Assembly: GCF_003002815.1 (NCBI RefSeq)
Contig: NZ_PVTF01000001.1
Location: 682,001 to 746,000, forward strand
Direction of reading: 5' to 3'
From: Umezawaea tangerina
Lineage (GTDB): Bacteria > Actinomycetota > Actinomycetes > Mycobacteriales > Pseudonocardiaceae
Length of the DNA: 64,000 nt
Shown here: one piece after another, positions 1 to 64,000 of the stretch
Layout of the letters: each line of letters starts with the position of its first letter
Position numbering within the stretch: the stretch's first letter is position 1
Position numbers and translations under genes: made by a program
The notes under the pieces: generated by a model
What the model saw: only the letters and a program-made list of their open reading frames with translations
Database searches by the model: none
Told to the model about the DNA's origin: nothing

Positions 1-2
1 CG

Positions 3-785
3 TTCCTCGCGCTGAGGATGCACCGGCCGCTGTTCTGCGAGGGCGAGCCGGGCACCGGCAAGACCTCGCTGGCGCTCGCGCTGGCCCAGGCGCTGTCGCT
101 GCCGCTGATCAGGTTGCAGTGCCACGAGGGCATCGACGCCTCGCAGGCGCTCTACGACTGGGACTTCCCGCGGCAGCTGCTGCACCTGCGCGCGCTGGAG
201 GCGTCCTCGGAGGGCGTGCTCGACGCGGACGCGGCGGAGGCCTCGCTCTACACGCGGCGGTTCCTGCTGGCCAGGCCGCTGCTGCGGGCGTTGGAGGAGG
301 CGCCGTGCGTGCTGCTGGTGGACGAGGTCGACCGGGCCGACGACGAGTTCGAGGCGTTCCTGCTCGAGGTGCTGGACAGCAACGCGGTGACCATCCCCGA
401 ACTGGGTGAGATCCGCGCGCTCGTGCCGCCGGTGGTCGTGCTGACCTCCAACCGGACGCGCGAGGTGCACGACGCGCTCAAGCGCCGGTGCCTGTACCAC
501 TGGGTCGAGCACCCGGACCTGGCCCGCGAGGTGGCGATCATCCGGCGGCGGCTGCCGGGGGTGTCCGAGCGGCTGGCCGAGCAGGTCGCCGCGGCCGTGG
601 GCAGGCTGCGCGAGCTGGACCTGCTCAAGCCTCCGGGGGTCGCGGAATCTTTGGACTGGGCGCGCGCGTTGCAGGCATTGGGCAAGTCCGAGCTGGACGC
701 CGAGACCGCGGCGGTCACGCTCGGGGCCGTGCTCAAGTACCGCGAGGACGCCACCCGCGCGGTGGCTTCGGGCGTGCTGGGCTGA
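3..785 (+). CDS. MoxR-type AAA+ ATPase (CoxD-like), 5' end missing
   Basis: This is an AAA+ ATPase of the MoxR/CoxD class, which acts as a chaperone with VWA-domain partners in maturing metalloenzymes. The Walker A motif GEPGTGKT lies almost at the visible N-terminus, Walker B is VLLVDEVDR, and a sensor-1-like VVLTSNRT follows. An in-frame ATG at 18 exists, but the frame stays open upstream to base 3 (FLALRMHRPLF) and MoxR proteins normally have some tens of residues before Walker A, so the true start lies outside the window. The next gene encodes a VWA protein, the usual partner, and the rest of a cox-type operon follows. The specific role in loading the Mo/Cu or Mo centre is inferred from family and context. 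Confidence 0.9.
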   Translation, partial: FLALRMHRPLFCEGEPGTGKTSLALALAQALSLPLIRLQCHEGIDASQALYDWDFPRQLLHLRALEASSEGVLDADAAEASLYTRRFLLARPLLRALEEAPCVLLVDEVDRADDEFEAFLLEVLDSNAVTIPELGEIRALVPPVVVLTSNRTREVHDALKRRCLYHWVEHPDLAREVAIIRRRLPGVSERLAEQVAAAVGRLRELDLLKPPGVAESLDWARALQALGKSELDAETAAVTLGAVLKYREDATRAVASGVLG

Positions 786-876
786 GCCCCACCCGCCCGG
801 CTCCATGATCGGCGACAAGCCGCCACAAGGGATTTCCTGGACGATCCTCCAACCGCGGAAGGCGCACAATCGAAGG

Positions 877-1953
877 ATGACGGTGCTCACCGGCTACGTC
901 GGGTTCGCCCGCGCGCTGCGCCAAGCGGGTGTGGGGTGCGGGCCGGACCGCGTGCAGGCGTACGTCGCGGCCGTCGACCACCTCGATCCGGGCAGCCGGG
1001 ACGACCTGTACTGGGCGGGCAGGCTGACGCTGTGCGGGGAGCCGGACGACCTGCCCCGCTACGACGCCGCGTTCGCCGCCTGGTTCGGCGGGGAGCAACC
1101 CCGCGGGCCGCGGCACCGCAAGCTGCGGCCGACCCAGCTCGCCGCGCTCAACGGCGGCGGGGCCGAGCAGGCGCCGTCCGGGCGGCTGGCCACCGCCGCG
1201 AGCGACGCGGAAGTGCTCCGCCACAAGGACATCGCCGGCCTCACACCCGCCGAGAAGGCGCACCTGCGCGAGCTGATCGCGACGCTCCGCCCGGAGCCGC
1301 CGCGGCGCCGGGCGCTGCGGGCGCGCAAGGCGGCCAGGGGGCGGCTGGACCCGAGCCGGACGCTGCGGGCGATGCTGGAGACCGGCGGCGAGCCCGCCCG
1401 GCCGCGCTACCGGCGGCGCGCGACCCGGCCGCGCAAGGTCGTGCTGCTGATCGACGTGTCCGGCTCGATGAGCCCGTACGCCGACGCCCTGCTGAGGTTC
1501 GCGCACGTGGTCGCGCGGGCCATGCCGACCGAGGTGTGCACGCTCGGGACCCGGCTGACCAGGGTCAGCCGCCAGCTCCGGCACCGCGACGCCGAGTTCG
1601 CGCTGACGTCGGCCACCCGCGCCGTGCCCGACTACGAGGGCGGCACGCGTCTCGGTGGGACGATCAAGGTGTTCCTCGACCGGTGGGGGCAGCGCGGGGC
1701 GGCTCGGCGCGCCGTCGTCGTGCTGTTCTCCGACGGCTGGGAACGCGGTGACCCCGCCCTGCTGGGCGACCAGATGGCCAGGCTGCGCAGGCTCGCGCAC
1801 GCGGTCGTCTGGGTCAACCCGCACGCGGGCAAGGACGGGTACGCCCCGACGCAGTCGGGGATCGTCGCCGCCCTGCCCCACGTGGACCGCCTGCTCGCGG
1901 GCCACAGCCTCGACACCCTGCGCCACCTGCTCAAGGAGATCAACCGTGCGTGA
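877..1953 (+). CDS. VWA domain protein, CoxE-like
   Basis: This protein of 358 residues contains a C-terminal von Willebrand A domain with an intact metal-ion-dependent adhesion site: DVSGS in LLIDVSGSMS, then a conserved Thr region and FSDGWERGD. The N-terminal half is basic and rich in Arg/Ala. It belongs to the CoxE group that works with MoxR ATPases during assembly of molybdenum hydroxylases. I chose ATG 877 (MTVLTGYVG) rather than the ATG at 805 because the extra 24 residues look non-coding. Its stop overlaps the GTG start of the XdhC gene by 8 bases, so translation is probably coupled. Confidence 0.88.
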   Translation: MTVLTGYVGFARALRQAGVGCGPDRVQAYVAAVDHLDPGSRDDLYWAGRLTLCGEPDDLPRYDAAFAAWFGGEQPRGPRHRKLRPTQLAALNGGGAEQAPSGRLATAASDAEVLRHKDIAGLTPAEKAHLRELIATLRPEPPRRRALRARKAARGRLDPSRTLRAMLETGGEPARPRYRRRATRPRKVVLLIDVSGSMSPYADALLRFAHVVARAMPTEVCTLGTRLTRVSRQLRHRDAEFALTSATRAVPDYEGGTRLGGTIKVFLDRWGQRGAARRAVVVLFSDGWERGDPALLGDQMARLRRLAHAVVWVNPHAGKDGYAPTQSGIVAALPHVDRLLAGHSLDTLRHLLKEINRA

Positions 1954-3058
1954 TGTGCTCGACGAACTCGCACGCCGCGTGGCGAACGGGGAGACCGTCG
2001 GTGTCGGCACCGTCGTCGACACGTTCAGCTCGGCACCCCGCTCGCCCGGCGCGGCGATGCTGGTCGGCCCGGACGGCGAGGTGACCGGCAGCGTGTCCGG
2101 CGGCTGCGTCGAGGGCGCCGTCTACGACCTCGCGCAGCAGGTCGTCGCGGAGGACCGGCCGGTGCTCCAGCGCTACGGCGTGAGCGACGACGACGCGTTC
2201 GCGGTGGGCCTGACCTGCGGCGGGATCATCGACGTGTACGTCGAGTCGATCAACGCCGAGACGTTCCCGGACCTGGCCGAGGTGGTCGAGGCCGTGCACG
2301 CCGAGGTCCCGGTGGCCATCGCGACGATCATCGAGCACCCCGAGGCCGACCGGCTCGGCCGCCGGGTGGTGATCTGGCCGGACCGGGTCGCGGGCGAGCT
2401 GGGGTCGGCGCGGGCGACCGACGCCGTGGTGGACGACGCGCGCGGCATGCTCGCCACCGGCCGCAGCGGGTCGCTGCACTACGGGCCGGACGGCCAGCGG
2501 CGCGGCGAGGGCATGACGGTGTTCGTGAACTCCTTCGAGCCGCCGCCCAGGATGCTGGTGTTCGGCGCGATCGACTTCGCCTCCGCGATGGCCAGGCTGG
2601 GCACGTTCCTGGGCTACCGGGTCACGGTGTGCGACGCGCGGCCGGTGTTCGCCACCGCCAGCCGGTTCCCCGAGGCCGACGAGGTCGTCGTGGACTGGCC
2701 GCACCGGTACCTGGCCGGGCAGGCCGAGGCCGGGCGGGTCGACGAGCGGACCGTGGTGGCCGTGCTGACCCACGACCCGAAGTTCGACGTGCCGCTGCTG
2801 GAGGTCGCGCTGCGGCTCAAGCTCGCCTACGTCGGCGCGATGGGGTCCCGCCGCACCCACGAGGACCGGCTGCGGCGGCTGCGCGAGGCGGGCGTGACGG
2901 AGGGCGAGCTGGACGGCATGGCGTCGCCGATCGGCCTCGACCTCGGCGCGCGCACGCCGGAGGAGACCGCGGTGTCGATCGCGGCCGAGATCATCGCTCT
3001 GCGATGGGGCGGTCGCGGTGAGCGCCTGACCAGTCTTGACGGAGCAATCCACCGCTAG
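1946..3058 (+). CDS. XdhC/CoxI family molybdenum hydroxylase maturation protein
   Basis: This protein of 370 residues belongs to the XdhC/CoxI family, which binds Mo cofactor, helps sulfurate it and inserts it into xanthine-dehydrogenase-type enzymes. The N-terminal domain carries the GSVSGGCVEGAV signature with the family's conserved cysteine. The C-terminal half is a Rossmann-like domain beginning PRMLVFGAIDFA and containing the GAMGSRRTHEDR segment. The start is GTG 1946, supported by AAGGAG at 1933-1938 and by overlap with the VWA gene. It lies between the assembly genes and the structural genes of the hydroxylase, which fits a role in delivering cofactor to CoxL. Confidence 0.92.
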   Translation: MRDVLDELARRVANGETVGVGTVVDTFSSAPRSPGAAMLVGPDGEVTGSVSGGCVEGAVYDLAQQVVAEDRPVLQRYGVSDDDAFAVGLTCGGIIDVYVESINAETFPDLAEVVEAVHAEVPVAIATIIEHPEADRLGRRVVIWPDRVAGELGSARATDAVVDDARGMLATGRSGSLHYGPDGQRRGEGMTVFVNSFEPPPRMLVFGAIDFASAMARLGTFLGYRVTVCDARPVFATASRFPEADEVVVDWPHRYLAGQAEAGRVDERTVVAVLTHDPKFDVPLLEVALRLKLAYVGAMGSRRTHEDRLRRLREAGVTEGELDGMASPIGLDLGARTPEETAVSIAAEIIALRWGGRGERLTSLDGAIHR

Positions 3059-3109
3059 CGGCGTTAGGGTGACGTGACATCGGTCACCCACCACTGGCCT
3101 GGAGGGTTC

Positions 3110-3634
3110 ATGCGCATCACCGTCAGCGTGGACGGAGTGAGTTACACCGACGAGGTGGAACCGCGAATGCTGCTGGTCCACTACCTCCGCGAACGACTAG
3201 GCAAGACCGGAACCGTCGTCGGCTGCGACACGAGCAACTGCGGCGCCTGCACGGTCCACCTCGACGGCCACAGCGTGAAGTCCTGCTCCATGTTCGCGGT
3301 GCAGGCCGATCGCCACGAGGTCACCACCATCGAAGGCCTGGCCCGCGACGGGCAGCTGCACCCCGTCCAGAAGGCCTTCCACGAGAACCACGCCCTCCAG
3401 TGCGGGTTCTGCACACCCGGAATGATCATGCAGTCGATCGACCTCCTCGCCGACGACCCCGACCCGAGCGAGGAGACCGTCCGGCACGGGCTGGAGGGCA
3501 ACCTCTGCCGGTGCACCGGCTACCAGAACATCGTGAAGGCCGTCCGCGACGCCGCGCACCAGATGCGTCCCGGCGCCGGCCCCGAGGCTGAGCAGGTCGC
3601 CCCGTCGCCGTCGCACGCGGGAGGTGGCGAATGA
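3110..3634 (+). CDS. coxS: Molybdenum hydroxylase small subunit, two [2Fe-2S] clusters
   Basis: This is the iron-sulfur subunit (174 aa) of a CO-dehydrogenase/xanthine-dehydrogenase-type enzyme, passing electrons from the Mo site to the flavin. The plant-ferredoxin-like cluster uses C39, C44, C47 and C59; the second cluster uses C98, C101, C133 and C135 (CGFC...CRC). ATG 3110 is preceded by GGAGGG and gives the normal N-terminus for the family; the upstream ATG at 3074 would add an unlikely 12 residues. The gene overlaps coxL by four bases (ATGA). Its length and ligand spacing are typical. The substrate cannot be told from this subunit. Confidence 0.96.
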
Positions 3635-6066
3635 CCGCCACCGCGGAACCGGAGATCGGCAGGGCCAGGCTGCGCAAGGAGGACGCGCGGCTGATCACCG
3701 GGGACACCCGGTGGACCGACAACATCCAGATGGCCGGGATGCTGCACATGGCCGTGCTGCGCAGCCCCATGGCCCACGCGAAGATCACCGGCATCGACGT
3801 CACCGCCGCGGCGGCCATGCCGGGCGTGCTGCTCGTGCTGACCGGCGAGGACGTGGCCGCGGAGCAGGGCAGCCTGCCGTGCGCGTGGCCGATCACCGAG
3901 GACATGCTCGCGCCGCCCGCCCCGTCGCTGGCGGTCGACGAGGTCAACTTCGCCGGTGAGGGCGTCGCCGTCGTCATCGCCCGCTCCGACTACGAGGCGC
4001 ACGACGCGCTGGCCGCGATCGACGTCGAGTACGACGAGCTGCCGGTGGTGCTGGACATGGAGGCCGCGGTCGCCGACGGAGCCGACCTCGTGCACCCGGA
4101 CCTCGGCACGAACAAGAGCGCGACGTGGGTGTTCGACTCCGCCGAGGCGGGGACGGGCGCGGACGTCGACCAGGCCATCGCCGACGCGGAGGTGACGGTC
4201 ACCAGGACGTTCCGCCAGCAGCGGCTCATCCCGGCGTTCATGGAGCCGCGGTCGGTCGTGGTCGACCCCGGCGGCGGCTCGATCACCATGTGGTCGGCCA
4301 CCCAGGTCCCGCACATCCTGCGCTGGATGCTGGCCGCGGTCCTCGGCATCCCCGAGCACAAGGTGCGGGTGATCGCGCCGGACGTCGGCGGCGGCTTCGG
4401 CGGCAAGCTCCAGGTCACGCCCGAGGAGGTGCTGACCCTGCTGGTCGCGCGCCGCCTGGGCAAGCCGGTCAAGTGGACCGAGTCGCGTACCGAGTCGATG
4501 CTCAGCGCGCACCACGGCCGCGACCAGATCCAGCAGCTCACGGTCACCGCCCGCCGCGACGGCACGGTCACCGGCCTCAAGGTCGACCTGCTCGCCGACA
4601 TGGGCGCGTACCTGCGGCTGGTCACGCCGGGCGTGCCGATCCTCGGCGCGTTCATGTTCAACGCCATCTACAAGTTCCCCGCCTACCGGTTCACCTGCGT
4701 CAACGTGTTCACCAACAAGGTCCCGACCGACGCCTACCGCGGCGCCGGGCGGCCCGAGGCCACGTTCGCGATCGAGCGGCTGATGGACGAGCTCGCGGTG
4801 GAGCTCGGCATGGAGCCGATGGAGCTGCGCCGCAAGAACTGGATCAAGCACGAGGAGTTCCCGTTCACCACGGTCTGCGGGCTCACCTACGACTCCGGCA
4901 ACTACGAGGCCGCCACCGACCGGGCCATGGAGCTGTTCGGGTACGACGAGCTGCGGCAGGAGCAGGCGCGCCGGCGGGAGAGCGGTGACCCGGTGCAGCT
5001 GGGCATCGGCATCTCCACGTTCACCGAGATGTGCGGTCTCGCGCCGTCGCGGGTGCTCGGCTCGCTGCGCTACGGCGCGGGCGGCTGGGAGCACGCGGCG
5101 ATCCGGATGCTGCCCACCGGCAAGGTCGAGCTGATCACCGGCACCTCGCCGCACGGGCAGGGGCACGAGACGGCGTGGAGCCAGATCGTGGCCGACCGGC
5201 TCGGCGTGCCGTTCGAGGACGTCGAGGTGCTGCACGGCGACACCCAGTCCTCGCACAAGGGCATGGACAGCTACGGCTCGCGGTCGCTGGCCGTGGGCGG
5301 CACGGCGATCGTGCTGGCGGCGGACAAGGTGCTGGCCAAGGCCCGCACGCTGGCCGCGCACCTGATGGAGTGCTCCGAGTCCGACGTGGAGTTCGCCTCG
5401 GGCCAGTTCTCCGTGCGCGGCACGGGGACGAGCACCGCGCTCGGCGACGTCGTTCTCGCGGCGCACGTGGCGCACAACCTGCCCGACGGCATGGAGCCGG
5501 GCATGGACGCCGAGTGCACGTTCGACCCGACGAACTTCTCCTTCCCGCACGGCACGCACCTGTGCGCGACCGAGGTCGACACGGAGACCGGCGCGGTGAA
5601 GATCCGCTCCTACGTCTGCGTCGACGACATCGGCGAGGTGGTCAACCCGCTGATCGTCGAGGGCCAGGTGCACGGCGGCCTGGCGCAGGGGATCGCGCAG
5701 GCGCTGTTCGAGGAGGCCGTGCACGACGAGTCCGGCACCCTCACCACGGCGACGCTGGCCGACTACCTGCTCCCGTCCGCGGCCGACCTGCCGCACTTCA
5801 CCACCGACCGCACGGTCACCCCGGCGGACTCGAACCCGTTGGGCGTCAAGGGGGTCGGCGAGGCGGGCACGATCGCCTCGACGCCCGCGGTGGTGAACGC
5901 GGTCATCGACGCCGTGCGCCACCTCGGCGTGGACGACGTCGAGATGCCGTGCACCCCGATGCGGGTGTGGAAGGCGGTCCACCAGGGCAAGGAACGGGGA
6001 GTGCCCACCACACCGGTCGCGGCGGGCGGCCTCGGTTCCATCGACGCGCAGGGAGGTGCGGAGTGA
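3631..6066 (+). CDS. coxL: Molybdenum hydroxylase large subunit, form II CoxL-like
   Basis: This is the large catalytic subunit (811 aa), binding molybdopterin. It has the aldehyde-oxidase/xanthine-dehydrogenase a/b hammerhead at the N-terminus and the Mo-binding domains behind it. The active-site loop reads AYRGAGR near residue 368. That is the form II signature; form I CO dehydrogenases carry AYxCSFR with the Cu-binding cysteine. The catalytic glutamate is present in GVGEAG near residue 745. The enzyme is therefore a related aerobic oxidoreductase of unknown substrate, and naming it CO dehydrogenase would overreach. GGGAGG precedes the start, and the gene overlaps coxS and coxM by four bases each. 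Confidence 0.95.
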
Positions 6067-6917
6067 TCCCGGCGGAGTTCGACTACGTGGCACCGGCCAC
6101 CGTGGAGGAGGTGGTGCGGGCGCTCACCGAGGCCGGTGAGGACGCCAAGGTCATGGCGGGCGGCCAGAGCCTGATCCCGGTGCTGCGGATGAGGCTGGCC
6201 GCGCCGAACGTGGTCGTGGACCTGTCGAACCTCAGCGAGCTCACCGGAGTCCGCGACGACGGCGACTCGCTGCTCATCGGGGCGATGACCACGCACTACG
6301 AGGTCCAGCGCGACCACCTCGTGCGCGATCACGCCCGGCTGCTGGCGGTCGCCACCGACACCGTCGCGGACCCGCAGGTGCGCCACCGCGGCACGTTCGG
6401 CGGGGCGCTGGTGCACGCGGACCCGGCGGGCGACCTGCCCGCTCCCGCGCTGGCGATGGACGCGACGATGGTCATCGTCGGGCCGGGCGGGCGGCGGGAG
6501 GTGCCCGCACGTGAGTTCTTCGTCGACTACTTCACCACGGTGCTGGAGCCGGACGAGCTGCTCGTGGACGTCCGGGTGCCGAAGCTGACCGGGTGGAGCG
6601 CGCACTACGAGAAGTTCAACCGGGTCGCGCAGGCGTGGTCGATCGTCGCGGTGGCGGCGGCCGTCCGGGTCACCGACGGGACCATCGCCGAGGCCAGGGT
6701 GGCGCTCACCAACATGGGGCCGACCCCGGTGCGCGCGACCGGCGTGGAGGAGGCGCTGGTGGGGCAGCCCGCCACCGCCGAGTCGATCAACGCCGCCGCG
6801 GCCCGCGCCGCCGAGGGCACGAACCCGACGACGGACGGCAACGCCGACGCCGAGTTCCGCTCGCACCTGGCGCGGGTGCTGACCGGGCGGGCGCTGACCG
6901 CAGCGGTGGGCGCATGA
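6063..6917 (+). CDS. coxM: Molybdenum hydroxylase FAD subunit
   Basis: This medium subunit (284 aa) binds FAD and hands electrons to the acceptor. It shows the FAD-binding type 5 fold: the AGGQSLIP pyrophosphate loop near residue 35 and the second FAD contact GTFGGALVHADPAGD near residue 110, followed by the CO-dehydrogenase flavoprotein C-terminal domain. It starts at GTG 6063, overlapping the coxL stop as GTGA, with GGGAGG at 6051-6056. It overlaps coxG by four bases. The S-L-M order differs from the M-S-L order of classical Oligotropha cox operons, as is common for form II clusters. Confidence 0.95.
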   Translation: MIPAEFDYVAPATVEEVVRALTEAGEDAKVMAGGQSLIPVLRMRLAAPNVVVDLSNLSELTGVRDDGDSLLIGAMTTHYEVQRDHLVRDHARLLAVATDTVADPQVRHRGTFGGALVHADPAGDLPAPALAMDATMVIVGPGGRREVPAREFFVDYFTTVLEPDELLVDVRVPKLTGWSAHYEKFNRVAQAWSIVAVAAAVRVTDGTIAEARVALTNMGPTPVRATGVEEALVGQPATAESINAAAARAAEGTNPTTDGNADAEFRSHLARVLTGRALTAAVGA

Positions 6918-7570
6918 AGCTGGAGCACGAGTTCACGGTCCCGGCCCCGGTCGGGACCGTGTGGACCGCGCTCCTCGACCCGGAGAGGGTGGCGCCGTGC
7001 ATGCCCGGCGCCACCCTCACCGAGGTCGACGGCGCGCGCTTCACCGGCACCGTGAAGGTGAAGCTCGGTCCGATCACCTTGATGTACAAGGGATCGGGCG
7101 AGTTCCTGGAGACCGACGAGGCCTCCCGCCGGATGGTGATGAAGGCGTCCGGCAAGGACGTCCGCGGCAACGGCACGGCGGCGGCCACGGTCACCGCGAC
7201 CCTGGTGGAGGCCGACGGCGGCACGCGCGCGCTGGTCGTGACGGACCTGAGCATCACCGGCAGGCCCGCGCAGTTCGGCCGGGGGCTGATCGCCGAGGTC
7301 GGCGGCCGGATCATCGACCAGTTCGCGGAGTGCCTGGCGGGCAGCCTCGGAACGGAGGACGCTGGTGGCCCGACCGCAGCCGATCCGCCCGACGGGGGAA
7401 CCGAAGTGACGCAGCAGCACCTCAAGGCCGTCCCCGACCGGGCGGAGGAGGTCGAGGCCATCGACCTGCTCGGCACCGCGGGTGTGCCCGTGCTCAAACG
7501 GGCCCTGCCGCTGGTCGCCGGGCTCGCGGTCGCCGTGCTGGTGGTCTCCAGGCTCCGGCGGCACCGCTGA
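6914..7570 (+). CDS. coxG: CoxG-like SRPBCC protein with C-terminal membrane anchor
   Basis: This protein (218 aa) belongs to the CoxG/SRPBCC family. The N-terminal ~150 residues form the START-like domain (MKLEHEFTVPAPVGTVWTAL at the start, MPGATL soon after). A hydrophilic linker follows, and a single hydrophobic segment near the C-terminus (LPLVAGLAVAVLVVS) is capped by RLRRHR, which fits a tail anchor with its basic end in the cytoplasm. CoxG proteins are thought to recruit the hydroxylase to the membrane. ATG 6914 overlaps the coxM stop. The last codons overlap a possible CTG start of the next gene. Confidence 0.9.
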   Translation: MKLEHEFTVPAPVGTVWTALLDPERVAPCMPGATLTEVDGARFTGTVKVKLGPITLMYKGSGEFLETDEASRRMVMKASGKDVRGNGTAAATVTATLVEADGGTRALVVTDLSITGRPAQFGRGLIAEVGGRIIDQFAECLAGSLGTEDAGGPTAADPPDGGTEVTQQHLKAVPDRAEEVEAIDLLGTAGVPVLKRALPLVAGLAVAVLVVSRLRRHR

Positions 7571-8700
7571 TCCAGCGGGGGAGGCGGACGGCGGCGGCGC
7601 TGGCCGCCTGCCTCCTGCTGCCCGCGTGCGCGTCCACCGCGGGCAAGCCGTTCGCCGCGTCCACCTCCGTCGCCTCCGCCGGCACGCCCGCCGCCTCCGG
7701 CGCCACTTCGCCACCGCCGCCGCAGCGGTCGTTCACGCTGGCCGCGGGCGGCGACATCCTGATCCACCCGGCGCTGGAGGCGCAGGCGCGGGCGGACGGC
7801 GGCGGCACCCCGGACTTCCACCCGCTGCTGGAGGGGCTGCGCCCGGCGGTCGACGCCGACCTGTCCATCTGCCACCTGGAGACCCCGCTGTCCGCGCCGG
7901 GCGAGCCGACGTTCGGCTACCCGGCGTTCAGCGCGCCGCCCGAGGTGGTGAGGGCGCTGCTGGACCTGGGGTACGACAGCTGCTCCACGGCGTCGAACCA
8001 CACGCTGGACCGCGACGTGCGGGGTGTGCGGACCACGTTGGACGTCCTGGACGCGGCGGGCATGAAGCACACCGGCTCGGCGCGCACCCCGGAGGAGGCC
8101 GCGACCCCGCTGATCCTGGACGCGAACGGCGTGAAGGTCGGCCAGGTCGCGTTCACCTTCGGCTTCAACGGGATCCCGCTGCCCGAGCCGTGGATCTCGA
8201 ACCCGCTCGACCCGCAGCGGGTGATCGAGGCGGCCCGCGCCGCCAAGGCCGCCGGTGCGGAGGTCGTGGTGGCGAGCCTGCACTGGGGCACCGAGTACGA
8301 GGCCGACCCGAACGACGACCAGCGCTCGATGGCGGCCGCGATCCTCGCCGACCCCGCCGTGGACCTGATCATCGGCACCCACGTGCACACCGTGCAGCCG
8401 ATCGAGCAGGTCAACGGCAAGTGGGTCGTCTACGGCATGGGCAACGAGGTCGCCAAGCACGAGGAACCCCGCGGCACCACCGAGGAAGGCCTGATCGCCC
8501 GCTTCAAGTTCGTGCAGGGACCGCAGGGCTGGCACGTCGAGGAGGCCAGGTACCGGCCGACGCTGGTCGAGCTCGGCCCGCCGATCCGGGCGGTCGACCT
8601 CTCCTCGGTACCCCCGACGCCGCGCCGCACCGAGGCCCTGGCCAGGACCGACGAGGTCGTGGGCCGCCTCGGGGCCGCCGCGCACGGTCTCGGTCGCTGA
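7567..8700 (+). CDS. CapA-family metallophosphatase-like lipoprotein
   Basis: The protein has a lipoprotein signal (hydrophobic AAALAACLLLPAC, lipobox LPAC) and then a PGA_cap/CapA domain related to calcineurin-like phosphatases. Metal-site motifs include GGDILIHP, CHLETPL, TASNHTLD, SLHWGTEY and GTHVHTVQ. Such proteins are annotated as poly-gamma-glutamate capsule synthesis factors, but their activity is poorly defined. There is no in-frame ATG or GTG close enough to give a signal peptide. The best start is CTG 7567, which overlaps the coxG stop as CTGA, so translation would be coupled to coxG. Length from there is 377 aa. Being in the hydroxylase operon is odd; it may be a passenger. Confidence 0.82.
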   Translation: MIQRGRRTAAALAACLLLPACASTAGKPFAASTSVASAGTPAASGATSPPPPQRSFTLAAGGDILIHPALEAQARADGGGTPDFHPLLEGLRPAVDADLSICHLETPLSAPGEPTFGYPAFSAPPEVVRALLDLGYDSCSTASNHTLDRDVRGVRTTLDVLDAAGMKHTGSARTPEEAATPLILDANGVKVGQVAFTFGFNGIPLPEPWISNPLDPQRVIEAARAAKAAGAEVVVASLHWGTEYEADPNDDQRSMAAAILADPAVDLIIGTHVHTVQPIEQVNGKWVVYGMGNEVAKHEEPRGTTEEGLIARFKFVQGPQGWHVEEARYRPTLVELGPPIRAVDLSSVPPTPRRTEALARTDEVVGRLGAAAHGLGR

Positions 8701-8821
8701 GGCCGGTCGCCCGCGTCCGGAATCCGTCCGGAAAACTTTTGAACCGATCCGCGGTCGCGTCCGTGACTGGGGTGTACCTCGAAGAACCCCCCTCCAGCAA
8801 GCACCGGAAGGTCGGCCAGCC

Positions 8822-10480
8822 ATGCCCGGGAAAGACGCGCCTTTCCACGCCGCGGAACCGAAGACGAAGCTGCTCCGCATGCCGCACCGCGGCAGCATCG
8901 CGGGTCGGCTCCCCGGCATCCCGGCCGTGGGACCCGTGCCCGAGCTGACGGTGGCCGACGTCGTCAAGATGCCGCCCCGCCCCGCGGGCCGCGAGCCGCT
9001 GCGCGTCGACGTGGTCGGCGGCGGGCCGGTCGGGCTGACCTTCGCCTGCACGCTCAAGGCGATGATGGGCGACCAGGTCGCCGTGCGGATCTTCGACCGC
9101 CGCTGGGTCAAGGCCGGTGGCCGGGTGCGCTGGCGCGACCGCGGCGAGGGCAACGTCCGCCGCGAGCAGGTCGTGACCCTGCAGAGCAACGTGTGGTCCG
9201 GGCTGCCCAACAAGGTGCAGCGCGCCCTGTTCGTGCCCGGCCGCTTCGGCGAGATGTGGCCGCTGGGCCCCGACTCCCCGGCGGACAAGGGGCGGCCGCG
9301 CAACGTCAAGATCCGCTGGATCGAGGACTGCCTGATCGACATGGCGCAGGACGTCTACGGGATCGAGATGGTCGCCGAGGCCTACACCCAGCCCGCGTCG
9401 TGGGACGGCACGCACGTCCTCGCCATCGCCGACGGCGCCCGCTCGACCACCCGCGAGGGCCTGAAGGAGCACTTCGGCACGCCCGACCGGGAGTTCTACT
9501 CGATCAAGGGCAAGCCGCTGGAGGAGATCGTCCTCGGCATCCGGGTCAAGTCCTACATCCCCGACGAGCACACGGTCCCGTTGACGGTCAGCCAGAACCG
9601 CTACCTGTTCAACTCGCTGGGCGGCGGCTTCATCAACATGCGGCTGTCCGCCGAGGAGGCCTCCGAGATCGTGTCGATCGGCGAGAACGGCCCGGTCGAG
9701 TGCATCCAGCGCTACGCGTGCACGATGCGCCCGGACAACGGCCGGTTCGTCTGCGACCGGCACAAGGCCGTGTTCAAGCCGTCCATCGACAAGCTGTCCT
9801 TCCTGTGGCCCCGGATCCAGGAGGGCGTCCGCTTCTTCGGCGCCTCGCCCCAGGACCTGCTCGGCCTCACCTCGTTCAAGCTGGGCATGCAGCAGCACTC
9901 CCGGTTCACCGCCCAGCTCGCCCCCAGCACGTTCGGCTTCCTCATCGGCGACGCCGCCAACTCCCTGCACTTCTGGCCCGGCCGCGGCCTCAACACCGGC
10001 GTGAAGAGCGCGCAGTCGTTGGCGGGCGCGCTGCGGGAACGCTGGCAGGGCAAGCAGTTCCGCTCCTCCGACTTCGCCGCCCACGAAGGTCTGATGCAGC
10101 AGCTCCAGTACCGCGAGAAGTCCCGCGCCTGGACCGTCATGGTCATGCCGGACGACAACGGCCTGCCCCACGGCATCGAGCAGCGCGTCCGCGACGGCCT
10201 CGAGGGCCCGTTCGACCGGCAGGCGCTGACCACCGAGCTGTGGACCCGGATGCGCACCGTCAAGAACCGCCTCTCCAGCCGCATGGGCAACCTCCCCGAC
10301 GACGAGTGGTACCTCAACAAGATCAACGGTCTGCACGTCAAGACCCTCAAGATCATGGTCGAGACCGGCCCGTGGATCACCCGCGAGATCGGCGGCGACG
10401 AGGTCTCCGTCAACGTCGAGTTCCCCCAGTCCGCCCTGATCCCCCGCTCGATGCTGCCCGGCGCCTCCCTCGTCGGCTGA
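8822..10480 (+). CDS. FAD-dependent monooxygenase-like protein, function unknown
   Basis: This 552-aa protein has an N-terminal dinucleotide-binding motif VVGGGPVGLTFA near residue 62 and a second FAD motif GDAANSLHFWPGRGLNTG near residue 380, the arrangement of flavin monooxygenases of the PHBH/MICAL type. About 55 residues precede the nucleotide-binding motif, longer than in simple hydroxylases, and about 140 residues follow the GD motif. It stands alone between the hydroxylase operon and an acetyltransferase, with its own terminator hairpin downstream. I do not recognise a substrate. The GGPVG and GDAA motifs make the flavin-binding assignment fairly safe; monooxygenase activity is inferred. 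Confidence 0.75.
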   Translation: MPGKDAPFHAAEPKTKLLRMPHRGSIAGRLPGIPAVGPVPELTVADVVKMPPRPAGREPLRVDVVGGGPVGLTFACTLKAMMGDQVAVRIFDRRWVKAGGRVRWRDRGEGNVRREQVVTLQSNVWSGLPNKVQRALFVPGRFGEMWPLGPDSPADKGRPRNVKIRWIEDCLIDMAQDVYGIEMVAEAYTQPASWDGTHVLAIADGARSTTREGLKEHFGTPDREFYSIKGKPLEEIVLGIRVKSYIPDEHTVPLTVSQNRYLFNSLGGGFINMRLSAEEASEIVSIGENGPVECIQRYACTMRPDNGRFVCDRHKAVFKPSIDKLSFLWPRIQEGVRFFGASPQDLLGLTSFKLGMQQHSRFTAQLAPSTFGFLIGDAANSLHFWPGRGLNTGVKSAQSLAGALRERWQGKQFRSSDFAAHEGLMQQLQYREKSRAWTVMVMPDDNGLPHGIEQRVRDGLEGPFDRQALTTELWTRMRTVKNRLSSRMGNLPDDEWYLNKINGLHVKTLKIMVETGPWITREIGGDEVSVNVEFPQSALIPRSMLPGASLVG

Positions 10481-10499
10481 GCCCAGGTCACCCCGCACC

Positions 10500-10534
10500 G
10501 GGTGGTCGCCCGTTCAGGGGGCGGGCGACCACCC
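10500..10534 (+). terminator. Terminator hairpin after the FAD monooxygenase-like gene
   Basis: A perfect 13-bp stem (10500-10512 with 10522-10534) encloses a nine-base loop, 20 bases after the stop of the flavoprotein gene. There is no T tract, as is usual in high-GC actinobacteria. Confidence 0.65.
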
Positions 10535-10594
10535 ACCAGCCCACGAGCGCGTAAAGCCGTTGGCAGTGAACCCCGCCCTTCCTACGGTGGCGGC

Positions 10595-11092
10595 ATGACA
10601 CCAGCCCTGCCCACCGTCGAGGCCATCCGCACCGAGCGGCTGGTGCTGGAGCCGTTGCGGGTGCGGCACGCGGACGAGATGGCGCCGTTGCTGGACGACG
10701 AGCGCCTGCACGAGTTCATCGGAGGCCGCCCGCTGACGCCCGACCAGCTGCGCGCCCGCTACGCCCGCCTGGCCGCCGGGGGCCACAACGGCTGGTTCAA
10801 CTGGGTCGTGCGGTGCTGCGGAGTGGCGGTGGGGACGGTGCAGGCGACGGTCGAGGGGGCCGCGGCGGACGTGGCGTGGGTGGTCGGGACGGGGCACCAG
10901 CGGAAGGGGTACGCGACCGAGGCGGCGCGGGGTGTGGTCGGGTGGTTGGGGGAGCACGGGATCCGGCAGCCGGGGGCGGCGATCCACCCCGGCAACCACG
11001 CGTCGGCGGCCGTGGCGCGGAAGCTCGGGCTGGTGCCGACGGACGTGGTGGACGACGACGGTGAGGTGCGCTGGGTCAGCGCAGCGCCCTGA
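10595..11092 (+). CDS. GNAT family N-acetyltransferase, RimJ/RimL-like
   Basis: This 165-aa acetyltransferase belongs to the GNAT superfamily. It opens with TERLVLEPLRVRHADEMAP, typical of the RimJ/RimL-type subgroup, and has the acetyl-CoA-binding stretch VVGTGHQRKGYATEAARG (the Q/R-x-x-G-x-A type loop) near residue 95. The terminal HPGNHASAAVARKLGL matches motif B. ATG 10595 follows a GGTGGCGG stretch; the upstream GTG frame would add a low-quality extension. Its 3' end overlaps menC on the other strand by 17 bases. The substrate is unknown. Confidence 0.85.
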   Translation: MTPALPTVEAIRTERLVLEPLRVRHADEMAPLLDDERLHEFIGGRPLTPDQLRARYARLAAGGHNGWFNWVVRCCGVAVGTVQATVEGAAADVAWVVGTGHQRKGYATEAARGVVGWLGEHGIRQPGAAIHPGNHASAAVARKLGLVPTDVVDDDGEVRWVSAAP

Positions 11093-12026
11093 CGCGGTCG
11101 AGGCGGGCGAGCCAGCGGGCGGTGGTGGGTCCGTCGGCGGCGAAGCCGTCGAACACGTCGGGGGTCGGGGCCGTGCCCAGGACCGGGAGGTGGCCCGCGA
11201 CGGGGCGCAGGGAGTCCGACGTCACGTCGCCGGTCAGCAGCGACGTGGTCGCCAGGCCGCAGGCGTGGTCCAACGAGGGCAGGGCGGCGGCGAGGGCGAG
11301 GCCCGCGGCCAGGCCGACGGAGGTCTCGACGGCGGAGGAGATGACGCACGGCAGGCCGGAGGCCTCGGCGACCCGCAGCGCCCGCCGCACCCCGCCCAGC
11401 GGCGCCACCTTGATCACGGCGATGTCGGCCGCGCCCGCGACGGCCACCTTCATCGGGTCCTCGGCTCGGCGGATGGACTCGTCGGCGGCGATCGGCACGT
11501 CGACCCGGCGCCGCACGGCCGCCAGCTCGTCGACGGTCCGGCACGGCTGCTCGACGTACTCCAGCCCGCCCGCCGCGCGGTCGAGGGCGCGGATGGCGTC
11601 GACCGCGGTGTCCACGTCCCAGGCCGTGTTCGCGTCCACCCTGACCTTGCCGCCGGGGCCCAGCGCGTCGCGGACGGCGGCGACCCGGTCCAGGTCGGCC
11701 GACAGCGGGGTGCCCGGATCGGCGACCTTCACCTTCGCCGTCGAACACCCCGAGGCGGCCACGATCCCGTGCGCGCGTTCGGGGTCGACGACGGGAACGG
11801 TGCAGTTGACCGGGATCGAGGTGCGCAGCGGCGCGGGCCACGACAGGCCCGCGGACTCCTCGGCGCACTCCAGCCACGGCACGCACTCGGCGTCGGAGTA
11901 GTCCAAGAACGGCGAGAACTCGCCCCATCCGGCCGGCCCGCGGAAGAGCACGCCCTCGCGCACGGTGATGCCGCGGAACCTGTTGCGCATCGGGATCGCG
12001 TACACCCGGATCGAGGAGACGTCCAC
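11076..12026 (-). CDS. menC: o-Succinylbenzoate synthase
   Basis: This is an enolase-superfamily enzyme (316 aa) that dehydrates SHCHC to o-succinylbenzoate in menaquinone synthesis. The catalytic set is complete: K98 and K100 in AKVKV, metal ligands D131 (RVDAN), E159 (YVEQP) and D182 (AADES), and K206 (VIKVAPLGG). The start is taken at GTG 12026 (VDVSSIRVYAIPM); the ribosome site is weak. It lies downstream of the XPB helicase gene in the same direction, with a hairpin between them, and overlaps the GNAT gene at its 3' end. No other men genes are in the window. Some family members act as N-acylamino-acid racemases, but the sequence fits the actinobacterial MenC group. Confidence 0.88.
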   Translation of the reverse strand: MDVSSIRVYAIPMRNRFRGITVREGVLFRGPAGWGEFSPFLDYSDAECVPWLECAEESAGLSWPAPLRTSIPVNCTVPVVDPERAHGIVAASGCSTAKVKVADPGTPLSADLDRVAAVRDALGPGGKVRVDANTAWDVDTAVDAIRALDRAAGGLEYVEQPCRTVDELAAVRRRVDVPIAADESIRRAEDPMKVAVAGAADIAVIKVAPLGGVRRALRVAEASGLPCVISSAVETSVGLAAGLALAAALPSLDHACGLATTSLLTGDVTSDSLRPVAGHLPVLGTAPTPDVFDGFAADGPTTARWLARLDRVRALR

Positions 12027-12046
12027 GCGCTGATGGTGCCAAAGGA

Positions 12047-12078
12047 CGCGCCGCCCGGCACGGCGGCCGGGCGGCGCG
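12047..12078 (-). terminator. Hairpin between XPB helicase gene and menC
   Basis: A perfect 12-bp GC stem (12047-12058 with 12067-12078) has an eight-base loop. Read on the minus strand it lies just after the helicase stop and is followed by TCCTTT. It probably terminates or attenuates transcription into menC. Confidence 0.5.
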
Positions 12079-12085
12079 CCGGGGC

Positions 12086-13747
12086 TCAGTCGACCTCGGG
12101 GAGCTCCGGGCTCAGCAGGTCGTCGGCGTCGACGATCCGGTACGCGTAGCCCTGCTCGGCCAGGAACCGCTGCCGGTGCGCGGCGTAGTCGGTGTCCAAA
12201 GTGTCCCGCGACACCACCGAGTAGAAGTGCGCCTGGCGGCCGTCCCCCTTGGGGCGCAACAACCTCCCGAGCCGCTGCGCCTCCTCCTGCCGGGACCCGA
12301 AGGTGCCAGACACCTGCACGGCGACCGAGGCCTCCGGCAGGTCGATGGAGAAGTTCGCGACCTTCGACACGACCAGCGTGCGGATCTCGCCCTTGCGGAA
12401 CGCGTCGAACAGCAGCTCGCGCTCCTTGTTCTTCGTGGACCCCTGGATGATCGGCGCGTCCAGCGCCGCGCCGAGCTCGTCGAGCTGGTCCAGGTACGCG
12501 CCGATCACCAGCGTCGGCTCGCCGGGGTGGCGGTCCAGGATCGCTTTCACCACCGGCATCTTCGTGCGAGCGGTGGAGCAGAGCTTGTACCGCTCCTCGG
12601 GTTCCGCGGTGGCGTACTGGAGCCGCTCGTTGTCGGTCAGCGTCACCCGCACCTCGGTGCACTCGGCGGGCGCGATCCAGCCCTGCGCCTCGATGTCGCG
12701 CCACGGCACGTCGTAGCGCTTCGGCCCGATCAACGAGAACACGTCGCCTTCCTGACCGTCCTCGCGCACCAGCGTCGCGGTGAGACCGAGCCTGCGCCGG
12801 GACTGGAGGTCCGCCGTCATCCGGAACACCGGCGCGGGCAGCAGGTGCACCTCGTCGTAGACGATCAGCCCCCAGTCGCGCGAGTCGAACAGCTCCAGGT
12901 GCTTGTACTCGCCCTTGGACTTGCGGGTGATCACCTGGTAGGTCGCGATGGTGACCGGCCGGATCTCCTTGCGCTCGCCCGAGTACTCGCCGATCTCCTC
13001 CTCGGTCAACGACGTCCGCGCGATCAGCTCGCGCTTCCACTGCCTGCCCGCGACGGTGTTCGTCACCAGGATCAGCGTGGTCGCCTGCGCCTCGGCCATC
13101 GCGGCCGCGCCGACCAGCGTCTTGCCCGCACCGCAGGGCAGGACGACGACACCGGACCCGCCCGCCCAGAACGCCTGCGCGGCCAGCCGCTGGTAGTCGC
13201 GCAGCTTCCAGCCGTCCTCGGCCAACGAGATCGGGTGCGCCTCGCCGTCGACGTAGCCCGCGAGGTCCTCGGCGGGCCAGCCGATCTTCAGCAGCATCTG
13301 CTTGAGCCTGCCGCGCTCGCTCGGGTGCACGACCACCGTGTCCGCGTCGATGCGCTCGCCGATCATCGGGACGATCTTCTTGTGCCGCAGCACCTCTTCC
13401 AAGACCGCTCGGTCCACAGTGCTCAGCACCAGCCCGTGCACCGGGTTGTTCGCCAGCTGCAGCCTGCCGAAGCGGCCCATCGTGTCCACGACGTCCACCA
13501 GCAGCGGCTGCGGCACGGGGTAGCGGGAGAACCGCACCAGCGCGTCCACGACCTGCTCGGCGTCGTGCCCGGCGGCGCGGGCGTTCCACAACGCGAGAGG
13601 GGTGACCCGGTAGGTGTGCACGTGCTCGGGAGCGCGTTCCAGCTCGGCGAACGGCGCGATGGAGACGCGCGCCTCGTCGGCGAGCGGGTGGTCGACCTCC
13701 AGCAGCAAGGTCTTGTCTGACTGGACGATCAGCGGGCCGTCGGTCAC
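12086..13747 (-). CDS. ercc3: XPB/ERCC3-type DNA repair helicase
   Basis: This superfamily 2 helicase (553 aa) is of the bacterial XPB type. After an N-terminal XPB-like domain it has Walker A CGAGKT near residue 200, the DEVH box in VYDEVHLLP, motif III LGLTATLVREDG including the XPB RED element, and a C-terminal helicase domain with GTFGSRQEEAQRLGRLLRPKG (motif VI region). The start is GTG 13747 with AGGAG nine bases upstream; the site overlaps a 12-bp palindrome at 13749-13760. In mycobacteria the gene neighbours the helicase-associated protein found here at 24.0-26.3 kb, but here about 10 kb separates them. It is thought to act in nucleotide excision repair or transcription-coupled processes. 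Confidence 0.92.
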   Translation of the reverse strand: MTDGPLIVQSDKTLLLEVDHPLADEARVSIAPFAELERAPEHVHTYRVTPLALWNARAAGHDAEQVVDALVRFSRYPVPQPLLVDVVDTMGRFGRLQLANNPVHGLVLSTVDRAVLEEVLRHKKIVPMIGERIDADTVVVHPSERGRLKQMLLKIGWPAEDLAGYVDGEAHPISLAEDGWKLRDYQRLAAQAFWAGGSGVVVLPCGAGKTLVGAAAMAEAQATTLILVTNTVAGRQWKRELIARTSLTEEEIGEYSGERKEIRPVTIATYQVITRKSKGEYKHLELFDSRDWGLIVYDEVHLLPAPVFRMTADLQSRRRLGLTATLVREDGQEGDVFSLIGPKRYDVPWRDIEAQGWIAPAECTEVRVTLTDNERLQYATAEPEERYKLCSTARTKMPVVKAILDRHPGEPTLVIGAYLDQLDELGAALDAPIIQGSTKNKERELLFDAFRKGEIRTLVVSKVANFSIDLPEASVAVQVSGTFGSRQEEAQRLGRLLRPKGDGRQAHFYSVVSRDTLDTDYAAHRQRFLAEQGYAYRIVDADDLLSPELPEVD

Positions 13748-13946
13748 GGGAGCCGGCTCCTGTCGGTTGGTGTTCTTCCATTGTCACAACAACGCGCAAG
13801 TCGCGGGCAGTCCCAGTGGCGCACCGTGGCACTGAGGCGACGCTGTGCATCTGAGGACGGTTTGGTAAAACTCTCGAAAACCGGCAAGAGGGTGCCTACG
13901 TTCGGCCATGTCCGGACACCCCACGGGACCTCCAGCAAAGGTGATC

Positions 13947-15743
13947 ATGAGCAACGAGTCGACCCCCGACCCCAAGGCCGCGGACGCCCCGGAGAGCACT
14001 CCCGAGGCGACGGAGACCGCCCAGACGCCCCCGGTGAGGAAAGCACCGGTCCGGAGGTCACGGGCGAAGGCCGCGCCCGCTGCCGAGACCGCCGCGGCCG
14101 ACGCCGCGCCCGAGGGCGCCGCCGCGACGCCGGAGGCCGCGAAGGCCGCTCCGGTCAGGAAGACCCCGGCCCGCAAGCCGAGGGCGAAGGCCACGCCCGC
14201 CGTCGCCGCCGACGAAGCGGCGCCCGCCGCCGAGGCCGCACCCGCCGCCGCCGACGCCGCGACGCCCGCCGCCAAGACGACGCCCGCGCGGAAGACGCCC
14301 GTCCGCAAGTCCAGGGCCAAGGCCGTCCCCGCGACGCCGTCGGTGCCCGCCGAGTCCTCGGTCCCCGGCGTGCCCGCGGTGCCCGCCTCGGCCGCGGTGT
14401 CGGCCGCCGTCGAGCCCCCGGCCGACGGTGCCGCCGACGCCATCCCGGTGGAGAAGGCCGCCGAGCCCGCCGCCGTCGAGCCGGCTGCCGAGCCCGCCGC
14501 CGCCGAGCCCGTCGAGCCGGTGGCCCCCGAGGTCACCACCGTCCCGGTCCCCGCCGGGGAGACCGCCCAGACCCCCGCCGAGCCCGCCGCGGAGCCCGCC
14601 GCCGCGGAGCCGGAGGCCGTGCCCGCCGAGCCCGCCGCGGTCGCCGAGGAGACCCCCGCACCGGCGGCGGAACCGGTGACCGAGCCGGTCGCCAAGGCGG
14701 AGGAGCCCGTCGCCGAGCCGGTGACCGAGGCGATCGAGATCCCCGCCGAGGCCGCGGCCTCCACACCCGCCGAGCCGGTCGAGGAGCCCGCGGACGTCGC
14801 GGAGCCCAAGACGGACGCCCTGCCCATCCAGCAGGCGCCCCCGGTGGCCCCCCAGGCCGACGCTGAGCCGCCCGCGGCGCCCATCGCTCCCGCCGACGCC
14901 GTCGCGGCCGCCGAGCCGCCCACGTCGGCGGAGGAGCCCAAGACGGACGCCCTGCCGATCCAGCAGGCACCCGTCGACACCGCCGCGGAGCCGGTTGTGG
15001 AGCCCGTTGCGGAGACGGCCGCGGAGCCCGTTGCGGAGCCCGCCGCCGAGCCCGCGAAGCCCGTCGAGACCGCCGCGGAGGCCGAGCCCGCGCCGGTGGA
15101 GCCGACGCCCCTGGTGCCCGCCCAGGCCACCGAGCCGGTGCCCGCCGTCCCCGCGCAGGCGGCCGCCGAGGCGACCCCCGGCGTCCTCTACAAGCCGACC
15201 AAGCCCGGCGACGAGGACGAGGAGGAGACCTCCTCCGGCGGCAAGGGCCGCTGGATCGCGATCGGCGTGGTCGCGGTCGCGGTGGTCGTCGCGATCATCG
15301 TCGCGTTCACCATGTTCGGCGGCAGCGACCCGAAGAACGCCGCGGCGGGCGACTGCGTGAGCCTGTCGGAGAAGTCGCTGAAGGACTCCAAGATCGAGAC
15401 CGTGAGCTGCGGCAGCGACAAGGCGCAGCTCAAGGTGGGCAAGGTGATCGGCAACGACTCCGACGCCTGCCCCGAGGAGGGCTTCTACCAGCAGTACCCG
15501 GTCGAGGGGAAGCCCGCCGAGGGCTACCGGCTGTGCCTGCTGCCCAACCTCACCGAGGGCTCCTGCTACACCCTCGATGACGAGGGCCTGAACTACATCA
15601 AGGGCGAGTGCAAGGGCCTCGAGGCGCTGAAGGTCGTGAAGATCATCAACGGGTCGACCGACACCGCCGCGTGCCCGGACGGCGCGGGCGAGTCGTACCC
15701 CGAACCGGCCATCACGTTCTGCTTCGCGCCCGCCGAGAACTGA
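13947..15743 (+). CDS. Large Ala/Pro/Glu-rich membrane protein with C-terminal LppU-like cysteine domain (paralogue 1 of 3)
   Basis: This 598-aa protein has three parts. Residues 1-127 contain three basic repeats of the form VRKxPxRRSRAKA at 30-42, 70-82 and 114-126, resembling Lys/Ala tails of HupB or histone H1. Residues ~128-430 are low-complexity Ala/Pro/Glu with a duplicated DALPIQQAP element. One transmembrane helix (IAIGVVAVAVVVAIIVAF) leads to a C-terminal domain of about 130 residues with eight cysteines in two matching halves. The positive-inside rule puts the long N-terminus in the cytoplasm and the cysteine domain outside. The start is ATG 13947 after AAAGG. Two further paralogues follow. 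The domain resembles LppU-type mycobacterial proteins; its function is unknown. Confidence 0.75.
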   Translation: MSNESTPDPKAADAPESTPEATETAQTPPVRKAPVRRSRAKAAPAAETAAADAAPEGAAATPEAAKAAPVRKTPARKPRAKATPAVAADEAAPAAEAAPAAADAATPAAKTTPARKTPVRKSRAKAVPATPSVPAESSVPGVPAVPASAAVSAAVEPPADGAADAIPVEKAAEPAAVEPAAEPAAAEPVEPVAPEVTTVPVPAGETAQTPAEPAAEPAAAEPEAVPAEPAAVAEETPAPAAEPVTEPVAKAEEPVAEPVTEAIEIPAEAAASTPAEPVEEPADVAEPKTDALPIQQAPPVAPQADAEPPAAPIAPADAVAAAEPPTSAEEPKTDALPIQQAPVDTAAEPVVEPVAETAAEPVAEPAAEPAKPVETAAEAEPAPVEPTPLVPAQATEPVPAVPAQAAAEATPGVLYKPTKPGDEDEEETSSGGKGRWIAIGVVAVAVVVAIIVAFTMFGGSDPKNAAAGDCVSLSEKSLKDSKIETVSCGSDKAQLKVGKVIGNDSDACPEEGFYQQYPVEGKPAEGYRLCLLPNLTEGSCYTLDDEGLNYIKGECKGLEALKVVKIINGSTDTAACPDGAGESYPEPAITFCFAPAEN

Positions 15744-15750
15744 GTCGGCG

Positions 15751-15790
15751 TACCACCGTGTGGACTTGATCGTCCACACGGTGGTATTTC
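15751..15790 (+). terminator. Strong terminator after paralogue 1
   Basis: A perfect 15-bp stem (15751-15765 with 15772-15786) with a six-base loop is followed by TTTC, eight bases after the stop. It separates paralogue 1 from paralogue 2, so the latter probably has its own promoter in 15790-15849. Confidence 0.85.
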
Positions 15791-15849
15791 GGGACCGTAT
15801 TTTTGCCACTTTTCGGTGAATACCGTCAACTCGACCGGCGTTCGAGCCG

Positions 15850-16320
15850 ATGCAGTGCCCCATGCGCAGAATCCTGCTGGCCCTCGGTGCGGTCGCCCTC
15901 GCCCTCGTCGGGGCGTACGCCCTCGGCCTGTTCGACAGCGAGCCCCCGCAGGTCGCCGCGGGGCAGTGCGCGAGCATCTCCGGCAGCACCGAGGCCCCGC
16001 GCTTCACCACCCTGGACTGCGGCTCCGACCAGGCGAACGTCAAGGTCGCCAAGGTCGTCGAGCAGGGACCGTGCCCGGTGGGCGGCGCCACCTACTCCAC
16101 GTACACGGCCGACGCCACCCTGTGCCTGATCCCGAACTTCGTCGAGGGCTCGTGCTACGGCCAGGACCAGGAGTCCGGACTGCTCAAGGTGCCGTGCGGA
16201 ACGGCCCAGTCGGTCAAGGTCACCAAGGTCCTCGGCGCCGGGGCGGCCTGCGGGGAGCAACGCGCCGTGGCGTACCCGGAACCCGCTGTCACCTTCTGCC
16301 TCGCCAAGGGCGACGCCTGA
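15850..16320 (+). CDS. Short secreted or anchored LppU-like cysteine-domain protein (paralogue 2 of 3)
   Basis: This protein of 156 aa has an N-terminal hydrophobic segment (RRILLALGAVALALVGAYAL) that is either a signal anchor or signal peptide without a lipobox. It is followed by the same eight-cysteine domain as its two neighbours: GQCASI, TLDCGSDQANVKVAKV, CP, LCLIPNF, GSCYG, VPCGT, AACG and TFCL. It lacks the cytoplasmic extension of paralogue 1. ATG 15850 or ATG 15862 could start it; the second gives the cleaner signal (MRRILLAL). No function is known. Eight cysteines outside the membrane suggest four disulfides. Confidence 0.75.
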   Translation: MQCPMRRILLALGAVALALVGAYALGLFDSEPPQVAAGQCASISGSTEAPRFTTLDCGSDQANVKVAKVVEQGPCPVGGATYSTYTADATLCLIPNFVEGSCYGQDQESGLLKVPCGTAQSVKVTKVLGAGAACGEQRAVAYPEPAVTFCLAKGDA

Positions 16321-16398
16321 CAACGATGTGGTCACTTCGCTGCGGGGACCGGGGCCGCCGAATACGTTTCTGCCTCCCGTGAACCGAGAGGACCACCC

Positions 16399-17160
16399 GT
16401 GAGCACGCCCAACCACCCGCCACCCGCCGGGCCCGCAGGCCCTCCGCAGGGGCCGGGCCAGGCACCGTACGGCCCGCCGCCGCCCTACGGCCAGCAGGCA
16501 CCGCAGCAGCCGGGGTGGGGCCAGCCGCAGCAGCCGACCCCGCAGGGCTGGGCCGCGCCGCAGCAGCCGGGCCCCGGCCAGCAGCCGCCCTACGGCCAAC
16601 CGCCCTACGGCCAGCCGGGGTTCCAGCAGGCCCTGCCGCCGACGCCGCCACCAGCGAAGAAGGGCGGCGGCAAGATCAAGCTGGTGATCACCCTGCTGGT
16701 CGTCGTCGGCGCCATCGTCGGCGGCTACTTCCTGAACAAGGACGCCCCGTCCAGCGCGAACGTCGGCGACTGCATCAACATCAAGTCGGCGAGCATCACC
16801 AACCCCGAGCTGGAGAAGGTCGACTGCGGCACGCAGGCCGCCGCCTTCAAGGTCGCGAAGGAGCTGGGCAGCGCGTCGGACAAGTGCCCCGAGGGCGACT
16901 ACGCGTCCTACACCGAGTCCGGTCGGCGGAGCAGCGGTTTCACGCTCTGCCTGATGCTGAACGCGGCCGAGGGCGACTGCTTCAAGGAGGAGGGCTCGAT
17001 CGTGGCGGGCAAGACCACCAAGGTCACCTGCGACGCGTCGGCCAGCTACAAGATCGAGAAGGTCGTCAAGGGCACCGCCGACAAGGCGGCCTGCGGGCCG
17101 GACGGGACCGAGATGGTCTACTCCGACCCCGCGACCACGTTCTGCCTGGTCCGACCCTGA
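16399..17160 (+). CDS. Pro/Gly/Gln-rich membrane protein with LppU-like cysteine domain (paralogue 3 of 3)
   Basis: This 253-aa protein starts at GTG 16399 with GAGAGGA upstream. Residues 1-85 are proline-, glycine- and glutamine-rich with several PYGQ/PYGP repeats, a composition common in cytoplasmic tails of actinobacterial membrane proteins. A basic patch (KKGGGKIK) precedes one transmembrane segment (LVITLLVVVGAIVGGYFL). The exposed C-terminal domain has eight cysteines spaced as in the two upstream paralogues, beginning VGDCINI and ending TTFCLV. All three genes point the same way, so the group arose by tandem duplication with exchange of N-terminal parts. Function is unknown. Confidence 0.78.
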   Translation: MSTPNHPPPAGPAGPPQGPGQAPYGPPPPYGQQAPQQPGWGQPQQPTPQGWAAPQQPGPGQQPPYGQPPYGQPGFQQALPPTPPPAKKGGGKIKLVITLLVVVGAIVGGYFLNKDAPSSANVGDCINIKSASITNPELEKVDCGTQAAAFKVAKELGSASDKCPEGDYASYTESGRRSSGFTLCLMLNAAEGDCFKEEGSIVAGKTTKVTCDASASYKIEKVVKGTADKAACGPDGTEMVYSDPATTFCLVRP

Positions 17161-17212
17161 CAGACCCCCCGACCCGGTAGTCGGGAGTGCCTCCCCCCAC
17201 GGTGCACGAGAC

Positions 17213-17253
17213 GGAGGGGCGGTCGGTCGCGTTGTGCGACCGGCCGCCCCTCC
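17213..17253. terminator. Bidirectional terminator between converging genes
   Basis: An 18-bp stem (17213-17230 with 17236-17253) containing one G-T pair and a five-base loop lies between paralogue 3 (+) and the ABC substrate-binding lipoprotein gene (-). It can serve both transcripts. Confidence 0.8.
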
Positions 17254-17283
17254 GCTCGTCTTCCGGGTCTTGCGACCGGGGAA

Positions 17284-18273
17284 CTAGCTGGTCGTACCCG
17301 GTGGCAGCAGCTGCTGCACGTCGAGCCTGCCCGGCAGCACGTCCTCGGTGTCCATCATGTCCGCGACCCGCTGGAGGCGGATCGGGTTGAGCGACAGCGG
17401 GAACGTGCCGACTGAGACCAGCGCCGCGGTCTGCTGGTCGACGTCGACGTAGCTGCTCAGCACGTCCTGCACGCTGAGCTTGTTGTTCGACGCGTTCTGC
17501 TGCGCGTCGCGCAGCACCGAGCGGAACAGCGCCAGCGTCTTGGGGTTGCCGTCGGCGAACTTCTTGCTCGCCGCGTACCCGGACATCGGGAAGTCCTTCG
17601 TCGGGCCGATCGCGGTGTCGGTGACGATCCGGGCACCGGTCTCGCGCTGGACCTTGGTGATGAAGGGCTCGATCATCCAGGCCGCGTCGACGGTCTTGGA
17701 CTGCATCGCCTGCTGCATCTGCTCGAACGGCATCTCGATGAAGTTGATCTTCTGCTTCTCGATGCCCGCCGTGTCGAGCACGGCCTTCGTGGTCAGCGCG
17801 CCGATGTCGTCCGCGCTGTTCACGGCGATGCGCGGGTTCGACTTCTTCGCCGGGGCGTCGTAGGACGCGTCGGTCGAGACCAGTGCCATCGAGTTGGCGC
17901 CCGCCTGGTAGGCCTCGCCCTGCAGCTGCAGCTGGGTGCCCTCGGCGACCTTGCGGAACAGGGTCACGTGGCTGGCCCAGGTGACGTCCAGCGTGGTGTC
18001 GAGCTGCTTGATGCCCTCGTCCTCGCTGGTCTGGGGCACGAGCTGGACCTGAAGGCCGGCCTTCTCGAACAGTTTGTCGTTGATCGCGATGCGCAGCGGG
18101 GCCACGTCCACGACCGGCATGACGCCGATCCGCAGGGTGTTGCGCTCGATGTCGGTCGCACCGCTGTCGCCGCCACCGGGCAGCAGGCTGCATCCGGCAG
18201 TGGTCGAGACGACGGTCAGGGCACACGCGACCAGCGCTGCCGCACGTCGCAGAACATGCGCTCGGGTAGGCAT
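17284..18273 (-). CDS. Orphan ABC transporter substrate-binding lipoprotein (NMT1/SsuA-like)
   Basis: This 329-aa protein has a lipoprotein signal peptide ending in the lipobox TTAGC. It carries a periplasmic-binding fold of the NMT1/SsuA/TauA type (LRIGVMPVVDVAPLRIA near the mature N-terminus, then DVTWAS and MPFEQMQQAMQSKTVDAAWMIEP). Such proteins bind nitrate, sulfonates, taurine or thiamine precursors. ATG 18273 is preferred because GAGAGG lies five bases upstream; the GTG at 18327 has no ribosome site and would delay the signal peptide. No permease or ATPase gene adjoins it, so the transporter core must be elsewhere or the protein has a sensory role, perhaps with the divergent NIT-domain kinase. 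Confidence 0.85.
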   Translation of the reverse strand: MPTRAHVLRRAAALVACALTVVSTTAGCSLLPGGGDSGATDIERNTLRIGVMPVVDVAPLRIAINDKLFEKAGLQVQLVPQTSEDEGIKQLDTTLDVTWASHVTLFRKVAEGTQLQLQGEAYQAGANSMALVSTDASYDAPAKKSNPRIAVNSADDIGALTTKAVLDTAGIEKQKINFIEMPFEQMQQAMQSKTVDAAWMIEPFITKVQRETGARIVTDTAIGPTKDFPMSGYAASKKFADGNPKTLALFRSVLRDAQQNASNNKLSVQDVLSSYVDVDQQTAALVSVGTFPLSLNPIRLQRVADMMDTEDVLPGRLDVQQLLPPGTTS

Positions 18274-18651
18274 GGCACCTCTCGCCTGTTGACTCGGGGA
18301 GTCGAGTTGATCAGTGTTCGTCGTCACTTGCCATACTGACGTCGCGTCACCGGGGAGGTGGCACAGAGGCAGCTAGGTTTCGACGTTCGGGGATGTTAAC
18401 CACCCGAACGCATGAAGCGACAGCCCAACTCGATACGGTGCGTGCTGCTAGAGGCTTCCATCAAGTAGGGCTGGACCATTACGCTGCCGGCCGGGTGGTA
18501 CAGGTTCTAGCGGACCGTCGGGTTCCTGGAGCAGAATGGAGCGCTTGGTCGGCGCTAGGCTCCTGTGCTGCATTTTGGCCCGATTTTGCGAGTCCATACT
18601 TCGGTCCTGGGGAGAGGCCGGGGACACTGCTGCCGGAAGAGGAAGCCCAGG
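18274..18651. promoter_or_regulatory. Divergent intergenic region between the binding protein and the conservon
   Basis: This 378-base gap separates two divergent start codons and must hold promoters for both the binding-protein gene (-) and the conservon (+). I see a short inverted repeat GACTCGGGGAGTC just upstream of the binding-protein gene and TTAAC-containing AT-richer stretches near 18393, but no convincing -35/-10 pair. No gene is apparent. Confidence 0.4.
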
Positions 18652-21600
18652 GTGGCCCGACGAGAGAGAGGTCCCAGCCAGTCCGGCGCGGGGACCGCAC
18701 CGCGCTCCGATAGGCCCGAAACGGGTGACGGACTGGCTGCGCTACGTGATGCAACTGTGACCGAGTCGACGGGATCTGGAAAAACCGACGTGCCGCAGAA
18801 CAGCGCAACAGATGCGCAGAGCGCCCGTACGTCGAGCTTGAGGCTGCGCAACTGGCGCCTTCGGACCAAGCTCTTCGCCGTCCTGCTCATCCCGACCGTC
18901 GCCGCGCTCGCGCTCGGCGGCCTCCGGGTGCAGACGGACCTGCAGAGCGCCACCGACTTCAACCAGCTCGCCAACGAGGTGCAGCTGGAGAGCTCGGTCG
19001 CCGACTTGGTGCAGCAGCTCCAGCGCGAGCGCGACCTGAGCGCGAGCCACGTGGCCTCGGGCAAGCAGGTCGACCGCGTGGTGCTCGACCGCCAGCTGCG
19101 CCGGGTGAACGACACCTCGGACGCTCTGCAGACCAAGATCACCGAACTCAGCGGCGACCTCGACCCCGCCGTGGCGGAGCGCTTCCGCCGCGCGGCCGAG
19201 CAGCTCAAGCGCCTCAACAGCCTGCGCAACGCCGTGCGCGACACCGCGTACCCCTCGGACGCCGTCCTGCGCACCTACTCCGAGTCGGTGGAGAGCCTCC
19301 TCGACCTCGGTGAACAGGCCATCGCGGGCATCAACGACCCCGAGCTGGTGAGGTTGCACCTCGCCACCAACGCGATCGCGCGCATCAAGGAGCAGGAGTC
19401 CCGCAAGCGCGGCATCCTGCTCGACGTCTTCCAGCGCCAGGACTTCCCCGCGAGCCAGCAGCGCGTGCTGCTCGCGGCGAACGCCGAGCTCGACGCCGCG
19501 AGGAACGACTTCCGCAAGTCCGCGACGCCCGACCAGGCGAAGATCTACGACGACACCGTCACGGGTCTGATCGTCGACACGGCGAACGACATGCAGGAGT
19601 CGGCGCTGAACCTGGCGGCGGCCAACCAGAGCCTGGACAGCCTCCGCGCGGAGAAGTGGGACATCGCGTCCACGCTGACGGTGAACCTGACGCGCGACGT
19701 GGAGAACCTGCTCCTGGAGCAGCTGCAGAACCGCACCGACGAGCAGACCGGCCAGGCCCGCGCCGCCGCGTTCCGCGACTCCGGCATCGTGCTCGCCGCG
19801 CTGCTGCTGGCGCTGGCGATGGCCCTGTTCGTCGCGAGGTCGATCCTCAACCCGCTGCGCATCCTGCGCCGCACCGCCCTCGCGGTGGCCGACCACGGTC
19901 TGCCGGAGGCGGTCGGCAAGATCCTCGCCGACCCGAACCCGCAGCTCGCGGCCCAGAACGCCATCGCGCCGGTGCCCATCACGACCAACGAAGAGGTCGG
20001 GCAGGTGGCGCGGGCGTTCGACGCGGTGCACGGCGAGGCGGTCCGCCTGGCGGCCCAGCAGGCCCTCCTGCGCGACAACGTCAACGCGATGTTCGTCAAC
20101 CTGTCCCGCCGCTCCCAGGCGCTGGTCGAACGCCAGCTCAACCTGATCGACCGGCTGGAGCAGGACGAGCAGGACCCCGACCAGCTCGCCAGCCTGTTCG
20201 AGCTCGACCACCTCGCGACCCGCATGCGGCGCAACTCGGAGAACCTCCTGGTCCTCTCCGGCACCGACCTCTCGCGCAGGCTCACCCGGCCCGTCCCCGC
20301 GGCCGAGGTCCTGGGCGCCGCGGTGTCCGAGGTCGAGCAGTACGCCCGCGTGCAGGTCGGCCAGACCCCGGAGCTCACGGTCCAGGGCCGCGCGGTCAAC
20401 GACCTCGTGCACCTGGTCGCCGAGCTGCTGGACAACGCGACCGCGTTCTCCGACCCCGTGACGAAGGTCACGGTCCGGACGGCCCGCACCCGCAAGGGTG
20501 AACTGGCCATCGAGATCCAGGACCGCGGCGTCGGCATGGCCGAGCAGGACATCATCGACGCGAACGAGCGGCTGGCGGACCCGCCGGACGTCGACGTCGC
20601 CGTGTCCCGCCGGATGGGCCTGTACGTGGTCGCCCGGCTGGCCAAGCGGCACGACATCAAGGTCCGGCTGCGGGTCAACGAGGACATCGAGGGCGGCACC
20701 ACCGCGCTCGTCGTCGTCCCCGGCACGCTGGTCCAGGCGCCCGGTGCCGCCGGTGCCCCCATGGGGTCGCCGTCGGAGTCCCTCACGGACTTCCACCCGG
20801 CCCAGCGGGCCAGCGGCATCGCCGGTGCCTTCACCAGCAGCTCGCCGCGGTTCGACGACGACAGCTCGCCCGGCTTCCCGCCCCAGGGCGGCGCGGAGCA
20901 CACCGGCGGCTTCCCCTCCCAGACCGGGACCAACGGCTTCGGGTCGCAGAGCGCGGAGCACACCGGCGGGTTCCCGTCGCAGGAGTTCAGCCCCACGGGC
21001 AGCTACCCGAAGCCGGACCTGAACATGCCGGTCAGCTTCGTGCAGCGCGAGTCGGTCCCCGACGCGAACGCGGTGCCGTCCTTCGGCGTCACCCGCCCCG
21101 AGGAGGACTCCGGCGTCTGGCTGCCGATGTCCGGCGAGCAGGACCAGCCCGACCGGTCCTGGCCCGAGCGCAACGGCACCCCGGCCGCCGCCACGACGGG
21201 TGAGCAGACCCTGTTCACCGCCTACGAGGACCGCGGCGAGGACGCCTCGGCCCCGTTCGAGACCGGCTACGAGACGACCCGCTTCGAGCCCGTGGTGCCG
21301 CGTGCGGCCGTCGCGGAGCCCGAGCCGGAGCGGCGCAACGGCCACACGCCCGCGCGCAAGGAGGTCGACCACGACCTCGACGCCCCGACCGAGCGGCTGC
21401 CGATCTACGAGGCGGTCCTGTCCCAGTGGTTCCAGGCCGTCGGGAGCGAGACCTCCGCCGCCAAGGCCCAGGCGGTCCCGCCCGCCGAGAAGCCCGCGGG
21501 CCTCCCGGTGGCCGAACCCGAGATCCCCCTCTCGGACCAAGAGGAAGTGCCCTTGCCGACCCGACGGCCGAAACCCGTTCCGGCTGTCGCTCCCACCACA

Positions 21601-22083
21601 ACCGAGGTTTCCGTACCCTCAAGGCTCGACGGTCTGTCGGCTTCGGGACTGCCGAAGCGAGCCCCGAGGCCGGAAGCCGCACCTGTCCGGGAACCCGAGC
21701 CGGTTGCCGAGGCAGTGGTGGAGCAGGTCGAGGAGCAGGAGGCCCCACAGATGCAGGCGGAACCGACCGCCGAAAGCGCTTGGCAGTCCCCGGCCGACGA
21801 AGGCTGGTCCGCTGCCCAAGCACTGCTCAGCAAGACGCCAGACGCCAAGACACAAGCGGGGTTGCCCAAGCGGGTGCCCAAGGCTCAGCTTGTGCCAGGG
21901 TCAGCCGCGCCGAAGATCCCGTCGGCGCAGCAATCGCAGCGGCCCCCGCTGCCACCACGATCGCCTGACGCGATCCGTGGACGGATGTCGAGTCTTCAGC
22001 AGGGCGTCCGACGAGGGCGACACGCGTTGATCGACGCTTACGCTGGTGACCAGTCGAGCCGGCAAGACGAGGAGCAGGAGTGA
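18652..22083 (+). CDS. cvnA: Conservon sensor histidine kinase with NIT domain (CvnA)
   Basis: This is a large membrane kinase (1143 aa). In order: an N-terminal helix ([17 protein letters not shown]), an extracellular nitrate/nitrite-sensing (NIT)-type helical domain, a second helix ([17 protein letters not shown]), HAMP, a helical region with [10 protein letters not shown], and a HATPase_c domain with N box [12 protein letters not shown] and G boxes DRGVGM and [12 protein letters not shown]. The last ~400 residues are disordered and Pro/Glu-rich with two copies of [11 protein letters not shown] chose GTG 18652 because AGAGGAAG lies at a good distance; GTG 18757 is an alternative. It overlaps the roadblock gene by four bases. 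In Streptomyces, conservon kinases interact with the roadblock protein and GTPase as a GPCR-like complex. Confidence 0.9.
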
Positions 22084-22499
22084 CGACCGCAGCTCAGCCA
22101 GGCAGCTTTGGTTGGCTAATCACCGACTTCGTGCGCCGGGTACCCGGTGTTGCGCACGCCGTAGTCGTGTCGGCGGACGGGCTTCTGCTCGCCGGCTCGC
22201 AGGGCTTGCCACGTGACCGAGCCGAACAGCTTTCCGCGGTGGCGTCCGGTCTGGTGAGTCTCACCGCAGGCGCTGCTCGCTGCTTCGAGGCCGGTGGCGT
22301 GAACCAGACCGTGGTCGAGATGGAACGGGGTTACCTGTTCCTGATGTCCATCAGCGACGGTTCGTGCCTCGCCGTACTCGCCGCGCCCAACTGCGACATC
22401 GGTCTCGTCGCGTACGAGATGACCTTGTTGGTCGAACGGGTCGGACAGCAACTCACCCCGGAGCTGCGCGCTCAGCTCCAGGGCGTGGTAAGGCGGTAG
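22080..22499 (+). CDS. cvnB: Conservon roadblock/LC7 domain protein (CvnB)
   Basis: This 139-aa single-domain roadblock/LC7 protein is the second conservon component. The core reads [29 protein letters not shown] with a C-terminal helix containing [10 protein letters not shown]. Roadblock proteins act as GTPase-activating or scaffold partners of MglA-like GTPases, which fits the fourth gene of this operon. It starts at GTG 22080, overlapping the kinase stop (GTGA), so expression is coupled to the kinase. Length and sequence are typical of the family. Confidence 0.94.
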
Positions 22500-22528
22500 A
22501 CCTCATGAGAGCGTGGGGGTGAGCGGAG

Positions 22529-23308
22529 ATGGCTGAGAGATCGGGCGCCCACGGACGTCGCTTCGGTAGCGGTTTCAACTACCAGGAGTGGGCGGTCGGG
22601 GGTTTCCAGTTCTCGGATCCGGACGCCGCTGACCCCGCGCCGGATGAGGAACCGGACGAGGAAGCAGTGCCCAGCGTCAAACCGGTTGTCCGGCGGAAAC
22701 GCGGGCGACCGAAACGCGAGAGCGCGGAGATCGATGGCACAGGGCAGGGGCTAGACGACATGTCTCAGCGTGAGGTTGACGATTCGTCGTACGACTACGA
22801 CGACGTGCCGAACCGTTTCGACATCGACGGGTACGGAAGTGGTCTGTTCGGCGGACCGGGTGCGGATCTCTTCGGTGCCCACAACCTGCCCGACAGCGTT
22901 CCGGAACAACTGCCGTACACGACCGGCCAGCAGCCGATCGTGCGGCGCGAGGAGAACCCGGCGGCCGAATCGGGTTCGCTGGTCCGTCCGTACACCCGGA
23001 CCGGTGGTCGCACACGACCGGACTACGATCTGGCCATCGAGGCACTGGTGTCCACCAGTGAGCGCGGGCTGGAACGTGACGCGGCGGTGCTCCCAGAACA
23101 CCGGTCGATTTGCGGGATCTGCACGGACACCCGTTCGGTGGCCGAAGTGGCCGCCCACCTCCGACTGCCGCTAGGCGTCGTCCGGGTGTTGATCGGGGAC
23201 ATGGCCAGCATGGGTTTGGTTTTGATTCACCAGGGTGGTCTGGTCGTGGGAGACCGACCTTCCATTGACTTCCTTGAGAGGGTGCTCAGTGGGCTTCGCA
23301 GGCTCTAG
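22529..23308 (+). CDS. cvnC: Conservon DUF742 protein with AT-hook-like motif (CvnC)
   Basis: The C-terminal ~110 residues are a DUF742 domain (RPDYDLAIEALV, HRSICGICTDTRSVAEVAAHL, LGVVRVLIGDMASMGLV), with a winged-helix-like look. The 259-aa protein also has a ~150-residue acidic, probably disordered N-terminal extension containing KRGRPKR at 57-63, an AT-hook core (RGRPK). That suggests minor-groove DNA binding, which would give the conservon a route to the nucleoid; this is inference. The gene overlaps the GTPase gene by 20 bases. In Streptomyces the DUF742 protein binds the other conservon members. Confidence 0.9.
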   Translation: MAERSGAHGRRFGSGFNYQEWAVGGFQFSDPDAADPAPDEEPDEEAVPSVKPVVRRKRGRPKRESAEIDGTGQGLDDMSQREVDDSSYDYDDVPNRFDIDGYGSGLFGGPGADLFGAHNLPDSVPEQLPYTTGQQPIVRREENPAAESGSLVRPYTRTGGRTRPDYDLAIEALVSTSERGLERDAAVLPEHRSICGICTDTRSVAEVAAHLRLPLGVVRVLIGDMASMGLVLIHQGGLVVGDRPSIDFLERVLSGLRRL

Positions 23309-23894
23309 TCCCCAGGGCGCCGAGGGCGCACGGAAGCCGACGACCTCCGCGAAGATCGTGGTCGCGGGTGGCTTCGGCGTGGGCAAGACGACCTTCGTCG
23401 GCTCGGTGTCCGAGATCGTGCCGTTGACCACCGAGGCGGTGATGACCGAAGCCAGCGCGGGTGTGGACGACCTGTCGGCGACGCCGAACAAGGTCACCAC
23501 CACCGTCGCGATGGACTTCGGACGCGTCTCCCTGGACAGCGACCTGATCCTGTACCTGTTCGGTACGCCGGGTCAGCACCGGTTCTGGTTCATGTGGGAC
23601 GACCTGGTCCGTGGCGCCATCGGCGCCATCGTCCTGGTCGACACCAGGAGGTTGGCCGACGCGTTCGCGTCGATCGACTTCTTCGACGACCGGCAGCTGC
23701 CGTACGTCGTCGGCGTGAACTGCTTCGACGGGTTGCTGCACCACCGCATCGAAGACGTGCGGGAGGCGCTGACGATCGACCAGTCCGTGCCGATAGTGAC
23801 TTGCGACGCGCGGAACCGGCAGTCGACCAAGCAGACGTTGATCACGCTTGTCGAGCACGCCATGCGCCAGTGGATGTCCGTCCGAGCGGGTTAG
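23289..23894 (+). CDS. cvnD: Conservon small GTPase (CvnD)
   Basis: This 201-aa Ras/MglA-like GTPase completes the conservon. G1 is GGFGVGKTT near residue 27, G3 is GTPGQHRF (Gln in the switch II position), and the G4 position reads VNCFDG in place of canonical NKxD, as is usual for conservon GTPases. It starts at GTG 23289 with GAGAGG seven bases upstream, within the DUF742 gene. GTP state is presumably read by the roadblock protein and kinase. A strong terminator follows, marking the end of a four-gene operon. Confidence 0.92.
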   Translation: MGFAGSSPQGAEGARKPTTSAKIVVAGGFGVGKTTFVGSVSEIVPLTTEAVMTEASAGVDDLSATPNKVTTTVAMDFGRVSLDSDLILYLFGTPGQHRFWFMWDDLVRGAIGAIVLVDTRRLADAFASIDFFDDRQLPYVVGVNCFDGLLHHRIEDVREALTIDQSVPIVTCDARNRQSTKQTLITLVEHAMRQWMSVRAG

Positions 23895-23909
23895 TCCCGC
23901 CAGGTCGAC

Positions 23910-23949
23910 GCCTGGTGCGATCCCCCTTCCGCAGGGGACCGCACCAGGC
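23910..23949 (+). terminator. Conservon operon terminator
   Basis: A 16-bp stem with one mismatch (23910-23925 with 23934-23949) and an eight-base loop lies 15 bases after the GTPase stop. Confidence 0.8.
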
Positions 23950-24016
23950 CTTCGGCATGCCCTGACCGCGGTTGCCGGCTACTGATGACCCTTCGGACCT
24001 GCTCGTGCCGGTGGGC

Positions 24017-26272
24017 TCAGTCCTCGACGAGCGCCGCGGACGTGATGCGGTGCAGCGGGAAGCGGCGGACCTCGCCGTAGCTGAGGTCGTAGCCCTCCAG
24101 CACGCCGCCGCCGACGATCTGGGGCTTGATCACGCGGGTCGCCGCCGTGCCGTGCGAGTCGACCAGGTCGACCAGCACGCTGCGCCCGTCCTTCGCCGCC
24201 CGCTGGAGCAGACCCAGCGTGGCCGACGGGCCGTTGCCGTGGTTCGCGGGCACGGAGATCCGCTCGCCGCGCTGGGTGGACCGCGCCCGGTCGCCCGCCC
24301 TGACCAGCCGCACCAGCTCGGACAGCTGGTCCTCGCTCGGCGTCGGCACGTGCACCGGCCTGCGCGTCGCACGGGACTTGCCGGGGATGCGCCTGCCGCC
24401 CACCCGCAGGTCGAGCACCCGGCCGTCCGGGCCCTCGGCGGCGGGGGAGAAGCCCGCCCCGCGCAGCCCGTCCAGGACGTCGGCCAGCGGCAGCGGGCTG
24501 ACCAGGACCGTGGGGGCGATCTTGCGGAGCTCCAGCGCGTCCGCGGCCGGGTGCGCCATGACCTCGGTGAGCAGCACCGGGTCGTCGCAGCGCAGGAACG
24601 ACCCGGCGGCACCGCCGCGCAGCCTCCCGTGCTTGCGGGCCGCGTCGTCGATCAGGTAGGTCAGCGACTGCGGGATCGGTGTCCTCGACCCCTTGCGGAA
24701 CAGCTCGTGCAGGTCGGAGGCCGTGCGCCCGGCGTCGAACGCGCGGCGCACGGAGCCCTCGCCCACCCGGTACACCGTGGCGCCGCCCGCCGACTCGACG
24801 TCGGCCACCAGCGCCAGGTCGTCGGCCAGTTCCGGCTCCAGCCTGCCGGGCGCCACCACGGTCAGGTCCGCCTGCACCAGGAAGTGGTCGACGGGCGCCG
24901 GCAGCGAGTCCGACAGCTGCTTGGCCGCCAGTGCGGGGCCCTCGCTGAGCAGCACCCGGCCGGCGGTGGTGATCGCGCCCCTGGACAGCACGGCCAGCGC
25001 GGTGCCCTCGGCCATCGTCCAGCGGACCAGCTCGTCGCGCAGCCGCCCGCCCCGGCGGGGCGCGCGCCACGCCAGCACGGCGGCCAGCTCACCGGCGTTC
25101 GTCACGGTCGTGCCCGGCTCGAGGCCCGCCAGCGCCTCCAGCACCCAGCGCCGGTCGCGCGGCGCGTTCGGGCGGTTCAGCTCGGCCGACAGCGGGTTCA
25201 GCAGCCGTTCGCGCTCGTCGCGCTGCCCGACCAGGCCGGGCAGCCGGGGCAGGTCCAGCCACGCTTGAGCCAGCGTCGACCAGCGCACCTCGGGGGTGGC
25301 GGTCAGCCAGGTGTCGGCCAGCGCGGTCGGCACCCACTCGGGCTCGGCGCCCTCGCTGTCGCCCACCAGCCCGGCGGCCACGACCACCTCGACCAGCAGC
25401 GCGGCCCGCTGCTCGTCGACCTCCAGGTCCTTGGCGATCCTGCGCATCTCGCGCACGCCCAGCCCGCCCGTGCGCAGCACCGACGGCGGGTCGGCCGACC
25501 ACGCCGAGATCAGCGACTCGACGTGGCGGAGCAGCTCCAGCGCCTCGCCGGCACCCGTCTCGTCCACGACGGCGACGTCCAGCGAGGTGGTCCTCATCGA
25601 CGGCTCGGTGACCTGGATCCGGCCCAGCGGGCGGTCGCCGCGCACCAGCAGGCCGACCTCGCGCGGCAGCTCGACGGTCTGGCCGTCGCGGCGGATCAGC
25701 AGCCCGCGGGCCAGCAGCTTCTGGATCGGGGTCTTCGCCTGCTCCAGCGCCACGACCAGCGCGGCGTCCCTGGTCTGGCCGATCGGCGGGCCGTCGGCCA
25801 GCGTCTTGAGCACCCGCAGCTCGTCCTCGCCCAGCGGGCTCAGGTCCACGTCCGCGAGGGCGGGCACCGAACGGCCGAGGCCCGCGGGGAACGCGGCCAC
25901 CGCGTCCCGCGAGGCGGGCGGGGTCGACAGGGCCTCGTCCGGGCCCCACAGCAGGGCGCGGGCGCGCAGCGCGGCCAGTGCCTGCTTGAGCGGCCTGGCC
26001 TTGACGTCCTTGCCCAGCAGCCGGGCCAGGTCGGGCTGCGGCACCGGGTTCAGGTCCGCGTCCAGCACCAGCAGCGCCTCGAGCACCGTCAGGGTGAACG
26101 TGTCCAGGTCCTCGCACGCCCGCGAGACCGACGCGCGGGTGCCGATCCGGGCCGCCAGCACCGCCGTGTCGGCCGGGACGGGCGTGGCCAGGTCCGGGCG
26201 GGCGCGCAGGAGCGCTACGAGCACCGAGTCGTCCTGTGCGCGCAGCCAGTCGGCCAGAGTGGTGCCGGACAT
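24017..26272 (-). CDS. Helicase-associated (XPB/Ssl2-like) domain protein without ATPase motor
   Basis: This 751-aa protein matches the actinobacterial helicase C3/XPB N-terminal-like family (Rv0862c type). It begins MSGTTLADWLRAQDDSVLVALLRARPD, continues through winged-helix-like repeats, and ends in a WYL-like C-terminal part (SHGTAATRVIKPQIVGGGVLEGYDLSYGEVRRFPLHRI). I find no Walker A or DEAD/DEAH motif, so it is probably an accessory factor. In mycobacteria, as I remember it, the gene lies beside ercc3; here the XPB gene lies 10 kb away in the same orientation. It diverges from the small gene at 26345, with 72 bases between starts. A DNA repair or transcription-coupled role is inferred. 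Confidence 0.8.
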   Translation of the reverse strand: MSGTTLADWLRAQDDSVLVALLRARPDLATPVPADTAVLAARIGTRASVSRACEDLDTFTLTVLEALLVLDADLNPVPQPDLARLLGKDVKARPLKQALAALRARALLWGPDEALSTPPASRDAVAAFPAGLGRSVPALADVDLSPLGEDELRVLKTLADGPPIGQTRDAALVVALEQAKTPIQKLLARGLLIRRDGQTVELPREVGLLVRGDRPLGRIQVTEPSMRTTSLDVAVVDETGAGEALELLRHVESLISAWSADPPSVLRTGGLGVREMRRIAKDLEVDEQRAALLVEVVVAAGLVGDSEGAEPEWVPTALADTWLTATPEVRWSTLAQAWLDLPRLPGLVGQRDERERLLNPLSAELNRPNAPRDRRWVLEALAGLEPGTTVTNAGELAAVLAWRAPRRGGRLRDELVRWTMAEGTALAVLSRGAITTAGRVLLSEGPALAAKQLSDSLPAPVDHFLVQADLTVVAPGRLEPELADDLALVADVESAGGATVYRVGEGSVRRAFDAGRTASDLHELFRKGSRTPIPQSLTYLIDDAARKHGRLRGGAAGSFLRCDDPVLLTEVMAHPAADALELRKIAPTVLVSPLPLADVLDGLRGAGFSPAAEGPDGRVLDLRVGGRRIPGKSRATRRPVHVPTPSEDQLSELVRLVRAGDRARSTQRGERISVPANHGNGPSATLGLLQRAAKDGRSVLVDLVDSHGTAATRVIKPQIVGGGVLEGYDLSYGEVRRFPLHRITSAALVED

Positions 26273-26344
26273 CTGCACCACGGTATATGTGCGCGCCCTG
26301 ATCGGGCACACTTGTCCCGACGTAAGCACCACCGAGGAGGAATC

Positions 26345-26530
26345 GTGGCGAAGGCCGCACGCCCTGAGCGCATCGACCCGCACTGGCCCGTAGTGCCCGA
26401 GGGCGAGCACGTCGTGAGCGAGCTCGCCAGCGACAGCCAGGGGGCGCAGTCGCCCTTCGGCGTCGTCACCTTCCCGCTGGCGGCCGAGGAGCTGCCCTAC
26501 CGGCACCCGGTGACCGAGATCAACAGGTAG
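26345..26530 (+). CDS. Small conserved protein (Rv0863-like), function unknown
   Basis: This 61-aa protein starts at GTG 26345 with an excellent GAGGAGG site. It begins VAKAARPERIDPHWPVVPEG and has no signal, membrane segment or cysteines. Its position, divergent from the helicase-associated gene and before the Mo-cofactor genes, matches that of Rv0863 in M. tuberculosis as I remember it. The good ribosome site, conserved position and following terminator support it as a real gene. I do not recognise a function. Confidence 0.7.
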   Translation: MAKAARPERIDPHWPVVPEGEHVVSELASDSQGAQSPFGVVTFPLAAEELPYRHPVTEINR

Positions 26531-26540
26531 TCCCGCCGCC

Positions 26541-26568
26541 GGGCCGCCGCCCCCGCGGGCGGCGGCCC
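26541..26568 (+). terminator. Terminator after the small conserved gene
   Basis: A perfect 12-bp GC stem (26541-26552 with 26557-26568) with a four-base loop lies ten bases past the stop, ahead of the malic enzyme promoter region. Confidence 0.7.
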
Positions 26569-26663
26569 AGGCGTGACTCCATTCGCCGAGCCGCGCGCGT
26601 TCCGTAATGGCTCGGAGACTAGGCTCGACCACCGCGTGGGCAGTACTTGACGTGGGAGGTTCG

Positions 26664-28055
26664 ATGCCGGTCCCCGGCCCTGGTTACTCGATCACCGTTC
26701 GACTGGAGGCACCGCCTTCGGCGAGCGCCGCCGGTGACCTGACCGGTGCGGTCGGGCGAGCGGGTGGCGTGATCACGGCGTTCGACGTCGTGGAGTCCCA
26801 CGGCGACCGCGTCGTCATCGACCTCACGTGCAACGCCCTGTCCGCGAACCACGCGAAGGACATCACCGACACGCTGGAGACGTCCCCCGGCGTCGTCGTC
26901 CGCAAGGTGTCGGACCGCACGTTCCTGGTCCACCTCGGCGGCAAGATCGAGGTCACGTCGAAGGTCCCGCTGCGCAACCGCGACGACCTCTCCCGCGCCT
27001 ACACCCCCGGTGTGGCCCGCATCTGCCAGGCGATCGCGGAGAACCCCGAGGACGCGCGCAGGCTGACGATCAAGCGCAACACCGTCGCCGTCGTGACCGA
27101 CGGGTCGGCCGTGCTGGGCCTCGGCAACATCGGCCCCGCCGCCGCCCTGCCCGTGATGGAGGGCAAGGCCGCGCTGTTCAAGAAGTTCGCGGGCGTCGAC
27201 GCGTGGCCGATCTGCCTGGACACCCAGGACACCGAGGAGATCATCCGCACGGTGCAGATCCTGGCGCCGGTCTACGGCGGCATCAACCTGGAGGACATCG
27301 CCGCGCCGCGCTGCTTCGAGATCGAGGCCCGGCTGCGCGAGCTCCTGGACATCCCGGTCTTCCACGACGACCAGCACGGCACGGCCATCGTGGTCGTCGC
27401 CGCCCTGCGCAACGCCCTGCGCGTCGTCGGCAAGGACATCCGCAACTGCAAGATCGTGGTCTGCGGCGCGGGTGCCGCGGGTTCGGCGATCATCCGCCTG
27501 CTGCTCCAGCAGACGCCCGGCGACGTGATCGCCGTGGACGTCGACGGCATCGTGCACCGCGACCGCGAGAACATGGACAGCAACCTCAAGTCCATCGCCG
27601 AGCGCACGAACAAGAAGAACGCCAAGGGCCGCCTGCACGACGCGCTCGTCGAGGCGGACGTGTTCATCGGCGTGTCCGCGCCGAACCTGTTCGGCGCCGC
27701 CCAGGTCGCCACGATGAACTCCGACGCCATCGTGTTCGCGCTGGCCAACCCGGACCCCGAGATCGACCCGATGGAGGCCCAGCAGCACGCCGCCGTCGTG
27801 GCCACCGGGCGCAGCGACTTCCCGAACCAGATCAACAACGTGCTCGCGTTCCCCGGCGTGTTCCGCGGTCTGCTCGACGCGCACGCCAGCACCATCACCG
27901 ACTCGATGCTGCTGGCCGCCGCCAACGCCATCGCCGACGTGGTGTCGCCGGACCAGCTCAACGCGTCGTTCATCGTGCCCAGCGTCTTCGACGCCACGGT
28001 GTCGGGCGCGGTGGCCGAGGCCGTGCGCAAGCAGACGGCCGCCGCGCAGGCCTGA
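26664..28055 (+). CDS. NAD(P)-dependent malic enzyme with N-terminal ACT-like domain
   Basis: This enzyme (463 aa) decarboxylates malate to pyruvate, linking the TCA cycle with gluconeogenesis and NADPH supply. The N-terminal ~75 residues form an ACT-like domain, which implies allosteric control by an amino acid or related ligand. The malic enzyme core follows with [31 protein letters not shown] (catalytic Lys region), [12 protein letters not shown] (metal ligands) and [10 protein letters not shown], then the Rossmann domain ([12 protein letters not shown]). The start is ATG 26664 with GGGAGG upstream; the ATG at 26607 would add 19 poor residues. Cofactor preference cannot be fixed from sequence by eye. 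Confidence 0.92.
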
Positions 28056-28075
28056 GCGCCCGGTGACCAGTTCTC

Positions 28076-28101
28076 GCCGGGGTGTCGAGGAACGCCCCGG
28101 C
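28076..28101 (+). terminator. Weak hairpin after the malic enzyme gene
   Basis: A seven-bp GC stem (28076-28082 with 28095-28101) lies in the 86-base gap before moaC. It is a possible terminator but could also affect the moaC leader. Confidence 0.35.
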
Positions 28102-28141
28102 TGGAACGGCGGTACTTGGTGTCCGCACTAAAGTCGAGGGC

Positions 28142-28624
28142 ATGACCAAGCAGTTCACCCATCTGGACTCCAGCGGCGCGGCCCGCATGGTCGACGTCTC
28201 CGGCAAGGAGCCCACCGCGAGAACCGCGGTGGCGACCGGCGTGGTGCACACGACGGCAGAGGTCGTGGCGCTGCTCGCCGGGGACGACCTGCCCAAGGGT
28301 GACGCGCTCGCGACCGCCAGGATCGCGGGCATCATGGCCGCGAAGCGCACGTCCGAACTGGTGCCGCTGTGCCACCCGCTGTCGTTGTCGAGCGTGCGGG
28401 TCGACCTCGTCCTGGGCGAGGCCGAGATCCGCATCTCCGCCACCGTCCGCACGACCGACCGGACCGGTGTCGAGATGGAGGCCCTCACGGCCGTCTCCGT
28501 CGCCGGTCTGACCTTGCACGACATGGTGAAGGCCGTCGACCCGTGCGCGTCCATCGACGCGGTGCGCGTCGAGCGCAAGGACGGCGGCAAGTCCGGCACC
28601 TGGATCCGCCCGGAGGGCAGATGA
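28142..28624 (+). CDS. moaC: Cyclic pyranopterin monophosphate synthase
   Basis: MoaC (160 aa) works after MoaA in the first step of molybdenum cofactor synthesis, giving cyclic pyranopterin monophosphate. Family features include [17 protein letters not shown] at the N-terminus, [31 protein letters not shown] and the catalytic-region KDGGKSGTW near the C-terminus. The start is ATG 28142; the frame is open upstream, but the earlier ATG is out of keeping with the family N-terminus. It overlaps the mog-moaE fusion by four bases, so the two are co-translated. Confidence 0.95.
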
Positions 28625-29544
28625 ACACGGCTCGAGTCATCACCGCTTCCAACCGCGCCGCCTCCGGGGTCTACGAGGACCGCGGCGGCCCGTTGATCGT
28701 GGAGTGGTTGCGCGGCAAGGGTTTCGAGGTCCCCGACGCCGTCGTCGTCCCCGACGGCGAACCCGTCGCCGACGCCCTCCGCCAGGCTGTCGCGGCCGAG
28801 GTCAACGTCGTCGTCACCACCGGCGGCACCGGCATCAACCCCACCGACCGCACCCCCGAGGCCACCCGCTCCGTCCTCGACTACGAGGTCCCCGGCCTGG
28901 CCGACGCCATCCGCAACTCCGGCTGGCCCACCGTCCCGACCGCCGTCCTGTCCCGCGGCCTGGCAGGCGTCGCCGGCCGCACCCTCGTCGTCAACCTCCC
29001 CGGTTCCACCGGCGGCGTCCGCGACGGCCTCGACATCCTCGGCCTGGTCGTCGACCACGCCGTCGACCAGCTCCGCGGCGGCGACCACGTCCACGCCACC
29101 GCCCCCCTCCACACCGGCCCGGCAGCCGTGCTGCGCGCCACCGTCAGCGAAACCCCGCTCTCCCTCGAAGAACACGCCGCCCTCGTCGAGGACGCCGGCG
29201 CAGGCGCCGTCGTCACCTTCGCCGGCGTAGTCCGCGACCACGACCACGGCCGCTCGGTCCGCGAACTCGAATACGTCGGCCACCCCAGCGCCGCAGACAT
29301 CGTCGCCGAAGTCGCCGCAGACATCGCCACCCGCTACTCCGGCGTCCGCGCCCTCGCCGTCTCCCACCGCATCGGCCCACTGTCCATCGGCGACGTCGCC
29401 CTGGCCGTCGCCGTAGCAGCCGAACACCGCAAAGAAGCCTTCGCCGTCTGCTCAGAACTGGTGGACGAGGTCAAACGCCGCCTCCCCGTCTGGAAACGCC
29501 AGGTCTTCACCGACGGCACAGACGAATGGGTCAACTGCCCATAA
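28621..29544 (+). CDS. Fused molybdopterin adenylyltransferase (Mog) and molybdopterin synthase catalytic subunit (MoaE)
   Basis: This single 307-aa reading frame joins two enzymes. Residues 1-155 are Mog/MoaB-like with [19 protein letters not shown] and NLPGSTGGV, the motifs that bind and adenylylate molybdopterin. Residues ~170-307 are MoaE-like with [61 protein letters not shown], including the catalytic Lys pair. In M. tuberculosis these are separate adjacent genes. Two consecutive-function activities are thus in one chain, and MoaD is made from the operon on the other side of rpfA. I checked for a stop or frameshift between the domains and found none. Confidence 0.93.
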
Positions 29545-29593
29545 GAACGACCCGTCAGACAAAGCCGGCCAGCCACCCACCAACCCCGCCCCG

Positions 29594-29862
29594 ATGGGCG
29601 AAGCCCGCCAGCGCCCATCCGGCGCGGAGCGCCTGGGGCCTTGTCGGCGCCAGCCGATGCCTTGTCCGACGCGCAGCGAGGATGCAGTGTCGGACGGAGT
29701 CCGATGCTTGGTCAGGCGGAGCCTGATGCTGGCGAAGCCAGACTTCCCCTCTGCCCCCGATCCACAGCGCCCTCCTGCTTGATCTTGCTTGTCAAGACAG
29801 CTTCATCGTCTTGACAAGCAAGATCAAGCATTGAGACAATCGCGCGCCGGGGGCCGGGCTTC
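29594..29862. repeat. Dispersed intergenic element, copy A: GNA-loop mini-hairpin array plus long hairpin
   Basis: This 269-base element lies between the converging mog-moaE and rpfA genes and is related along its whole length to copy B at 60526-60893. Its left part holds small hairpins with GNA triloops at 29596-29606, 29621-29633, 29670-29678, 29690-29704, 29712-29726 and 29729-29741, plus a four-base-loop hairpin at 29644-29657. The stems vary in sequence but stay paired. The right part is a perfect 23-bp hairpin (29776-29830), then a 32-base tail at 29831-29862 identical to that of copy B. Short open frames through it are not genes. Confidence 0.85.
29776..29830. repeat. Perfect 23-bp inverted repeat within copy A
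   Basis: Arms 29776-29798 and 29808-29830 are perfectly complementary around the nine-base loop AGCTTCATC. The inner ten pairs and outer three match copy B; the middle ten pairs do not, yet pair perfectly here. It lacks a T tract. Confidence 0.9.
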
Positions 29863-29915
29863 ACCACTTGGTGGGCACCGCACTTCTCAGGTAGGCAAAG
29901 CGCCACCCCAACGCC

Positions 29916-29951
29916 AAAACCCTCCAACCGCCACGAACAGCGGTTGGAGGG
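29916..29951 (-). terminator. rpfA terminator
   Basis: An 11-bp perfect stem (29920-29930 with 29941-29951) with a ten-base loop lies 16 bases past the rpfA stop on the minus strand and is followed by GTTTTGG, a good intrinsic terminator for this genome. Confidence 0.85.
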
Positions 29952-29967
29952 CCTGCAAGCCAAATGC

Positions 29968-30985
<1,018 letters not shown>

Positions 30986-31660
30986 CTCCACTCGGGCACC
31001 CCCGCCAAGTCCCCCGAAACCGATTCGCGGCGTCCGAAATGAGGGTCCCTCGCAAGCCGGTGGATCACCTCCGCCGACCGCCGCCAACGATCTTCACGAC
31101 GAACACGAACGATCTTCGCGGCGAACATGCGCCATTCCGCGCACCCGCAATTCCGCCCGCCGGAAATCCCGACCCGCCCCCACCGCGAGATCCCGCACCG
31201 GTTGCGGCCCCGCCCCCTCGGATGCACTCTCTACGACGACCGCCCACCACGACCGACCGGAGGACATCCCCACCGCCCCCGCCTTGGCCCCACCGCCCGC
31301 AGGGTCCACCCACCGAATCCCCGAGCCCCTCCACCACGATCCCCAAGATCACCCCAGGTGATCACCCACCGAAAACTGTCGTACCCCCTCGGTAGGTTCG
31401 AATCGGGGGGCCCACCCAAGCGGGGGACTCCCGCTCCGCCATGAGCCAGCGGACTGTCCCCCGAGTACGCGAGAGCTGTCCTCTATATAGAGGACACCCC
31501 TACGCGTATGTAGAGGACACCGCGGCACGCATCCGCGACACGACGACCGCCGAACGCACGCATCCGCGAACCCCACCGACACCACTGCCCCATCAGGTCA
31601 GCTCGGTCGCCGACCCCACTGCGCCGACCGCTGACGATCCGCCGCAGCGCCCACCCCGCC
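30986..31660. other. Gene-free stretch between rpfA and the moaD-derived repeats
   Basis: I see no convincing gene on either strand. The open frames here are proline/arginine-rich shadows without ribosome sites or recognisable motifs. The only structured elements are the palindrome at 31477-31496 and an 8-bp TACGCGTA at 31501-31508. Base use is less codon-like than in the flanking genes. Confidence 0.6.
31477..31496. promoter_or_regulatory. 20-bp perfect palindrome, candidate operator
   Basis: TGTCCTCTATATAGAGGACA is a perfect palindrome with an AT-rich centre in GC-rich surroundings. A third half site, TAGAGGACA, lies at 31511-31519, with the palindrome TACGCGTA between. The layout suits a dimeric repressor binding site or a promoter with an operator, but no gene starts nearby. 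Confidence 0.5.
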
Positions 31661-32204
31661 CAGCCCTCGGCGAACGGCGGCAGCACACCGGGCATGGCTG
31701 AACTGCCGCTCGCGGACGGCGGGCGCATATCGAACCCAGGACTGCCGCGGTCTCCGGCGGGCGGTGCCCCCAAGTCCCGGCAAGAACCCCTCAGCCTCGG
31801 CGAGTAGCGGCAGTGCAGGGGTATCGCTGAACTGCCGCTCGCGGACGGCGGGCGTGTGTCGAACCCAGGACTGCCGCGGTTCCCGGCGGGCGGTGCCCAA
31901 GTCCCGGCAAGAACCCCTCGGCCCCGGCGAGTAGCGGCAGTGCAGGGGTATCGCCGAACTACCGCCCGCGGACCGCGGGCGCCTATCGAACCCAGGATTC
32001 CCGCGGTTCCCGGCGGGCGGTGCCCAAGTCCCGGCAAGAACCCCTCAGCCCCGGCGAGCAGCGGCAGTACAGGGGTATCGCCGAACTACCGCCCGCGGAC
32101 CGCAAGCGCACAGCGCGAACCAGAACTGCCGCGAGCGCCTGCGGCGGCAGTACCTCCAAGTCCCGGAGAGAACCCCTCAGCCCCCGGCGAACGGCGGCAG
32201 CACG
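31661..32204. repeat. Tandem ~128-bp repeats built from the 3' end of moaD
   Basis: A stretch that includes the last codons and stop of moaD (LPPFAGG-stop on the minus strand) recurs downstream of the gene. Matching anchors start at about 31661, 31792, 31919, 32046 and 32178, spaced 131, 127, 127 and 132 bases. The last anchor is the true moaD end. Each unit carries the gene's terminal sequence plus about 100 bases of downstream sequence. The first and last units are the most diverged. Minus-strand open frames across it (for example 31483-32037) arise from the repetition. Confidence 0.85.
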
Positions 32205-32431
32205 TCCAGCAGTGCCCCGGACCGCACCGGAATCCCGCGATCCCGCACCGCCACCCCGTCGAGCAGGAAGCTGGCGGCGGCGAGCACCCGTGCCAGTGGT
32301 TCCCCGTGCCGTTCGTGCACCAGCGTAAGCACGTCGGCCACCGTCGCCCCGCCGGTGAGCGGGATGCTCTCGTCCGGTACCCCCGCGGCCGCTCGGGCCC
32401 CCGCGAAGTACCGGATCGTCAGTTCGGGCAA
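32177..32431 (-). CDS. moaD: Molybdopterin synthase sulfur-carrier subunit
   Basis: This ubiquitin-like sulfur carrier (84 aa) ends in the essential Gly-Gly (DVLPPFAGG), which is thiocarboxylated and donates sulfur to precursor Z with MoaE. The N-terminus ELTIRYFAGARAAAGV is typical. It starts at TTG 32431, one base after the moaA stop, with GGAGG (the last codons of moaA) at the right distance, so the two genes are coupled. The 3' end has been copied several times into the downstream region; this copy alone is attached to a full gene. Confidence 0.92.
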   Translation of the reverse strand: MPELTIRYFAGARAAAGVPDESIPLTGGATVADVLTLVHERHGEPLARVLAAASFLLDGVAVRDRGIPVRSGALLDVLPPFAGG

Positions 32432-32432
32432 C

Positions 32433-33491
32433 TCATCCTCCGATTGCGCTCATGGGCCGGTCGGGCTGGTGGAAGCCCGCGTCGTTGATGCCGTGGCCCG
32501 CGGCCTTGGCCCACATGGTGGCGCGCCACATGTCGGCGATCTCGTCGTCGGACGCGCCGGACCGCAGCGGGGCGCGCAGGTCGGTCTCGGACTGGCTGAA
32601 CAGGCAGTTGCGGAGCTGGCCGTCGGCGGTGAGGCGAGTGCGGTCGCAGGCGGCGCAGAACGGCCTGGTGACCGAGGCGATGACGCCGACGACGGCGGGG
32701 CCGCCGTCGACGAGCCAGCGTTCGGCGGGGGCGCCGCCGCGGGCGGCGGGTTCGGGGGTGAGGGTGAAGCCGGTGGCGAGGGAGTCGAGGATCTCGGCGG
32801 CGGTGACCATGCTGGTGCGGTCCCAGCCGTGCTGGGGGTCGAGCGGCATCTGCTCGATGAACCGCAGCTGGTAGCCGTTCTCGACGGCGAACCTGAGCAG
32901 CGGCACGGCCTCGTCCTCGTTCACGCCGCGCAGCAGCACGGAGTTGACCTTCACCGGGTCCAGGCCCGCGGCGCGGGCGGCGGCCATGCCCTCGAACACG
33001 TCGTGCAGCCGGTCGCGCCTGGTCAGCTCGTGGAACCTGGCCCGGTCGAGGGTGTCCAGCGATACGTTCACCCGGTTCAGGCCCGCCGCGACGAGGGAGT
33101 CCGCGCGCCTGGCGAGGGACAGGCCGTTGGTGGTCATGGAGATCTTCGGTCGCGGTCGCAGCGCCGCGGTGGCCGAGATCACGTCCTCCAGGCCGCGGCG
33201 CAGCAGCGGTTCGCCGCCGGTGAACCGGACGTCGGTCACGCCGAGCCGGGTGACGGCGATGGCGAGCAACCGCGCCAGCTCGTCGTCGCTGAGCACCTCG
33301 GGCTGGGGAAGCCAGTCCAGGCCCTCGGCGGGCATGCAGTAGGTGCACCGGAGGTTGCACCGGTCGGTCAGCGAGACCCTGAGGTCGGTGGCGACCCGGC
33401 CGAAGCGGTCGACCAGGCCGGGTGTGTTCGGACGCGTGGAGGCGTCCGGCGTGCCGCGCACGACTGGCAACCCGAGTTCGACTGCTGTCAC
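32433..33491 (-). CDS. moaA: GTP 3',8-cyclase, radical SAM
   Basis: This radical SAM enzyme (352 aa) opens and rearranges GTP in the first step of Mo-cofactor synthesis. The SAM cluster motif is C45-x3-C49-x2-C52 (CNLRCTYC). The C-terminal substrate-binding cluster is CAACDRTRL...CLF, and the chain ends in Gly-Gly (MSAIGG), needed for activity with MoaC. FTGGEPLLRRG is the SAM GGEP motif. GTG 33491 is taken as start, though GGAG lies unusually close to it. It forms an operon with moaD and diverges from a MarR gene across 147 bases of inverted repeats. Confidence 0.94.
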   Translation of the reverse strand: MTAVELGLPVVRGTPDASTRPNTPGLVDRFGRVATDLRVSLTDRCNLRCTYCMPAEGLDWLPQPEVLSDDELARLLAIAVTRLGVTDVRFTGGEPLLRRGLEDVISATAALRPRPKISMTTNGLSLARRADSLVAAGLNRVNVSLDTLDRARFHELTRRDRLHDVFEGMAAARAAGLDPVKVNSVLLRGVNEDEAVPLLRFAVENGYQLRFIEQMPLDPQHGWDRTSMVTAAEILDSLATGFTLTPEPAARGGAPAERWLVDGGPAVVGVIASVTRPFCAACDRTRLTADGQLRNCLFSQSETDLRAPLRSGASDDEIADMWRATMWAKAAGHGINDAGFHQPDRPMSAIGG

Positions 33492-33638
33492 CTCCGCCAG
33501 GGTAATGCGGAATCACTTGTGGGTGGCGTCCCAAGACGGGCCTGTGACGCAGGCGTTAGTTGTCGTCACCCACAAGGCAGAGGTGGGACGCCGTTTCTTA
33601 GTCGCTAAGATGTTGAACAAGCCAAGAGGAGTGTGGTC
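33492..33638. promoter_or_regulatory. moaA/marR divergent promoter region with operators
   Basis: Inverted repeats fill this gap. CTTGTGGGTG (33516-33525) pairs with CACCCACAAG (33567-33576), and TGGCGTCCCA (33524-33533) pairs with TGGGACGCC (33584-33592). Close to the marR start lies CTTAGTCGCTAAG (33597-33609), a five-bp palindrome with a three-base spacer, a plausible MarR autoregulatory operator. AGAGGAG at 33624-33630 is the marR ribosome site. Confidence 0.55.
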
Positions 33639-34097
33639 ATGGCCGAGGTGCCGACGGACGTGCTGGAGCGCTTCGCCTGGTACGCGCGCGAGATGAGCGC
33701 TCTCACGGTGATGTTCCACAGCAGGGTCGCCGAGCAGATGGGCGTGTCGGCCACCGACGAGAAGTGCCTCGACCTGGCCATGCGCGCCGACGGGCCGCTC
33801 ACGGCGGGCCGGATCGCCGAGCTGTCCGGGCTGTCCACGGGCGCGGTGACCGGGGTGATCGACCGGCTCGAACGCGCCGGGTACGTCCGCCGGGTCCGCG
33901 ACCCGCACGACCGCCGCAAGGTCCTCGTCGAGGTCACCCCGCAGAACTCCGAGAAGTTCGCGCACCTCTTCGAAGGGGCGATGGAGACCGTCGAGAGGGT
34001 CCTCTCCCAGTTCACGCCGGAGGAGCGCGACCTGCTGGAGCGGTACAACAAGCTCACCATCGACGTGTTCCGCGAGCGCATGTTCACACCTGACTAG
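33639..34097 (+). CDS. MarR family transcriptional regulator
   Basis: This 152-aa winged-helix regulator has the MarR DNA-binding segment (LTAGRIAELSGLSTGAVTGVIDRLERAGYVRRVRDPHDRRKVLVEVTP) with the wing Asp-x-Arg typical of the family (DPHDRRK). ATG 33639 is chosen because AGAGGAG lies eight bases upstream; GTG 33633 would be too close to it. It is divergent from moaA, and the palindrome CTTAGTCGCTAAG sits just before it. It may regulate itself or moaA-moaD, or the HAD gene downstream. The ligand is unknown. Confidence 0.9.
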   Translation: MAEVPTDVLERFAWYAREMSALTVMFHSRVAEQMGVSATDEKCLDLAMRADGPLTAGRIAELSGLSTGAVTGVIDRLERAGYVRRVRDPHDRRKVLVEVTPQNSEKFAHLFEGAMETVERVLSQFTPEERDLLERYNKLTIDVFRERMFTPD

Positions 34098-34121
34098 CCG
34101 CTCACCACGCTCGGGTGAATC

Positions 34122-34934
34122 ATGTGCCGCATGCCGGAGCGTTGGAACTACCTGATGGACATGGACGGCGTCTTGGTGCACGAGGAGCACCCGATTCCGG
34201 GCGCCGGTGAGTTCGTCGCCGAGCTGGCGGGCAACGGGATCCCGTTCCTCGTGCTCACCAACAACTCGATCTACACGCCGCGCGACCTGCGGGCCAGGCT
34301 GGCGCGCACCGGGCTGGACATGCCCGAGACGGCGATCTGGACGTCCGCGCTGGCCACCGCCAAGTTCCTCGACTCGCAACGGCCGAACGGGTCCGCGTTC
34401 GTGATCGGCGAGGCCGGTCTGACGACCGCGCTGCACGAGATCGGGTACGTGCTGACCGACCGCGACCCGGACTACGTGGTGCTCGGCGAGACCAGGACGT
34501 ACAGCTTCACCGCGATCACCAAGGCCATCCGGCTGGTCGAGGAGGGGGCGAAGTTCATCGCCACCAACCCCGACGCCACCGGCCCCAGCCGCGAGGGCTC
34601 GCTGCCCGCGACCGGTGCCGTCGCCGCGCTGATCGCCCGCGCCACCGGCCGCGAACCGTACTTCGTCGGCAAGCCCAACCCGTTGATGATGAGGTCGGCG
34701 CTGCGCGCGCTGGGCACGCACTCGGCGAACACGCTGATGATCGGCGACCGGATGGACACCGACATCCGCGCGGGTCTGGAGGCGGGCCTGCAGACCATCC
34801 TCGTGCTGTCCGGCATCTCCGCCGACTCGACCGCCGAGATGTACCCGTTCCGCCCGACGCGGGTCATCAGCTCGATCGCCGAGCTCGTCGGCAACTCCGC
34901 CGACCCGTTCGCCGACCCGTCCGGCAAGGGCTGA
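34122..34934 (+). CDS. HAD-IIA family hydrolase (NagD-like)
   Basis: This 270-aa HAD phosphatase has motif I DMDGVL (nucleophile Asp), motif II LTNNS, a C2-type cap (class IIA), the conserved Lys in VGKPNPL, and motif IV GDRMDTDI. The NagD group acts on nucleotide monophosphates and other small phosphates; the substrate here is unknown. The start may be ATG 34122 or ATG 34131, neither with a strong ribosome site. It sits 24 bases after the MarR gene and could be co-transcribed with it. Confidence 0.88.
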   Translation: MCRMPERWNYLMDMDGVLVHEEHPIPGAGEFVAELAGNGIPFLVLTNNSIYTPRDLRARLARTGLDMPETAIWTSALATAKFLDSQRPNGSAFVIGEAGLTTALHEIGYVLTDRDPDYVVLGETRTYSFTAITKAIRLVEEGAKFIATNPDATGPSREGSLPATGAVAALIARATGREPYFVGKPNPLMMRSALRALGTHSANTLMIGDRMDTDIRAGLEAGLQTILVLSGISADSTAEMYPFRPTRVISSIAELVGNSADPFADPSGKG

Positions 34935-35172
34935 ACGTGCGCGGGCGGTGGCGACCGAGGGGAGCGCACCGCACGTCGTGCCCGCCGGGAACGTGATCAG
35001 CGGCACTGCCGAGAAGCTGTGGCGGCGGGTGGGCCGACCGTCGCGGTGGGGGACGCGCAGGCGAGCGCGTCCCTCCCGTGGACCGATCCGCCGTGGTCGC
35101 GGATCGGACTACCTGATGACGGTCTGATCGACTTTTCGGCGACACCACCGCGAGTCGCATATCGTCGCGAGT

Positions 35173-35973
35173 GTGGACACCGACCGGCGAAAGCTCTTCG
35201 TGGTCGGCGACGTGCACGGGCACCTCGCTGAGCTCGCTCGTTCCCTGCACATCGCCGACCTTCTCGACTCCGACGGCGACTGGTGCGGTGGGGAGTCGGA
35301 GCTCTGGTTCCTCGGTGACTTCGTCGACCGCGGCCCCGACGGCATCGGCGTGATCGAGCTGGTCATGCGGCTCTCCGGCGAGGCCGCGGAGGCGGGCGGC
35401 AGCGTGAACGCGCTGCTGGGCAACCACGAGGTGCTGCTGCTCGGCATGCACCGCTTCGGCGACCGCACGGTGCCGGGCGCGCCCAGCGCCCGCAGCTTCG
35501 AGCGCAGCTGGCTGATGAACGGCGGCCTGCGCAGCGACCAGGACCGGCTCACCGACAAGCACATCGACTGGCTCACCAGCAGGCCCGTCATGACGCTCGT
35601 CGACGACCACCTGCTGATGCACTCCGACACGATGGCCTACCTCGAGTACGGCGACACCCTGGAGGAGATCAACGACGCCGTCCGCGAGGTCGTGGCCGAC
35701 AACGACCTCGGCGACTGGTGGGAGTGCTGGCGCCGGATGACCACCCGGTACGCGTTCCGCGGCACCCACGGCGTGGAGACCGCGGACCAGATGCTGGAGC
35801 AGCTGGGCGGCAAGGTCGTCGTGCACGGCCACAGCGTCATCGCCGACCAGCTGGGCGTGCTGCCCGAGCAGATCGACGGCCCGCTCCAGTACGCCGACGA
35901 CCGCGTGCTGGCCATCGACGCGGGCCTGTACAGCGGCGGGCCCTGCCTGGTCGTCGAGCTCCCCTACGGCTGA
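35173..35973 (+). CDS. Calcineurin-like metallophosphatase, PP2A/PrpE-like
   Basis: This 266-aa metallophosphoesterase shows all the phosphoprotein-phosphatase motifs in order: GDVHGH, GDFVDRG, GNHE, a later metal-binding HSD and HGHS. It resembles bacterial serine/threonine or diadenosine-tetraphosphate phosphatases of the PPP fold. The start is GTG 35173 (VDTDRRKLFVVGDVHG). It stands alone with about 240 gene-free bases upstream. The natural substrate cannot be read from sequence. Confidence 0.88.
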   Translation: MDTDRRKLFVVGDVHGHLAELARSLHIADLLDSDGDWCGGESELWFLGDFVDRGPDGIGVIELVMRLSGEAAEAGGSVNALLGNHEVLLLGMHRFGDRTVPGAPSARSFERSWLMNGGLRSDQDRLTDKHIDWLTSRPVMTLVDDHLLMHSDTMAYLEYGDTLEEINDAVREVVADNDLGDWWECWRRMTTRYAFRGTHGVETADQMLEQLGGKVVVHGHSVIADQLGVLPEQIDGPLQYADDRVLAIDAGLYSGGPCLVVELPYG

Positions 35974-36051
35974 CCCGCCGGACGAGGCTGCTTTCGGCCG
36001 GTCCGCGTGCGAAGGTGTGGATGCGCCACAACGTCGTCGCGGGAGGTCAAC

Positions 36052-37653
36052 GTGTCCACGGTCAGCTACTCGTCCGGTACGTCCGCCGTTCCCCTGCTCG
36101 GCGACACGATCGGCGCCGACTTCGACCGCGCCGTCGCGCGCTTCGGCGACCGGGAGGCCCTCGTCGAGTGCGAGACCGGCCGCCGCTGGACCTACCGCGA
36201 GCTCGGCGCGGAGGTCGACGCGCTCGCCGCGGGCCTGCTGACGTCCGGTGTGCGGGTCGGCGACCGGGTCGGGATCTGGGCGCCCAACCGCGCCGAGTGG
36301 GTGCTCGTCCAGTACGCCACGGCCAAGATCGGCGCGATCATGGTCAACGTCAACCCGGCCTACCGGGTGCACGAGCTGGAGTACGTGCTCAACCAGTCCG
36401 GCGTGCGCACGCTGGTGGCCGCGCGCGAGTTCAAGACCTCCGACTACGCGGGCATGGTCGAGCAGGTCCGGCCGAAGTGCTCCGGCCTGGAGCAGGTCGT
36501 GCTGCTCGGAAGTCCCGAGTGGACGGACCTGCTGGCCACGACCGAACGGCCCGAGCTGCCCGTGCTGTCGGCCGACGACCCGATCAACGTGCAGTACACG
36601 TCGGGCACGACCGGGTTCCCGAAGGGCGCGACCCTGTCGCACCACAACATCCTCAACAACGGCTACTTCGTCGGCGAGCTGGTCGGCTACACCGAGGAGG
36701 ACCGGATCTGCATCCCGGTGCCCTTCTACCACTGCTTCGGCATGGTGATGGGCAACCTGGCGGCCACCTCGCACGGCGCGTGCATGGTCATCCCCGCGCA
36801 GGGCTTCGCGCCCGCGGCGACGTTGCGCGCGGTCGCCGAGGAGCGCTGCACCTCCCTCTACGGCGTGCCGACGATGTTCATCGCCGAGCTGGCCGAACCG
36901 GACTTCGACACCTACGACCTGTCGTCGCTGCGCACCGGGATCATGGCCGGGTCGCCGTGCCCGGTGGAGGTGATGAAGCAGGTCATCGACCGCATGGGCA
37001 TGCGCGAGGTGTCCATCTGCTACGGCATGACCGAGACGTCACCGGTCTCCACGCAGACCCGCGTGGACGACTCGCTCGACCGCCGCGTCTCCACCGTCGG
37101 CCGGGTCGGCCCGCACCTGGAGGTCAAGATCGTCGACCCGGTCGACGGCCGGACCGTGCCGCGCGGCACCCCCGGCGAGCTGTGCACCCGCGGCTACTCG
37201 GTGATGCTCGGGTACTGGGAGCAGCCGGACAAGACCGCCGAGGCGATCGACGCCGCGCGCTGGATGCACACCGGCGACCTCGCCGTCATGGACGACGACG
37301 ACTACGTCAACATCACCGGCCGCATCAAGGACATGGTGATCCGCGGCGGCGAGAACGTGTACCCGCGCGAGATCGAGGAGTTCCTCTACACCCACCCGGA
37401 CGTGCTCGACGCGCAGGTGATCGGCGTCCCGGACCCCCGCTACGGCGAGGAGCTGATGGCGTGGATCCGACTGCGGCCGGGCGTCGCCGAGCTCACCGCC
37501 GAGGCCTTGCGCGAGTTCTGCGTGGGCAAGCTCGCGCACTACAAGATCCCGCGGTACGTGCACGTGGTCGACGAGTTCCCGATGACCGTCACCGGCAAGG
37601 TCCGCAAGATCCAGATGCGCGAGGAGGCCGTGGGGATCCTGGGCCTGGACTAG
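36052..37653 (+). CDS. Fatty-acyl-CoA synthetase / AMP-forming ligase (FadD-like)
   Basis: This is an ANL-superfamily enzyme (533 aa) that activates a carboxylic acid with ATP and transfers it to CoA. Motifs: the P-loop [20 protein letters not shown], the hinge/A8 region [22 protein letters not shown], and the catalytic Lys in [10 protein letters not shown]. Sequence context resembles medium/long-chain acyl-CoA synthetases of the FadD35 type. The start is GTG 36052 with GGGAGG at 36041-36046. No dehydrogenase or thiolase gene is next to it, so its pathway is open; fatty acid catabolism is likely. Confidence 0.9.
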
Positions 37654-37695
37654 TGCGGTGGACCGGGGGACCGCCTGGACGGCGGGGCTCCCGCG

Positions 37696-38232
37696 CTAGA
37701 GGCTGGTGTCGATCGAGAAGTCGACGTCCGCTTCCCCCGTGCCCGCACCGCGCGCGGTGACGACGAGGGTGTCCTGGACCGTCGTGTCCTCGTCGAAGTC
37801 CACCAGCAGCCCCGGCCACGACTCCTCCGGGTCGACGACGTCGGGGATCGTGCACCGCATGCCGCCGTCGTCCGCCGCGCAGGCCCACTCGCCGTCGTCG
37901 CGGTGGCGCAGGCGCAGGTGGTCCGTCGGCACCGACAGGACCACCTCCAACGGCTTCGTCGTGGTCGACGTCCCGGTGTTGGTCACGGTCACGATCACCG
38001 AGAGGGAACCGTGGCCCGACAGCACCCCCTTGTCCGACAACGAACTGCCCGGCGCGGGGAGCAGGTCCACGTCCAGCGGCACCGACTCCGCCGTCGCCGA
38101 CGTCGAGGCACCCGGCCCGCTCACCGCCGTCGGCGGACCGGCGCACCCCGCGCCGACCACCAGCAGGACCGCCAACGCGATCCCCGTGCGCCCACTGCCC
38201 GCAACCGCTTTCCCCCGCCCGACCCCGGTCAT
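37696..38232 (-). CDS. Secreted lipoprotein of unknown function
   Basis: The protein (178 aa from ATG 38232) has a typical signal peptide with lipobox VGAGC, a Ser/Thr-rich linker, and a beta-rich domain of about 120 residues containing a cysteine pair (EWACAADD and MRCTIPD). Repeated Val/Thr strands such as VIVTVTNTGTSTTTK resemble DUF11/CARDB-like extracellular domains. A GTG at 38274 is an alternative start but would bury the signal sequence. It converges on the acyl-CoA synthetase gene. I do not recognise a function. Confidence 0.7.
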   Translation of the reverse strand: MTGVGRGKAVAGSGRTGIALAVLLVVGAGCAGPPTAVSGPGASTSATAESVPLDVDLLPAPGSSLSDKGVLSGHGSLSVIVTVTNTGTSTTTKPLEVVLSVPTDHLRLRHRDDGEWACAADDGGMRCTIPDVVDPEESWPGLLVDFDEDTTVQDTLVVTARGAGTGEADVDFSIDTSL

Positions 38233-38317
38233 GTCCGTAGGACGCGCGACCGCCGGGGATGTTGTCCGGATCACCCACCGGTCCCGGTGGCGACCACCTC
38301 CGCGGTCGGGTCGGCGA

Positions 38318-38486
38318 CTAGGGCGTGTGTCGAAGTCTCGTTCGATGGGAGTCGCGCCTGAGGTGGTTCCTGGCGGTGCGGCCGACTGGCCCGCATACCG
38401 CTGTTGTATGCGGGCCAGTCGGCCGTGCCCTCAGGGGCCGCCTCAGGCCCGGCTACCGCGAACACGGACTTCGATACACGCCCTAG
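38318..38486. mobile_element. 169-bp palindromic MITE-like element
   Basis: The element is bounded by CTAG and by 20-base terminal inverted repeats differing at one position (38318-38337 and 38467-38486; CTAGGGCGTGTGTCGAAGTC at the left). The centre is a perfect 19-bp hairpin (38380-38398 with 38406-38424), and the intervening arms are imperfectly complementary, so nearly the whole element is one palindrome. As a result both strands read almost the same peptide (ADWPAY...MRASRP...PPQARLP). CTAG may be a target duplication, as in some IS5-type elements. There is no transposase. Its right end lies on the stop codon of the YccF gene. Confidence 0.8.
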
Positions 38487-38857
38487 GGCAGCGGGACGAT
38501 GACCTTGCCGAGCGGCATCAGGGAGACGGGGATGAGCTTGAAGTTCGCGATGCCCAGGGGGATGCCGATGATGGTCACGCACAGGGCGATGCCGGTGACG
38601 ACGTGGCCGACGGCGAGCCAGATGCCCGCGAAGACGATCCAGATGATGTTGCCGATCAACGAGGCCGCGCCCGCGGTCGGCCGGTCGACGACGGTGCGGC
38701 CGAACGGCCAGAGGGCGTAGTTGGCGATCCGGAACGACGCCAGGCCCCAGGGGATCGTGATGATCAGGATGCAGCAGATCACGCCGGCGACGGCGTACCC
38801 CACCGCCATCCAGAATCCGCAGAGCACGAGCCAGATCAGGTTGAGGATGAGGCGCAT
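38483..38857 (-). CDS. YccF-domain inner membrane protein
   Basis: This 124-aa protein has two copies of the YccF domain, each with a hydrophobic helix pair and the motif IPWGLASFRIANYALWPFGR in the first and IPLGIANFKLIPVSLMPLGK in the second. It corresponds by position and family to Rv0870c of M. tuberculosis, as remembered. Its TAG stop is formed by the CTAG terminus of the adjacent MITE-like element, so the last residues (VIVPLP) may have been altered by the insertion. Function is unknown in all species I know of. Confidence 0.88.
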   Translation of the reverse strand: MRLILNLIWLVLCGFWMAVGYAVAGVICCILIITIPWGLASFRIANYALWPFGRTVVDRPTAGAASLIGNIIWIVFAGIWLAVGHVVTGIALCVTIIGIPLGIANFKLIPVSLMPLGKVIVPLP

Positions 38858-38889
38858 ACCCCGATCTTGCCCGATTAGGCTGCGCCCTT

Positions 38890-39861
38890 GTGAGCAACCT
38901 GGTGCGTTGGGGTGTGGTCGCCCCCGGTGGTATCGCCGACGTCGTCACGTCGGACCTGGTGCGGGTGCGGGGTGCCGAAGTGGTGGCCGTGTCGTCGCGG
39001 GCGCTGCCCCGCGCGCAGGAGTTCGCCGCCAAGCACGGCATCCCGCGCGCCTACGGCGCGACGGCCGACCTGCTGGCCGACCCCGAGGTGGACGTGGTCT
39101 ACGTGGCCACGCCGCACGCCCAGCACCACGCGGTGGTGCGGGAGGCGCTGCTGGCGGGCAAGCACGTGCTGTGCGAGAAGCCGTTCACGTTGAGCGTCCA
39201 GGACGCGCGGGAGCTGGTCGACCTGGCGCGGGAGCGCGGCCTGTTCCTGATGGAGGCCATGTGGACGCGGTTCAACCCGCTGGTCCGCCGGATCAGGGAG
39301 CTGGTGGCCGGGGGCGCGATCGGTGACGTGCGGGCGGTGCACGCGCACTTCGGCTTCACCGCGGCCTACGACCCGGAGCACCGGCTGTGGAACCCGGCGC
39401 TGGGCGGCGGCGCCCTGATGGACCTCGGCGTGTACCCGGTGTCGTTCGCGCACATGGTGCTCGGCGAGCCGGAGTCGGTCACCGTGCACGGCTCGCTCGC
39501 GCCGACCGGGGTGGACGCCGACGCGGCCCTGCTGCTCGCCTACCCCGGCGGCGCGCACGCCCTGCTCACCTGCTCGCTGATCAGCACGCCGGAGGTGCGC
39601 GCGACGATCGTCGGCAGCGGCGGCCGGATCGAGGTGCCGGAACCGTTCTACAACCCGGCGGTGATCGTGGTGAACGGCGTGGAGGAACGGGCCGAGCTGG
39701 ACGGCAAGGGGTACACCCCGCAGCTCGTCGAGGTCACCCAGCGGATCTCCAACGGGTACACCGAGAGTCCGGAGATGCCGCTGGACGACACCGTCGCCGT
39801 GCTGCGCACGCTGACCACCGCGCTGAAGGCGCTGGGCGTGGACTACGCGAACGTCAGGTAG
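38890..39861 (+). CDS. Gfo/Idh/MocA family NAD(P)-dependent oxidoreductase
   Basis: This 323-aa protein has an N-terminal Rossmann fold (WGVVAPGGIADVV; family members usually have GxGxxA here) and the catalytic CEKPFTL motif near residue 97, followed by the C-terminal domain with GGGALMDLGVYPV. Relatives reduce or oxidise sugars, inositols or dihydrodiols (dimeric dihydrodiol dehydrogenase type). The start is GTG 38890. The 3' end overlaps mntH on the other strand by 19 bases. Substrate is unknown. Confidence 0.88.
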   Translation: MSNLVRWGVVAPGGIADVVTSDLVRVRGAEVVAVSSRALPRAQEFAAKHGIPRAYGATADLLADPEVDVVYVATPHAQHHAVVREALLAGKHVLCEKPFTLSVQDARELVDLARERGLFLMEAMWTRFNPLVRRIRELVAGGAIGDVRAVHAHFGFTAAYDPEHRLWNPALGGGALMDLGVYPVSFAHMVLGEPESVTVHGSLAPTGVDADAALLLAYPGGAHALLTCSLISTPEVRATIVGSGGRIEVPEPFYNPAVIVVNGVEERAELDGKGYTPQLVEVTQRISNGYTESPEMPLDDTVAVLRTLTTALKALGVDYANVR

Positions 39862-41072
39862 ACCAGCGCGAGGTTGAGGGCGATCACGGCCACCGACACG
39901 GCACCGGCCGCGACGGTCGTGCCGAGCCGGTTGGCGGCCGTGCCCATCACCGACCGGCTCGCGGTCAGCCGCACCAGCGGCACCAGCGCGAACGGGATGC
40001 CGAACGACAGGACGACCTGCGACAGCACCAGCGCCGTCGTCGGGTCCGCGCCCGCGCCGAGCACTACCAGCGCGGGCACCAGCGTTACCAGCCTGCGGGC
40101 GGGCAGCGGGATCCGGCGGCGCAGCAGGCCGTCCATCACCACGGCACCCGCGTAGCAGCCGACGGCGGTCGACGCGAAGCCCGACGCGAGCAGCCCGACG
40201 GCGAACAGCAGCGCGATCCCGCCGCCGAGCCGCGCGTCCACGGCGGCGTGCACGCCGTCGAGCCCGTCCACGTCGGACGACCCCCGCAAGGCGCTCGCGG
40301 CGAGCAGCAGCATGGCCAGGTTGACCGCGCCCGCGAACACCATCGCGACGACCACGTCGACCTTCGTGGCGGCCAGCAGCCGCTTGCGCGGCGCGCCCTC
40401 GGCGGGCCTGCCGTGCCGGTCGCGGGCCAGTGCCGAGTGCAGGTAGACGGCGTGCGGCATCACGGTCGCGCCGAGCATTCCCGCGGCGAGCAGCACGCTG
40501 TCCGCGCCGTCGAACCGGGGGAGCAGGCCGGCGGCCGCCGCCCCCGCCGACGGCGGGTCGACGAACAGCCCGGCGGCGAACCCGACCGCGATGACGACCA
40601 GCAGCGCGGTGACGACCCGTTCGAACGGCCGTTGCCCGCCGCGGTCCTGGACCAGCAGCAGCACCGTCGACACGACCCCGGTGACCAGGCCGCCGAGCAC
40701 CAGCGGCAGGTCGAACAGCAGGCCGAGCGCGATCGCGCCGCCGAGCACCTCGGCCAGGTCGGTCGCCATCGCCACGACCTCGGCCTGGCCCCAGTAGGCG
40801 AGCCGCGCCGACCTCGGCATCCGGTCGCGCACGGCCTCGGGCAGCGACATCCCGGTGACCAGGCCGAGCTTGGCCGACAGGTACTGCACCAGGCCCGCCA
40901 TCACGTTGGCCACGACCAGGACCCACACCAGCAGGTAGCCGTACCGGGCGCCCGCCGCGGTGTTCGTGGCGACGTTGCCGGGGTCGACGTAGGCGATGGC
41001 GGCCACGAACGCGGGACCGAGGAGCGCCGCGCCCGCCCGGACGCGGGCGACCCTGGTGCGGATGGCGACCAC
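39843..41072 (-). CDS. mntH: Nramp-family Mn2+/divalent metal transporter
   Basis: This proton-coupled divalent metal importer has 409 residues and about eleven transmembrane segments. The metal-site motifs are intact: DPGN in AYVDPGNVATN (TM1) and MPH in GATVMPHAVYLHS (TM6). The start is GTG 41072 with AGGAGG at a good distance. Upstream lies an imperfect inverted repeat, CTTGTCGCA (41092-41100) against GGCAACAAG (41108-41116), which could bind a manganese or iron regulator. Import of Mn2+ would fit with superoxide defence, but the sod gene is 13 kb away. Confidence 0.93.
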   Translation of the reverse strand: MVAIRTRVARVRAGAALLGPAFVAAIAYVDPGNVATNTAAGARYGYLLVWVLVVANVMAGLVQYLSAKLGLVTGMSLPEAVRDRMPRSARLAYWGQAEVVAMATDLAEVLGGAIALGLLFDLPLVLGGLVTGVVSTVLLLVQDRGGQRPFERVVTALLVVIAVGFAAGLFVDPPSAGAAAAGLLPRFDGADSVLLAAGMLGATVMPHAVYLHSALARDRHGRPAEGAPRKRLLAATKVDVVVAMVFAGAVNLAMLLLAASALRGSSDVDGLDGVHAAVDARLGGGIALLFAVGLLASGFASTAVGCYAGAVVMDGLLRRRIPLPARRLVTLVPALVVLGAGADPTTALVLSQVVLSFGIPFALVPLVRLTASRSVMGTAANRLGTTVAAGAVSVAVIALNLALVYLTFA

Positions 41073-41184
41073 CGGCGGACCTCCTCGAACACTTGTCGCA
41101 ACATCATGGCAACAAGGCCGAGTGCGGTGCGGGGCGGCCCACCTGGTGGGAGATCACCCACGGGGCGGGGACGTCCGGTGCCGG

Positions 41185-41775
41185 TCAGGCCACCCGCGGC
41201 AGGATCGCCCGAGCGACCGCCAGCATGGCCTCGACGGCCTGATCCCGCGGCGCGCTCGGCATCAGCAGGTGGCTCAGCGCCAGCCGCACGGTCGTCTCGG
41301 CGGCCAGGTGCAGCCGGTCGTCGGGCAGGTCGGGCCACCGCCGCCGGAGGTGCTTGGCGACCATCCCGGTCGCCGGGAGCAGCACCGGAAGACCCCTGGT
41401 GGTCAGGAACGGCAGCATGTCCTCGGCGTCCGCGCCGGTCACCACCGACGTGACCAGCCGGTCCTCCGCAGCCTGCGCCAGCATGAACGTGATCGCGTCC
41501 CGCATCCCGTCGAACGGGTCGGTCGCCCCGCCGAGCCTCTCCTCGACGCCCACCAGGTACTCGGCCGTCCGGTGCACGGCGACGGCCTGGACGAGCCCCG
41601 CCTTGTTGCCGAACTCGTTGTAGACGGTCTGCCTGCTCACGCCCGCGCGGCTCGCCACGTCGGCCAGCCGCAGCCCCGCGACGCCGCGCGCGGCCAGCAG
41701 GTCCGCCGCGACGGCGAGCAGGCCCTCGCGCAGGGACGCCTTCGGGGGCTGGCCGGGAGCGGTGGCTCGACTCAC
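41185..41775 (-). CDS. TetR family transcriptional regulator
   Basis: This is a regulator of 196 aa if started at GTG 41775 (202 from GTG 41793). The N-terminal helix-turn-helix is typical: LREGLLAVAADLLAARGVAGLRLADVASRAGVSRQTVYNEFGNKAGLVQAV. The C-terminal ligand-binding part is helical and resembles the TetR C-terminal domain family of mycolate/lipid regulators. It lies upstream of mntH in the same direction with a 112-base gap and may regulate itself or mntH. The effector is unknown. Confidence 0.88.
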   Translation of the reverse strand: MSRATAPGQPPKASLREGLLAVAADLLAARGVAGLRLADVASRAGVSRQTVYNEFGNKAGLVQAVAVHRTAEYLVGVEERLGGATDPFDGMRDAITFMLAQAAEDRLVTSVVTGADAEDMLPFLTTRGLPVLLPATGMVAKHLRRRWPDLPDDRLHLAAETTVRLALSHLLMPSAPRDQAVEAMLAVARAILPRVA

Positions 41776-41851
41776 GCCCCGAGCTTTACACACCGCGCGC
41801 CCACCACTTGGACACCGGCCCGTGTTCCGTCAAGCCACGTAGAGTGGGCCG

Positions 41852-42499
41852 GTGCCGTTGACCGTGGGATTCGACCTGGACATGACCCTCATCGACCCCC
41901 GGCCGGGCATGGCCGCCGTGATGGACGCGGTCGCCGCGGAGTCCGGTTACCCGCTCGACGGCGCCGCCTTCGCCGCGCACCTCGGGCCGCCGCTGGACAT
42001 GGTCTACCGCGACTCCGGCGTGCCAGAGGAGGAGATCCCGGACCTGGTCGCCCGGTTCCGCGCCCTCTACCCCGACGTCGTCATCCCCTCCACGGTCGAG
42101 CTGCCCGGCGCCGCGCGCTCGCTCGCCGCGGTGCGCGAACTGGGCGGCGAGGTCGTGGTGGTCACCGGCAAGTACCGCCAGAACGCCGCGCTGCACCTGG
42201 CGGCGTTCGGCTGGGAGGTCGACCACCTCGTCGGCGGCGTCTGGTCCACCGGCAAGGCCGAGGCGCTCCGGCTGCACGGCGCCTCGGTGTACGTGGGCGA
42301 CCACGTCGGCGACATCCGCGGCGCCAAGGCGGCCGGGGCCGAGGCGGTCGGCGTGGTCACCGGACCGTGCAGCGCCCGCGAGCTGGAAGAGGAGGGCGCG
42401 GACCTCGTGCTGCCCGACCTGACCGGGTTCCCGGACTGGCTGCGGGCCAACGCCGACCGGCTCAGCGCCTCCGCGCTCGGGAGCTCCGCACCGCGCTGA
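41852..42499 (+). CDS. HAD hydrolase, phosphoglycolate-phosphatase-like
   Basis: This 215-aa HAD-superfamily protein has motif I DLDMTLID (the second position carries L, and the acid pair is D-x-D), a four-helix cap of the class I type, motif II VVTGK, conserved Lys in GKAEAL, and motif [16 protein letters not shown]. The family includes phosphoglycolate phosphatases and pyrophosphatases. The start is GTG 41852. Its 3' end overlaps an antisense membrane-protein gene by 38 bases. Confidence 0.85.
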
Positions 42500-42665
42500 C
42501 CACACCCAGGCCGAGCCCGACCGGCGTCAGCAGCCACGCGGCGAGGTTCAGCCAGATCGGCAGGTTCGACCGGCCCGCGGCGAACAGCGCGAACACCACC
42601 ACGATCGCCACCAGGCCGAGCGCGAACAAGCCCAGGGCCAGCGGCATCAGCTTCGGAGCGGTCAT
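42462..42665 (-). CDS. Small two-helix membrane protein
   Basis: The protein of 67 aa has two hydrophobic helices ([20 protein letters not shown] and [20 protein letters not shown]) and a basic tail (SSRARRR). The start is ATG 42665. Its last 38 bases overlap the HAD gene on the other strand. Small proteins of this shape are common in actinobacteria; I do not recognise the family. The regular two-helix pattern argues for a real gene. Confidence 0.65.
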
Positions 42666-42788
42666 GCGACGAGGGTAGTCGCGCAATCGGAGGTGCCCGC
42701 GCCCTGGTCTTCTGGCTACTCTGGGGGAACGCGTCCTGGGTACGCCCGGGGCGCTTCGTCGTGTCAAAGCAAGGGAATGGTGAGGGCA

Positions 42789-43175
42789 GTGCCGACCGGC
42801 AAGGTCAAGTGGTACGACACGGAGAAGGGCTTCGGCTTCGTCACCCAGGACGGCGGCGAGGACGTGTACGTGCGGAAGTCCGCGCTACCTCCGGGCGTCG
42901 AAGGCTTGAAGGCCGGCCAGCGGATCGAGTTCGGGATGGCCGAGGGGCGGCGCGGCCCGCAAGCGCTGTCGGTGCGGCTCGTCGACCCGGCTCCTTCGGT
43001 GGCGGAGGCACGGCGCAGGCCCGCGGAGGAGCTGCACGGGCTCGTTGAGGACATGATCAAGCTGCTGGAGACGAAGATCCAGCCGGACCTGCGGCGCAAC
43101 CGGTACCCGGACCGCAAGACCACGAAGCTGGTGGCCGAGGTGGTCAGGGCCGTGGCCAGGGAGCTCGACCCGTAG
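42789..43175 (+). CDS. cspB: Cold-shock domain protein CspB type, with C-terminal helical extension
   Basis: The N-terminal ~65 residues are a cold-shock domain with RNP1 KGFGFV and RNP2-like DVYVRKSAL. The remaining ~60 residues are helical and charged ([40 protein letters not shown]). This layout (128 aa) is that of mycobacterial Rv0871 CspB, about twice the length of ordinary cold-shock proteins. The start is taken at GTG 42789 by analogy ([10 protein letters not shown]); ATG 42777 is possible. It binds single-stranded nucleic acid, presumably as an RNA chaperone. Confidence 0.92.
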
Positions 43176-43202
43176 GCGACGGGGCCGGGGTGCCGTCGGG
43201 GG

Positions 43203-43691
43203 TCAGCTCTTCGCGCGGTCGTCCACCGACAGCACCCAGGTGCCCCTGGCGACGAACTGGATCTGGCCGGTCTCGTCGATCTGCACGCGCTTGCCGAACT
43301 GCTGCACCTCGACGCTCTCCAGCTGGTCGTCGGCGTTCGGCAGCTCCAGCGTGTACGCGTACTGGGGCTCGGCGTTGGTGAAGAGCTTGCTGCGCAGCGG
43401 TTCCTGCTGCTCCCCGCGCGCGTCGCGGTAGGTGAACTTCACCGACCAGGCGGACTTGGCGATGGTGCCGCCGACCGAGATCTGGACGGGTTTGCCCGGG
43501 GGCACCCGCAGCACGCCGGCCGCCCGCGTGTCGATGGCGCAGTTCTCCGACTCGAGGTCGCAGTACTGGGTGGGCTGGACGTTCACCGTCCTGCCCGACG
43601 AGTAGAACGTGACCTCGGGGGACGGGGGTGCCGAGCACCCCGCCGCCAGGAGGAGGGCGGTACTGGCCAGCACAGTCGGGACTCGGCGCAC
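43203..43691 (-). CDS. DUF2771-type lipoprotein
   Basis: This 162-aa lipoprotein has signal peptide RVPTVLASTALLLAAGC with lipobox AAGC. The mature domain is beta-rich with one cysteine pair (QYCDLESENC). It matches the DUF2771 family of actinobacterial lipoproteins (Rv0875c position), which lies beside the same MFS gene in mycobacteria as I recall. The start is GTG 43691 without a clear ribosome site. The gene ends 28 bases from the convergent cspB. Function is unknown; export next to an MFS transporter suggests a cell-envelope job. Confidence 0.82.
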   Translation of the reverse strand: MRRVPTVLASTALLLAAGCSAPPSPEVTFYSSGRTVNVQPTQYCDLESENCAIDTRAAGVLRVPPGKPVQISVGGTIAKSAWSVKFTYRDARGEQQEPLRSKLFTNAEPQYAYTLELPNADDQLESVEVQQFGKRVQIDETGQIQFVARGTWVLSVDDRAKS

Positions 43692-43710
43692 GTCGGGCGA
43701 CTTTACGCAG

Positions 43711-45480
43711 CTAGCCGATGGGCTTGGTGGGGTGCACCGCGTTGGGGTGCTCCGGGCGGTCGCCGCCGAGGCCGGGGATGAGCGACGTGCCGCGCCTGCA
43801 CAGGACCGTCTGGACGAGGCCCGCGGTCAGCAGCACCGCCAGGACGGTGAAGCCGATCCAGTAGGTGGCGGGCAGCAGGACGCCGAGCGCGCCGCCGAAG
43901 ACCCAGGTGAGCTGGAGGATGGTCTCCGAGCGGCCGAAGGCCGAGGCGCGCGACTCCTCCGGGAGGTCGTCCTGGATGACGGCGTCGAGGCTGATCTTGG
44001 CGAGGCCGCTGGCGGTGGCGCCGACCAGGCCGACGACGGCGGCGGTGGCCAGGCCGGGCAGGACCGCGGCGATCACGGCGACGGCCAGGCACGCGCCGAG
44101 GCAGAGGACGACGACCTGGTCGGGGTTGCCGAAGTGCAGGCGCGCGCCGACGGCGTTGCCCAGGAAGCTGCCGATGCCCGCCGCGGCGGCGATCACGCCC
44201 AGCAGCAGGAGCTGCTTGCCCGCGTCGCCCTCGGTCTGGGCGCGGACGACGAACGCGGCGAACAGGGTCAGGAAGCCGGTGAGCATCCGGATGGTGCCGT
44301 TGCCCCAGAGCGACACCACGACGTGGCGGCCCAGCGGCTGGCGCTTCGGCTTGGACGGGTTGGCGCCCAGCGACGTGGGCACCTCGCCCTCGGTGACCTC
44401 GACCCACGCGGGGATGCGCAGGCACAGCCAGCCGTTGGCCAGGCAGAGCGCGGCGGTGAACCAGAGCGCGCCCGGCGAGTCGAAGAACTGGGCGAACCCG
44501 GCGGCGACCGCGCCGAACACGCCGCCCGCGGCCAGGCCGAAGACGGTCATCCTGGCGTTGGTCTTGGACAGCGTGATGTCCGGCGGCAGCACCCTCGGGG
44601 TGATCGCCGACTTGAGCACGGTGAACGACTTGGACAGCACCATGCTGCCCAGCGCGGCCGGGTAGAGGCCCCAGTCGTCGAAGTGCAGCGCCATGACGAT
44701 CGACAGGAACACCCGCAGCACGCACGCGGCGGCCAGCGCGATCCGCCTGCCGCGCTGGATGCGGTCCAGCGCGGGGCCGATGACCGGGGCGATCAGCGCG
44801 AACGGGGCCACGGTGATCAGCAGGTAGAGGGCGACCTTGCCCTGGCTCTCGCCGGTCGCGGCGGAGAAGAACAGGGTGTTCGCCAGCGCCACGGCCATCG
44901 CGGCGTCGGCGGCGTAGTTGAGCATCACCGCGTAGGTGAGCGCGGTCAGCCCGGACTTCTCGGCGCCGTCGGCGTGCGCGGCCTTCCGGAACGCGGACAC
45001 GGCCTGCCGGCTGATCTGCCTGCCGCGGAACATCGCGACCCTGGTCACGGTGAGCTTCTTCGGCAGCGTCGGCGCGGTCGGGTGCTCGGAGGCGGGCACG
45101 TGGTCGCGGCGCGACCTCGGCGGCTCCGGCTCCGGTGGCTCACCGGTCGGGTACGGCCTGGTCGGGCGCACGCGGGAGGGGCGTTCGAGGTCGAAGCGCG
45201 CCTCGGGGGCCTGCCGGGGGCGGTAGTCGTCGTCCTCCCACGGGTACCGCGTCCGCGGCTCCGGCGGGGGAGGCTGCCTGCGCGGCGGCGGCGTCCGGCG
45301 CTGCGAGTCCTGGCGCGGGGGTTCCTGGCGCGGCGGCGGGGCCTGCTGGGGCGGTGGGCCGGGCGGCCACTGGGAGACGCCCTGCGGCTGCTCGGGCGCG
45401 CGGCGGGACCTGCGGCCGCCACTCCAGCCGCGCCGGGCACGCGGTGTGCCGTGCGGGTCGTCCGAACCGGAGCGCATCAC
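43711..45480 (-). CDS. MFS transporter with long Pro/Arg-rich cytoplasmic N-terminus
   Basis: This 589-aa protein has an N-terminal ~150-residue disordered region rich in Pro, Arg and Glu, then about 11-12 transmembrane segments of a major facilitator fold. In the first loop, ALDRIQRGRRIALAAAC is the MFS motif A region. It corresponds to Rv0876c by position. The start is GTG 45480 or ATG 45477, three bases apart, with GAGGGG just before. It is followed at 19 bases by the DUF2771 lipoprotein gene, likely in one operon. The substrate is unknown. Confidence 0.85.
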   Translation of the reverse strand: MMRSGSDDPHGTPRARRGWSGGRRSRRAPEQPQGVSQWPPGPPPQQAPPPRQEPPRQDSQRRTPPPRRQPPPPEPRTRYPWEDDDYRPRQAPEARFDLERPSRVRPTRPYPTGEPPEPEPPRSRRDHVPASEHPTAPTLPKKLTVTRVAMFRGRQISRQAVSAFRKAAHADGAEKSGLTALTYAVMLNYAADAAMAVALANTLFFSAATGESQGKVALYLLITVAPFALIAPVIGPALDRIQRGRRIALAAACVLRVFLSIVMALHFDDWGLYPAALGSMVLSKSFTVLKSAITPRVLPPDITLSKTNARMTVFGLAAGGVFGAVAAGFAQFFDSPGALWFTAALCLANGWLCLRIPAWVEVTEGEVPTSLGANPSKPKRQPLGRHVVVSLWGNGTIRMLTGFLTLFAAFVVRAQTEGDAGKQLLLLGVIAAAAGIGSFLGNAVGARLHFGNPDQVVVLCLGACLAVAVIAAVLPGLATAAVVGLVGATASGLAKISLDAVIQDDLPEESRASAFGRSETILQLTWVFGGALGVLLPATYWIGFTVLAVLLTAGLVQTVLCRRGTSLIPGLGGDRPEHPNAVHPTKPIG

Positions 45481-45556
45481 CCCTCAATCCTGCCTCACGC
45501 GAGCGCGTGCCGTGCGGGAACGAGCCCAGGTGGGGGTGCGAATCACCCGCTCCGGG

Positions 45557-46336
45557 TCACTCCGCGAACCGCACGCGGAACACGCTCGGCCAGTTCTTGC
45601 CGGTGACGAGGAACTCGTCGGTGCCCGGCACGGCCGCGATCCCGTTGAGCACGTCGCTCCTCGGCACGCCCGCGGGCCGCAGCGAACCGGCGTCGACGCT
45701 GGCCGTGACCTTGCCGGTGGCCGGGTCGATGCGGACGATCTCGTCGGTCTGCCACACGTTCGCCCACACCGCGTCGCCGACGCACTCCAGCTCGTTGATC
45801 ATCTGCAGCGGCTTGCCGTCCTTGGTGACGGCGACGTCGCCGGTCTTGGCGAAGCTGGTCGGGTCGCGGAAGGTCAGCGTCGCGGTGCCGTCGCTCATGA
45901 CCAGGCGCTTGTCGTCGAAGCACAGGCCCCAGCCCTCGCCGGTGTACGTGGCGCGCCTCACCTCGCGGAACGTCGCGCGGTCCCGCTGGATGGCCAGGCC
46001 GTTGCGGTAGGTGATCTGCCAGATGCGGTCCCCGACGACCGTGATGCCCTCGCCGAACAGGTCGGGGGCGAGGTCGACCTTCTGCCGCACGTCGCCGGTG
46101 GCGGGGTCGACCAGGCGCAGCTGGGACTCGCCCTCCAGGCCCGTCCCCTCGTAGAGCGAGCCGTCGACCAGCTCGAGCCCCTCGGTGAACGCGCTGGTGT
46201 CGTGGGGTGTGGTGGCCAGCACCTCGATCCTGGTGGGACCGCCCGACGGGCTCGCGGAGGTGCCTCCTGGGGGTGCGGGCGGGGCCGTGCACGCGCCGAC
46301 GAGGACCAATCCGGCCAACACCACGAGCCTCCGCAC
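45557..46336 (-). CDS. Glutaminyl-peptide cyclotransferase-like lipoprotein
   Basis: This 259-aa protein has a lipoprotein signal (RRLVVLAGLVLVGAC, lipobox VGAC) and a five-bladed propeller of the glutamine cyclotransferase family (plant/bacterial type), with FTEGLELVDGSLYEGTG, QITYRNGLA, EGWGLCFD, INELECVGDAVWANVW and RSDVLNGIA. Such enzymes cyclise N-terminal glutamine to pyroglutamate, here on secreted proteins. GTG 46336 gives a normal signal peptide; GTG 46384 is an alternative with a better ribosome site. It is divergent from the DUF3027 gene. Confidence 0.87.
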   Translation of the reverse strand: MRRLVVLAGLVLVGACTAPPAPPGGTSASPSGGPTRIEVLATTPHDTSAFTEGLELVDGSLYEGTGLEGESQLRLVDPATGDVRQKVDLAPDLFGEGITVVGDRIWQITYRNGLAIQRDRATFREVRRATYTGEGWGLCFDDKRLVMSDGTATLTFRDPTSFAKTGDVAVTKDGKPLQMINELECVGDAVWANVWQTDEIVRIDPATGKVTASVDAGSLRPAGVPRSDVLNGIAAVPGTDEFLVTGKNWPSVFRVRFAE

Positions 46337-46393
46337 GTCCAGAAGGGTGACACGTGTGCACGCGGCTGTGTAGTCGTGCGGCACAATTCACCC

Positions 46394-47164
46394 GTGACCC
46401 CAACGCCCACTCAGCAGCCGCAGCCGGTGCTCGCCGATTCCGCAGCCGTCGATCTCGCCCGCGCCGCCGCGCAGGAGGAAGCCGGGTCGGAACGCATCGG
46501 TGCGCATGTCGGCGTGCTCGGTGAGGACGAGGTCTCGGTCACCCACCTCTTCGAGGCCAACCACGCCGGGTACCACGGTTGGAACTGGGCCGTCACGGTC
46601 GCGTTCGCCGGGGAGGGCACGCCCCTCTCGGTGAGCGAGGTCGTGCTGCTGCCCGGCAACGAGGCGCTGGTGGCGCCGGACTGGGTGCCGTGGGAGGAGC
46701 GGGTCCGCGCGGGCGACCTCGGTGTGGGCGACCTCATGCCGACCCGGCCCGACGACCCGCGCCTGGTGCCCGGCTACCTGGAGTCCGAGGACCCCGCCAT
46801 CGAGGAGGTCTCGCGCGAGATCGGCCTCGGCCGGGTGCGCGTGCTGGGCCGCAACGGCAGGCTCGACGCCGCCGACCGCTGGCACGGGAGCGACTTCGGC
46901 CCGCTGAGCGACATGGCCCGCAGCGCGCCCGCCACGTGCGGCAGCTGCGGCTTCTACCTCCAGATCAAGGGCTCGCTCGGCGCCGCGTTCGGCGTGTGCG
47001 CGAACGAGCTGACGCCCGCCGACGGCCGCGTGGTGCACGTCGAGTACGGCTGCGGCGCGCACTCGGAGGTCGAGATCGACATGAGCGTGGGCATCCCGGT
47101 GTCGGACGTCGTCTACGACGACGCGCAGCTCGACGTGGAGCCCAACGAGACCGCTCAGCAGTGA
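46394..47164 (+). CDS. DUF3027 protein with Cys4 zinc-ribbon-like motif
   Basis: This 256-aa protein matches the actinobacterial DUF3027 family (Rv0877 type). Its core reads HLFEANHAGYHGWNWAVTVAF and continues to a C-terminal cysteine set CGSCGFYLQIKG...FGVCANELTP...EYGCGAHSE, which looks like a four-cysteine metal site. It starts at GTG 46394 and overlaps the sacsin-like ATPase gene by four bases (GTGA), so the two products are made together. Function is unknown. The tight coupling to an HSP90-like ATPase is the best clue. Confidence 0.85.
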   Translation: MTPTPTQQPQPVLADSAAVDLARAAAQEEAGSERIGAHVGVLGEDEVSVTHLFEANHAGYHGWNWAVTVAFAGEGTPLSVSEVVLLPGNEALVAPDWVPWEERVRAGDLGVGDLMPTRPDDPRLVPGYLESEDPAIEEVSREIGLGRVRVLGRNGRLDAADRWHGSDFGPLSDMARSAPATCGSCGFYLQIKGSLGAAFGVCANELTPADGRVVHVEYGCGAHSEVEIDMSVGIPVSDVVYDDAQLDVEPNETAQQ

Positions 47165-50091
47165 GCCTGGACCCGTCCGTGTCCGCGGACCCGTTCGGCA
47201 CCGAGGCGCTGCGCGACTCGGTGCTCGCCGCGTGGCGCGGCTCGCCCACCCGGTTCCGCGAGGACGCCAACGCCGAGGAGGACCTGCGGCTCGGCGGCTA
47301 CCGCGACCGGCTGCTGGTCGAGCTGGCGCAGAACGCCTCCGACGCCGCGGGCGACGAGCTCGGCACGCTGCGGCTGTCCGTTGTGGACGGTGAGCTGCGC
47401 GCGGCGAACACCGGTGTGCCGCTGGACGCCGCCGGGGTGACGGCGCTCGCGTCGTTGCGCGCGTCGACCAAGAACGGCGGCACGATCGGCCAGTTCGGCG
47501 TCGGCTTCGCCGCGGTGCTGGCGGTGACCGACGAGCCGAGGGTGGTCTCCACGACCGGCGCGGTCGCCTTCTCCGCCGAGCGCACCCGTGCCGCCACGCC
47601 CGAGCTCGCCGAGCAGCGCGGTGGCGACGTGCCCGTGCTGCGGCTGGTGTGGCCGAGCGACGAGACCGACGTGCCGGAGGGCTTCGCCACCGAGGTCCGG
47701 CTACCGTTGAAGGTGGACGCCGCCGCGCTGCTGGCCGACCTCGCCGACCAGGCCGCCGACCTGCTGCTCGCCCTGCCCGGCCTGCGTCGCATCGAGATCG
47801 CCGGGCAGGTGTGGACGCGTGAGGTACCCGAAGTCCCGCTTGCGGGGGCGAGCACGGACTCGGACGGAGACGTCGTGGTGCTGCACGGTCCGGACTCCTC
47901 GACCCGCTGGGTCCTGCACCGGGTCTCCGGTGAGCTGCCCGCGGAGTTGGTGGCCGGTGTCGAGACCAGGCCGCAGTGGTCGATCTGCTGGGCCTGGCCG
48001 TCCGACGGCGTGCTGACCGACGAGGTGCTGCACGCCCCGACGCCCACCGACGAACGCCTGTCGCTGCCCGCCCGGCTGCTGGCCACGCTGCCGGTCGAGC
48101 CGTCGCGCAGGCGCGTGCAGCCCGGCGCGGCCGTGGACACCGTGCTGGCCGAGGCCGCCGCGCACTACCCGGCGCTGGTCGCGAAGCTGCCCGCCGTGCA
48201 GCGCACGGCCTTGGTCCCGCTGCCCGGCTTCCCGCTGTCCGAAGTGGACGGTGTGCTGCGCGACGGTGTGCTGAAGGCCTTGCGCACGGCCGAATGGCTG
48301 CCGCTGGCCAGTGGCGAGTGGGCGTCCCCCGCGAAGGCGAAGGTGCTCGACGCCGGGTCGGAGGAGCTGGTCGAGCTGCTGGAGGACGTGGTCCCCGGCC
48401 TGCTCGACGCCGAGCTGACGCTGCCCGAGCACGCGAAGGCGCTGGCGGCGCTGGAGGTCCGCAGGCTGGGCATGCGCGAGGTCGTGGACGCGCTGGCCGG
48501 ACTCGGCGGCGACCCGGACTGGTGGCGGCGGCTCTACGCCGAGCTGGACCCGATCGCCGAGGTCGACTCGACGGCCCGCGAGGAGCTCGGCGGCCTGCCG
48601 GTCCCGTTGGCGGACGGCCGGATCGTCACGAGCCCGCGCGGCGTCCTGCTGCTGGAGGCCGACCAGGAGACCCTGGACCTGCTGGCCGGGGTCGACGTGT
48701 CCGGGCTGCGGATCGCGCACCCCGAGGCCGTGCACCCGCTGCTGGTCCGCCTCGGCGCCGTCGAGGCGGGGCCGGTCGAGCTGCTCGACTCCGAGGCCAT
48801 CCGCGAGGCCGTGCACCGCAGCGCCGACGAGGTCGACGCGGGCATGGACGGCCACGACCTCGTGCGCGCCGTGCTGCGCCTGGTGGACCGCTCGGGCATG
48901 CGCCCCGGCGACCGGCCGTGGCTGGCCGAGCTGGTGCTGCCGGACGCGTCCGGCGAGTGGCGGCGGGCCGACGAGCTGGTGCTGCCGGACTCCGCGCTGC
49001 TGGACGTGCTGGAGTCGGACGCGCCGATCGGCGTGCTGGACAAGGCGGTCGCCGAGCAGTGGCCCCGGTCGGTGCTGACCGCGGTCGGGGTGGTCGACGG
49101 CTTCACGGTCGTGGTGGACGAGGACCCGACCGAGCCCGACCACGACCTGGCCGACGAGGGGTACTGGTGGGCCGCCGCCCCGGAGCCGCCGCGGCGCGTG
49201 GTCGGGATCCGCGACCTGGACCTGGTGTCGCGTGACGCGTGGCCCGCGGCGCTGAGGATGCTGGCGGCCGACCCGGTGGCCTGGCGCGCGGTGCAGGAGC
49301 CGGACGGGTACACGGGCTGGTGGCTGTCCCAGTACGCGACGCTGGAGGGCGTGCCGCTGTGCGACTGGCGGCTGGAGTCGGCGGAGTCGCTGGCCGGGCT
49401 GTACGACGTGGTGCCCGAGGTGGGGCTGCCGGAGCACGTGCTGGTCGCGGTCGGGGTGCGGACCGAGCTGGACGTGCGCGGCGACGACGACGTGCGGGAC
49501 CTGCTGCGGCGCCTCGGGGATCCGGACCGGGCGCCCGCCGACGCGCTGGTGTTCAAGGCGCACGCCGCGCTGGCCGAGGTCGCGCACCTGCTGGACTCGG
49601 GCGGGATCAGCCCGCCGGACCGGGTGCGGGTGCTGACCGGGGCCGCGGTGGCGGCGGACGACGTGGTGGTGCTGGACCTGCCCTGGCTGCTCGGGGTGCT
49701 GCCCCCCGAAGGGGTGCTGGCGGCCGACGGGGGCGCGGAGGCGCTGGCCGAGCTGCTGGCGCTGCCGTTGGCGTCGGAGGAGGTCGTGGGCGCTCCCACG
49801 ACCGAGGGCGACGAGGTGTCGTGGCACGAGCTGGGCGCGGTCCGGCTGGCCTGCGACCTGCTGGGCGTGGAGCTGCCCGCCGGGTCCGTGGTGGTGCACG
49901 ACGAGCTGACCGTGACCGTGGACGGCACCGGGCACGAGGTGGCCTGGTGGGTGGTCGACGGCGTCGCGCACGCCGTGGACACCCCGGAGGGCCTGGCCCG
50001 CGCACTGGCGTGGGTCAGCGGCCGGTGGGCCGACCGGCACGCGTTCGCCGCGCTGATCACCGACCCGACGCCGGTGACGTTGCTGGGCTAG
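47161..50091 (+). CDS. Sacsin N-terminal ATPase-like (HSP90-type GHKL) protein
   Basis: This large 976-aa soluble protein has an N-terminal GHKL/HSP90-type ATPase domain like that of sacsin. The N box is LLVELAQNASDAA near residue 55, and the later glycine box is GTIGQFGVGFAAVLAVTDEP near residue 105. The remaining ~700 residues are acidic and leucine-rich with no motif I recognise and no membrane segments. GTG 47161 overlaps the DUF3027 stop. Similar proteins sit beside DUF3027 in other actinobacteria, to my memory. It may be a chaperone or a conformational switch; this is inference from the ATPase fold. Confidence 0.8.
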   Translation: MSLDPSVSADPFGTEALRDSVLAAWRGSPTRFREDANAEEDLRLGGYRDRLLVELAQNASDAAGDELGTLRLSVVDGELRAANTGVPLDAAGVTALASLRASTKNGGTIGQFGVGFAAVLAVTDEPRVVSTTGAVAFSAERTRAATPELAEQRGGDVPVLRLVWPSDETDVPEGFATEVRLPLKVDAAALLADLADQAADLLLALPGLRRIEIAGQVWTREVPEVPLAGASTDSDGDVVVLHGPDSSTRWVLHRVSGELPAELVAGVETRPQWSICWAWPSDGVLTDEVLHAPTPTDERLSLPARLLATLPVEPSRRRVQPGAAVDTVLAEAAAHYPALVAKLPAVQRTALVPLPGFPLSEVDGVLRDGVLKALRTAEWLPLASGEWASPAKAKVLDAGSEELVELLEDVVPGLLDAELTLPEHAKALAALEVRRLGMREVVDALAGLGGDPDWWRRLYAELDPIAEVDSTAREELGGLPVPLADGRIVTSPRGVLLLEADQETLDLLAGVDVSGLRIAHPEAVHPLLVRLGAVEAGPVELLDSEAIREAVHRSADEVDAGMDGHDLVRAVLRLVDRSGMRPGDRPWLAELVLPDASGEWRRADELVLPDSALLDVLESDAPIGVLDKAVAEQWPRSVLTAVGVVDGFTVVVDEDPTEPDHDLADEGYWWAAAPEPPRRVVGIRDLDLVSRDAWPAALRMLAADPVAWRAVQEPDGYTGWWLSQYATLEGVPLCDWRLESAESLAGLYDVVPEVGLPEHVLVAVGVRTELDVRGDDDVRDLLRRLGDPDRAPADALVFKAHAALAEVAHLLDSGGISPPDRVRVLTGAAVAADDVVVLDLPWLLGVLPPEGVLAADGGAEALAELLALPLASEEVVGAPTTEGDEVSWHELGAVRLACDLLGVELPAGSVVVHDELTVTVDGTGHEVAWWVVDGVAHAVDTPEGLARALAWVSGRWADRHAFAALITDPTPVTLLG

Positions 50092-50115
50092 CTACCGGTG
50101 ACGTTGCTGGGCTGG

Positions 50116-50382
50116 CTACTGGGTGCCGGTCTGCGCGCCCCGCGAGCCGCGGCGCGCGGCCCGGCGCTGCCAGGCGAACACCCCGTAGCCCAGGACGCCC
50201 AGCACCGCACCGGTGAAGCTGGCCCACGTCCACACGGCGTCGTCCGGGTCGATGACCAGGAAGACCACGAAGGCGATCGTCCACAACACCGTGCCGCCGA
50301 CGATCGCGGGCACGGGGTCGGCCAGGCGGCGGGGTAGTGGGGGAGGACTCGGCAGCGAGTCGTGTTCGGACTGTTCGGCCAC
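50116..50382 (-). CDS. DUF2530 small membrane protein
   Basis: This 88-aa protein has a polar proline-rich N-terminus and two transmembrane helices (IVGGTVLWTIAFVVFLVI and FTGAVLGVLGYGVFAW) separated by the short loop DPDDAVWTWAS, typical of DUF2530 (Rv0879c type). The basic C-terminal tail RRAARRGSRG lies in the cytoplasm by the positive-inside rule. The start is GTG 50382; GGGAGG lies 13 bases upstream, farther than usual. It converges on the ATPase gene. Function unknown. Confidence 0.78.
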   Translation of the reverse strand: MAEQSEHDSLPSPPPLPRRLADPVPAIVGGTVLWTIAFVVFLVIDPDDAVWTWASFTGAVLGVLGYGVFAWQRRAARRGSRGAQTGTQ

Positions 50383-50459
50383 GTCAGGCAGGCTACCTCC
50401 CGGAAACAAGGATCGGGCACGCTGATCGCGCACCGGTCCGGGTACCGATTGGGGTAGAC

Positions 50460-51941
50460 ATGGCCACTGAGCAGACGACGCCGTCCTCGACGACGCCGAC
50501 CTCCAAGCTCGACGGGTTCTTCAAGATCTCCGAACGGGGCTCCACGGTCGCGCGGGAGCTGCGCGGCGGGCTGGTCACGTTCGTGACGATGGCCTACATC
50601 GTGGTGCTGAACCCGTTGATCCTGGGCAGCTTCGCGCCCGACGACGCCGGGGCGAAGAAGGACGTCCTGGGGGCGATCCTGCCGGTGTCGCAGGTCGCCG
50701 CGGTGACGGCGCTGGTCGCGGGCGTGATGACCATCCTGTTCGGCCTGGTGGCGAACCTGCCGTTCGCGATGGCCACGGGGCTGGGCATCAACACGTTCGT
50801 GGCCGTGACGATCGTGCCGCAGATGACCTGGCCGGAGGCCATGGGCCTGGTGCTGGTCAACGGGCTCGTCGTGCTCCTCCTGGTGGTCACCGGGGTGCGC
50901 CAGGCGGTGTTCAACGCCGTCCCGAACGAGCTGAAGGCCGCCATCGCGGTGGGCATCGGCCTGTTCATCTGCTTCATCGGCCTGGTCGACGCGGGCTTCG
51001 TGCGCAGGCTCCCGGACGCGGCGGGCACGACCGTGCCGGTGGGGCTCGGCATCAACGGCTCGATCGCGTCGTGGCCGACGCTGGTGTTCGTGGTCGGGCT
51101 GCTCGTGACCGGCATCCTGTTCGCCCGCAAGGTGAAGGGCGCGATCCTGATCGGCGTCCTGTCCGCGACGGTGCTGTCCATCGTGATCGAGGCGATCGTG
51201 CACGCGGGGCCGTCCAAGGGCGTGAACCCGCTGGGCTGGAACCTCGGCTACCCGGCGCTGCCCGGCGAGGTCTTCAGCCTTCCGGACCTGTCGCTGGTCG
51301 GCGACGTGTCGTTCGGGGCGTGGACCAGGATCCCGGCGATCACCGCCGCGCTGCTGGTGTTCACGTTGGTGCTGACCGACTTCTTCGACACCGTCGGCAC
51401 GATGACCGGGCTGGGCAAGGAAGCGGGCCTGATCGACGCCGAGGGGCAGCTGCCGAGCGTGAACAAGGCGCTGTTCGTCGACGGTCTGGGCGCGGTCGCG
51501 GGCGGTGCGGCGTCGTCCTCGTCGAACACCGTCTACATCGAGTCCGCGTCCGGCATCGCCGAGGGCGCCCGGACGGGGCTGGCGAACGTGGTGACGGGCC
51601 TGCTGTTCATCGCCGCGATGTTCCTGACGCCGCTCTACGAGGTCGTGCCGGTCGAGGCCGCCGCGCCCGCGCTGGTCGTGGTCGGGGCGCTGATGATGAT
51701 GCAGGTCAAGGAGATCGACTTCGGCGACTTCTCGATCGCGCTGCCCGCGTTCCTCACCATCGTGGTGATGCCGTTCACCTACTCCATCGCCAACGGCATC
51801 GGCGCGGGCTTCGTCAGCTACGTGCTCCTGCGGGCGCTGACCGGGCGGGCGCGCAGCGTGCACCCGCTGATGTGGGTGGTGGCCGCGGCGTTCACCGTCT
51901 ACTTCGCCATCGGTCCGATCCGCGCCGCGTTCGGTGCCTGA
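50460..51941 (+). CDS. NCS2/AzgA-type guanine-hypoxanthine permease
   Basis: This purine permease of 493 aa is in the AzgA branch of the NCS2 family with about 12-14 membrane spans. Diagnostic segments are ELRGGLVTFVTMAYIVVLNP, MATGLGINTFVA (TM3), DFFDTVGTMTGLG (the family's substrate-binding TM8 region with the conserved Asp and Thr) and SSSNTVYIESASGIAEG (TM10). It likely imports hypoxanthine, guanine or adenine with protons. The start is ATG 50460 after GGGGTAG. No purine riboswitch was seen upstream. A MarR gene follows at 40 bases. Confidence 0.92.
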   Translation: MATEQTTPSSTTPTSKLDGFFKISERGSTVARELRGGLVTFVTMAYIVVLNPLILGSFAPDDAGAKKDVLGAILPVSQVAAVTALVAGVMTILFGLVANLPFAMATGLGINTFVAVTIVPQMTWPEAMGLVLVNGLVVLLLVVTGVRQAVFNAVPNELKAAIAVGIGLFICFIGLVDAGFVRRLPDAAGTTVPVGLGINGSIASWPTLVFVVGLLVTGILFARKVKGAILIGVLSATVLSIVIEAIVHAGPSKGVNPLGWNLGYPALPGEVFSLPDLSLVGDVSFGAWTRIPAITAALLVFTLVLTDFFDTVGTMTGLGKEAGLIDAEGQLPSVNKALFVDGLGAVAGGAASSSSNTVYIESASGIAEGARTGLANVVTGLLFIAAMFLTPLYEVVPVEAAAPALVVVGALMMMQVKEIDFGDFSIALPAFLTIVVMPFTYSIANGIGAGFVSYVLLRALTGRARSVHPLMWVVAAAFTVYFAIGPIRAAFGA

Positions 51942-51981
51942 TGTCCGGTTCGGCCGCACGGGCGGAACGGGGGACCAGATC

Positions 51982-52431
51982 GTGAGGTATGCTAACTACG
52001 TGGCGGACGCAGCGGCGGAGCAGGGACTGGCGAGCAGGCTCCGGCTTGCCGTGGTCCGGCTCAACCGCAGGCTCCGCGCCCAGCGCACCAACTCGTCGAT
52101 CTCGCTGACCCAGGTGTCCGCGCTGTCCACGCTGCACAAGTGCGGACCGCTGACCCCCGGCGAGCTGGCCGCCAAGGAAGGCGTCCAGCCGCCGTCGATG
52201 ACCAGGGTGATCGCGGCGCTGGAGGAGTTCGGCTACGCGACGCGCAGGCCCCACCCGACCGACGGCCGGCAGGCCATCGTGCAGCTCAGCGAGGCCGGGC
52301 TGGCGTTCGTGAACGAAGAGGTCGGCGCCAGGGAAGCCTGGCTCGACAAGCGGTTGGCCGAGCTCACATCGGAAGAGCGGGAGCTCCTCTCCCGCGCGGC
52401 GGAGATCATCGACAGGATGGCGGGGCAGTAA
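51982..52431 (+). CDS. MarR family transcriptional regulator
   Basis: This regulator has 149 aa from GTG 51982 (GTG 52000 is an alternative). The winged helix is clear: LTPGELAAKEGVQPPSMTRVIAALEEFGYATRRPHPTDGRQAIVQLSEAG. It matches Rv0880 by family and position. It lies three bases before the MFS gene and probably controls that exporter and itself, the usual MarR arrangement. GGGGGA lies upstream of GTG 51982; the AT-rich TATGCTAACT overlapping the start could be a -10 region if the gene is leaderless from the later GTG. Confidence 0.87.
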   Translation: MRYANYVADAAAEQGLASRLRLAVVRLNRRLRAQRTNSSISLTQVSALSTLHKCGPLTPGELAAKEGVQPPSMTRVIAALEEFGYATRRPHPTDGRQAIVQLSEAGLAFVNEEVGAREAWLDKRLAELTSEERELLSRAAEIIDRMAGQ

Positions 52432-52434
52432 CGG

Positions 52435-53751
52435 GTGCCGGCTTACGCGGGTGGTAGCGAATCGGATCGCATCGATCGGGACGTCGCGCTACCCCCGCCC
52501 AAGCGCAGCACCATGTTCGGCTCCCTGAAGGTCCGCAACTACCGCTACTACGCCTCCGGCCAGGTCGTCTCCCTGATCGGCGTGTGGATGCAGCGCGTCG
52601 CGCAGGACTGGTTGGTGCTCGAACTGTCCCACGGCAGCGCCGTCGCGCTCGGCATCGCGGCGGCCCTGCAGTTCGCCCCCACGCTGGTCTTCTCCCTCTA
52701 CGCGGGCGTGCTCGCCGACCGGATGGACAAGCGCAGGCTGCTGCTGGTGCTGGAGAGCGGCCTCGCGCTGTGCGCGCTGACGTTGGGGCTGCTGGACGTC
52801 ACGGGGCTCGCCCAGCTCTGGCACGTGTACCTGCTGTGCCTGCTGCTCGGCTGCGTGTCCGCGCTGGAGACGCCGGTGCGGCAGTCGTTCGTGATCGAGA
52901 TGGTGGGCCGCGACCAGCTCCCGAACGCCGTCGCGCTCAACTCGATGACGTTCAACCTGGCCCGCATGGTCGGCCCCGCGGTGGCGGGCGTCGGCATCAC
53001 GATCATCGGCACCGGCTGGATGTTCCTGATCAACGCGGCGTCGTTCGTCGCGGTGATCGGCGGGCTGCTGGTGATGGACGTCGCCCAGCTGCGCCGCTCC
53101 GAGCCGGTGCCCCGCGAACGCGGACAGCTGGTCGAGGGCCTGCGGTACGTGAAGGACCGCCCGGACCTGGTGATCCTGCTGACGCTGGTCTTCTTCATCT
53201 CCACGTTCGGCCTGAACTTCTTCCTCACGCTCGCGGTGATGGCGCGCAACGTGTTCGGCGGCAACGCCGACGCCTACGGCCTGCTCACCACGCTGCTGGC
53301 CGTGGGCACCCTCGCGGGCGCCACGCTGGCCGCCAAGCGCAGCACGCGCGGCAAGCCGAGGCTCGCCCTGCTGATCGGCGGCGCGCTCGCGTTCGGCGTC
53401 CTGGAGGTCTTCGCGGGCCTGATGCCGAACCTGGTCACCGTCGGCCTGATGCTCATCCCGGTCGGCATCGCCATGATGACCTTCACGACCACCGCCAACG
53501 CCACCGTGCAGATGTCCGTCGCCCCCGCCATGCGCGGCCGCGTGATGGGCCTCTACATGCTCGTGTTCCTCGGCGGCACCCCGTTGGGCGGCCCGGCGAT
53601 GGGCTGGCTGGCCGAGCAGTACACCGGCCGCGCACCGCTCGTCGCGGGTGGTGTGGTCTCCGTCGTCACGGCGCTGGTCGGCGGTGCGGTCCTGGTCCGC
53701 AGCGGCGGGCTGGTGCTGCCGAGGTTCCCGATCCGCCCCCGCCGGGCGTAA
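52435..53751 (+). CDS. MFS transporter, EntS/MFS_3-like exporter
   Basis: This 438-aa protein has 12 transmembrane segments of the major facilitator type, in the EntS-like subgroup: FGSLKVRNYRYYASGQVVSLIGVWMQRVAQDWLV at the N-terminus, then YAGVLADRMDKRRLL (motif A). Members export siderophores or drugs. It begins at GTG 52435, three bases after the MarR gene, with the first ~25 residues polar and perhaps not all translated (ATG 52513 is an option). The operon with a MarR regulator suggests drug or toxicant efflux. An iron-box sequence lies 80 bases past its stop, not before it. Confidence 0.88.
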   Translation: MPAYAGGSESDRIDRDVALPPPKRSTMFGSLKVRNYRYYASGQVVSLIGVWMQRVAQDWLVLELSHGSAVALGIAAALQFAPTLVFSLYAGVLADRMDKRRLLLVLESGLALCALTLGLLDVTGLAQLWHVYLLCLLLGCVSALETPVRQSFVIEMVGRDQLPNAVALNSMTFNLARMVGPAVAGVGITIIGTGWMFLINAASFVAVIGGLLVMDVAQLRRSEPVPRERGQLVEGLRYVKDRPDLVILLTLVFFISTFGLNFFLTLAVMARNVFGGNADAYGLLTTLLAVGTLAGATLAAKRSTRGKPRLALLIGGALAFGVLEVFAGLMPNLVTVGLMLIPVGIAMMTFTTTANATVQMSVAPAMRGRVMGLYMLVFLGGTPLGGPAMGWLAEQYTGRAPLVAGGVVSVVTALVGGAVLVRSGGLVLPRFPIRPRRA

Positions 53752-53772
53752 CCCCTGCTTCGCGGCTCCGAC

Positions 53773-53797
53773 GTGCGGGAACGAACTTCTTCCGCAC
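53773..53797 (+). terminator. Terminator after the MFS exporter
   Basis: GTGCGGGAA pairs with TTCCGCAC (25 bases in all, one bulge) 21 bases past the stop. Confidence 0.5.
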
Positions 53798-53830
53798 ACT
53801 TTCGGGTTGCCCACTTCCCAACATGTAGAG

Positions 53831-53846
53831 CTTAGGCTAACCTAAG
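53831..53846 (+). promoter_or_regulatory. Iron box (DtxR/IdeR-type operator)
   Basis: CTTAGGCTAACCTAAG is an inverted repeat with a four-base spacer and contains TTAGGCTAACCTAA, close to the DtxR/IdeR consensus TTAGGTTAGGCTAACCTAA. It overlaps a possible -10 (TAGGCT), with TTGCCC upstream as a loose -35. The next feature on the plus strand is the short transcript candidate; no protein gene starts here. Confidence 0.75.
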
Positions 53847-53849
53847 TCT

Positions 53850-53935
53850 CGTCACTTCGTGGTGGGAGTGGCAGTCAGTTCGGGAACAGACGAGGCCCCG
53901 CTCGCCGGTCGTACCACCGGCGCGCGGGGCCTCGT
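53850..53935 (+). ncRNA. Candidate iron-regulated small RNA
   Basis: A start near 53850, just after the iron box, would give an RNA of about 85 nt: some 40 unstructured bases and then a long hairpin (outer 12-bp stem 53890-53901 with 53924-53935, inner stem GCCGGT/ACCGGC around loop CGTACC) that looks like a terminator. No credible protein is encoded. It lies tail to tail with superoxide dismutase. Mycobacteria have an IdeR-controlled sRNA (MrsI); similarity here is in layout only. The transcript itself is inferred. Confidence 0.35.
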
Positions 53936-53961
53936 CGTGCTCCGGTCCCGTGATGCCCGAA

Positions 53962-53994
53962 CGCCGAGGCGCCGCACGTGGCGGCACCTCGGCG
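53962..53994 (-). terminator. Superoxide dismutase terminator
   Basis: A 14-bp stem with one mismatch (53962-53975 with 53981-53994) and a five-base loop lies 51 bases beyond the sod stop on the minus strand. Confidence 0.7.
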
Positions 53995-54044
53995 CCAGCT
54001 CGGCAGCTCGGCTTGTCGGAGCATCCACTGCCGGGTTCAGGGGG

Positions 54045-54674
54045 TCACGCGGTGGGCAGCAGCAGCCCGTTCCGACCCGCGCGGGCCGCTTCGAAGCGGG
54101 CGTTGACGTCGTCCCAGTCGACGATGTTCCACAGCGCGCTGATGTAGTCGACCTTCAGGTTGCGGTACTGCAGGTAGTAGGCGTGCTCCCAGATGTCGAA
54201 CGCGAGCAGCGGCGTGGTCGCGATCGACAGGTTGGAGTGGTGGTCCTTCAGCTGCTGGGTGATCAGCCGCTGCCCGACCGGCTCCCACGCCAGGATGCCC
54301 CAGCCGGAGCCCTGGATGGACCCGGCGGCCGCGTTGAGCTGCTTGCGGAGCCCGTCGAACGAGCCGAAGAACTCGTCGACCGCCGCGGCCAGCTCGCCGA
54401 CCGGCTTGTCGCCGCCGTTCGGGCTGAGGTTCTTCCACCACACCTGGTGCAGCGCGTGCCCGGCGAGGTGGAACGCGAGCGTGGTCTCCAGGCCGACGAT
54501 CGAGCCCAGGTCCTCCTTGTCGCGGGCCTCGTCGATCTGCTCGATCGTGTCGTTCGCGCCCTTCACGTAGGCGGCGTGGTGCTTGCCGTGGTGCAGCTCG
54601 TTGATCTCGCCGATGATCGCGGGCTCCAGATCGGCGTAGTCGTAGTCCAGATCCGGCAGCACGTACGGGGCCAT
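54045..54674 (-). CDS. sod: Iron/manganese superoxide dismutase
   Basis: This Fe/Mn-family superoxide dismutase (209 aa) converts superoxide to peroxide and oxygen in the cytoplasm. The metal ligands are His28 ([12 protein letters not shown]), His73 ([11 protein letters not shown]), and the Asp and His of [12 protein letters not shown]. It opens [26 protein letters not shown] lies eight bases before ATG 54674. I cannot fix Fe against Mn by eye. Upstream, TTGCAAC and GTTGCAA form an inverted repeat reminiscent of the Nur box of Streptomyces sodF, suggesting nickel-dependent control. Confidence 0.95.
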
Positions 54675-54693
54675 CGTCGCTCTCCTCAACCTC

Positions 54694-54716
54694 TTGCAAC
54701 ATCCTCTTAGTTGCAA
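54694..54716. promoter_or_regulatory. TTGCAAC inverted repeat, candidate Nur/Fur-family operator before sod
   Basis: TTGCAAC (54694-54700) and GTTGCAA (54710-54716) are separated by nine bases, 20 bases upstream of the sod start codon. The half sites match the Streptomyces Nur box (tTGCaa-N5-ttGCAA), but the spacing is longer, so the regulator is uncertain. Confidence 0.5.
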
Positions 54717-54801
54717 CTTACTGGCATCAAGACCGGACGGCGAGGGCGGGCGGTCGGAAATCCGGTTGCCGACGGCCGCGCGGGCTGCGACCGTCGGCGT
54801 C

Positions 54802-56451
<1,650 letters not shown>

Positions 56452-56455
56452 GGGG

Positions 56456-56866
56456 ATGAGCACCGAGGAGGACTGGCCTGTCGAACAGACCTGGTCCATG
56501 CGCAACACGCACTGGCACGCCTACGTCGAGCACACGTCCCTCGACCACGCCTCCCCTCGGCAGGAAAGACTGGAGCGCACGCCGGAAGAGGTGCTGAGCA
56601 CTCCCGCCGAGGTCGCGGCCTGGCTGGAGGTCAACCTCCGCAGCGCCACCAAGCCGGAGGAGGCGGGCAAGAAGCGCGTCAAGGACGAGCGCGACTTCTC
56701 CGACTCCAACCGCGTGCACACGTCGCTGGCCTCCTGCGGGGAGTCCATCTACACCGGCGTGAAGGGGATGCTGACGCTCGCGGTCGAGGCCGTGACGCCG
56801 GACGACTGCCGCAGCTCGCACGACGGCGCGGACGTCGCACCCCTCAAGTCGGGTCGCCGCCGCTGA
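56456..56866 (+). CDS. Hypothetical protein, function unknown
   Basis: This 136-aa hydrophilic protein (MSTEEDWPVEQTWSMRNTHW at the start) lacks a signal, membrane segment or known motif. It starts four bases after the ABC-F stop and so may be co-translated with it. The middle has repeated charged/hydrophobic patterns suggestive of helices, and there are two cysteines (ASCGESIY, DDCRSS). Codon use fits its neighbours. The end converges on the GCS2 gene. Confidence 0.6.
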   Translation: MSTEEDWPVEQTWSMRNTHWHAYVEHTSLDHASPRQERLERTPEEVLSTPAEVAAWLEVNLRSATKPEEAGKKRVKDERDFSDSNRVHTSLASCGESIYTGVKGMLTLAVEAVTPDDCRSSHDGADVAPLKSGRRR

Positions 56867-56899
56867 CCCGCGGGGGCGACCCTCCCGCTGCCCGGCCGT

Positions 56900-58396
56900 T
56901 CAGCCGACCGGCCAGGTGTGCACGGGCTCGCCCTCGTGCATCAGGTCGACGTACCGCCTGAGCATGCCGGTCAACGCGGCGTCGCGGTCGGCGCCGCGTT
57001 CCTCCAGCCGCAGCACGGTGTCGCGCTGCCACGACGAGCCCGTGCGGCGGGTCAGGCAGCGCTGCTCGATCACACCCAGGTAGCGCTCGCGGGCCTCGTC
57101 GGACACGCCGCACGCGCGCAGCCCGTCGTGCGCCATCGGCAGCAGCCTGCGCAGCACCAGCTCGTCCGGTGGCACCCAGCCGATGCCCGGCCAGTACAGC
57201 TGGGCGCCCATCCCGTGCCGCGCCCCGGTGTAGAGGTTCTCCTCCGCCGCGTGGAACGACATCCGCGTCCACAGTGGACGATCCTGGTCGACCAGCGCCC
57301 GCTGGGTGCCGTAGAAGAAGGCGGCGTTGGCCACGATGTCCAGCACCGTCGGGCCCGCTGGCAGCACCCGGTTCTCGATCCGCAGGTGCGGGACGCCGTC
57401 CACCGCGTCGTACACCGGCCTGTTCCACCGCCAGATCGTGCCGTTGTGCAGCCGCAGCTCGGTCAGCTCGGGCGTGCCGCCCGCCTCCAGGACCTCCACG
57501 GGGTTCTCGTCGTCGGTCTCCGGGAGCAGCGCGGGGAAGTAGCGGGCGTTCTCCTCGAACAGGTCGAAGATCGACGTGATCCACCGCTCGCCGAACCACA
57601 CCCTCGGCCGCACGCCCTGGTTCTTCAGCTCCTCGGACCGGGTGTCGGTCGCCTGGAGGAACAGCGGGATGCGCGTCTCGTGCCAGAGCGCCCTGCCCAG
57701 CAGGAACGGGGAGTTCGCGCCGATCGCCACCTGCACGCCCGCGATGCACTGGGCCGCGTTCCAGTGCGCGGCGAAGTCGGCGGGCGCCACCTGCAGGTGC
57801 AGCTGCACCGACGTGCAGGCGGCCTCCGGCAGGATCGACTCCTGGTAGCTCAGCAGCCGCTCGGGGCCGTGGCCCGACAGCGGGGAGCCCTCCATGTGCA
57901 GCACGGTCTCCTCGCCGCGCGCCGCGAAGATCCGGTCGTTCAGCACCTTGTACCGCGAGCTGTTCGACAGCCACCGCAGGTCGAAGTGCTCGTGCCGCAA
58001 CGTCGGCAGCACCCCGATCATGACCAGGTTCGCGCCCGCGTCCTGCGCCTTGTCGTCGGCCGCGCTCAACGACTTGCGCAGATCCTGTTCCAGGCCAAGG
58101 GTCTCGTCCCCGGCCAGCTCGCGCGGCGGGACGTTGATCTCTAAGTTCTGCTGGCCGAGCTCGAGGGTGAACGAGGGGTCGTCGATCTTCTCCAGCACTT
58201 CGGAGTTCGCCATGGCCGGTCTCAAGGCGTCGTCGACGAGGGCCAGTTCGATCTCCAGGCCCATCTGCCTGCGGGGGAACGAGAAGCTGTCCTCCGCCAA
58301 CATCGTCGCCAATGCCTCGAGGCACCGCTGGAGCTTCTCCCGGTACCGCTGGCGGTCCTCCCTGGTGTACGCGCGGCCGGTCACATCCCTGCCCAT
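56900..58396 (-). CDS. GCS2-family glutamate-cysteine ligase-like protein
   Basis: This 498-aa protein belongs to the GCS2/carboxylate-amine ligase family, ATP-grasp-unrelated enzymes that join an amino acid side-chain carboxylate to an amine. Features: QMGLEIELALVDD near residue 50, LGQQNLEINVPPRELAG, a metal-binding HLQVAPADFAAHWNAAQ, IGANSPFLLGRALWHETRIPLF and the HNGTIWRWNRPVYD segment. Gamma-glutamylcysteine is one candidate product, but actinobacteria use mycothiol and ergothioneine, so another small molecule is possible. ATG 58396 has GGGGAGG upstream. It lies alone between divergent and convergent neighbours. Confidence 0.85.
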   Translation of the reverse strand: MGRDVTGRAYTREDRQRYREKLQRCLEALATMLAEDSFSFPRRQMGLEIELALVDDALRPAMANSEVLEKIDDPSFTLELGQQNLEINVPPRELAGDETLGLEQDLRKSLSAADDKAQDAGANLVMIGVLPTLRHEHFDLRWLSNSSRYKVLNDRIFAARGEETVLHMEGSPLSGHGPERLLSYQESILPEAACTSVQLHLQVAPADFAAHWNAAQCIAGVQVAIGANSPFLLGRALWHETRIPLFLQATDTRSEELKNQGVRPRVWFGERWITSIFDLFEENARYFPALLPETDDENPVEVLEAGGTPELTELRLHNGTIWRWNRPVYDAVDGVPHLRIENRVLPAGPTVLDIVANAAFFYGTQRALVDQDRPLWTRMSFHAAEENLYTGARHGMGAQLYWPGIGWVPPDELVLRRLLPMAHDGLRACGVSDEARERYLGVIEQRCLTRRTGSSWQRDTVLRLEERGADRDAALTGMLRRYVDLMHEGEPVHTWPVG

Positions 58397-58601
58397 GCCG
58401 CCTCCCCTCGGTCGTGCTGCTCCGGCGGCGGAGCGGAGCGCCAACCGTGACACAGCGTTGCGGGGCCCGCCAGCGTCCAAATCGGTGCTCTCTGTCACTT
58501 GGCTGTAACAAGGAGCGAGGAACTGCTGGTTGGGGGCTTGCCCGTTGAGCCCTCTGGACTACGAGCGGTGCTCACATGGCGGGAGGTGCGAGACTTCCGG
58601 G

Positions 58602-59387
58602 GTGGCTGAGGTGATCGAGATCGCAGACTCGGACGACCCGCGCGTGGACGACTTCCGGGACCTGTCCACCGCCGATCGCCGACCGGACCGGCCGGGTGGC
58701 CGGGGGCTGGTGATCGCGGAGGGCGTGGTGGTGGTCGAACGGCTGCTCGCGTCGCCGTTCCCGGTGCGCGGGTTCCTCGGCGTGCGCAGGCGCGTCGAGG
58801 CGTTGGGAGACCTTCCTGCCCCCGCCTACGTGGCGTCGGCCGAGGTGATGGCGGAGGTCGTCGGATTCCACCTCAACCGCGGTGTGCTCGCCGCCGCCGA
58901 CCGGGCCGTGCAGCCGTCGGCCGCCGACATCGCCGACGGCGCGAAGCGGCTCGCGGTGCTGGAAGGCGTGGGGGACCACGAGAACCTCGGGTCGATCTTC
59001 CGCAACGCCGCCGCGCTGGGCGTCGACGGCGTGCTCCTCGGGCCGGGGTGCAGCGACCCGCTGTACCGGCGCAGCGTCCGGGTGTCGATGGGGCACGTCC
59101 TGCGGGTGCCGTTCGCCTCCCTCGACTCGTGGCCGGGTGGGCTGGACATGCTGCGCGCCAAGGGTTTCCGGGTCGTCGCCCTCACCCCGCGGGCGGGTTC
59201 GGTCTGCTTGGCGGACGCCGGTCTGCGGGGTTCGCGGGTGGCCGTGCTGCTCGGTTCGGAGGGGCCGGGGCTGACCGAGGAGGCCATCTCGTCGGCCGAC
59301 GTCGCCGTCCGCATCCCCATGGCGGACGGCGTCGACTCGCTCAACGTGGCGACCGCCGCGGCCGTGGTGTTCTACGCGATCGCCTGA
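58602..59387 (+). CDS. SpoU/TrmH-family RNA 2'-O-methyltransferase
   Basis: This 261-aa SPOUT-class methyltransferase is related to thiostrepton-resistance methylase and 23S rRNA methyltransferases. It has an N-terminal L30e-like substrate-binding domain and the C-terminal knot with motifs EGVGDHENLGSIFRNAAALG, VLLGSEGPGLT and IPMADGVDSLNVATAAAV. The start is GTG 58602; the nearest good ribosome site (GGGAGG, 58581-58586) is farther off than ideal. It corresponds to Rv0881. The exact RNA target is unknown. Confidence 0.9.
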   Translation: MAEVIEIADSDDPRVDDFRDLSTADRRPDRPGGRGLVIAEGVVVVERLLASPFPVRGFLGVRRRVEALGDLPAPAYVASAEVMAEVVGFHLNRGVLAAADRAVQPSAADIADGAKRLAVLEGVGDHENLGSIFRNAAALGVDGVLLGPGCSDPLYRRSVRVSMGHVLRVPFASLDSWPGGLDMLRAKGFRVVALTPRAGSVCLADAGLRGSRVAVLLGSEGPGLTEEAISSADVAVRIPMADGVDSLNVATAAAVVFYAIA

Positions 59388-59446
59388 AACACCATTCGGC
59401 ACGCTACGTTCATCCCCGGAAACGGTGACCGTGGGAGGGAACGTTC

Positions 59447-60079
59447 GTGGAGTTGCGTGTCCAGGCCGGCCGCGCCGTGCTGGCGGGTGAGAGCGAGGCG
59501 GGCGAGCTGGAGGTGGATCCGCACACCCTTCCTCTCGGTGCGGGTCTCGCCGACGCGTTGCACGAGTGGGCCAAGGTCGCCGAGGCCGTGCTGCGCACCA
59601 ACGCCCCCGCCGACGGCGCCGCGGGCGCCCTCGTGACCAGGCGCGGCCGCCAGCTCGCGGGCAGGCTGGCCGCCGACATGGGTGTCCAGGTCGCCTTCGC
59701 CGACCCCGTCACCGGCGAACGCCACCTCGTCGACGCCTCCCAGTCCGGCGTCCGCCCCCGCATCCCCATCAAGCCCACCCAACCCGACCTTGTCCCGGAA
59801 CCGGACGAGCCCGCCGAACCCACCCCGTGGGGCACCGGCCTGACCGTCAGCGTGTTCAGCGGCTCCGTCGTCGCCTTCATGGTCGTCACGCTCTCCCTCG
59901 GCCTCGGCGAGACCAACCGCTGGCTGGCCCTCATCGCCAACGTCCTGGTCGTCGGCGGCATCGCCCCTTCCGTCTGGCTGGCCCGCAAGGTCCTCGTCTG
60001 GCGCTGGGTCGCCTACGGCGTCACCACCGGCGTCGTCCTCGCCTGGATCGCCCTCATCCTCACCCTGCTGGAACCCTGA
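59447..60079 (+). CDS. DUF2537-type membrane protein
   Basis: This 210-aa protein has an N-terminal soluble domain of about 125 residues and four hydrophobic segments at the C-terminus (VFSGSVVAFMVVTLSLGL, WLALIANVLVVGGIAP, VWLARKVLVWRWVAYGV, TGVVLAWIALILTLL). The family is DUF2537, and Rv0882 in M. tuberculosis is the corresponding, shorter protein. GGGAGGGA lies six bases before GTG 59447. It is probably co-transcribed with the SpoU methyltransferase (59 bases upstream). Function is unknown. Confidence 0.8.
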   Translation: MELRVQAGRAVLAGESEAGELEVDPHTLPLGAGLADALHEWAKVAEAVLRTNAPADGAAGALVTRRGRQLAGRLAADMGVQVAFADPVTGERHLVDASQSGVRPRIPIKPTQPDLVPEPDEPAEPTPWGTGLTVSVFSGSVVAFMVVTLSLGLGETNRWLALIANVLVVGGIAPSVWLARKVLVWRWVAYGVTTGVVLAWIALILTLLEP

Positions 60080-60175
60080 CCTCCTCCGACCAGTCGTCGT
60101 CCAGCCACCCTCCACCCAGCGCTCAACAGCACCGGAATCCCCCCCCCCGTGCGTGCAGCGGCAGCGGAGGAAGGC

Positions 60176-60454
60176 TTACTCGTCCGGGATCAACTCACCG
60201 ACCGTGACGCGGAAGTGGAAGGTGGAAGCGCGACCTTCGACGATGACGAGGTAGGAGTTCTCATTGGTGCGCAAGACCTTCCTGGCCTTCTCGGACCAGG
60301 GGTAAGCCGGCGCGTAGTGCCGGGCCAACCGCATGGCCTCCGCCTGGGCCGCCGACAGATCGCCCGCAGGGTTGGCTTGGGACATCGTCCACTCACGACC
60401 ATCCCCCATGCCACGGTTCTCCTCGATGGCCACCCACCAGTTCCCGTTCTCCAT
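60176..60454 (-). CDS. Hypothetical small protein near the hairpin element
   Basis: This 92-aa protein starts MENGNWWVAIEENRGMG and continues with a helix (SAAQAEAMRLARHYAP) and a C-terminal strand region (NSYLVIVEGRASTFHFRVTVGELIPDE). The hydrophobic pattern and normal codon use make it likely to be real, though the ribosome site is weak and GTG or ATG codons upstream (to 60523) leave the start uncertain. Its 5' side borders the copy B repeat element. No function can be given. A run of ten C bases lies at 60139-60148 just beyond its stop. Confidence 0.55.
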   Translation of the reverse strand: MENGNWWVAIEENRGMGDGREWTMSQANPAGDLSAAQAEAMRLARHYAPAYPWSEKARKVLRTNENSYLVIVEGRASTFHFRVTVGELIPDE

Positions 60455-60525
60455 GGCCGTAGGACGCCCACCACCCAGAAGAGGTTCCGACACAAGCCGA
60501 GCCAAGCCACCCCACGCCTCCACGT

Positions 60526-60893
60526 TGGGCGAAGCCCGCCAGCGCGCATCCGGCGCGGAGCGCCTGGGGCCTCGTCGGCGTCAGCCGATGCCCTGTCGGG
60601 CGAAGCCCGATGCCTTGTCCAACGGCGCAGCCGAGGATGCCTTGTCGGGCGCAGCCCGATGCCTTGTCCAACGGCGCAGCCGAGGATGCCCATGTCGGGC
60701 GCAGCCCGATGCCTTGTCCGACGCGCAGCGAGGATGCCCTGTCGGGCGCAGCCCGATGCTGGCGAAGCCAGACCTACCCCTGCCCCCGATACACAGCGCC
60801 CTCCTGCCCTACCCCCGTTTGTCAAGACAGCTTTATCGTCTTGACAAACGGGGGTAGGGCATTGAGACAATCGCGCGCCGGGGGCCGGGCTTC
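60526..60893. repeat. Dispersed intergenic element, copy B: GNA-loop mini-hairpin array plus long hairpin
   Basis: This 368-base element is related to copy A but has more mini-hairpins. GNA-loop hairpins lie at 60527-60537, 60552-60564, 60596-60610, 60623-60633, 60645-60659, 60672-60682, 60695-60709, 60722-60730, 60742-60756 and 60759-60771. A four-base-loop hairpin lies at 60574-60587. The dominant unit is TCGGGC-GNA-GCCCGA, alternating with a CGGC-GCA-GCCG unit. After it come the 24-bp hairpin (60805-60861) and the 32-base tail shared with copy A. Open frames reading through it (for example 60333-60857) are repetitive and are not genes. Confidence 0.85.
60805..60861. repeat. Perfect 24-bp inverted repeat within copy B
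   Basis: Arms 60805-60828 and 60838-60861 are perfectly complementary around the nine-base loop AGCTTTATC. The inner TTGTCAAGAC and outer TGC match copy A; the middle eleven pairs are unrelated in sequence yet pair perfectly. Confidence 0.9.
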
Positions 60894-60940
60894 GCGCGGT
60901 CGAGCACAACACCACCGAGAGCCGGGCTCCGCTCTTTCCC

Positions 60941-60983
60941 TCAACCCAAGATCAACCCAAGATCAACCCAAGATCAACCCAAG
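60941..60983. repeat. Tandem 11-bp repeat at the 3' end of the ABC exporter operon
   Basis: ATCAACCCAAG is repeated four times (the first copy lacks one base), ending two bases before the stop codon of the ABC gene. It is the sort of short tandem array that could change copy number by slippage; it lies outside the coding region. Confidence 0.75.
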
Positions 60984-60984
60984 A

Positions 60985-62829
60985 TCAAGCCAACGACTCC
61001 GTCCAAGCATTGTGCAAAGCCGCGAACCGCCCATCATCCCCGATCAAAGCCTCAGGCGTCCCGTCCTCCACAACCCTCCCCCCGTCGATCACCAGCACCC
61101 GGTCCGCGATCATCACCGTCGACAGCCGGTGCGCGATGATGAACGCCGTCCGATCCGCCAGCACCGTCTCCAGCGCCGCCTGCACAGCCCTTTCCGTGGG
61201 CACGTCCAGGCTGGATGTCGCCTCGTCCAGCACCAGCACCGCCGGGTCCGCCAGGAACGCGCGGGCGAACGCGATCATCTGCCGCTGCCCGGCCGACAAC
61301 CGTCCTCCGCGCTTGCGGACGTCCGTGTCGTACCCCTGGGGCAACGCCGCGATGAACTCGTGCGCCCCCACCCCCGCGGCCGCGGCTTCCACCTCGGCAC
61401 GGGAAGCGCCGGGCTTGGCCAGTGCGATGTTGTCCGCCACGGATCCCGCGAACAGGAAGTTCTCCTGCGTCACCATCACCACGGCCCGGCGCAGGTCCGC
61501 GTCGGAGACCTCGCGCAGGTCCACGTCGTCCAGCAGGACCGCCCCGCCGCTCGGGTCGTAGAACCGCGCCACCAGCTTCGCCAACGTCGTCTTCCCGGCC
61601 CCGGTGGCCCCCACCAGCGCGACCGTCTGCCCCGCGGGCACGTGCAGGTCGAACGAGGGCAGCACCAGGGAGGTCTCCGCCGAGTACCGGAACTCCACCC
61701 CGTCGAACCGGACGTCGCCCCGCGCGTGCGCCAACGGGGCGGGCCGCTCGGGCTCCGGCACCGAGGGCTTCTCCTCCAGCACGCCCGAGATCTTCTCCAA
61801 CGCCGCCTGCGCCGCCGAGTACGCGTTCGTGAACATCGCGATCTCGTCGAACGGGTCGTAGAACCTGCGCAGGTACAGCGTGAACGCCGCCAGCGCGCCC
61901 ACCTCCAGGTGCCCGGTGGCCACCCGCCAGGCTCCCAGCGCGATCACGACCGCCAGCGACACGTTGCCGATCAGCCGCACGAGGGCCGTGAACGCCGCCA
62001 TCACCCGGAACGCGTCGGTGTTCGCGTCGCGGAACCGGCCGTTCAGCTCGCCGATGATCTTCTCGTTGCGGCCCTCCCGGCGGAACGCCTGGACCGCGCG
62101 GATGCCGTTCATCGTCTCGACGAACTGCACGATGATCTTCGCGATGGCCCCGCGGGTGCCCCGGTACGCGGTCGTGGAGCGCCGCCGGAACCACCGCACC
62201 AGCAGCATCAGCGGCACGAACCCGAACAGCACGACCAGCGCCAGCGGCACGTCGAGGTAGAGCAGCACGACGGAGATGCCGACGACCGACAGCAACGACG
62301 TCAGCAGCCCGTCGAGGCCTTCCTCCAGCAGGTCCTGCAACGCGTCCACGTCGCTGGTCAGCCGCGCGATCACCTTGCCGGAGGTGTACTTCTCGTGGAA
62401 GCCGATCGACAGCGTCTGCACGTGCCGGAACACCCGGACGCGCAGGTCGAGCAGCAGGTCCTGGCCGACCCGGCCGGTGAGCCGGACGAACGAGTACCGC
62501 ATGACCGTCGCCAGCAGCCCGGTGGCCGCGTACCCGCCGACGCACCAGGCCAGCACCGCCGGGTCGCCGCCCACGGCCGCGGGAACACCGCGGTCGATGG
62601 CGGCGGCGATGATCAGCGGCCCGGCGAGGTTCGCCAGGTTCTCCAGCACGACGATAGCCAGCGCCAGCGCCGCCGGGAGGGCGTGCGGGCGCAGCAGCGA
62701 CCCGAGCAGCTTGCGCGACCGGGTCTGCAGCTTCAGGCCCGTGCTGTAGTCGAGCTCCTCGATGTCCTCGGCGGCGACGCCGCGCCACTCCTCCTCGGAG
62801 TCGACAACCGCCGTGGTGTCCGTGCTCAT
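60985..62829 (-). CDS. ABC exporter subunit, membrane and ATPase domains fused
   Basis: This 614-aa half transporter has six transmembrane segments and an ABC ATPase: Walker A GATGAGKTT, Q-loop VTQENFLF, Walker B AVLVLDEATSSLD and the H-loop IIAHRLSTV. The signature region reads KRGGRLSAGQRQ, where LSAGQ departs slightly from LSGGQ, common in one subunit of heterodimers. ATG 62829 overlaps the previous gene's stop (ATGA) with AGGAGG upstream. With the next gene it forms a heterodimeric exporter, probably for lipids, peptides or drugs; the cargo is unknown. Confidence 0.93.
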   Translation of the reverse strand: MSTDTTAVVDSEEEWRGVAAEDIEELDYSTGLKLQTRSRKLLGSLLRPHALPAALALAIVVLENLANLAGPLIIAAAIDRGVPAAVGGDPAVLAWCVGGYAATGLLATVMRYSFVRLTGRVGQDLLLDLRVRVFRHVQTLSIGFHEKYTSGKVIARLTSDVDALQDLLEEGLDGLLTSLLSVVGISVVLLYLDVPLALVVLFGFVPLMLLVRWFRRRSTTAYRGTRGAIAKIIVQFVETMNGIRAVQAFRREGRNEKIIGELNGRFRDANTDAFRVMAAFTALVRLIGNVSLAVVIALGAWRVATGHLEVGALAAFTLYLRRFYDPFDEIAMFTNAYSAAQAALEKISGVLEEKPSVPEPERPAPLAHARGDVRFDGVEFRYSAETSLVLPSFDLHVPAGQTVALVGATGAGKTTLAKLVARFYDPSGGAVLLDDVDLREVSDADLRRAVVMVTQENFLFAGSVADNIALAKPGASRAEVEAAAAGVGAHEFIAALPQGYDTDVRKRGGRLSAGQRQMIAFARAFLADPAVLVLDEATSSLDVPTERAVQAALETVLADRTAFIIAHRLSTVMIADRVLVIDGGRVVEDGTPEALIGDDGRFAALHNAWTESLA

Positions 62830-64000
62830 CGCGCCGCCACCTCCTCTTCCTCCTCCATCGTGGACAGCAGCCTGCGGTACTCGGCGTTCTCCGCCAGCAG
62901 CTCCCGGTGTGTCCCGGTCGCCGCGATCCGGCCGTCGACGAGCATCGCGACCCGGTCCGCCAGCTGCACCGTGCTCGGCCGGTGCGCGACGACCAGCGCC
63001 GTCACGCCGTGCAGCACGCGCCGCAGCGCACCCTCCACCTCGGCCTCGGTGTGGACGTCCAACGCGGACAGCGGGTCGTCCAGCACCAGCACCGCGGGGT
63101 GGCCGACGACCGCGCGGGCCAGCGCGAGCCGCTGCCGCTGACCGCCGGACAGGGACATGCCCTGCTCGCCGATCCGCGTCTCCAGACCCCACGGCAGCGC
63201 CTCGACGAACTCCTCCGCCCTGGCCACCCGCAGCGCCTCGCGGACCCTGGAGTCGTCCACGTCCGCGCTGCCCAGCGCCACGTTCTCCCGCACGCTCGCG
63301 GAGAACAGCACCGGCTCCTCGAACGCGGCGCCGATGGTGCCCCGCAGCACGTCCAGGCGCAGGTCGCGCACGTCGACGCCGTCGATCGTCACCCGGCCCG
63401 ACGTCACGTCGTACAGCCTGGGCACGAGCGCGGTCAGCGTCGTCTTGCCCGACCCGGTGGACCCGACCAGCGCGACCGTCTCGCCAGGCCGCAGATCGAG
63501 GTCGATGCCGCGCAGCACCTCGCGGTCCGCGCCCGGATAGGCGAACCGCACGTCCTCGAACCGCACGTGCCCGACCACCGGTGTGGTCAGCGGCACCGGC
63601 GACTCGGGGTCGGTGATCGTGACCGGCGCGTCGAGCACCTCGAAGATGCGCTCGGTCGCCGCCGACGTCTGGTTCGTCTCGGCCAGCAGCCAGCCGATCG
63701 AGTCGACCGGCCAGCGCAGGTAGGCGCTCACCGCGATGGCGGCCACCAGGGTGCCGATCGTCGTCGTGCCGTCGGCGATGCCGATCGTGCCGATCGCGAG
63801 CTGCCCCGCGATGCCCAGCTCGGGCAGCACGATCAGCACCGCCCAGAGCAGCGCGAAGATCCTGAACTTGGCCATCTCGGTGTTGCGCAGCTCACGGGCC
63901 TCGGCGGCGAACCGCCTGCTCAGCTCCGGACCGCGACCGAACGCCTTGAGCACCCGGATCCCGAGCACGGACTCCTCGACCCTGGTGGTCAGGTCACCCG
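62826..64000 (-). CDS. ABC exporter subunit, N-terminal part outside window
   Basis: The visible frame runs off the right edge. The upstream codons GDLTTRVEESVLGIRVLKAFG are in frame beyond the first GTG at 63968, so the start is missing. It has the last part of the membrane domain and a full ATPase: Walker A GSTGSGKTT, signature MSLSGGQRQRLALARA, Walker B AVLVLDDPLSALD and H-loop VVAHRPSTV. The Asp-Asp after Walker B (LDDPLSALD), in place of the catalytic Asp-Glu, marks a degenerate ATPase site, as usual in one half of heterodimeric exporters; the second subunit has DEATS. Confidence 0.92.
   Translation of the reverse strand, partial: GDLTTRVEESVLGIRVLKAFGRGPELSRRFAAEARELRNTEMAKFRIFALLWAVLIVLPELGIAGQLAIGTIGIADGTTTIGTLVAAIAVSAYLRWPVDSIGWLLAETNQTSAATERIFEVLDAPVTITDPESPVPLTTPVVGHVRFEDVRFAYPGADREVLRGIDLDLRPGETVALVGSTGSGKTTLTALVPRLYDVTSGRVTIDGVDVRDLRLDVLRGTIGAAFEEPVLFSASVRENVALGSADVDDSRVREALRVARAEEFVEALPWGLETRIGEQGMSLSGGQRQRLALARAVVGHPAVLVLDDPLSALDVHTEAEVEGALRRVLHGVTALVVAHRPSTVQLADRVAMLVDGRIAATGTHRELLAENAEYRRLLSTMEEEEEVAAR

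Follow-up and report, generated by a model that had tools for sequence, protein, structure and literature searches.

How did three neighbouring genes that end in the same kind of cysteine-rich domain, and begin quite differently, come to lie side by side, and what might their products do? We addressed this question in a stretch of 64,000 nucleotides of the Umezawaea tangerina genome, hereafter the window, in which the genes G1 (13947-15743), G2 (15850-16320) and G3 (16399-17160) each carry a C-terminal domain made of two four-cysteine units, a and b. The domain belongs to the LppU/SCO3897 family, which was already catalogued and for which our literature search found no role, no function-showing experiment on any member and nothing on SCO3897; the new point is its link to Septum_form (PF13845), a family whose name reflects a role still awaiting validation. 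The genes, their parts and their neighbours are as follows.

12086..13747, minus strand: XPB-type DNA repair helicase (NF045503, 857.7 bits), divergent neighbour, kept at homologous loci
13947..15743, plus strand: G1, 598 aa, with A/P/E-rich tail, anchor at residues 437-455 and two-unit eight-cysteine domain (NF049863, 59.9 bits)
14037..14330, plus strand: three basic motifs in the G1 tail (regular-expression matches)
15255..15311, plus strand: G1 membrane anchor, hydropathy 3.06 over 19 residues
15342..15551, plus strand: G1 unit a, Cys 470, 488, 508, 530
15552..15740, plus strand: G1 unit b, Cys 540, 555, 576, 592
15850..16320, plus strand: G2, 156 aa, with short anchor or signal peptide at residues 8-26 and two-unit eight-cysteine domain (NF049863, 54.6 bits)
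15955..16140, plus strand: G2 unit a, Cys 40, 57, 75, 92
16141..16317, plus strand: G2 unit b, Cys 102, 116, 134, 150
16399..17160, plus strand: G3, 253 aa, GTG start, with PYGQ-rich tail, anchor at residues 93-111 and two-unit eight-cysteine domain (NF049863, 91.2 bits)
16675..16731, plus strand: G3 membrane anchor, hydropathy 2.28, with KKGGGK before it
16759..16965, plus strand: G3 unit a, Cys 125, 143, 163, 184; modelled strands E14-17, E27-30, E39-45, E58-62, E70-76 (model numbering)
16966..17157, plus strand: G3 unit b, Cys 194, 211, 232, 249; modelled strands E83-87, E94-98, E106-113, E126-131, E134-140 (model numbering)
17284..18327, minus strand: NMT1/SsuA-like solute-binding protein, convergent neighbour, kept at homologous loci
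18565..22083, plus strand: NIT-domain histidine kinase, first of a conservon-like set, kept neighbour

A preliminary description of this DNA had placed three adjacent eight-cysteine genes at 13947-17160 with differing N-terminal parts, and on both counts it was accurate, its coordinates to the base. The G1 tail comprises 436 A/P/E-rich residues, is acidic overall (pI 4.2) and includes three copies of the basic motif RK(A/T)P(V/A)R(R/K)(S/P)RAKxxP (residues 31-44, 71-84 and 115-128); G2 has a short anchor, and the tail of G3 consists of 92 P/Q/G-rich residues. The paralogues share the plan of tail, anchor and domain, with K/R on the N-terminal side of the anchor. An N-in topology is less certain for G1 because its tail is acidic directly ahead of the anchor (6 D/E versus 2 K/R in 15 residues). 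For G2, comparison with orthologues suggests 15862 as the likely start, while translation from 15850 gives the leader an extra cysteine, Cys3; its product may be released after signal-peptide cleavage (AYA near residue 24, picked out by eye). No lipobox ([LVI][ASTVI][GAS]C) was found in the first 200 residues of G1, G2 or G3. Basic stretches comparable to the G1 motifs can be read by eye in the sequences of both congeners.

All three proteins pass NF049863, the NCBIfam model of the LppU/SCO3897 family domain, which describes one 64-position unit with a cut-off of 25 bits and which matches each of them in two stretches. Four conserved cysteines per unit are present throughout 97 two-unit domains, a set chosen for eight cysteines. 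NF049864, the equivalog for the LppU lipoprotein of the mycobacterial Rv2784c type, aligns over the two-unit domain of G1-G3 and is missed by a wide score difference (41.9, 38.7 and 46.6 bits, respectively, against a cut-off of 135); a lipobox with a lipidated cysteine would be expected of its members, and G1-G3 have no lipobox. Accordingly, the earlier suggestion of a likeness to LppU-type proteins holds at the level of the family, and the genes do not encode LppU-type lipoproteins. A closely similar known plan is that of the SCO3897-type protein (L089-L095), usually one match per genome, which has a PYGQ/PQG-rich tail, an anchor and one four-cysteine unit and so corresponds to G3 with one of its two units. 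NF049863 finds one unit in Streptomyces-like genomes (group g66, whose genus we guess from the architecture to be Streptomyces), two in most relatives of the window's genes and three at one locus, so that natural one-, two- and three-unit forms are available for structure work. Some relatives that come from a different family within the order (L096-L098, L107 and L108) can be read as having leader-cysteine forms.

Next we considered the proposal that the domain is itself a doubled four-cysteine unit. Alignment of the two halves exceeded shuffled sequences for G1 (z 6.7) and G3 (z 5.8), with 0 of 2000 shuffles as good in either case, and was weak for G2 alone (z 2.3, 54 of 2000), so that self-alignment bears out the doubling in two of the genes. 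Halves at the same position in different genes are much closer to each other (z 11 to 26) than the two halves within a gene. In the 97 distinct homologous domains, chosen for exactly eight cysteines and a length of more than 100 residues, all eight cysteine columns are invariant, and beyond them only G12, A37 and G81 reach at least 90% conservation; 15 further matches outside this set are cut by the locus end, frame-shifted or single-unit, and one is triple-unit. A tree of the 194 units separates first from second units with two misplaced and a split support of 86. Single-unit proteins exist among the relatives; in a tree of 92 units one side holds all 39 b units, and the 14 single units group with the 39 a units, at low support. 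An AlphaFold model of the G3 domain (pLDDT 86.7) has two alike halves, each with five strands and with cysteines at matching places, as the preliminary description had anticipated. Collectively, self-alignment, the 194-unit tree and the modelled halves indicate that the unit was doubled internally once, before the paralogues split.

The later history of the array departs from what was first proposed, namely that one gene was tripled and its N-termini swapped. At the corresponding place in Saccharothrix, Lentzea and one other genus we found four genes, lying between the XPB helicase and the block of solute-binding protein and conservon genes. Since the orthologue groups are common to several genera, and the window lacks a fourth group that Saccharothrix, Lentzea and others possess, its three genes are what is left of an older array with four genes or more rather than a triplication. 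Nor is a swap visible: among the G1 orthologues the tail ranges from about 30 residues in Lentzea to more than 400 in the window's genus, and a P/G/Q-rich tail is kept in six of seven G3 orthologues, a pattern that fits N-termini diverging by low-complexity growth in place inside each group. The array displays the doubling and the splitting of paralogues at a single locus, with a clear order of events.

The link to Septum_form emerges from searches in both directions. Of the 97 family members, 16 match PF13845 with an E-value of 1 or less, the best being 2.7e-4, and the next family is matched by 2 of 97. Conversely, of 23 Septum_form proteins, 12 match NF049863 with an E-value of 0.01 or less, the best being 1.3e-6, and no other NCBIfam family is matched. 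Compared unit against unit, the two profiles align with a probability of 85.6 and a score of 32.9, against a maximum of 20.5 among 60 controls in which columns were shuffled and cysteine columns kept fixed; the match is largely confined to the unit's first 35 residues, and full-length hhalign of the families is weak (probability 40.2), the unit-level profile being clearer. Full-length G1-G3 gave no PF13845 match at E up to 1 (gathering cut-off 25 bits), and the G3 domain alone scored 13.8 bits (E 0.041), below that cut-off. Like the LppU family, Septum_form proteins of the Rv3835/MSMEG_6414 type have two tandem units of four cysteines, and in both AlphaFold models C1 starts strand 1, C2 lies two residues past strand 2, C3 falls between strands 3 and 4, and C4 sits three to four residues into strand 5. 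Septum_form units are longer, at about 100 residues, and contain one long helix in the region of C3 and another helix ahead of strand 5; the LppU units, at about 65 residues, lack both. The residues H27, E30, H150 and E153, invariant after C2 in 23 Septum_form sequences, are not among the conserved columns of the 97 LppU domains. Twenty weak Septum_form or LppU matches were read for units lacking a cysteine pair, and most retain all four cysteines. Judged by profile and model, the outer domain is related to the Septum_form unit, in shortened form. Our literature search, mostly without subscription journals, found no paper joining LppU/SCO3897 and Septum_form and nothing relevant joining LppU to the septum.

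Among solved structures the G2 sequence has no match with an E-value of 10 or less. The G3 model gave a best Foldseek E of 0.72 (none at 0.001), and VIA-align on 600 of the 602 chains ranked highest in that search gave a best Z of 2.4; with the Septum_form model the best Foldseek E was 0.56. A new fold does not follow from these missing matches. Single halves align weakly with the N-lobe sheets of kinases, which we read as a common five-strand sheet and not as kinship.

What, then, might the proteins do? The best overall explanation, and one we consider reasonably probable, is that they are paralogous single-pass envelope proteins whose outer two-unit module has a non-catalytic binding or scaffold role. 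The low-complexity tail would lie in the cytoplasm and a single helix would cross the membrane. The two-unit domain, a compact beta structure, would stand outside, pinned by four disulphides with the presumed pairing C1-C2 and C3-C4 in each unit; we infer the former pair from the positions of its cysteines, at the start of strand 1 and after strand 2, two strands that probably form a single hairpin. On the outside of the membrane the domain would most likely hold on to a partner from the wall or envelope, and tails of differing length may serve different cytoplasmic partners. We favour a non-catalytic role because the 97 domains show no conserved polar site of the sort expected of an enzyme or a metal-binding protein. 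A place for this partner in wall or septum assembly is a guess, and a doubtful one.

The neighbourhood offers a competing account, in which the paralogues assist the solute-binding, NIT kinase and conservon block by binding ligands or acting as sensors, the outer domain catching a small molecule or peptide and passing its state on. Of the 26 loci examined, 8 keep the block as a neighbour, and copy number and tail vary as they do in sensory gene families. However, L047, L048 and L059 keep XPB and the array without the block nearby (L047 has just a distant 28% solute-binding match), single-unit relatives stem from other genomic places, and G3 and the solute-binding gene are convergent, which puts the array outside the kinase operon; we therefore regard a sensor role as unlikely.

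An outward job, such as that of an adhesin, protease inhibitor or antagonist diversified by tandem duplication, would suit small, disulphide-rich, diverging proteins whose tandem copies are lost and gained, and of which G2 could be released. Against it, G1 and G3 have long N-terminal tails and a retained anchor, the orthologue groups span genera, and Pfam yielded no inhibitor or adhesin family match, so this too appears improbable. We give still less credence to a tether from membrane to nucleoid, in which the RKxPxRKxRAK motifs of the G1 tail would hold DNA or some other polyanion and the outer domain would fix the protein in the wall, perhaps with a tie to XPB. The three motifs of the window, the similar stretches in the congeners and the adjacency of XPB at 11 of the 26 loci examined would all suit such a tether, but the orthologues in Lentzea and in genome G009 have short, motif-free tails, the G1 tail as a whole is acidic, and adjacency to XPB is no proof of joint work.

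Returning to the envelope reading, we tentatively extend it to a broader hypothesis, itself rather doubtful, which unites LppU/SCO3897 and Septum_form as branches of a single actinobacterial superfamily not joined until now. Its disulphide-pinned five-strand unit, to which no solved structure would be related and which is doubled in both branches, would hang outside the membrane on disordered cytoplasmic tails as an envelope-side anchor of the growth and septation machinery, and the array between XPB and conservon would be one lineage's expansion. Two points speak against the envelope reading: ZipA works in the cytoplasm, and the label Septum_form goes back to a ZipA-like prediction termed still to be validated (PMC3989709). 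The Septum_form protein MSMEG_6414 appears in a secretome listing (PMC7921967), which is in line with an outer domain. As the two families are joined by sequence profile and predicted layout, each can be tested through the other, in Streptomyces or Saccharothrix, which are harmless.

Two hairpins lie in gaps between the genes.

15751..15786, plus strand: 15-bp perfect inverted repeat with 6-base loop between G1 and G2 (z -4.94)
17206..17259, no strand assigned: strong hairpin between the convergent genes for G3 and the solute-binding protein (z -6.16)

We do not claim one operon, since the first hairpin parts G1 from G2, G3 follows G2 after a gap of 78 bases, and a promoter scan found nothing. 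The inverted repeat, which is terminator-like without a T-run and the sole copy in the genome, was not found in genome G001 and is identical in genome G002.

The window carries three adjacent genes, each encoding a putative membrane anchor and, after it, an eight-cysteine, probably extracellular domain made of two four-cysteine units (unit a, then unit b):

13947-15743, + strand, G1, 598 residues
15850-16320, + strand, G2, 156 residues
16399-17160, + strand, G3, 253 residues

The eight-cysteine C-terminal domain, with its two sets of four, is real and was correctly placed in all three by the preliminary description. A Pfam scan of the full-length proteins returned no entry, and we found that all three pass the NCBIfam model of the LppU/SCO3897 family domain (NF049863; 64 positions, cut-off 25 bits) with 59.9, 54.6 and 91.2 bits for G1, G2 and G3, respectively, the model matching two stretches, which are the two units, in each protein. 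Scores for the LppU lipoprotein equivalog (NF049864) are 41.9, 38.7 and 46.6 bits, far below the required 135; a lipobox, looked for in G1, G2 and G3, is absent, and each has a single strongly hydrophobic stretch ahead of the domain. The array is mostly explained by this already catalogued family, with its duplication history corrected.

NF049863 is present in 22 of 41 genomes of the relatives set, in 101 of 150 of the taxonomic family and in 20 of 296 of the phylum. A single additional copy, anchored and two-unit, stands in the window's genome on contig C3 (L007:3950-4423), beside rpsL-rpsG-fusA (names from reading translations).

The proposed internal duplication is borne out, decisively so by comparison across the family. 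The halves of G1 (z 6.7) and G3 (z 5.8) each align better than all 2000 shuffles, and G2 is weak alone (z 2.3, 54 of 2000 shuffles equally good). From 112 matches in the loci examined we retained 97 distinct domains with exactly eight cysteines, leaving out 15 that were truncated at the locus end, broken in frame, single-unit or triple-unit. The eight cysteines are invariant in 97/97, a set chosen for that number, and besides them only G12, A37 and G81 reach at least 90%. In a tree of the resulting 194 units, a and b units separate (split support 86; two b units misplaced), showing that the unit was doubled once, earlier than the paralogues. Members with one unit are present too, among them L055 and the Streptomyces-like L089-L095, as is a three-unit, 12-cysteine member with three matching stretches from another family of the same order (L029:592-1686).

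The neighbourhood was surveyed by tblastn of the window proteins against 26 loci, of which 20 are regions of relatives, 5 come from genome contigs and one is the genome's own second locus. An XPB helicase adjoins the array in 11/26, and a solute-binding protein and NIT kinase lie on its other side in 8/26. Four array members are present in Saccharothrix carnea (L037), S. luteola (L038), Lentzea sp. (L039) and the relative G009 (L044); both congeners (L042, L043) and G023 (L045) have three, G014 and G003 two, and G021 one.

In a tree of 35 domains, G1 groups with seven others (95/91), and G3 joins its two congener copies (86/74) in a group near Saccharothrix_4, Lentzea_4 and G023_3 (98/92). A fourth group (Saccharothrix_1, Lentzea_3, G009_3, G009_4 and G021; 95/93) has no window member; support for the group of G2 is low (83/55), and long branches lead to several rows. 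The proposed tripling of the gene is not borne out as a fresh event: orthologue groups are common to several genera and the fourth is missing here, so that the window shows a reduced array. Nor does a swap of N-termini, also proposed, appear to be demanded. Tails of G1 orthologues range from about 30 residues (Lentzea) to more than 400 (the window's genus), and those of G3 orthologues are P/G/Q-rich in 6/7, the exception being the P/R-rich G023_3. Against the two congeners, tail plus anchor is 77% and 44% identical in G1 (domain 88% and 73%) and 93% and 79% in G3 (domain 93% and 69%). These tails read as having grown and drifted in place.

Other features of the region were recorded. The G1 tail has three basic RKxPxRKxRAK motifs (14037-14330) and is otherwise acidic and Ala/Pro-rich. 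Between G1 and G2 lies a perfect inverted repeat of 15 bp (15751-15786), the sole such site in the genome; it is letter-identical in congener G002 and was not found in congener G001. At 18565-23894 lie genes for a NIT histidine kinase, a Roadblock/LC7 protein, a DUF742 protein and an ATP_bind_1 protein, a conservon-like set. Array and set are flanked by two Helicase_C_3 proteins, the XPB helicase (12086-13747), with the domain near its N-terminus, and an 871-aa protein (24017-26632).

An AlphaFold2 model of the G3 domain (97-row alignment; mean pLDDT 86.7, pTM 0.80) has five strands per half, with cysteines at 14, 32, 52 and 73 and at 83, 100, 121 and 138. In both modelled halves C1 begins strand 1, C2 lies two residues past strand 2, C3 between strands 3 and 4, and C4 within strand 5; from this model we infer that C1 may pair with C2 and C3 with C4.

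The part worth pursuing is a bridge to Septum_form. Of the 97 domains, 16 match PF13845 with E no higher than 1 (the lowest 2.7e-4), every other Pfam family matching at most 2; we read this as a link and claim no Septum_form membership. The converse search used 23 Septum_form proteins from relatives (those with a canonical start motif found, among 30 fetched loci); 12 of them match NF049863 with E no higher than 0.01 (the lowest 1.3e-6), and no other NCBIfam family was matched. The genome's own Septum_form protein (L088:1462-2166) scores 26.1 bits, just above the 25 cut-off, and automatic naming of both families may therefore mix. Aligned by hhalign, the two unit profiles give a probability of 85.6 and a score of 32.9, against a maximum of 20.5 in 60 column shuffles with cysteine columns fixed; the match spans mainly the unit's first 35 residues, the remainder resting on layout. 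The Septum_form halves clearly repeat each other (profile alignment, probability 99.0), and their model (23 rows; pLDDT 91.9, pTM 0.84) has the same strand and cysteine order as that of G3, but adds two helices, a long one around C3 and another ahead of strand 5. Furthermore, H27, E30, H150 and E153 are kept in 23/23 Septum_form proteins, whereas the LppU/SCO3897 family is without them.

No conserved polar residue besides cysteine was found in the 97 domains, and the LppU/SCO3897 family thus gives no sign of catalysis. We favour a non-catalytic, disulphide-pinned module that would serve binding or scaffolding at the membrane's outer face. In the available portions of the literature, Rv3835 has been named, on expression data, as a possible ZipA orthologue, its division involvement still to be validated (PMC3989709); a proteome study, which labels it ZipA-like, has its level reduced by telacebec (PMC10609169), and its M. 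smegmatis relative MSMEG_6414 is on a secretome list (PMC7921967). A table of BCG biofilm expression lists LppU at -3.43 (PMC7387457), and the same portions of these papers and of PMC1884158 hold no functional test of Rv3835, MSMEG_6414 or LppU. M. tuberculosis LppU falls in an expression cluster together with translation genes (PMC1884158), and the L007 copy likewise lies beside the ribosomal gene cluster.
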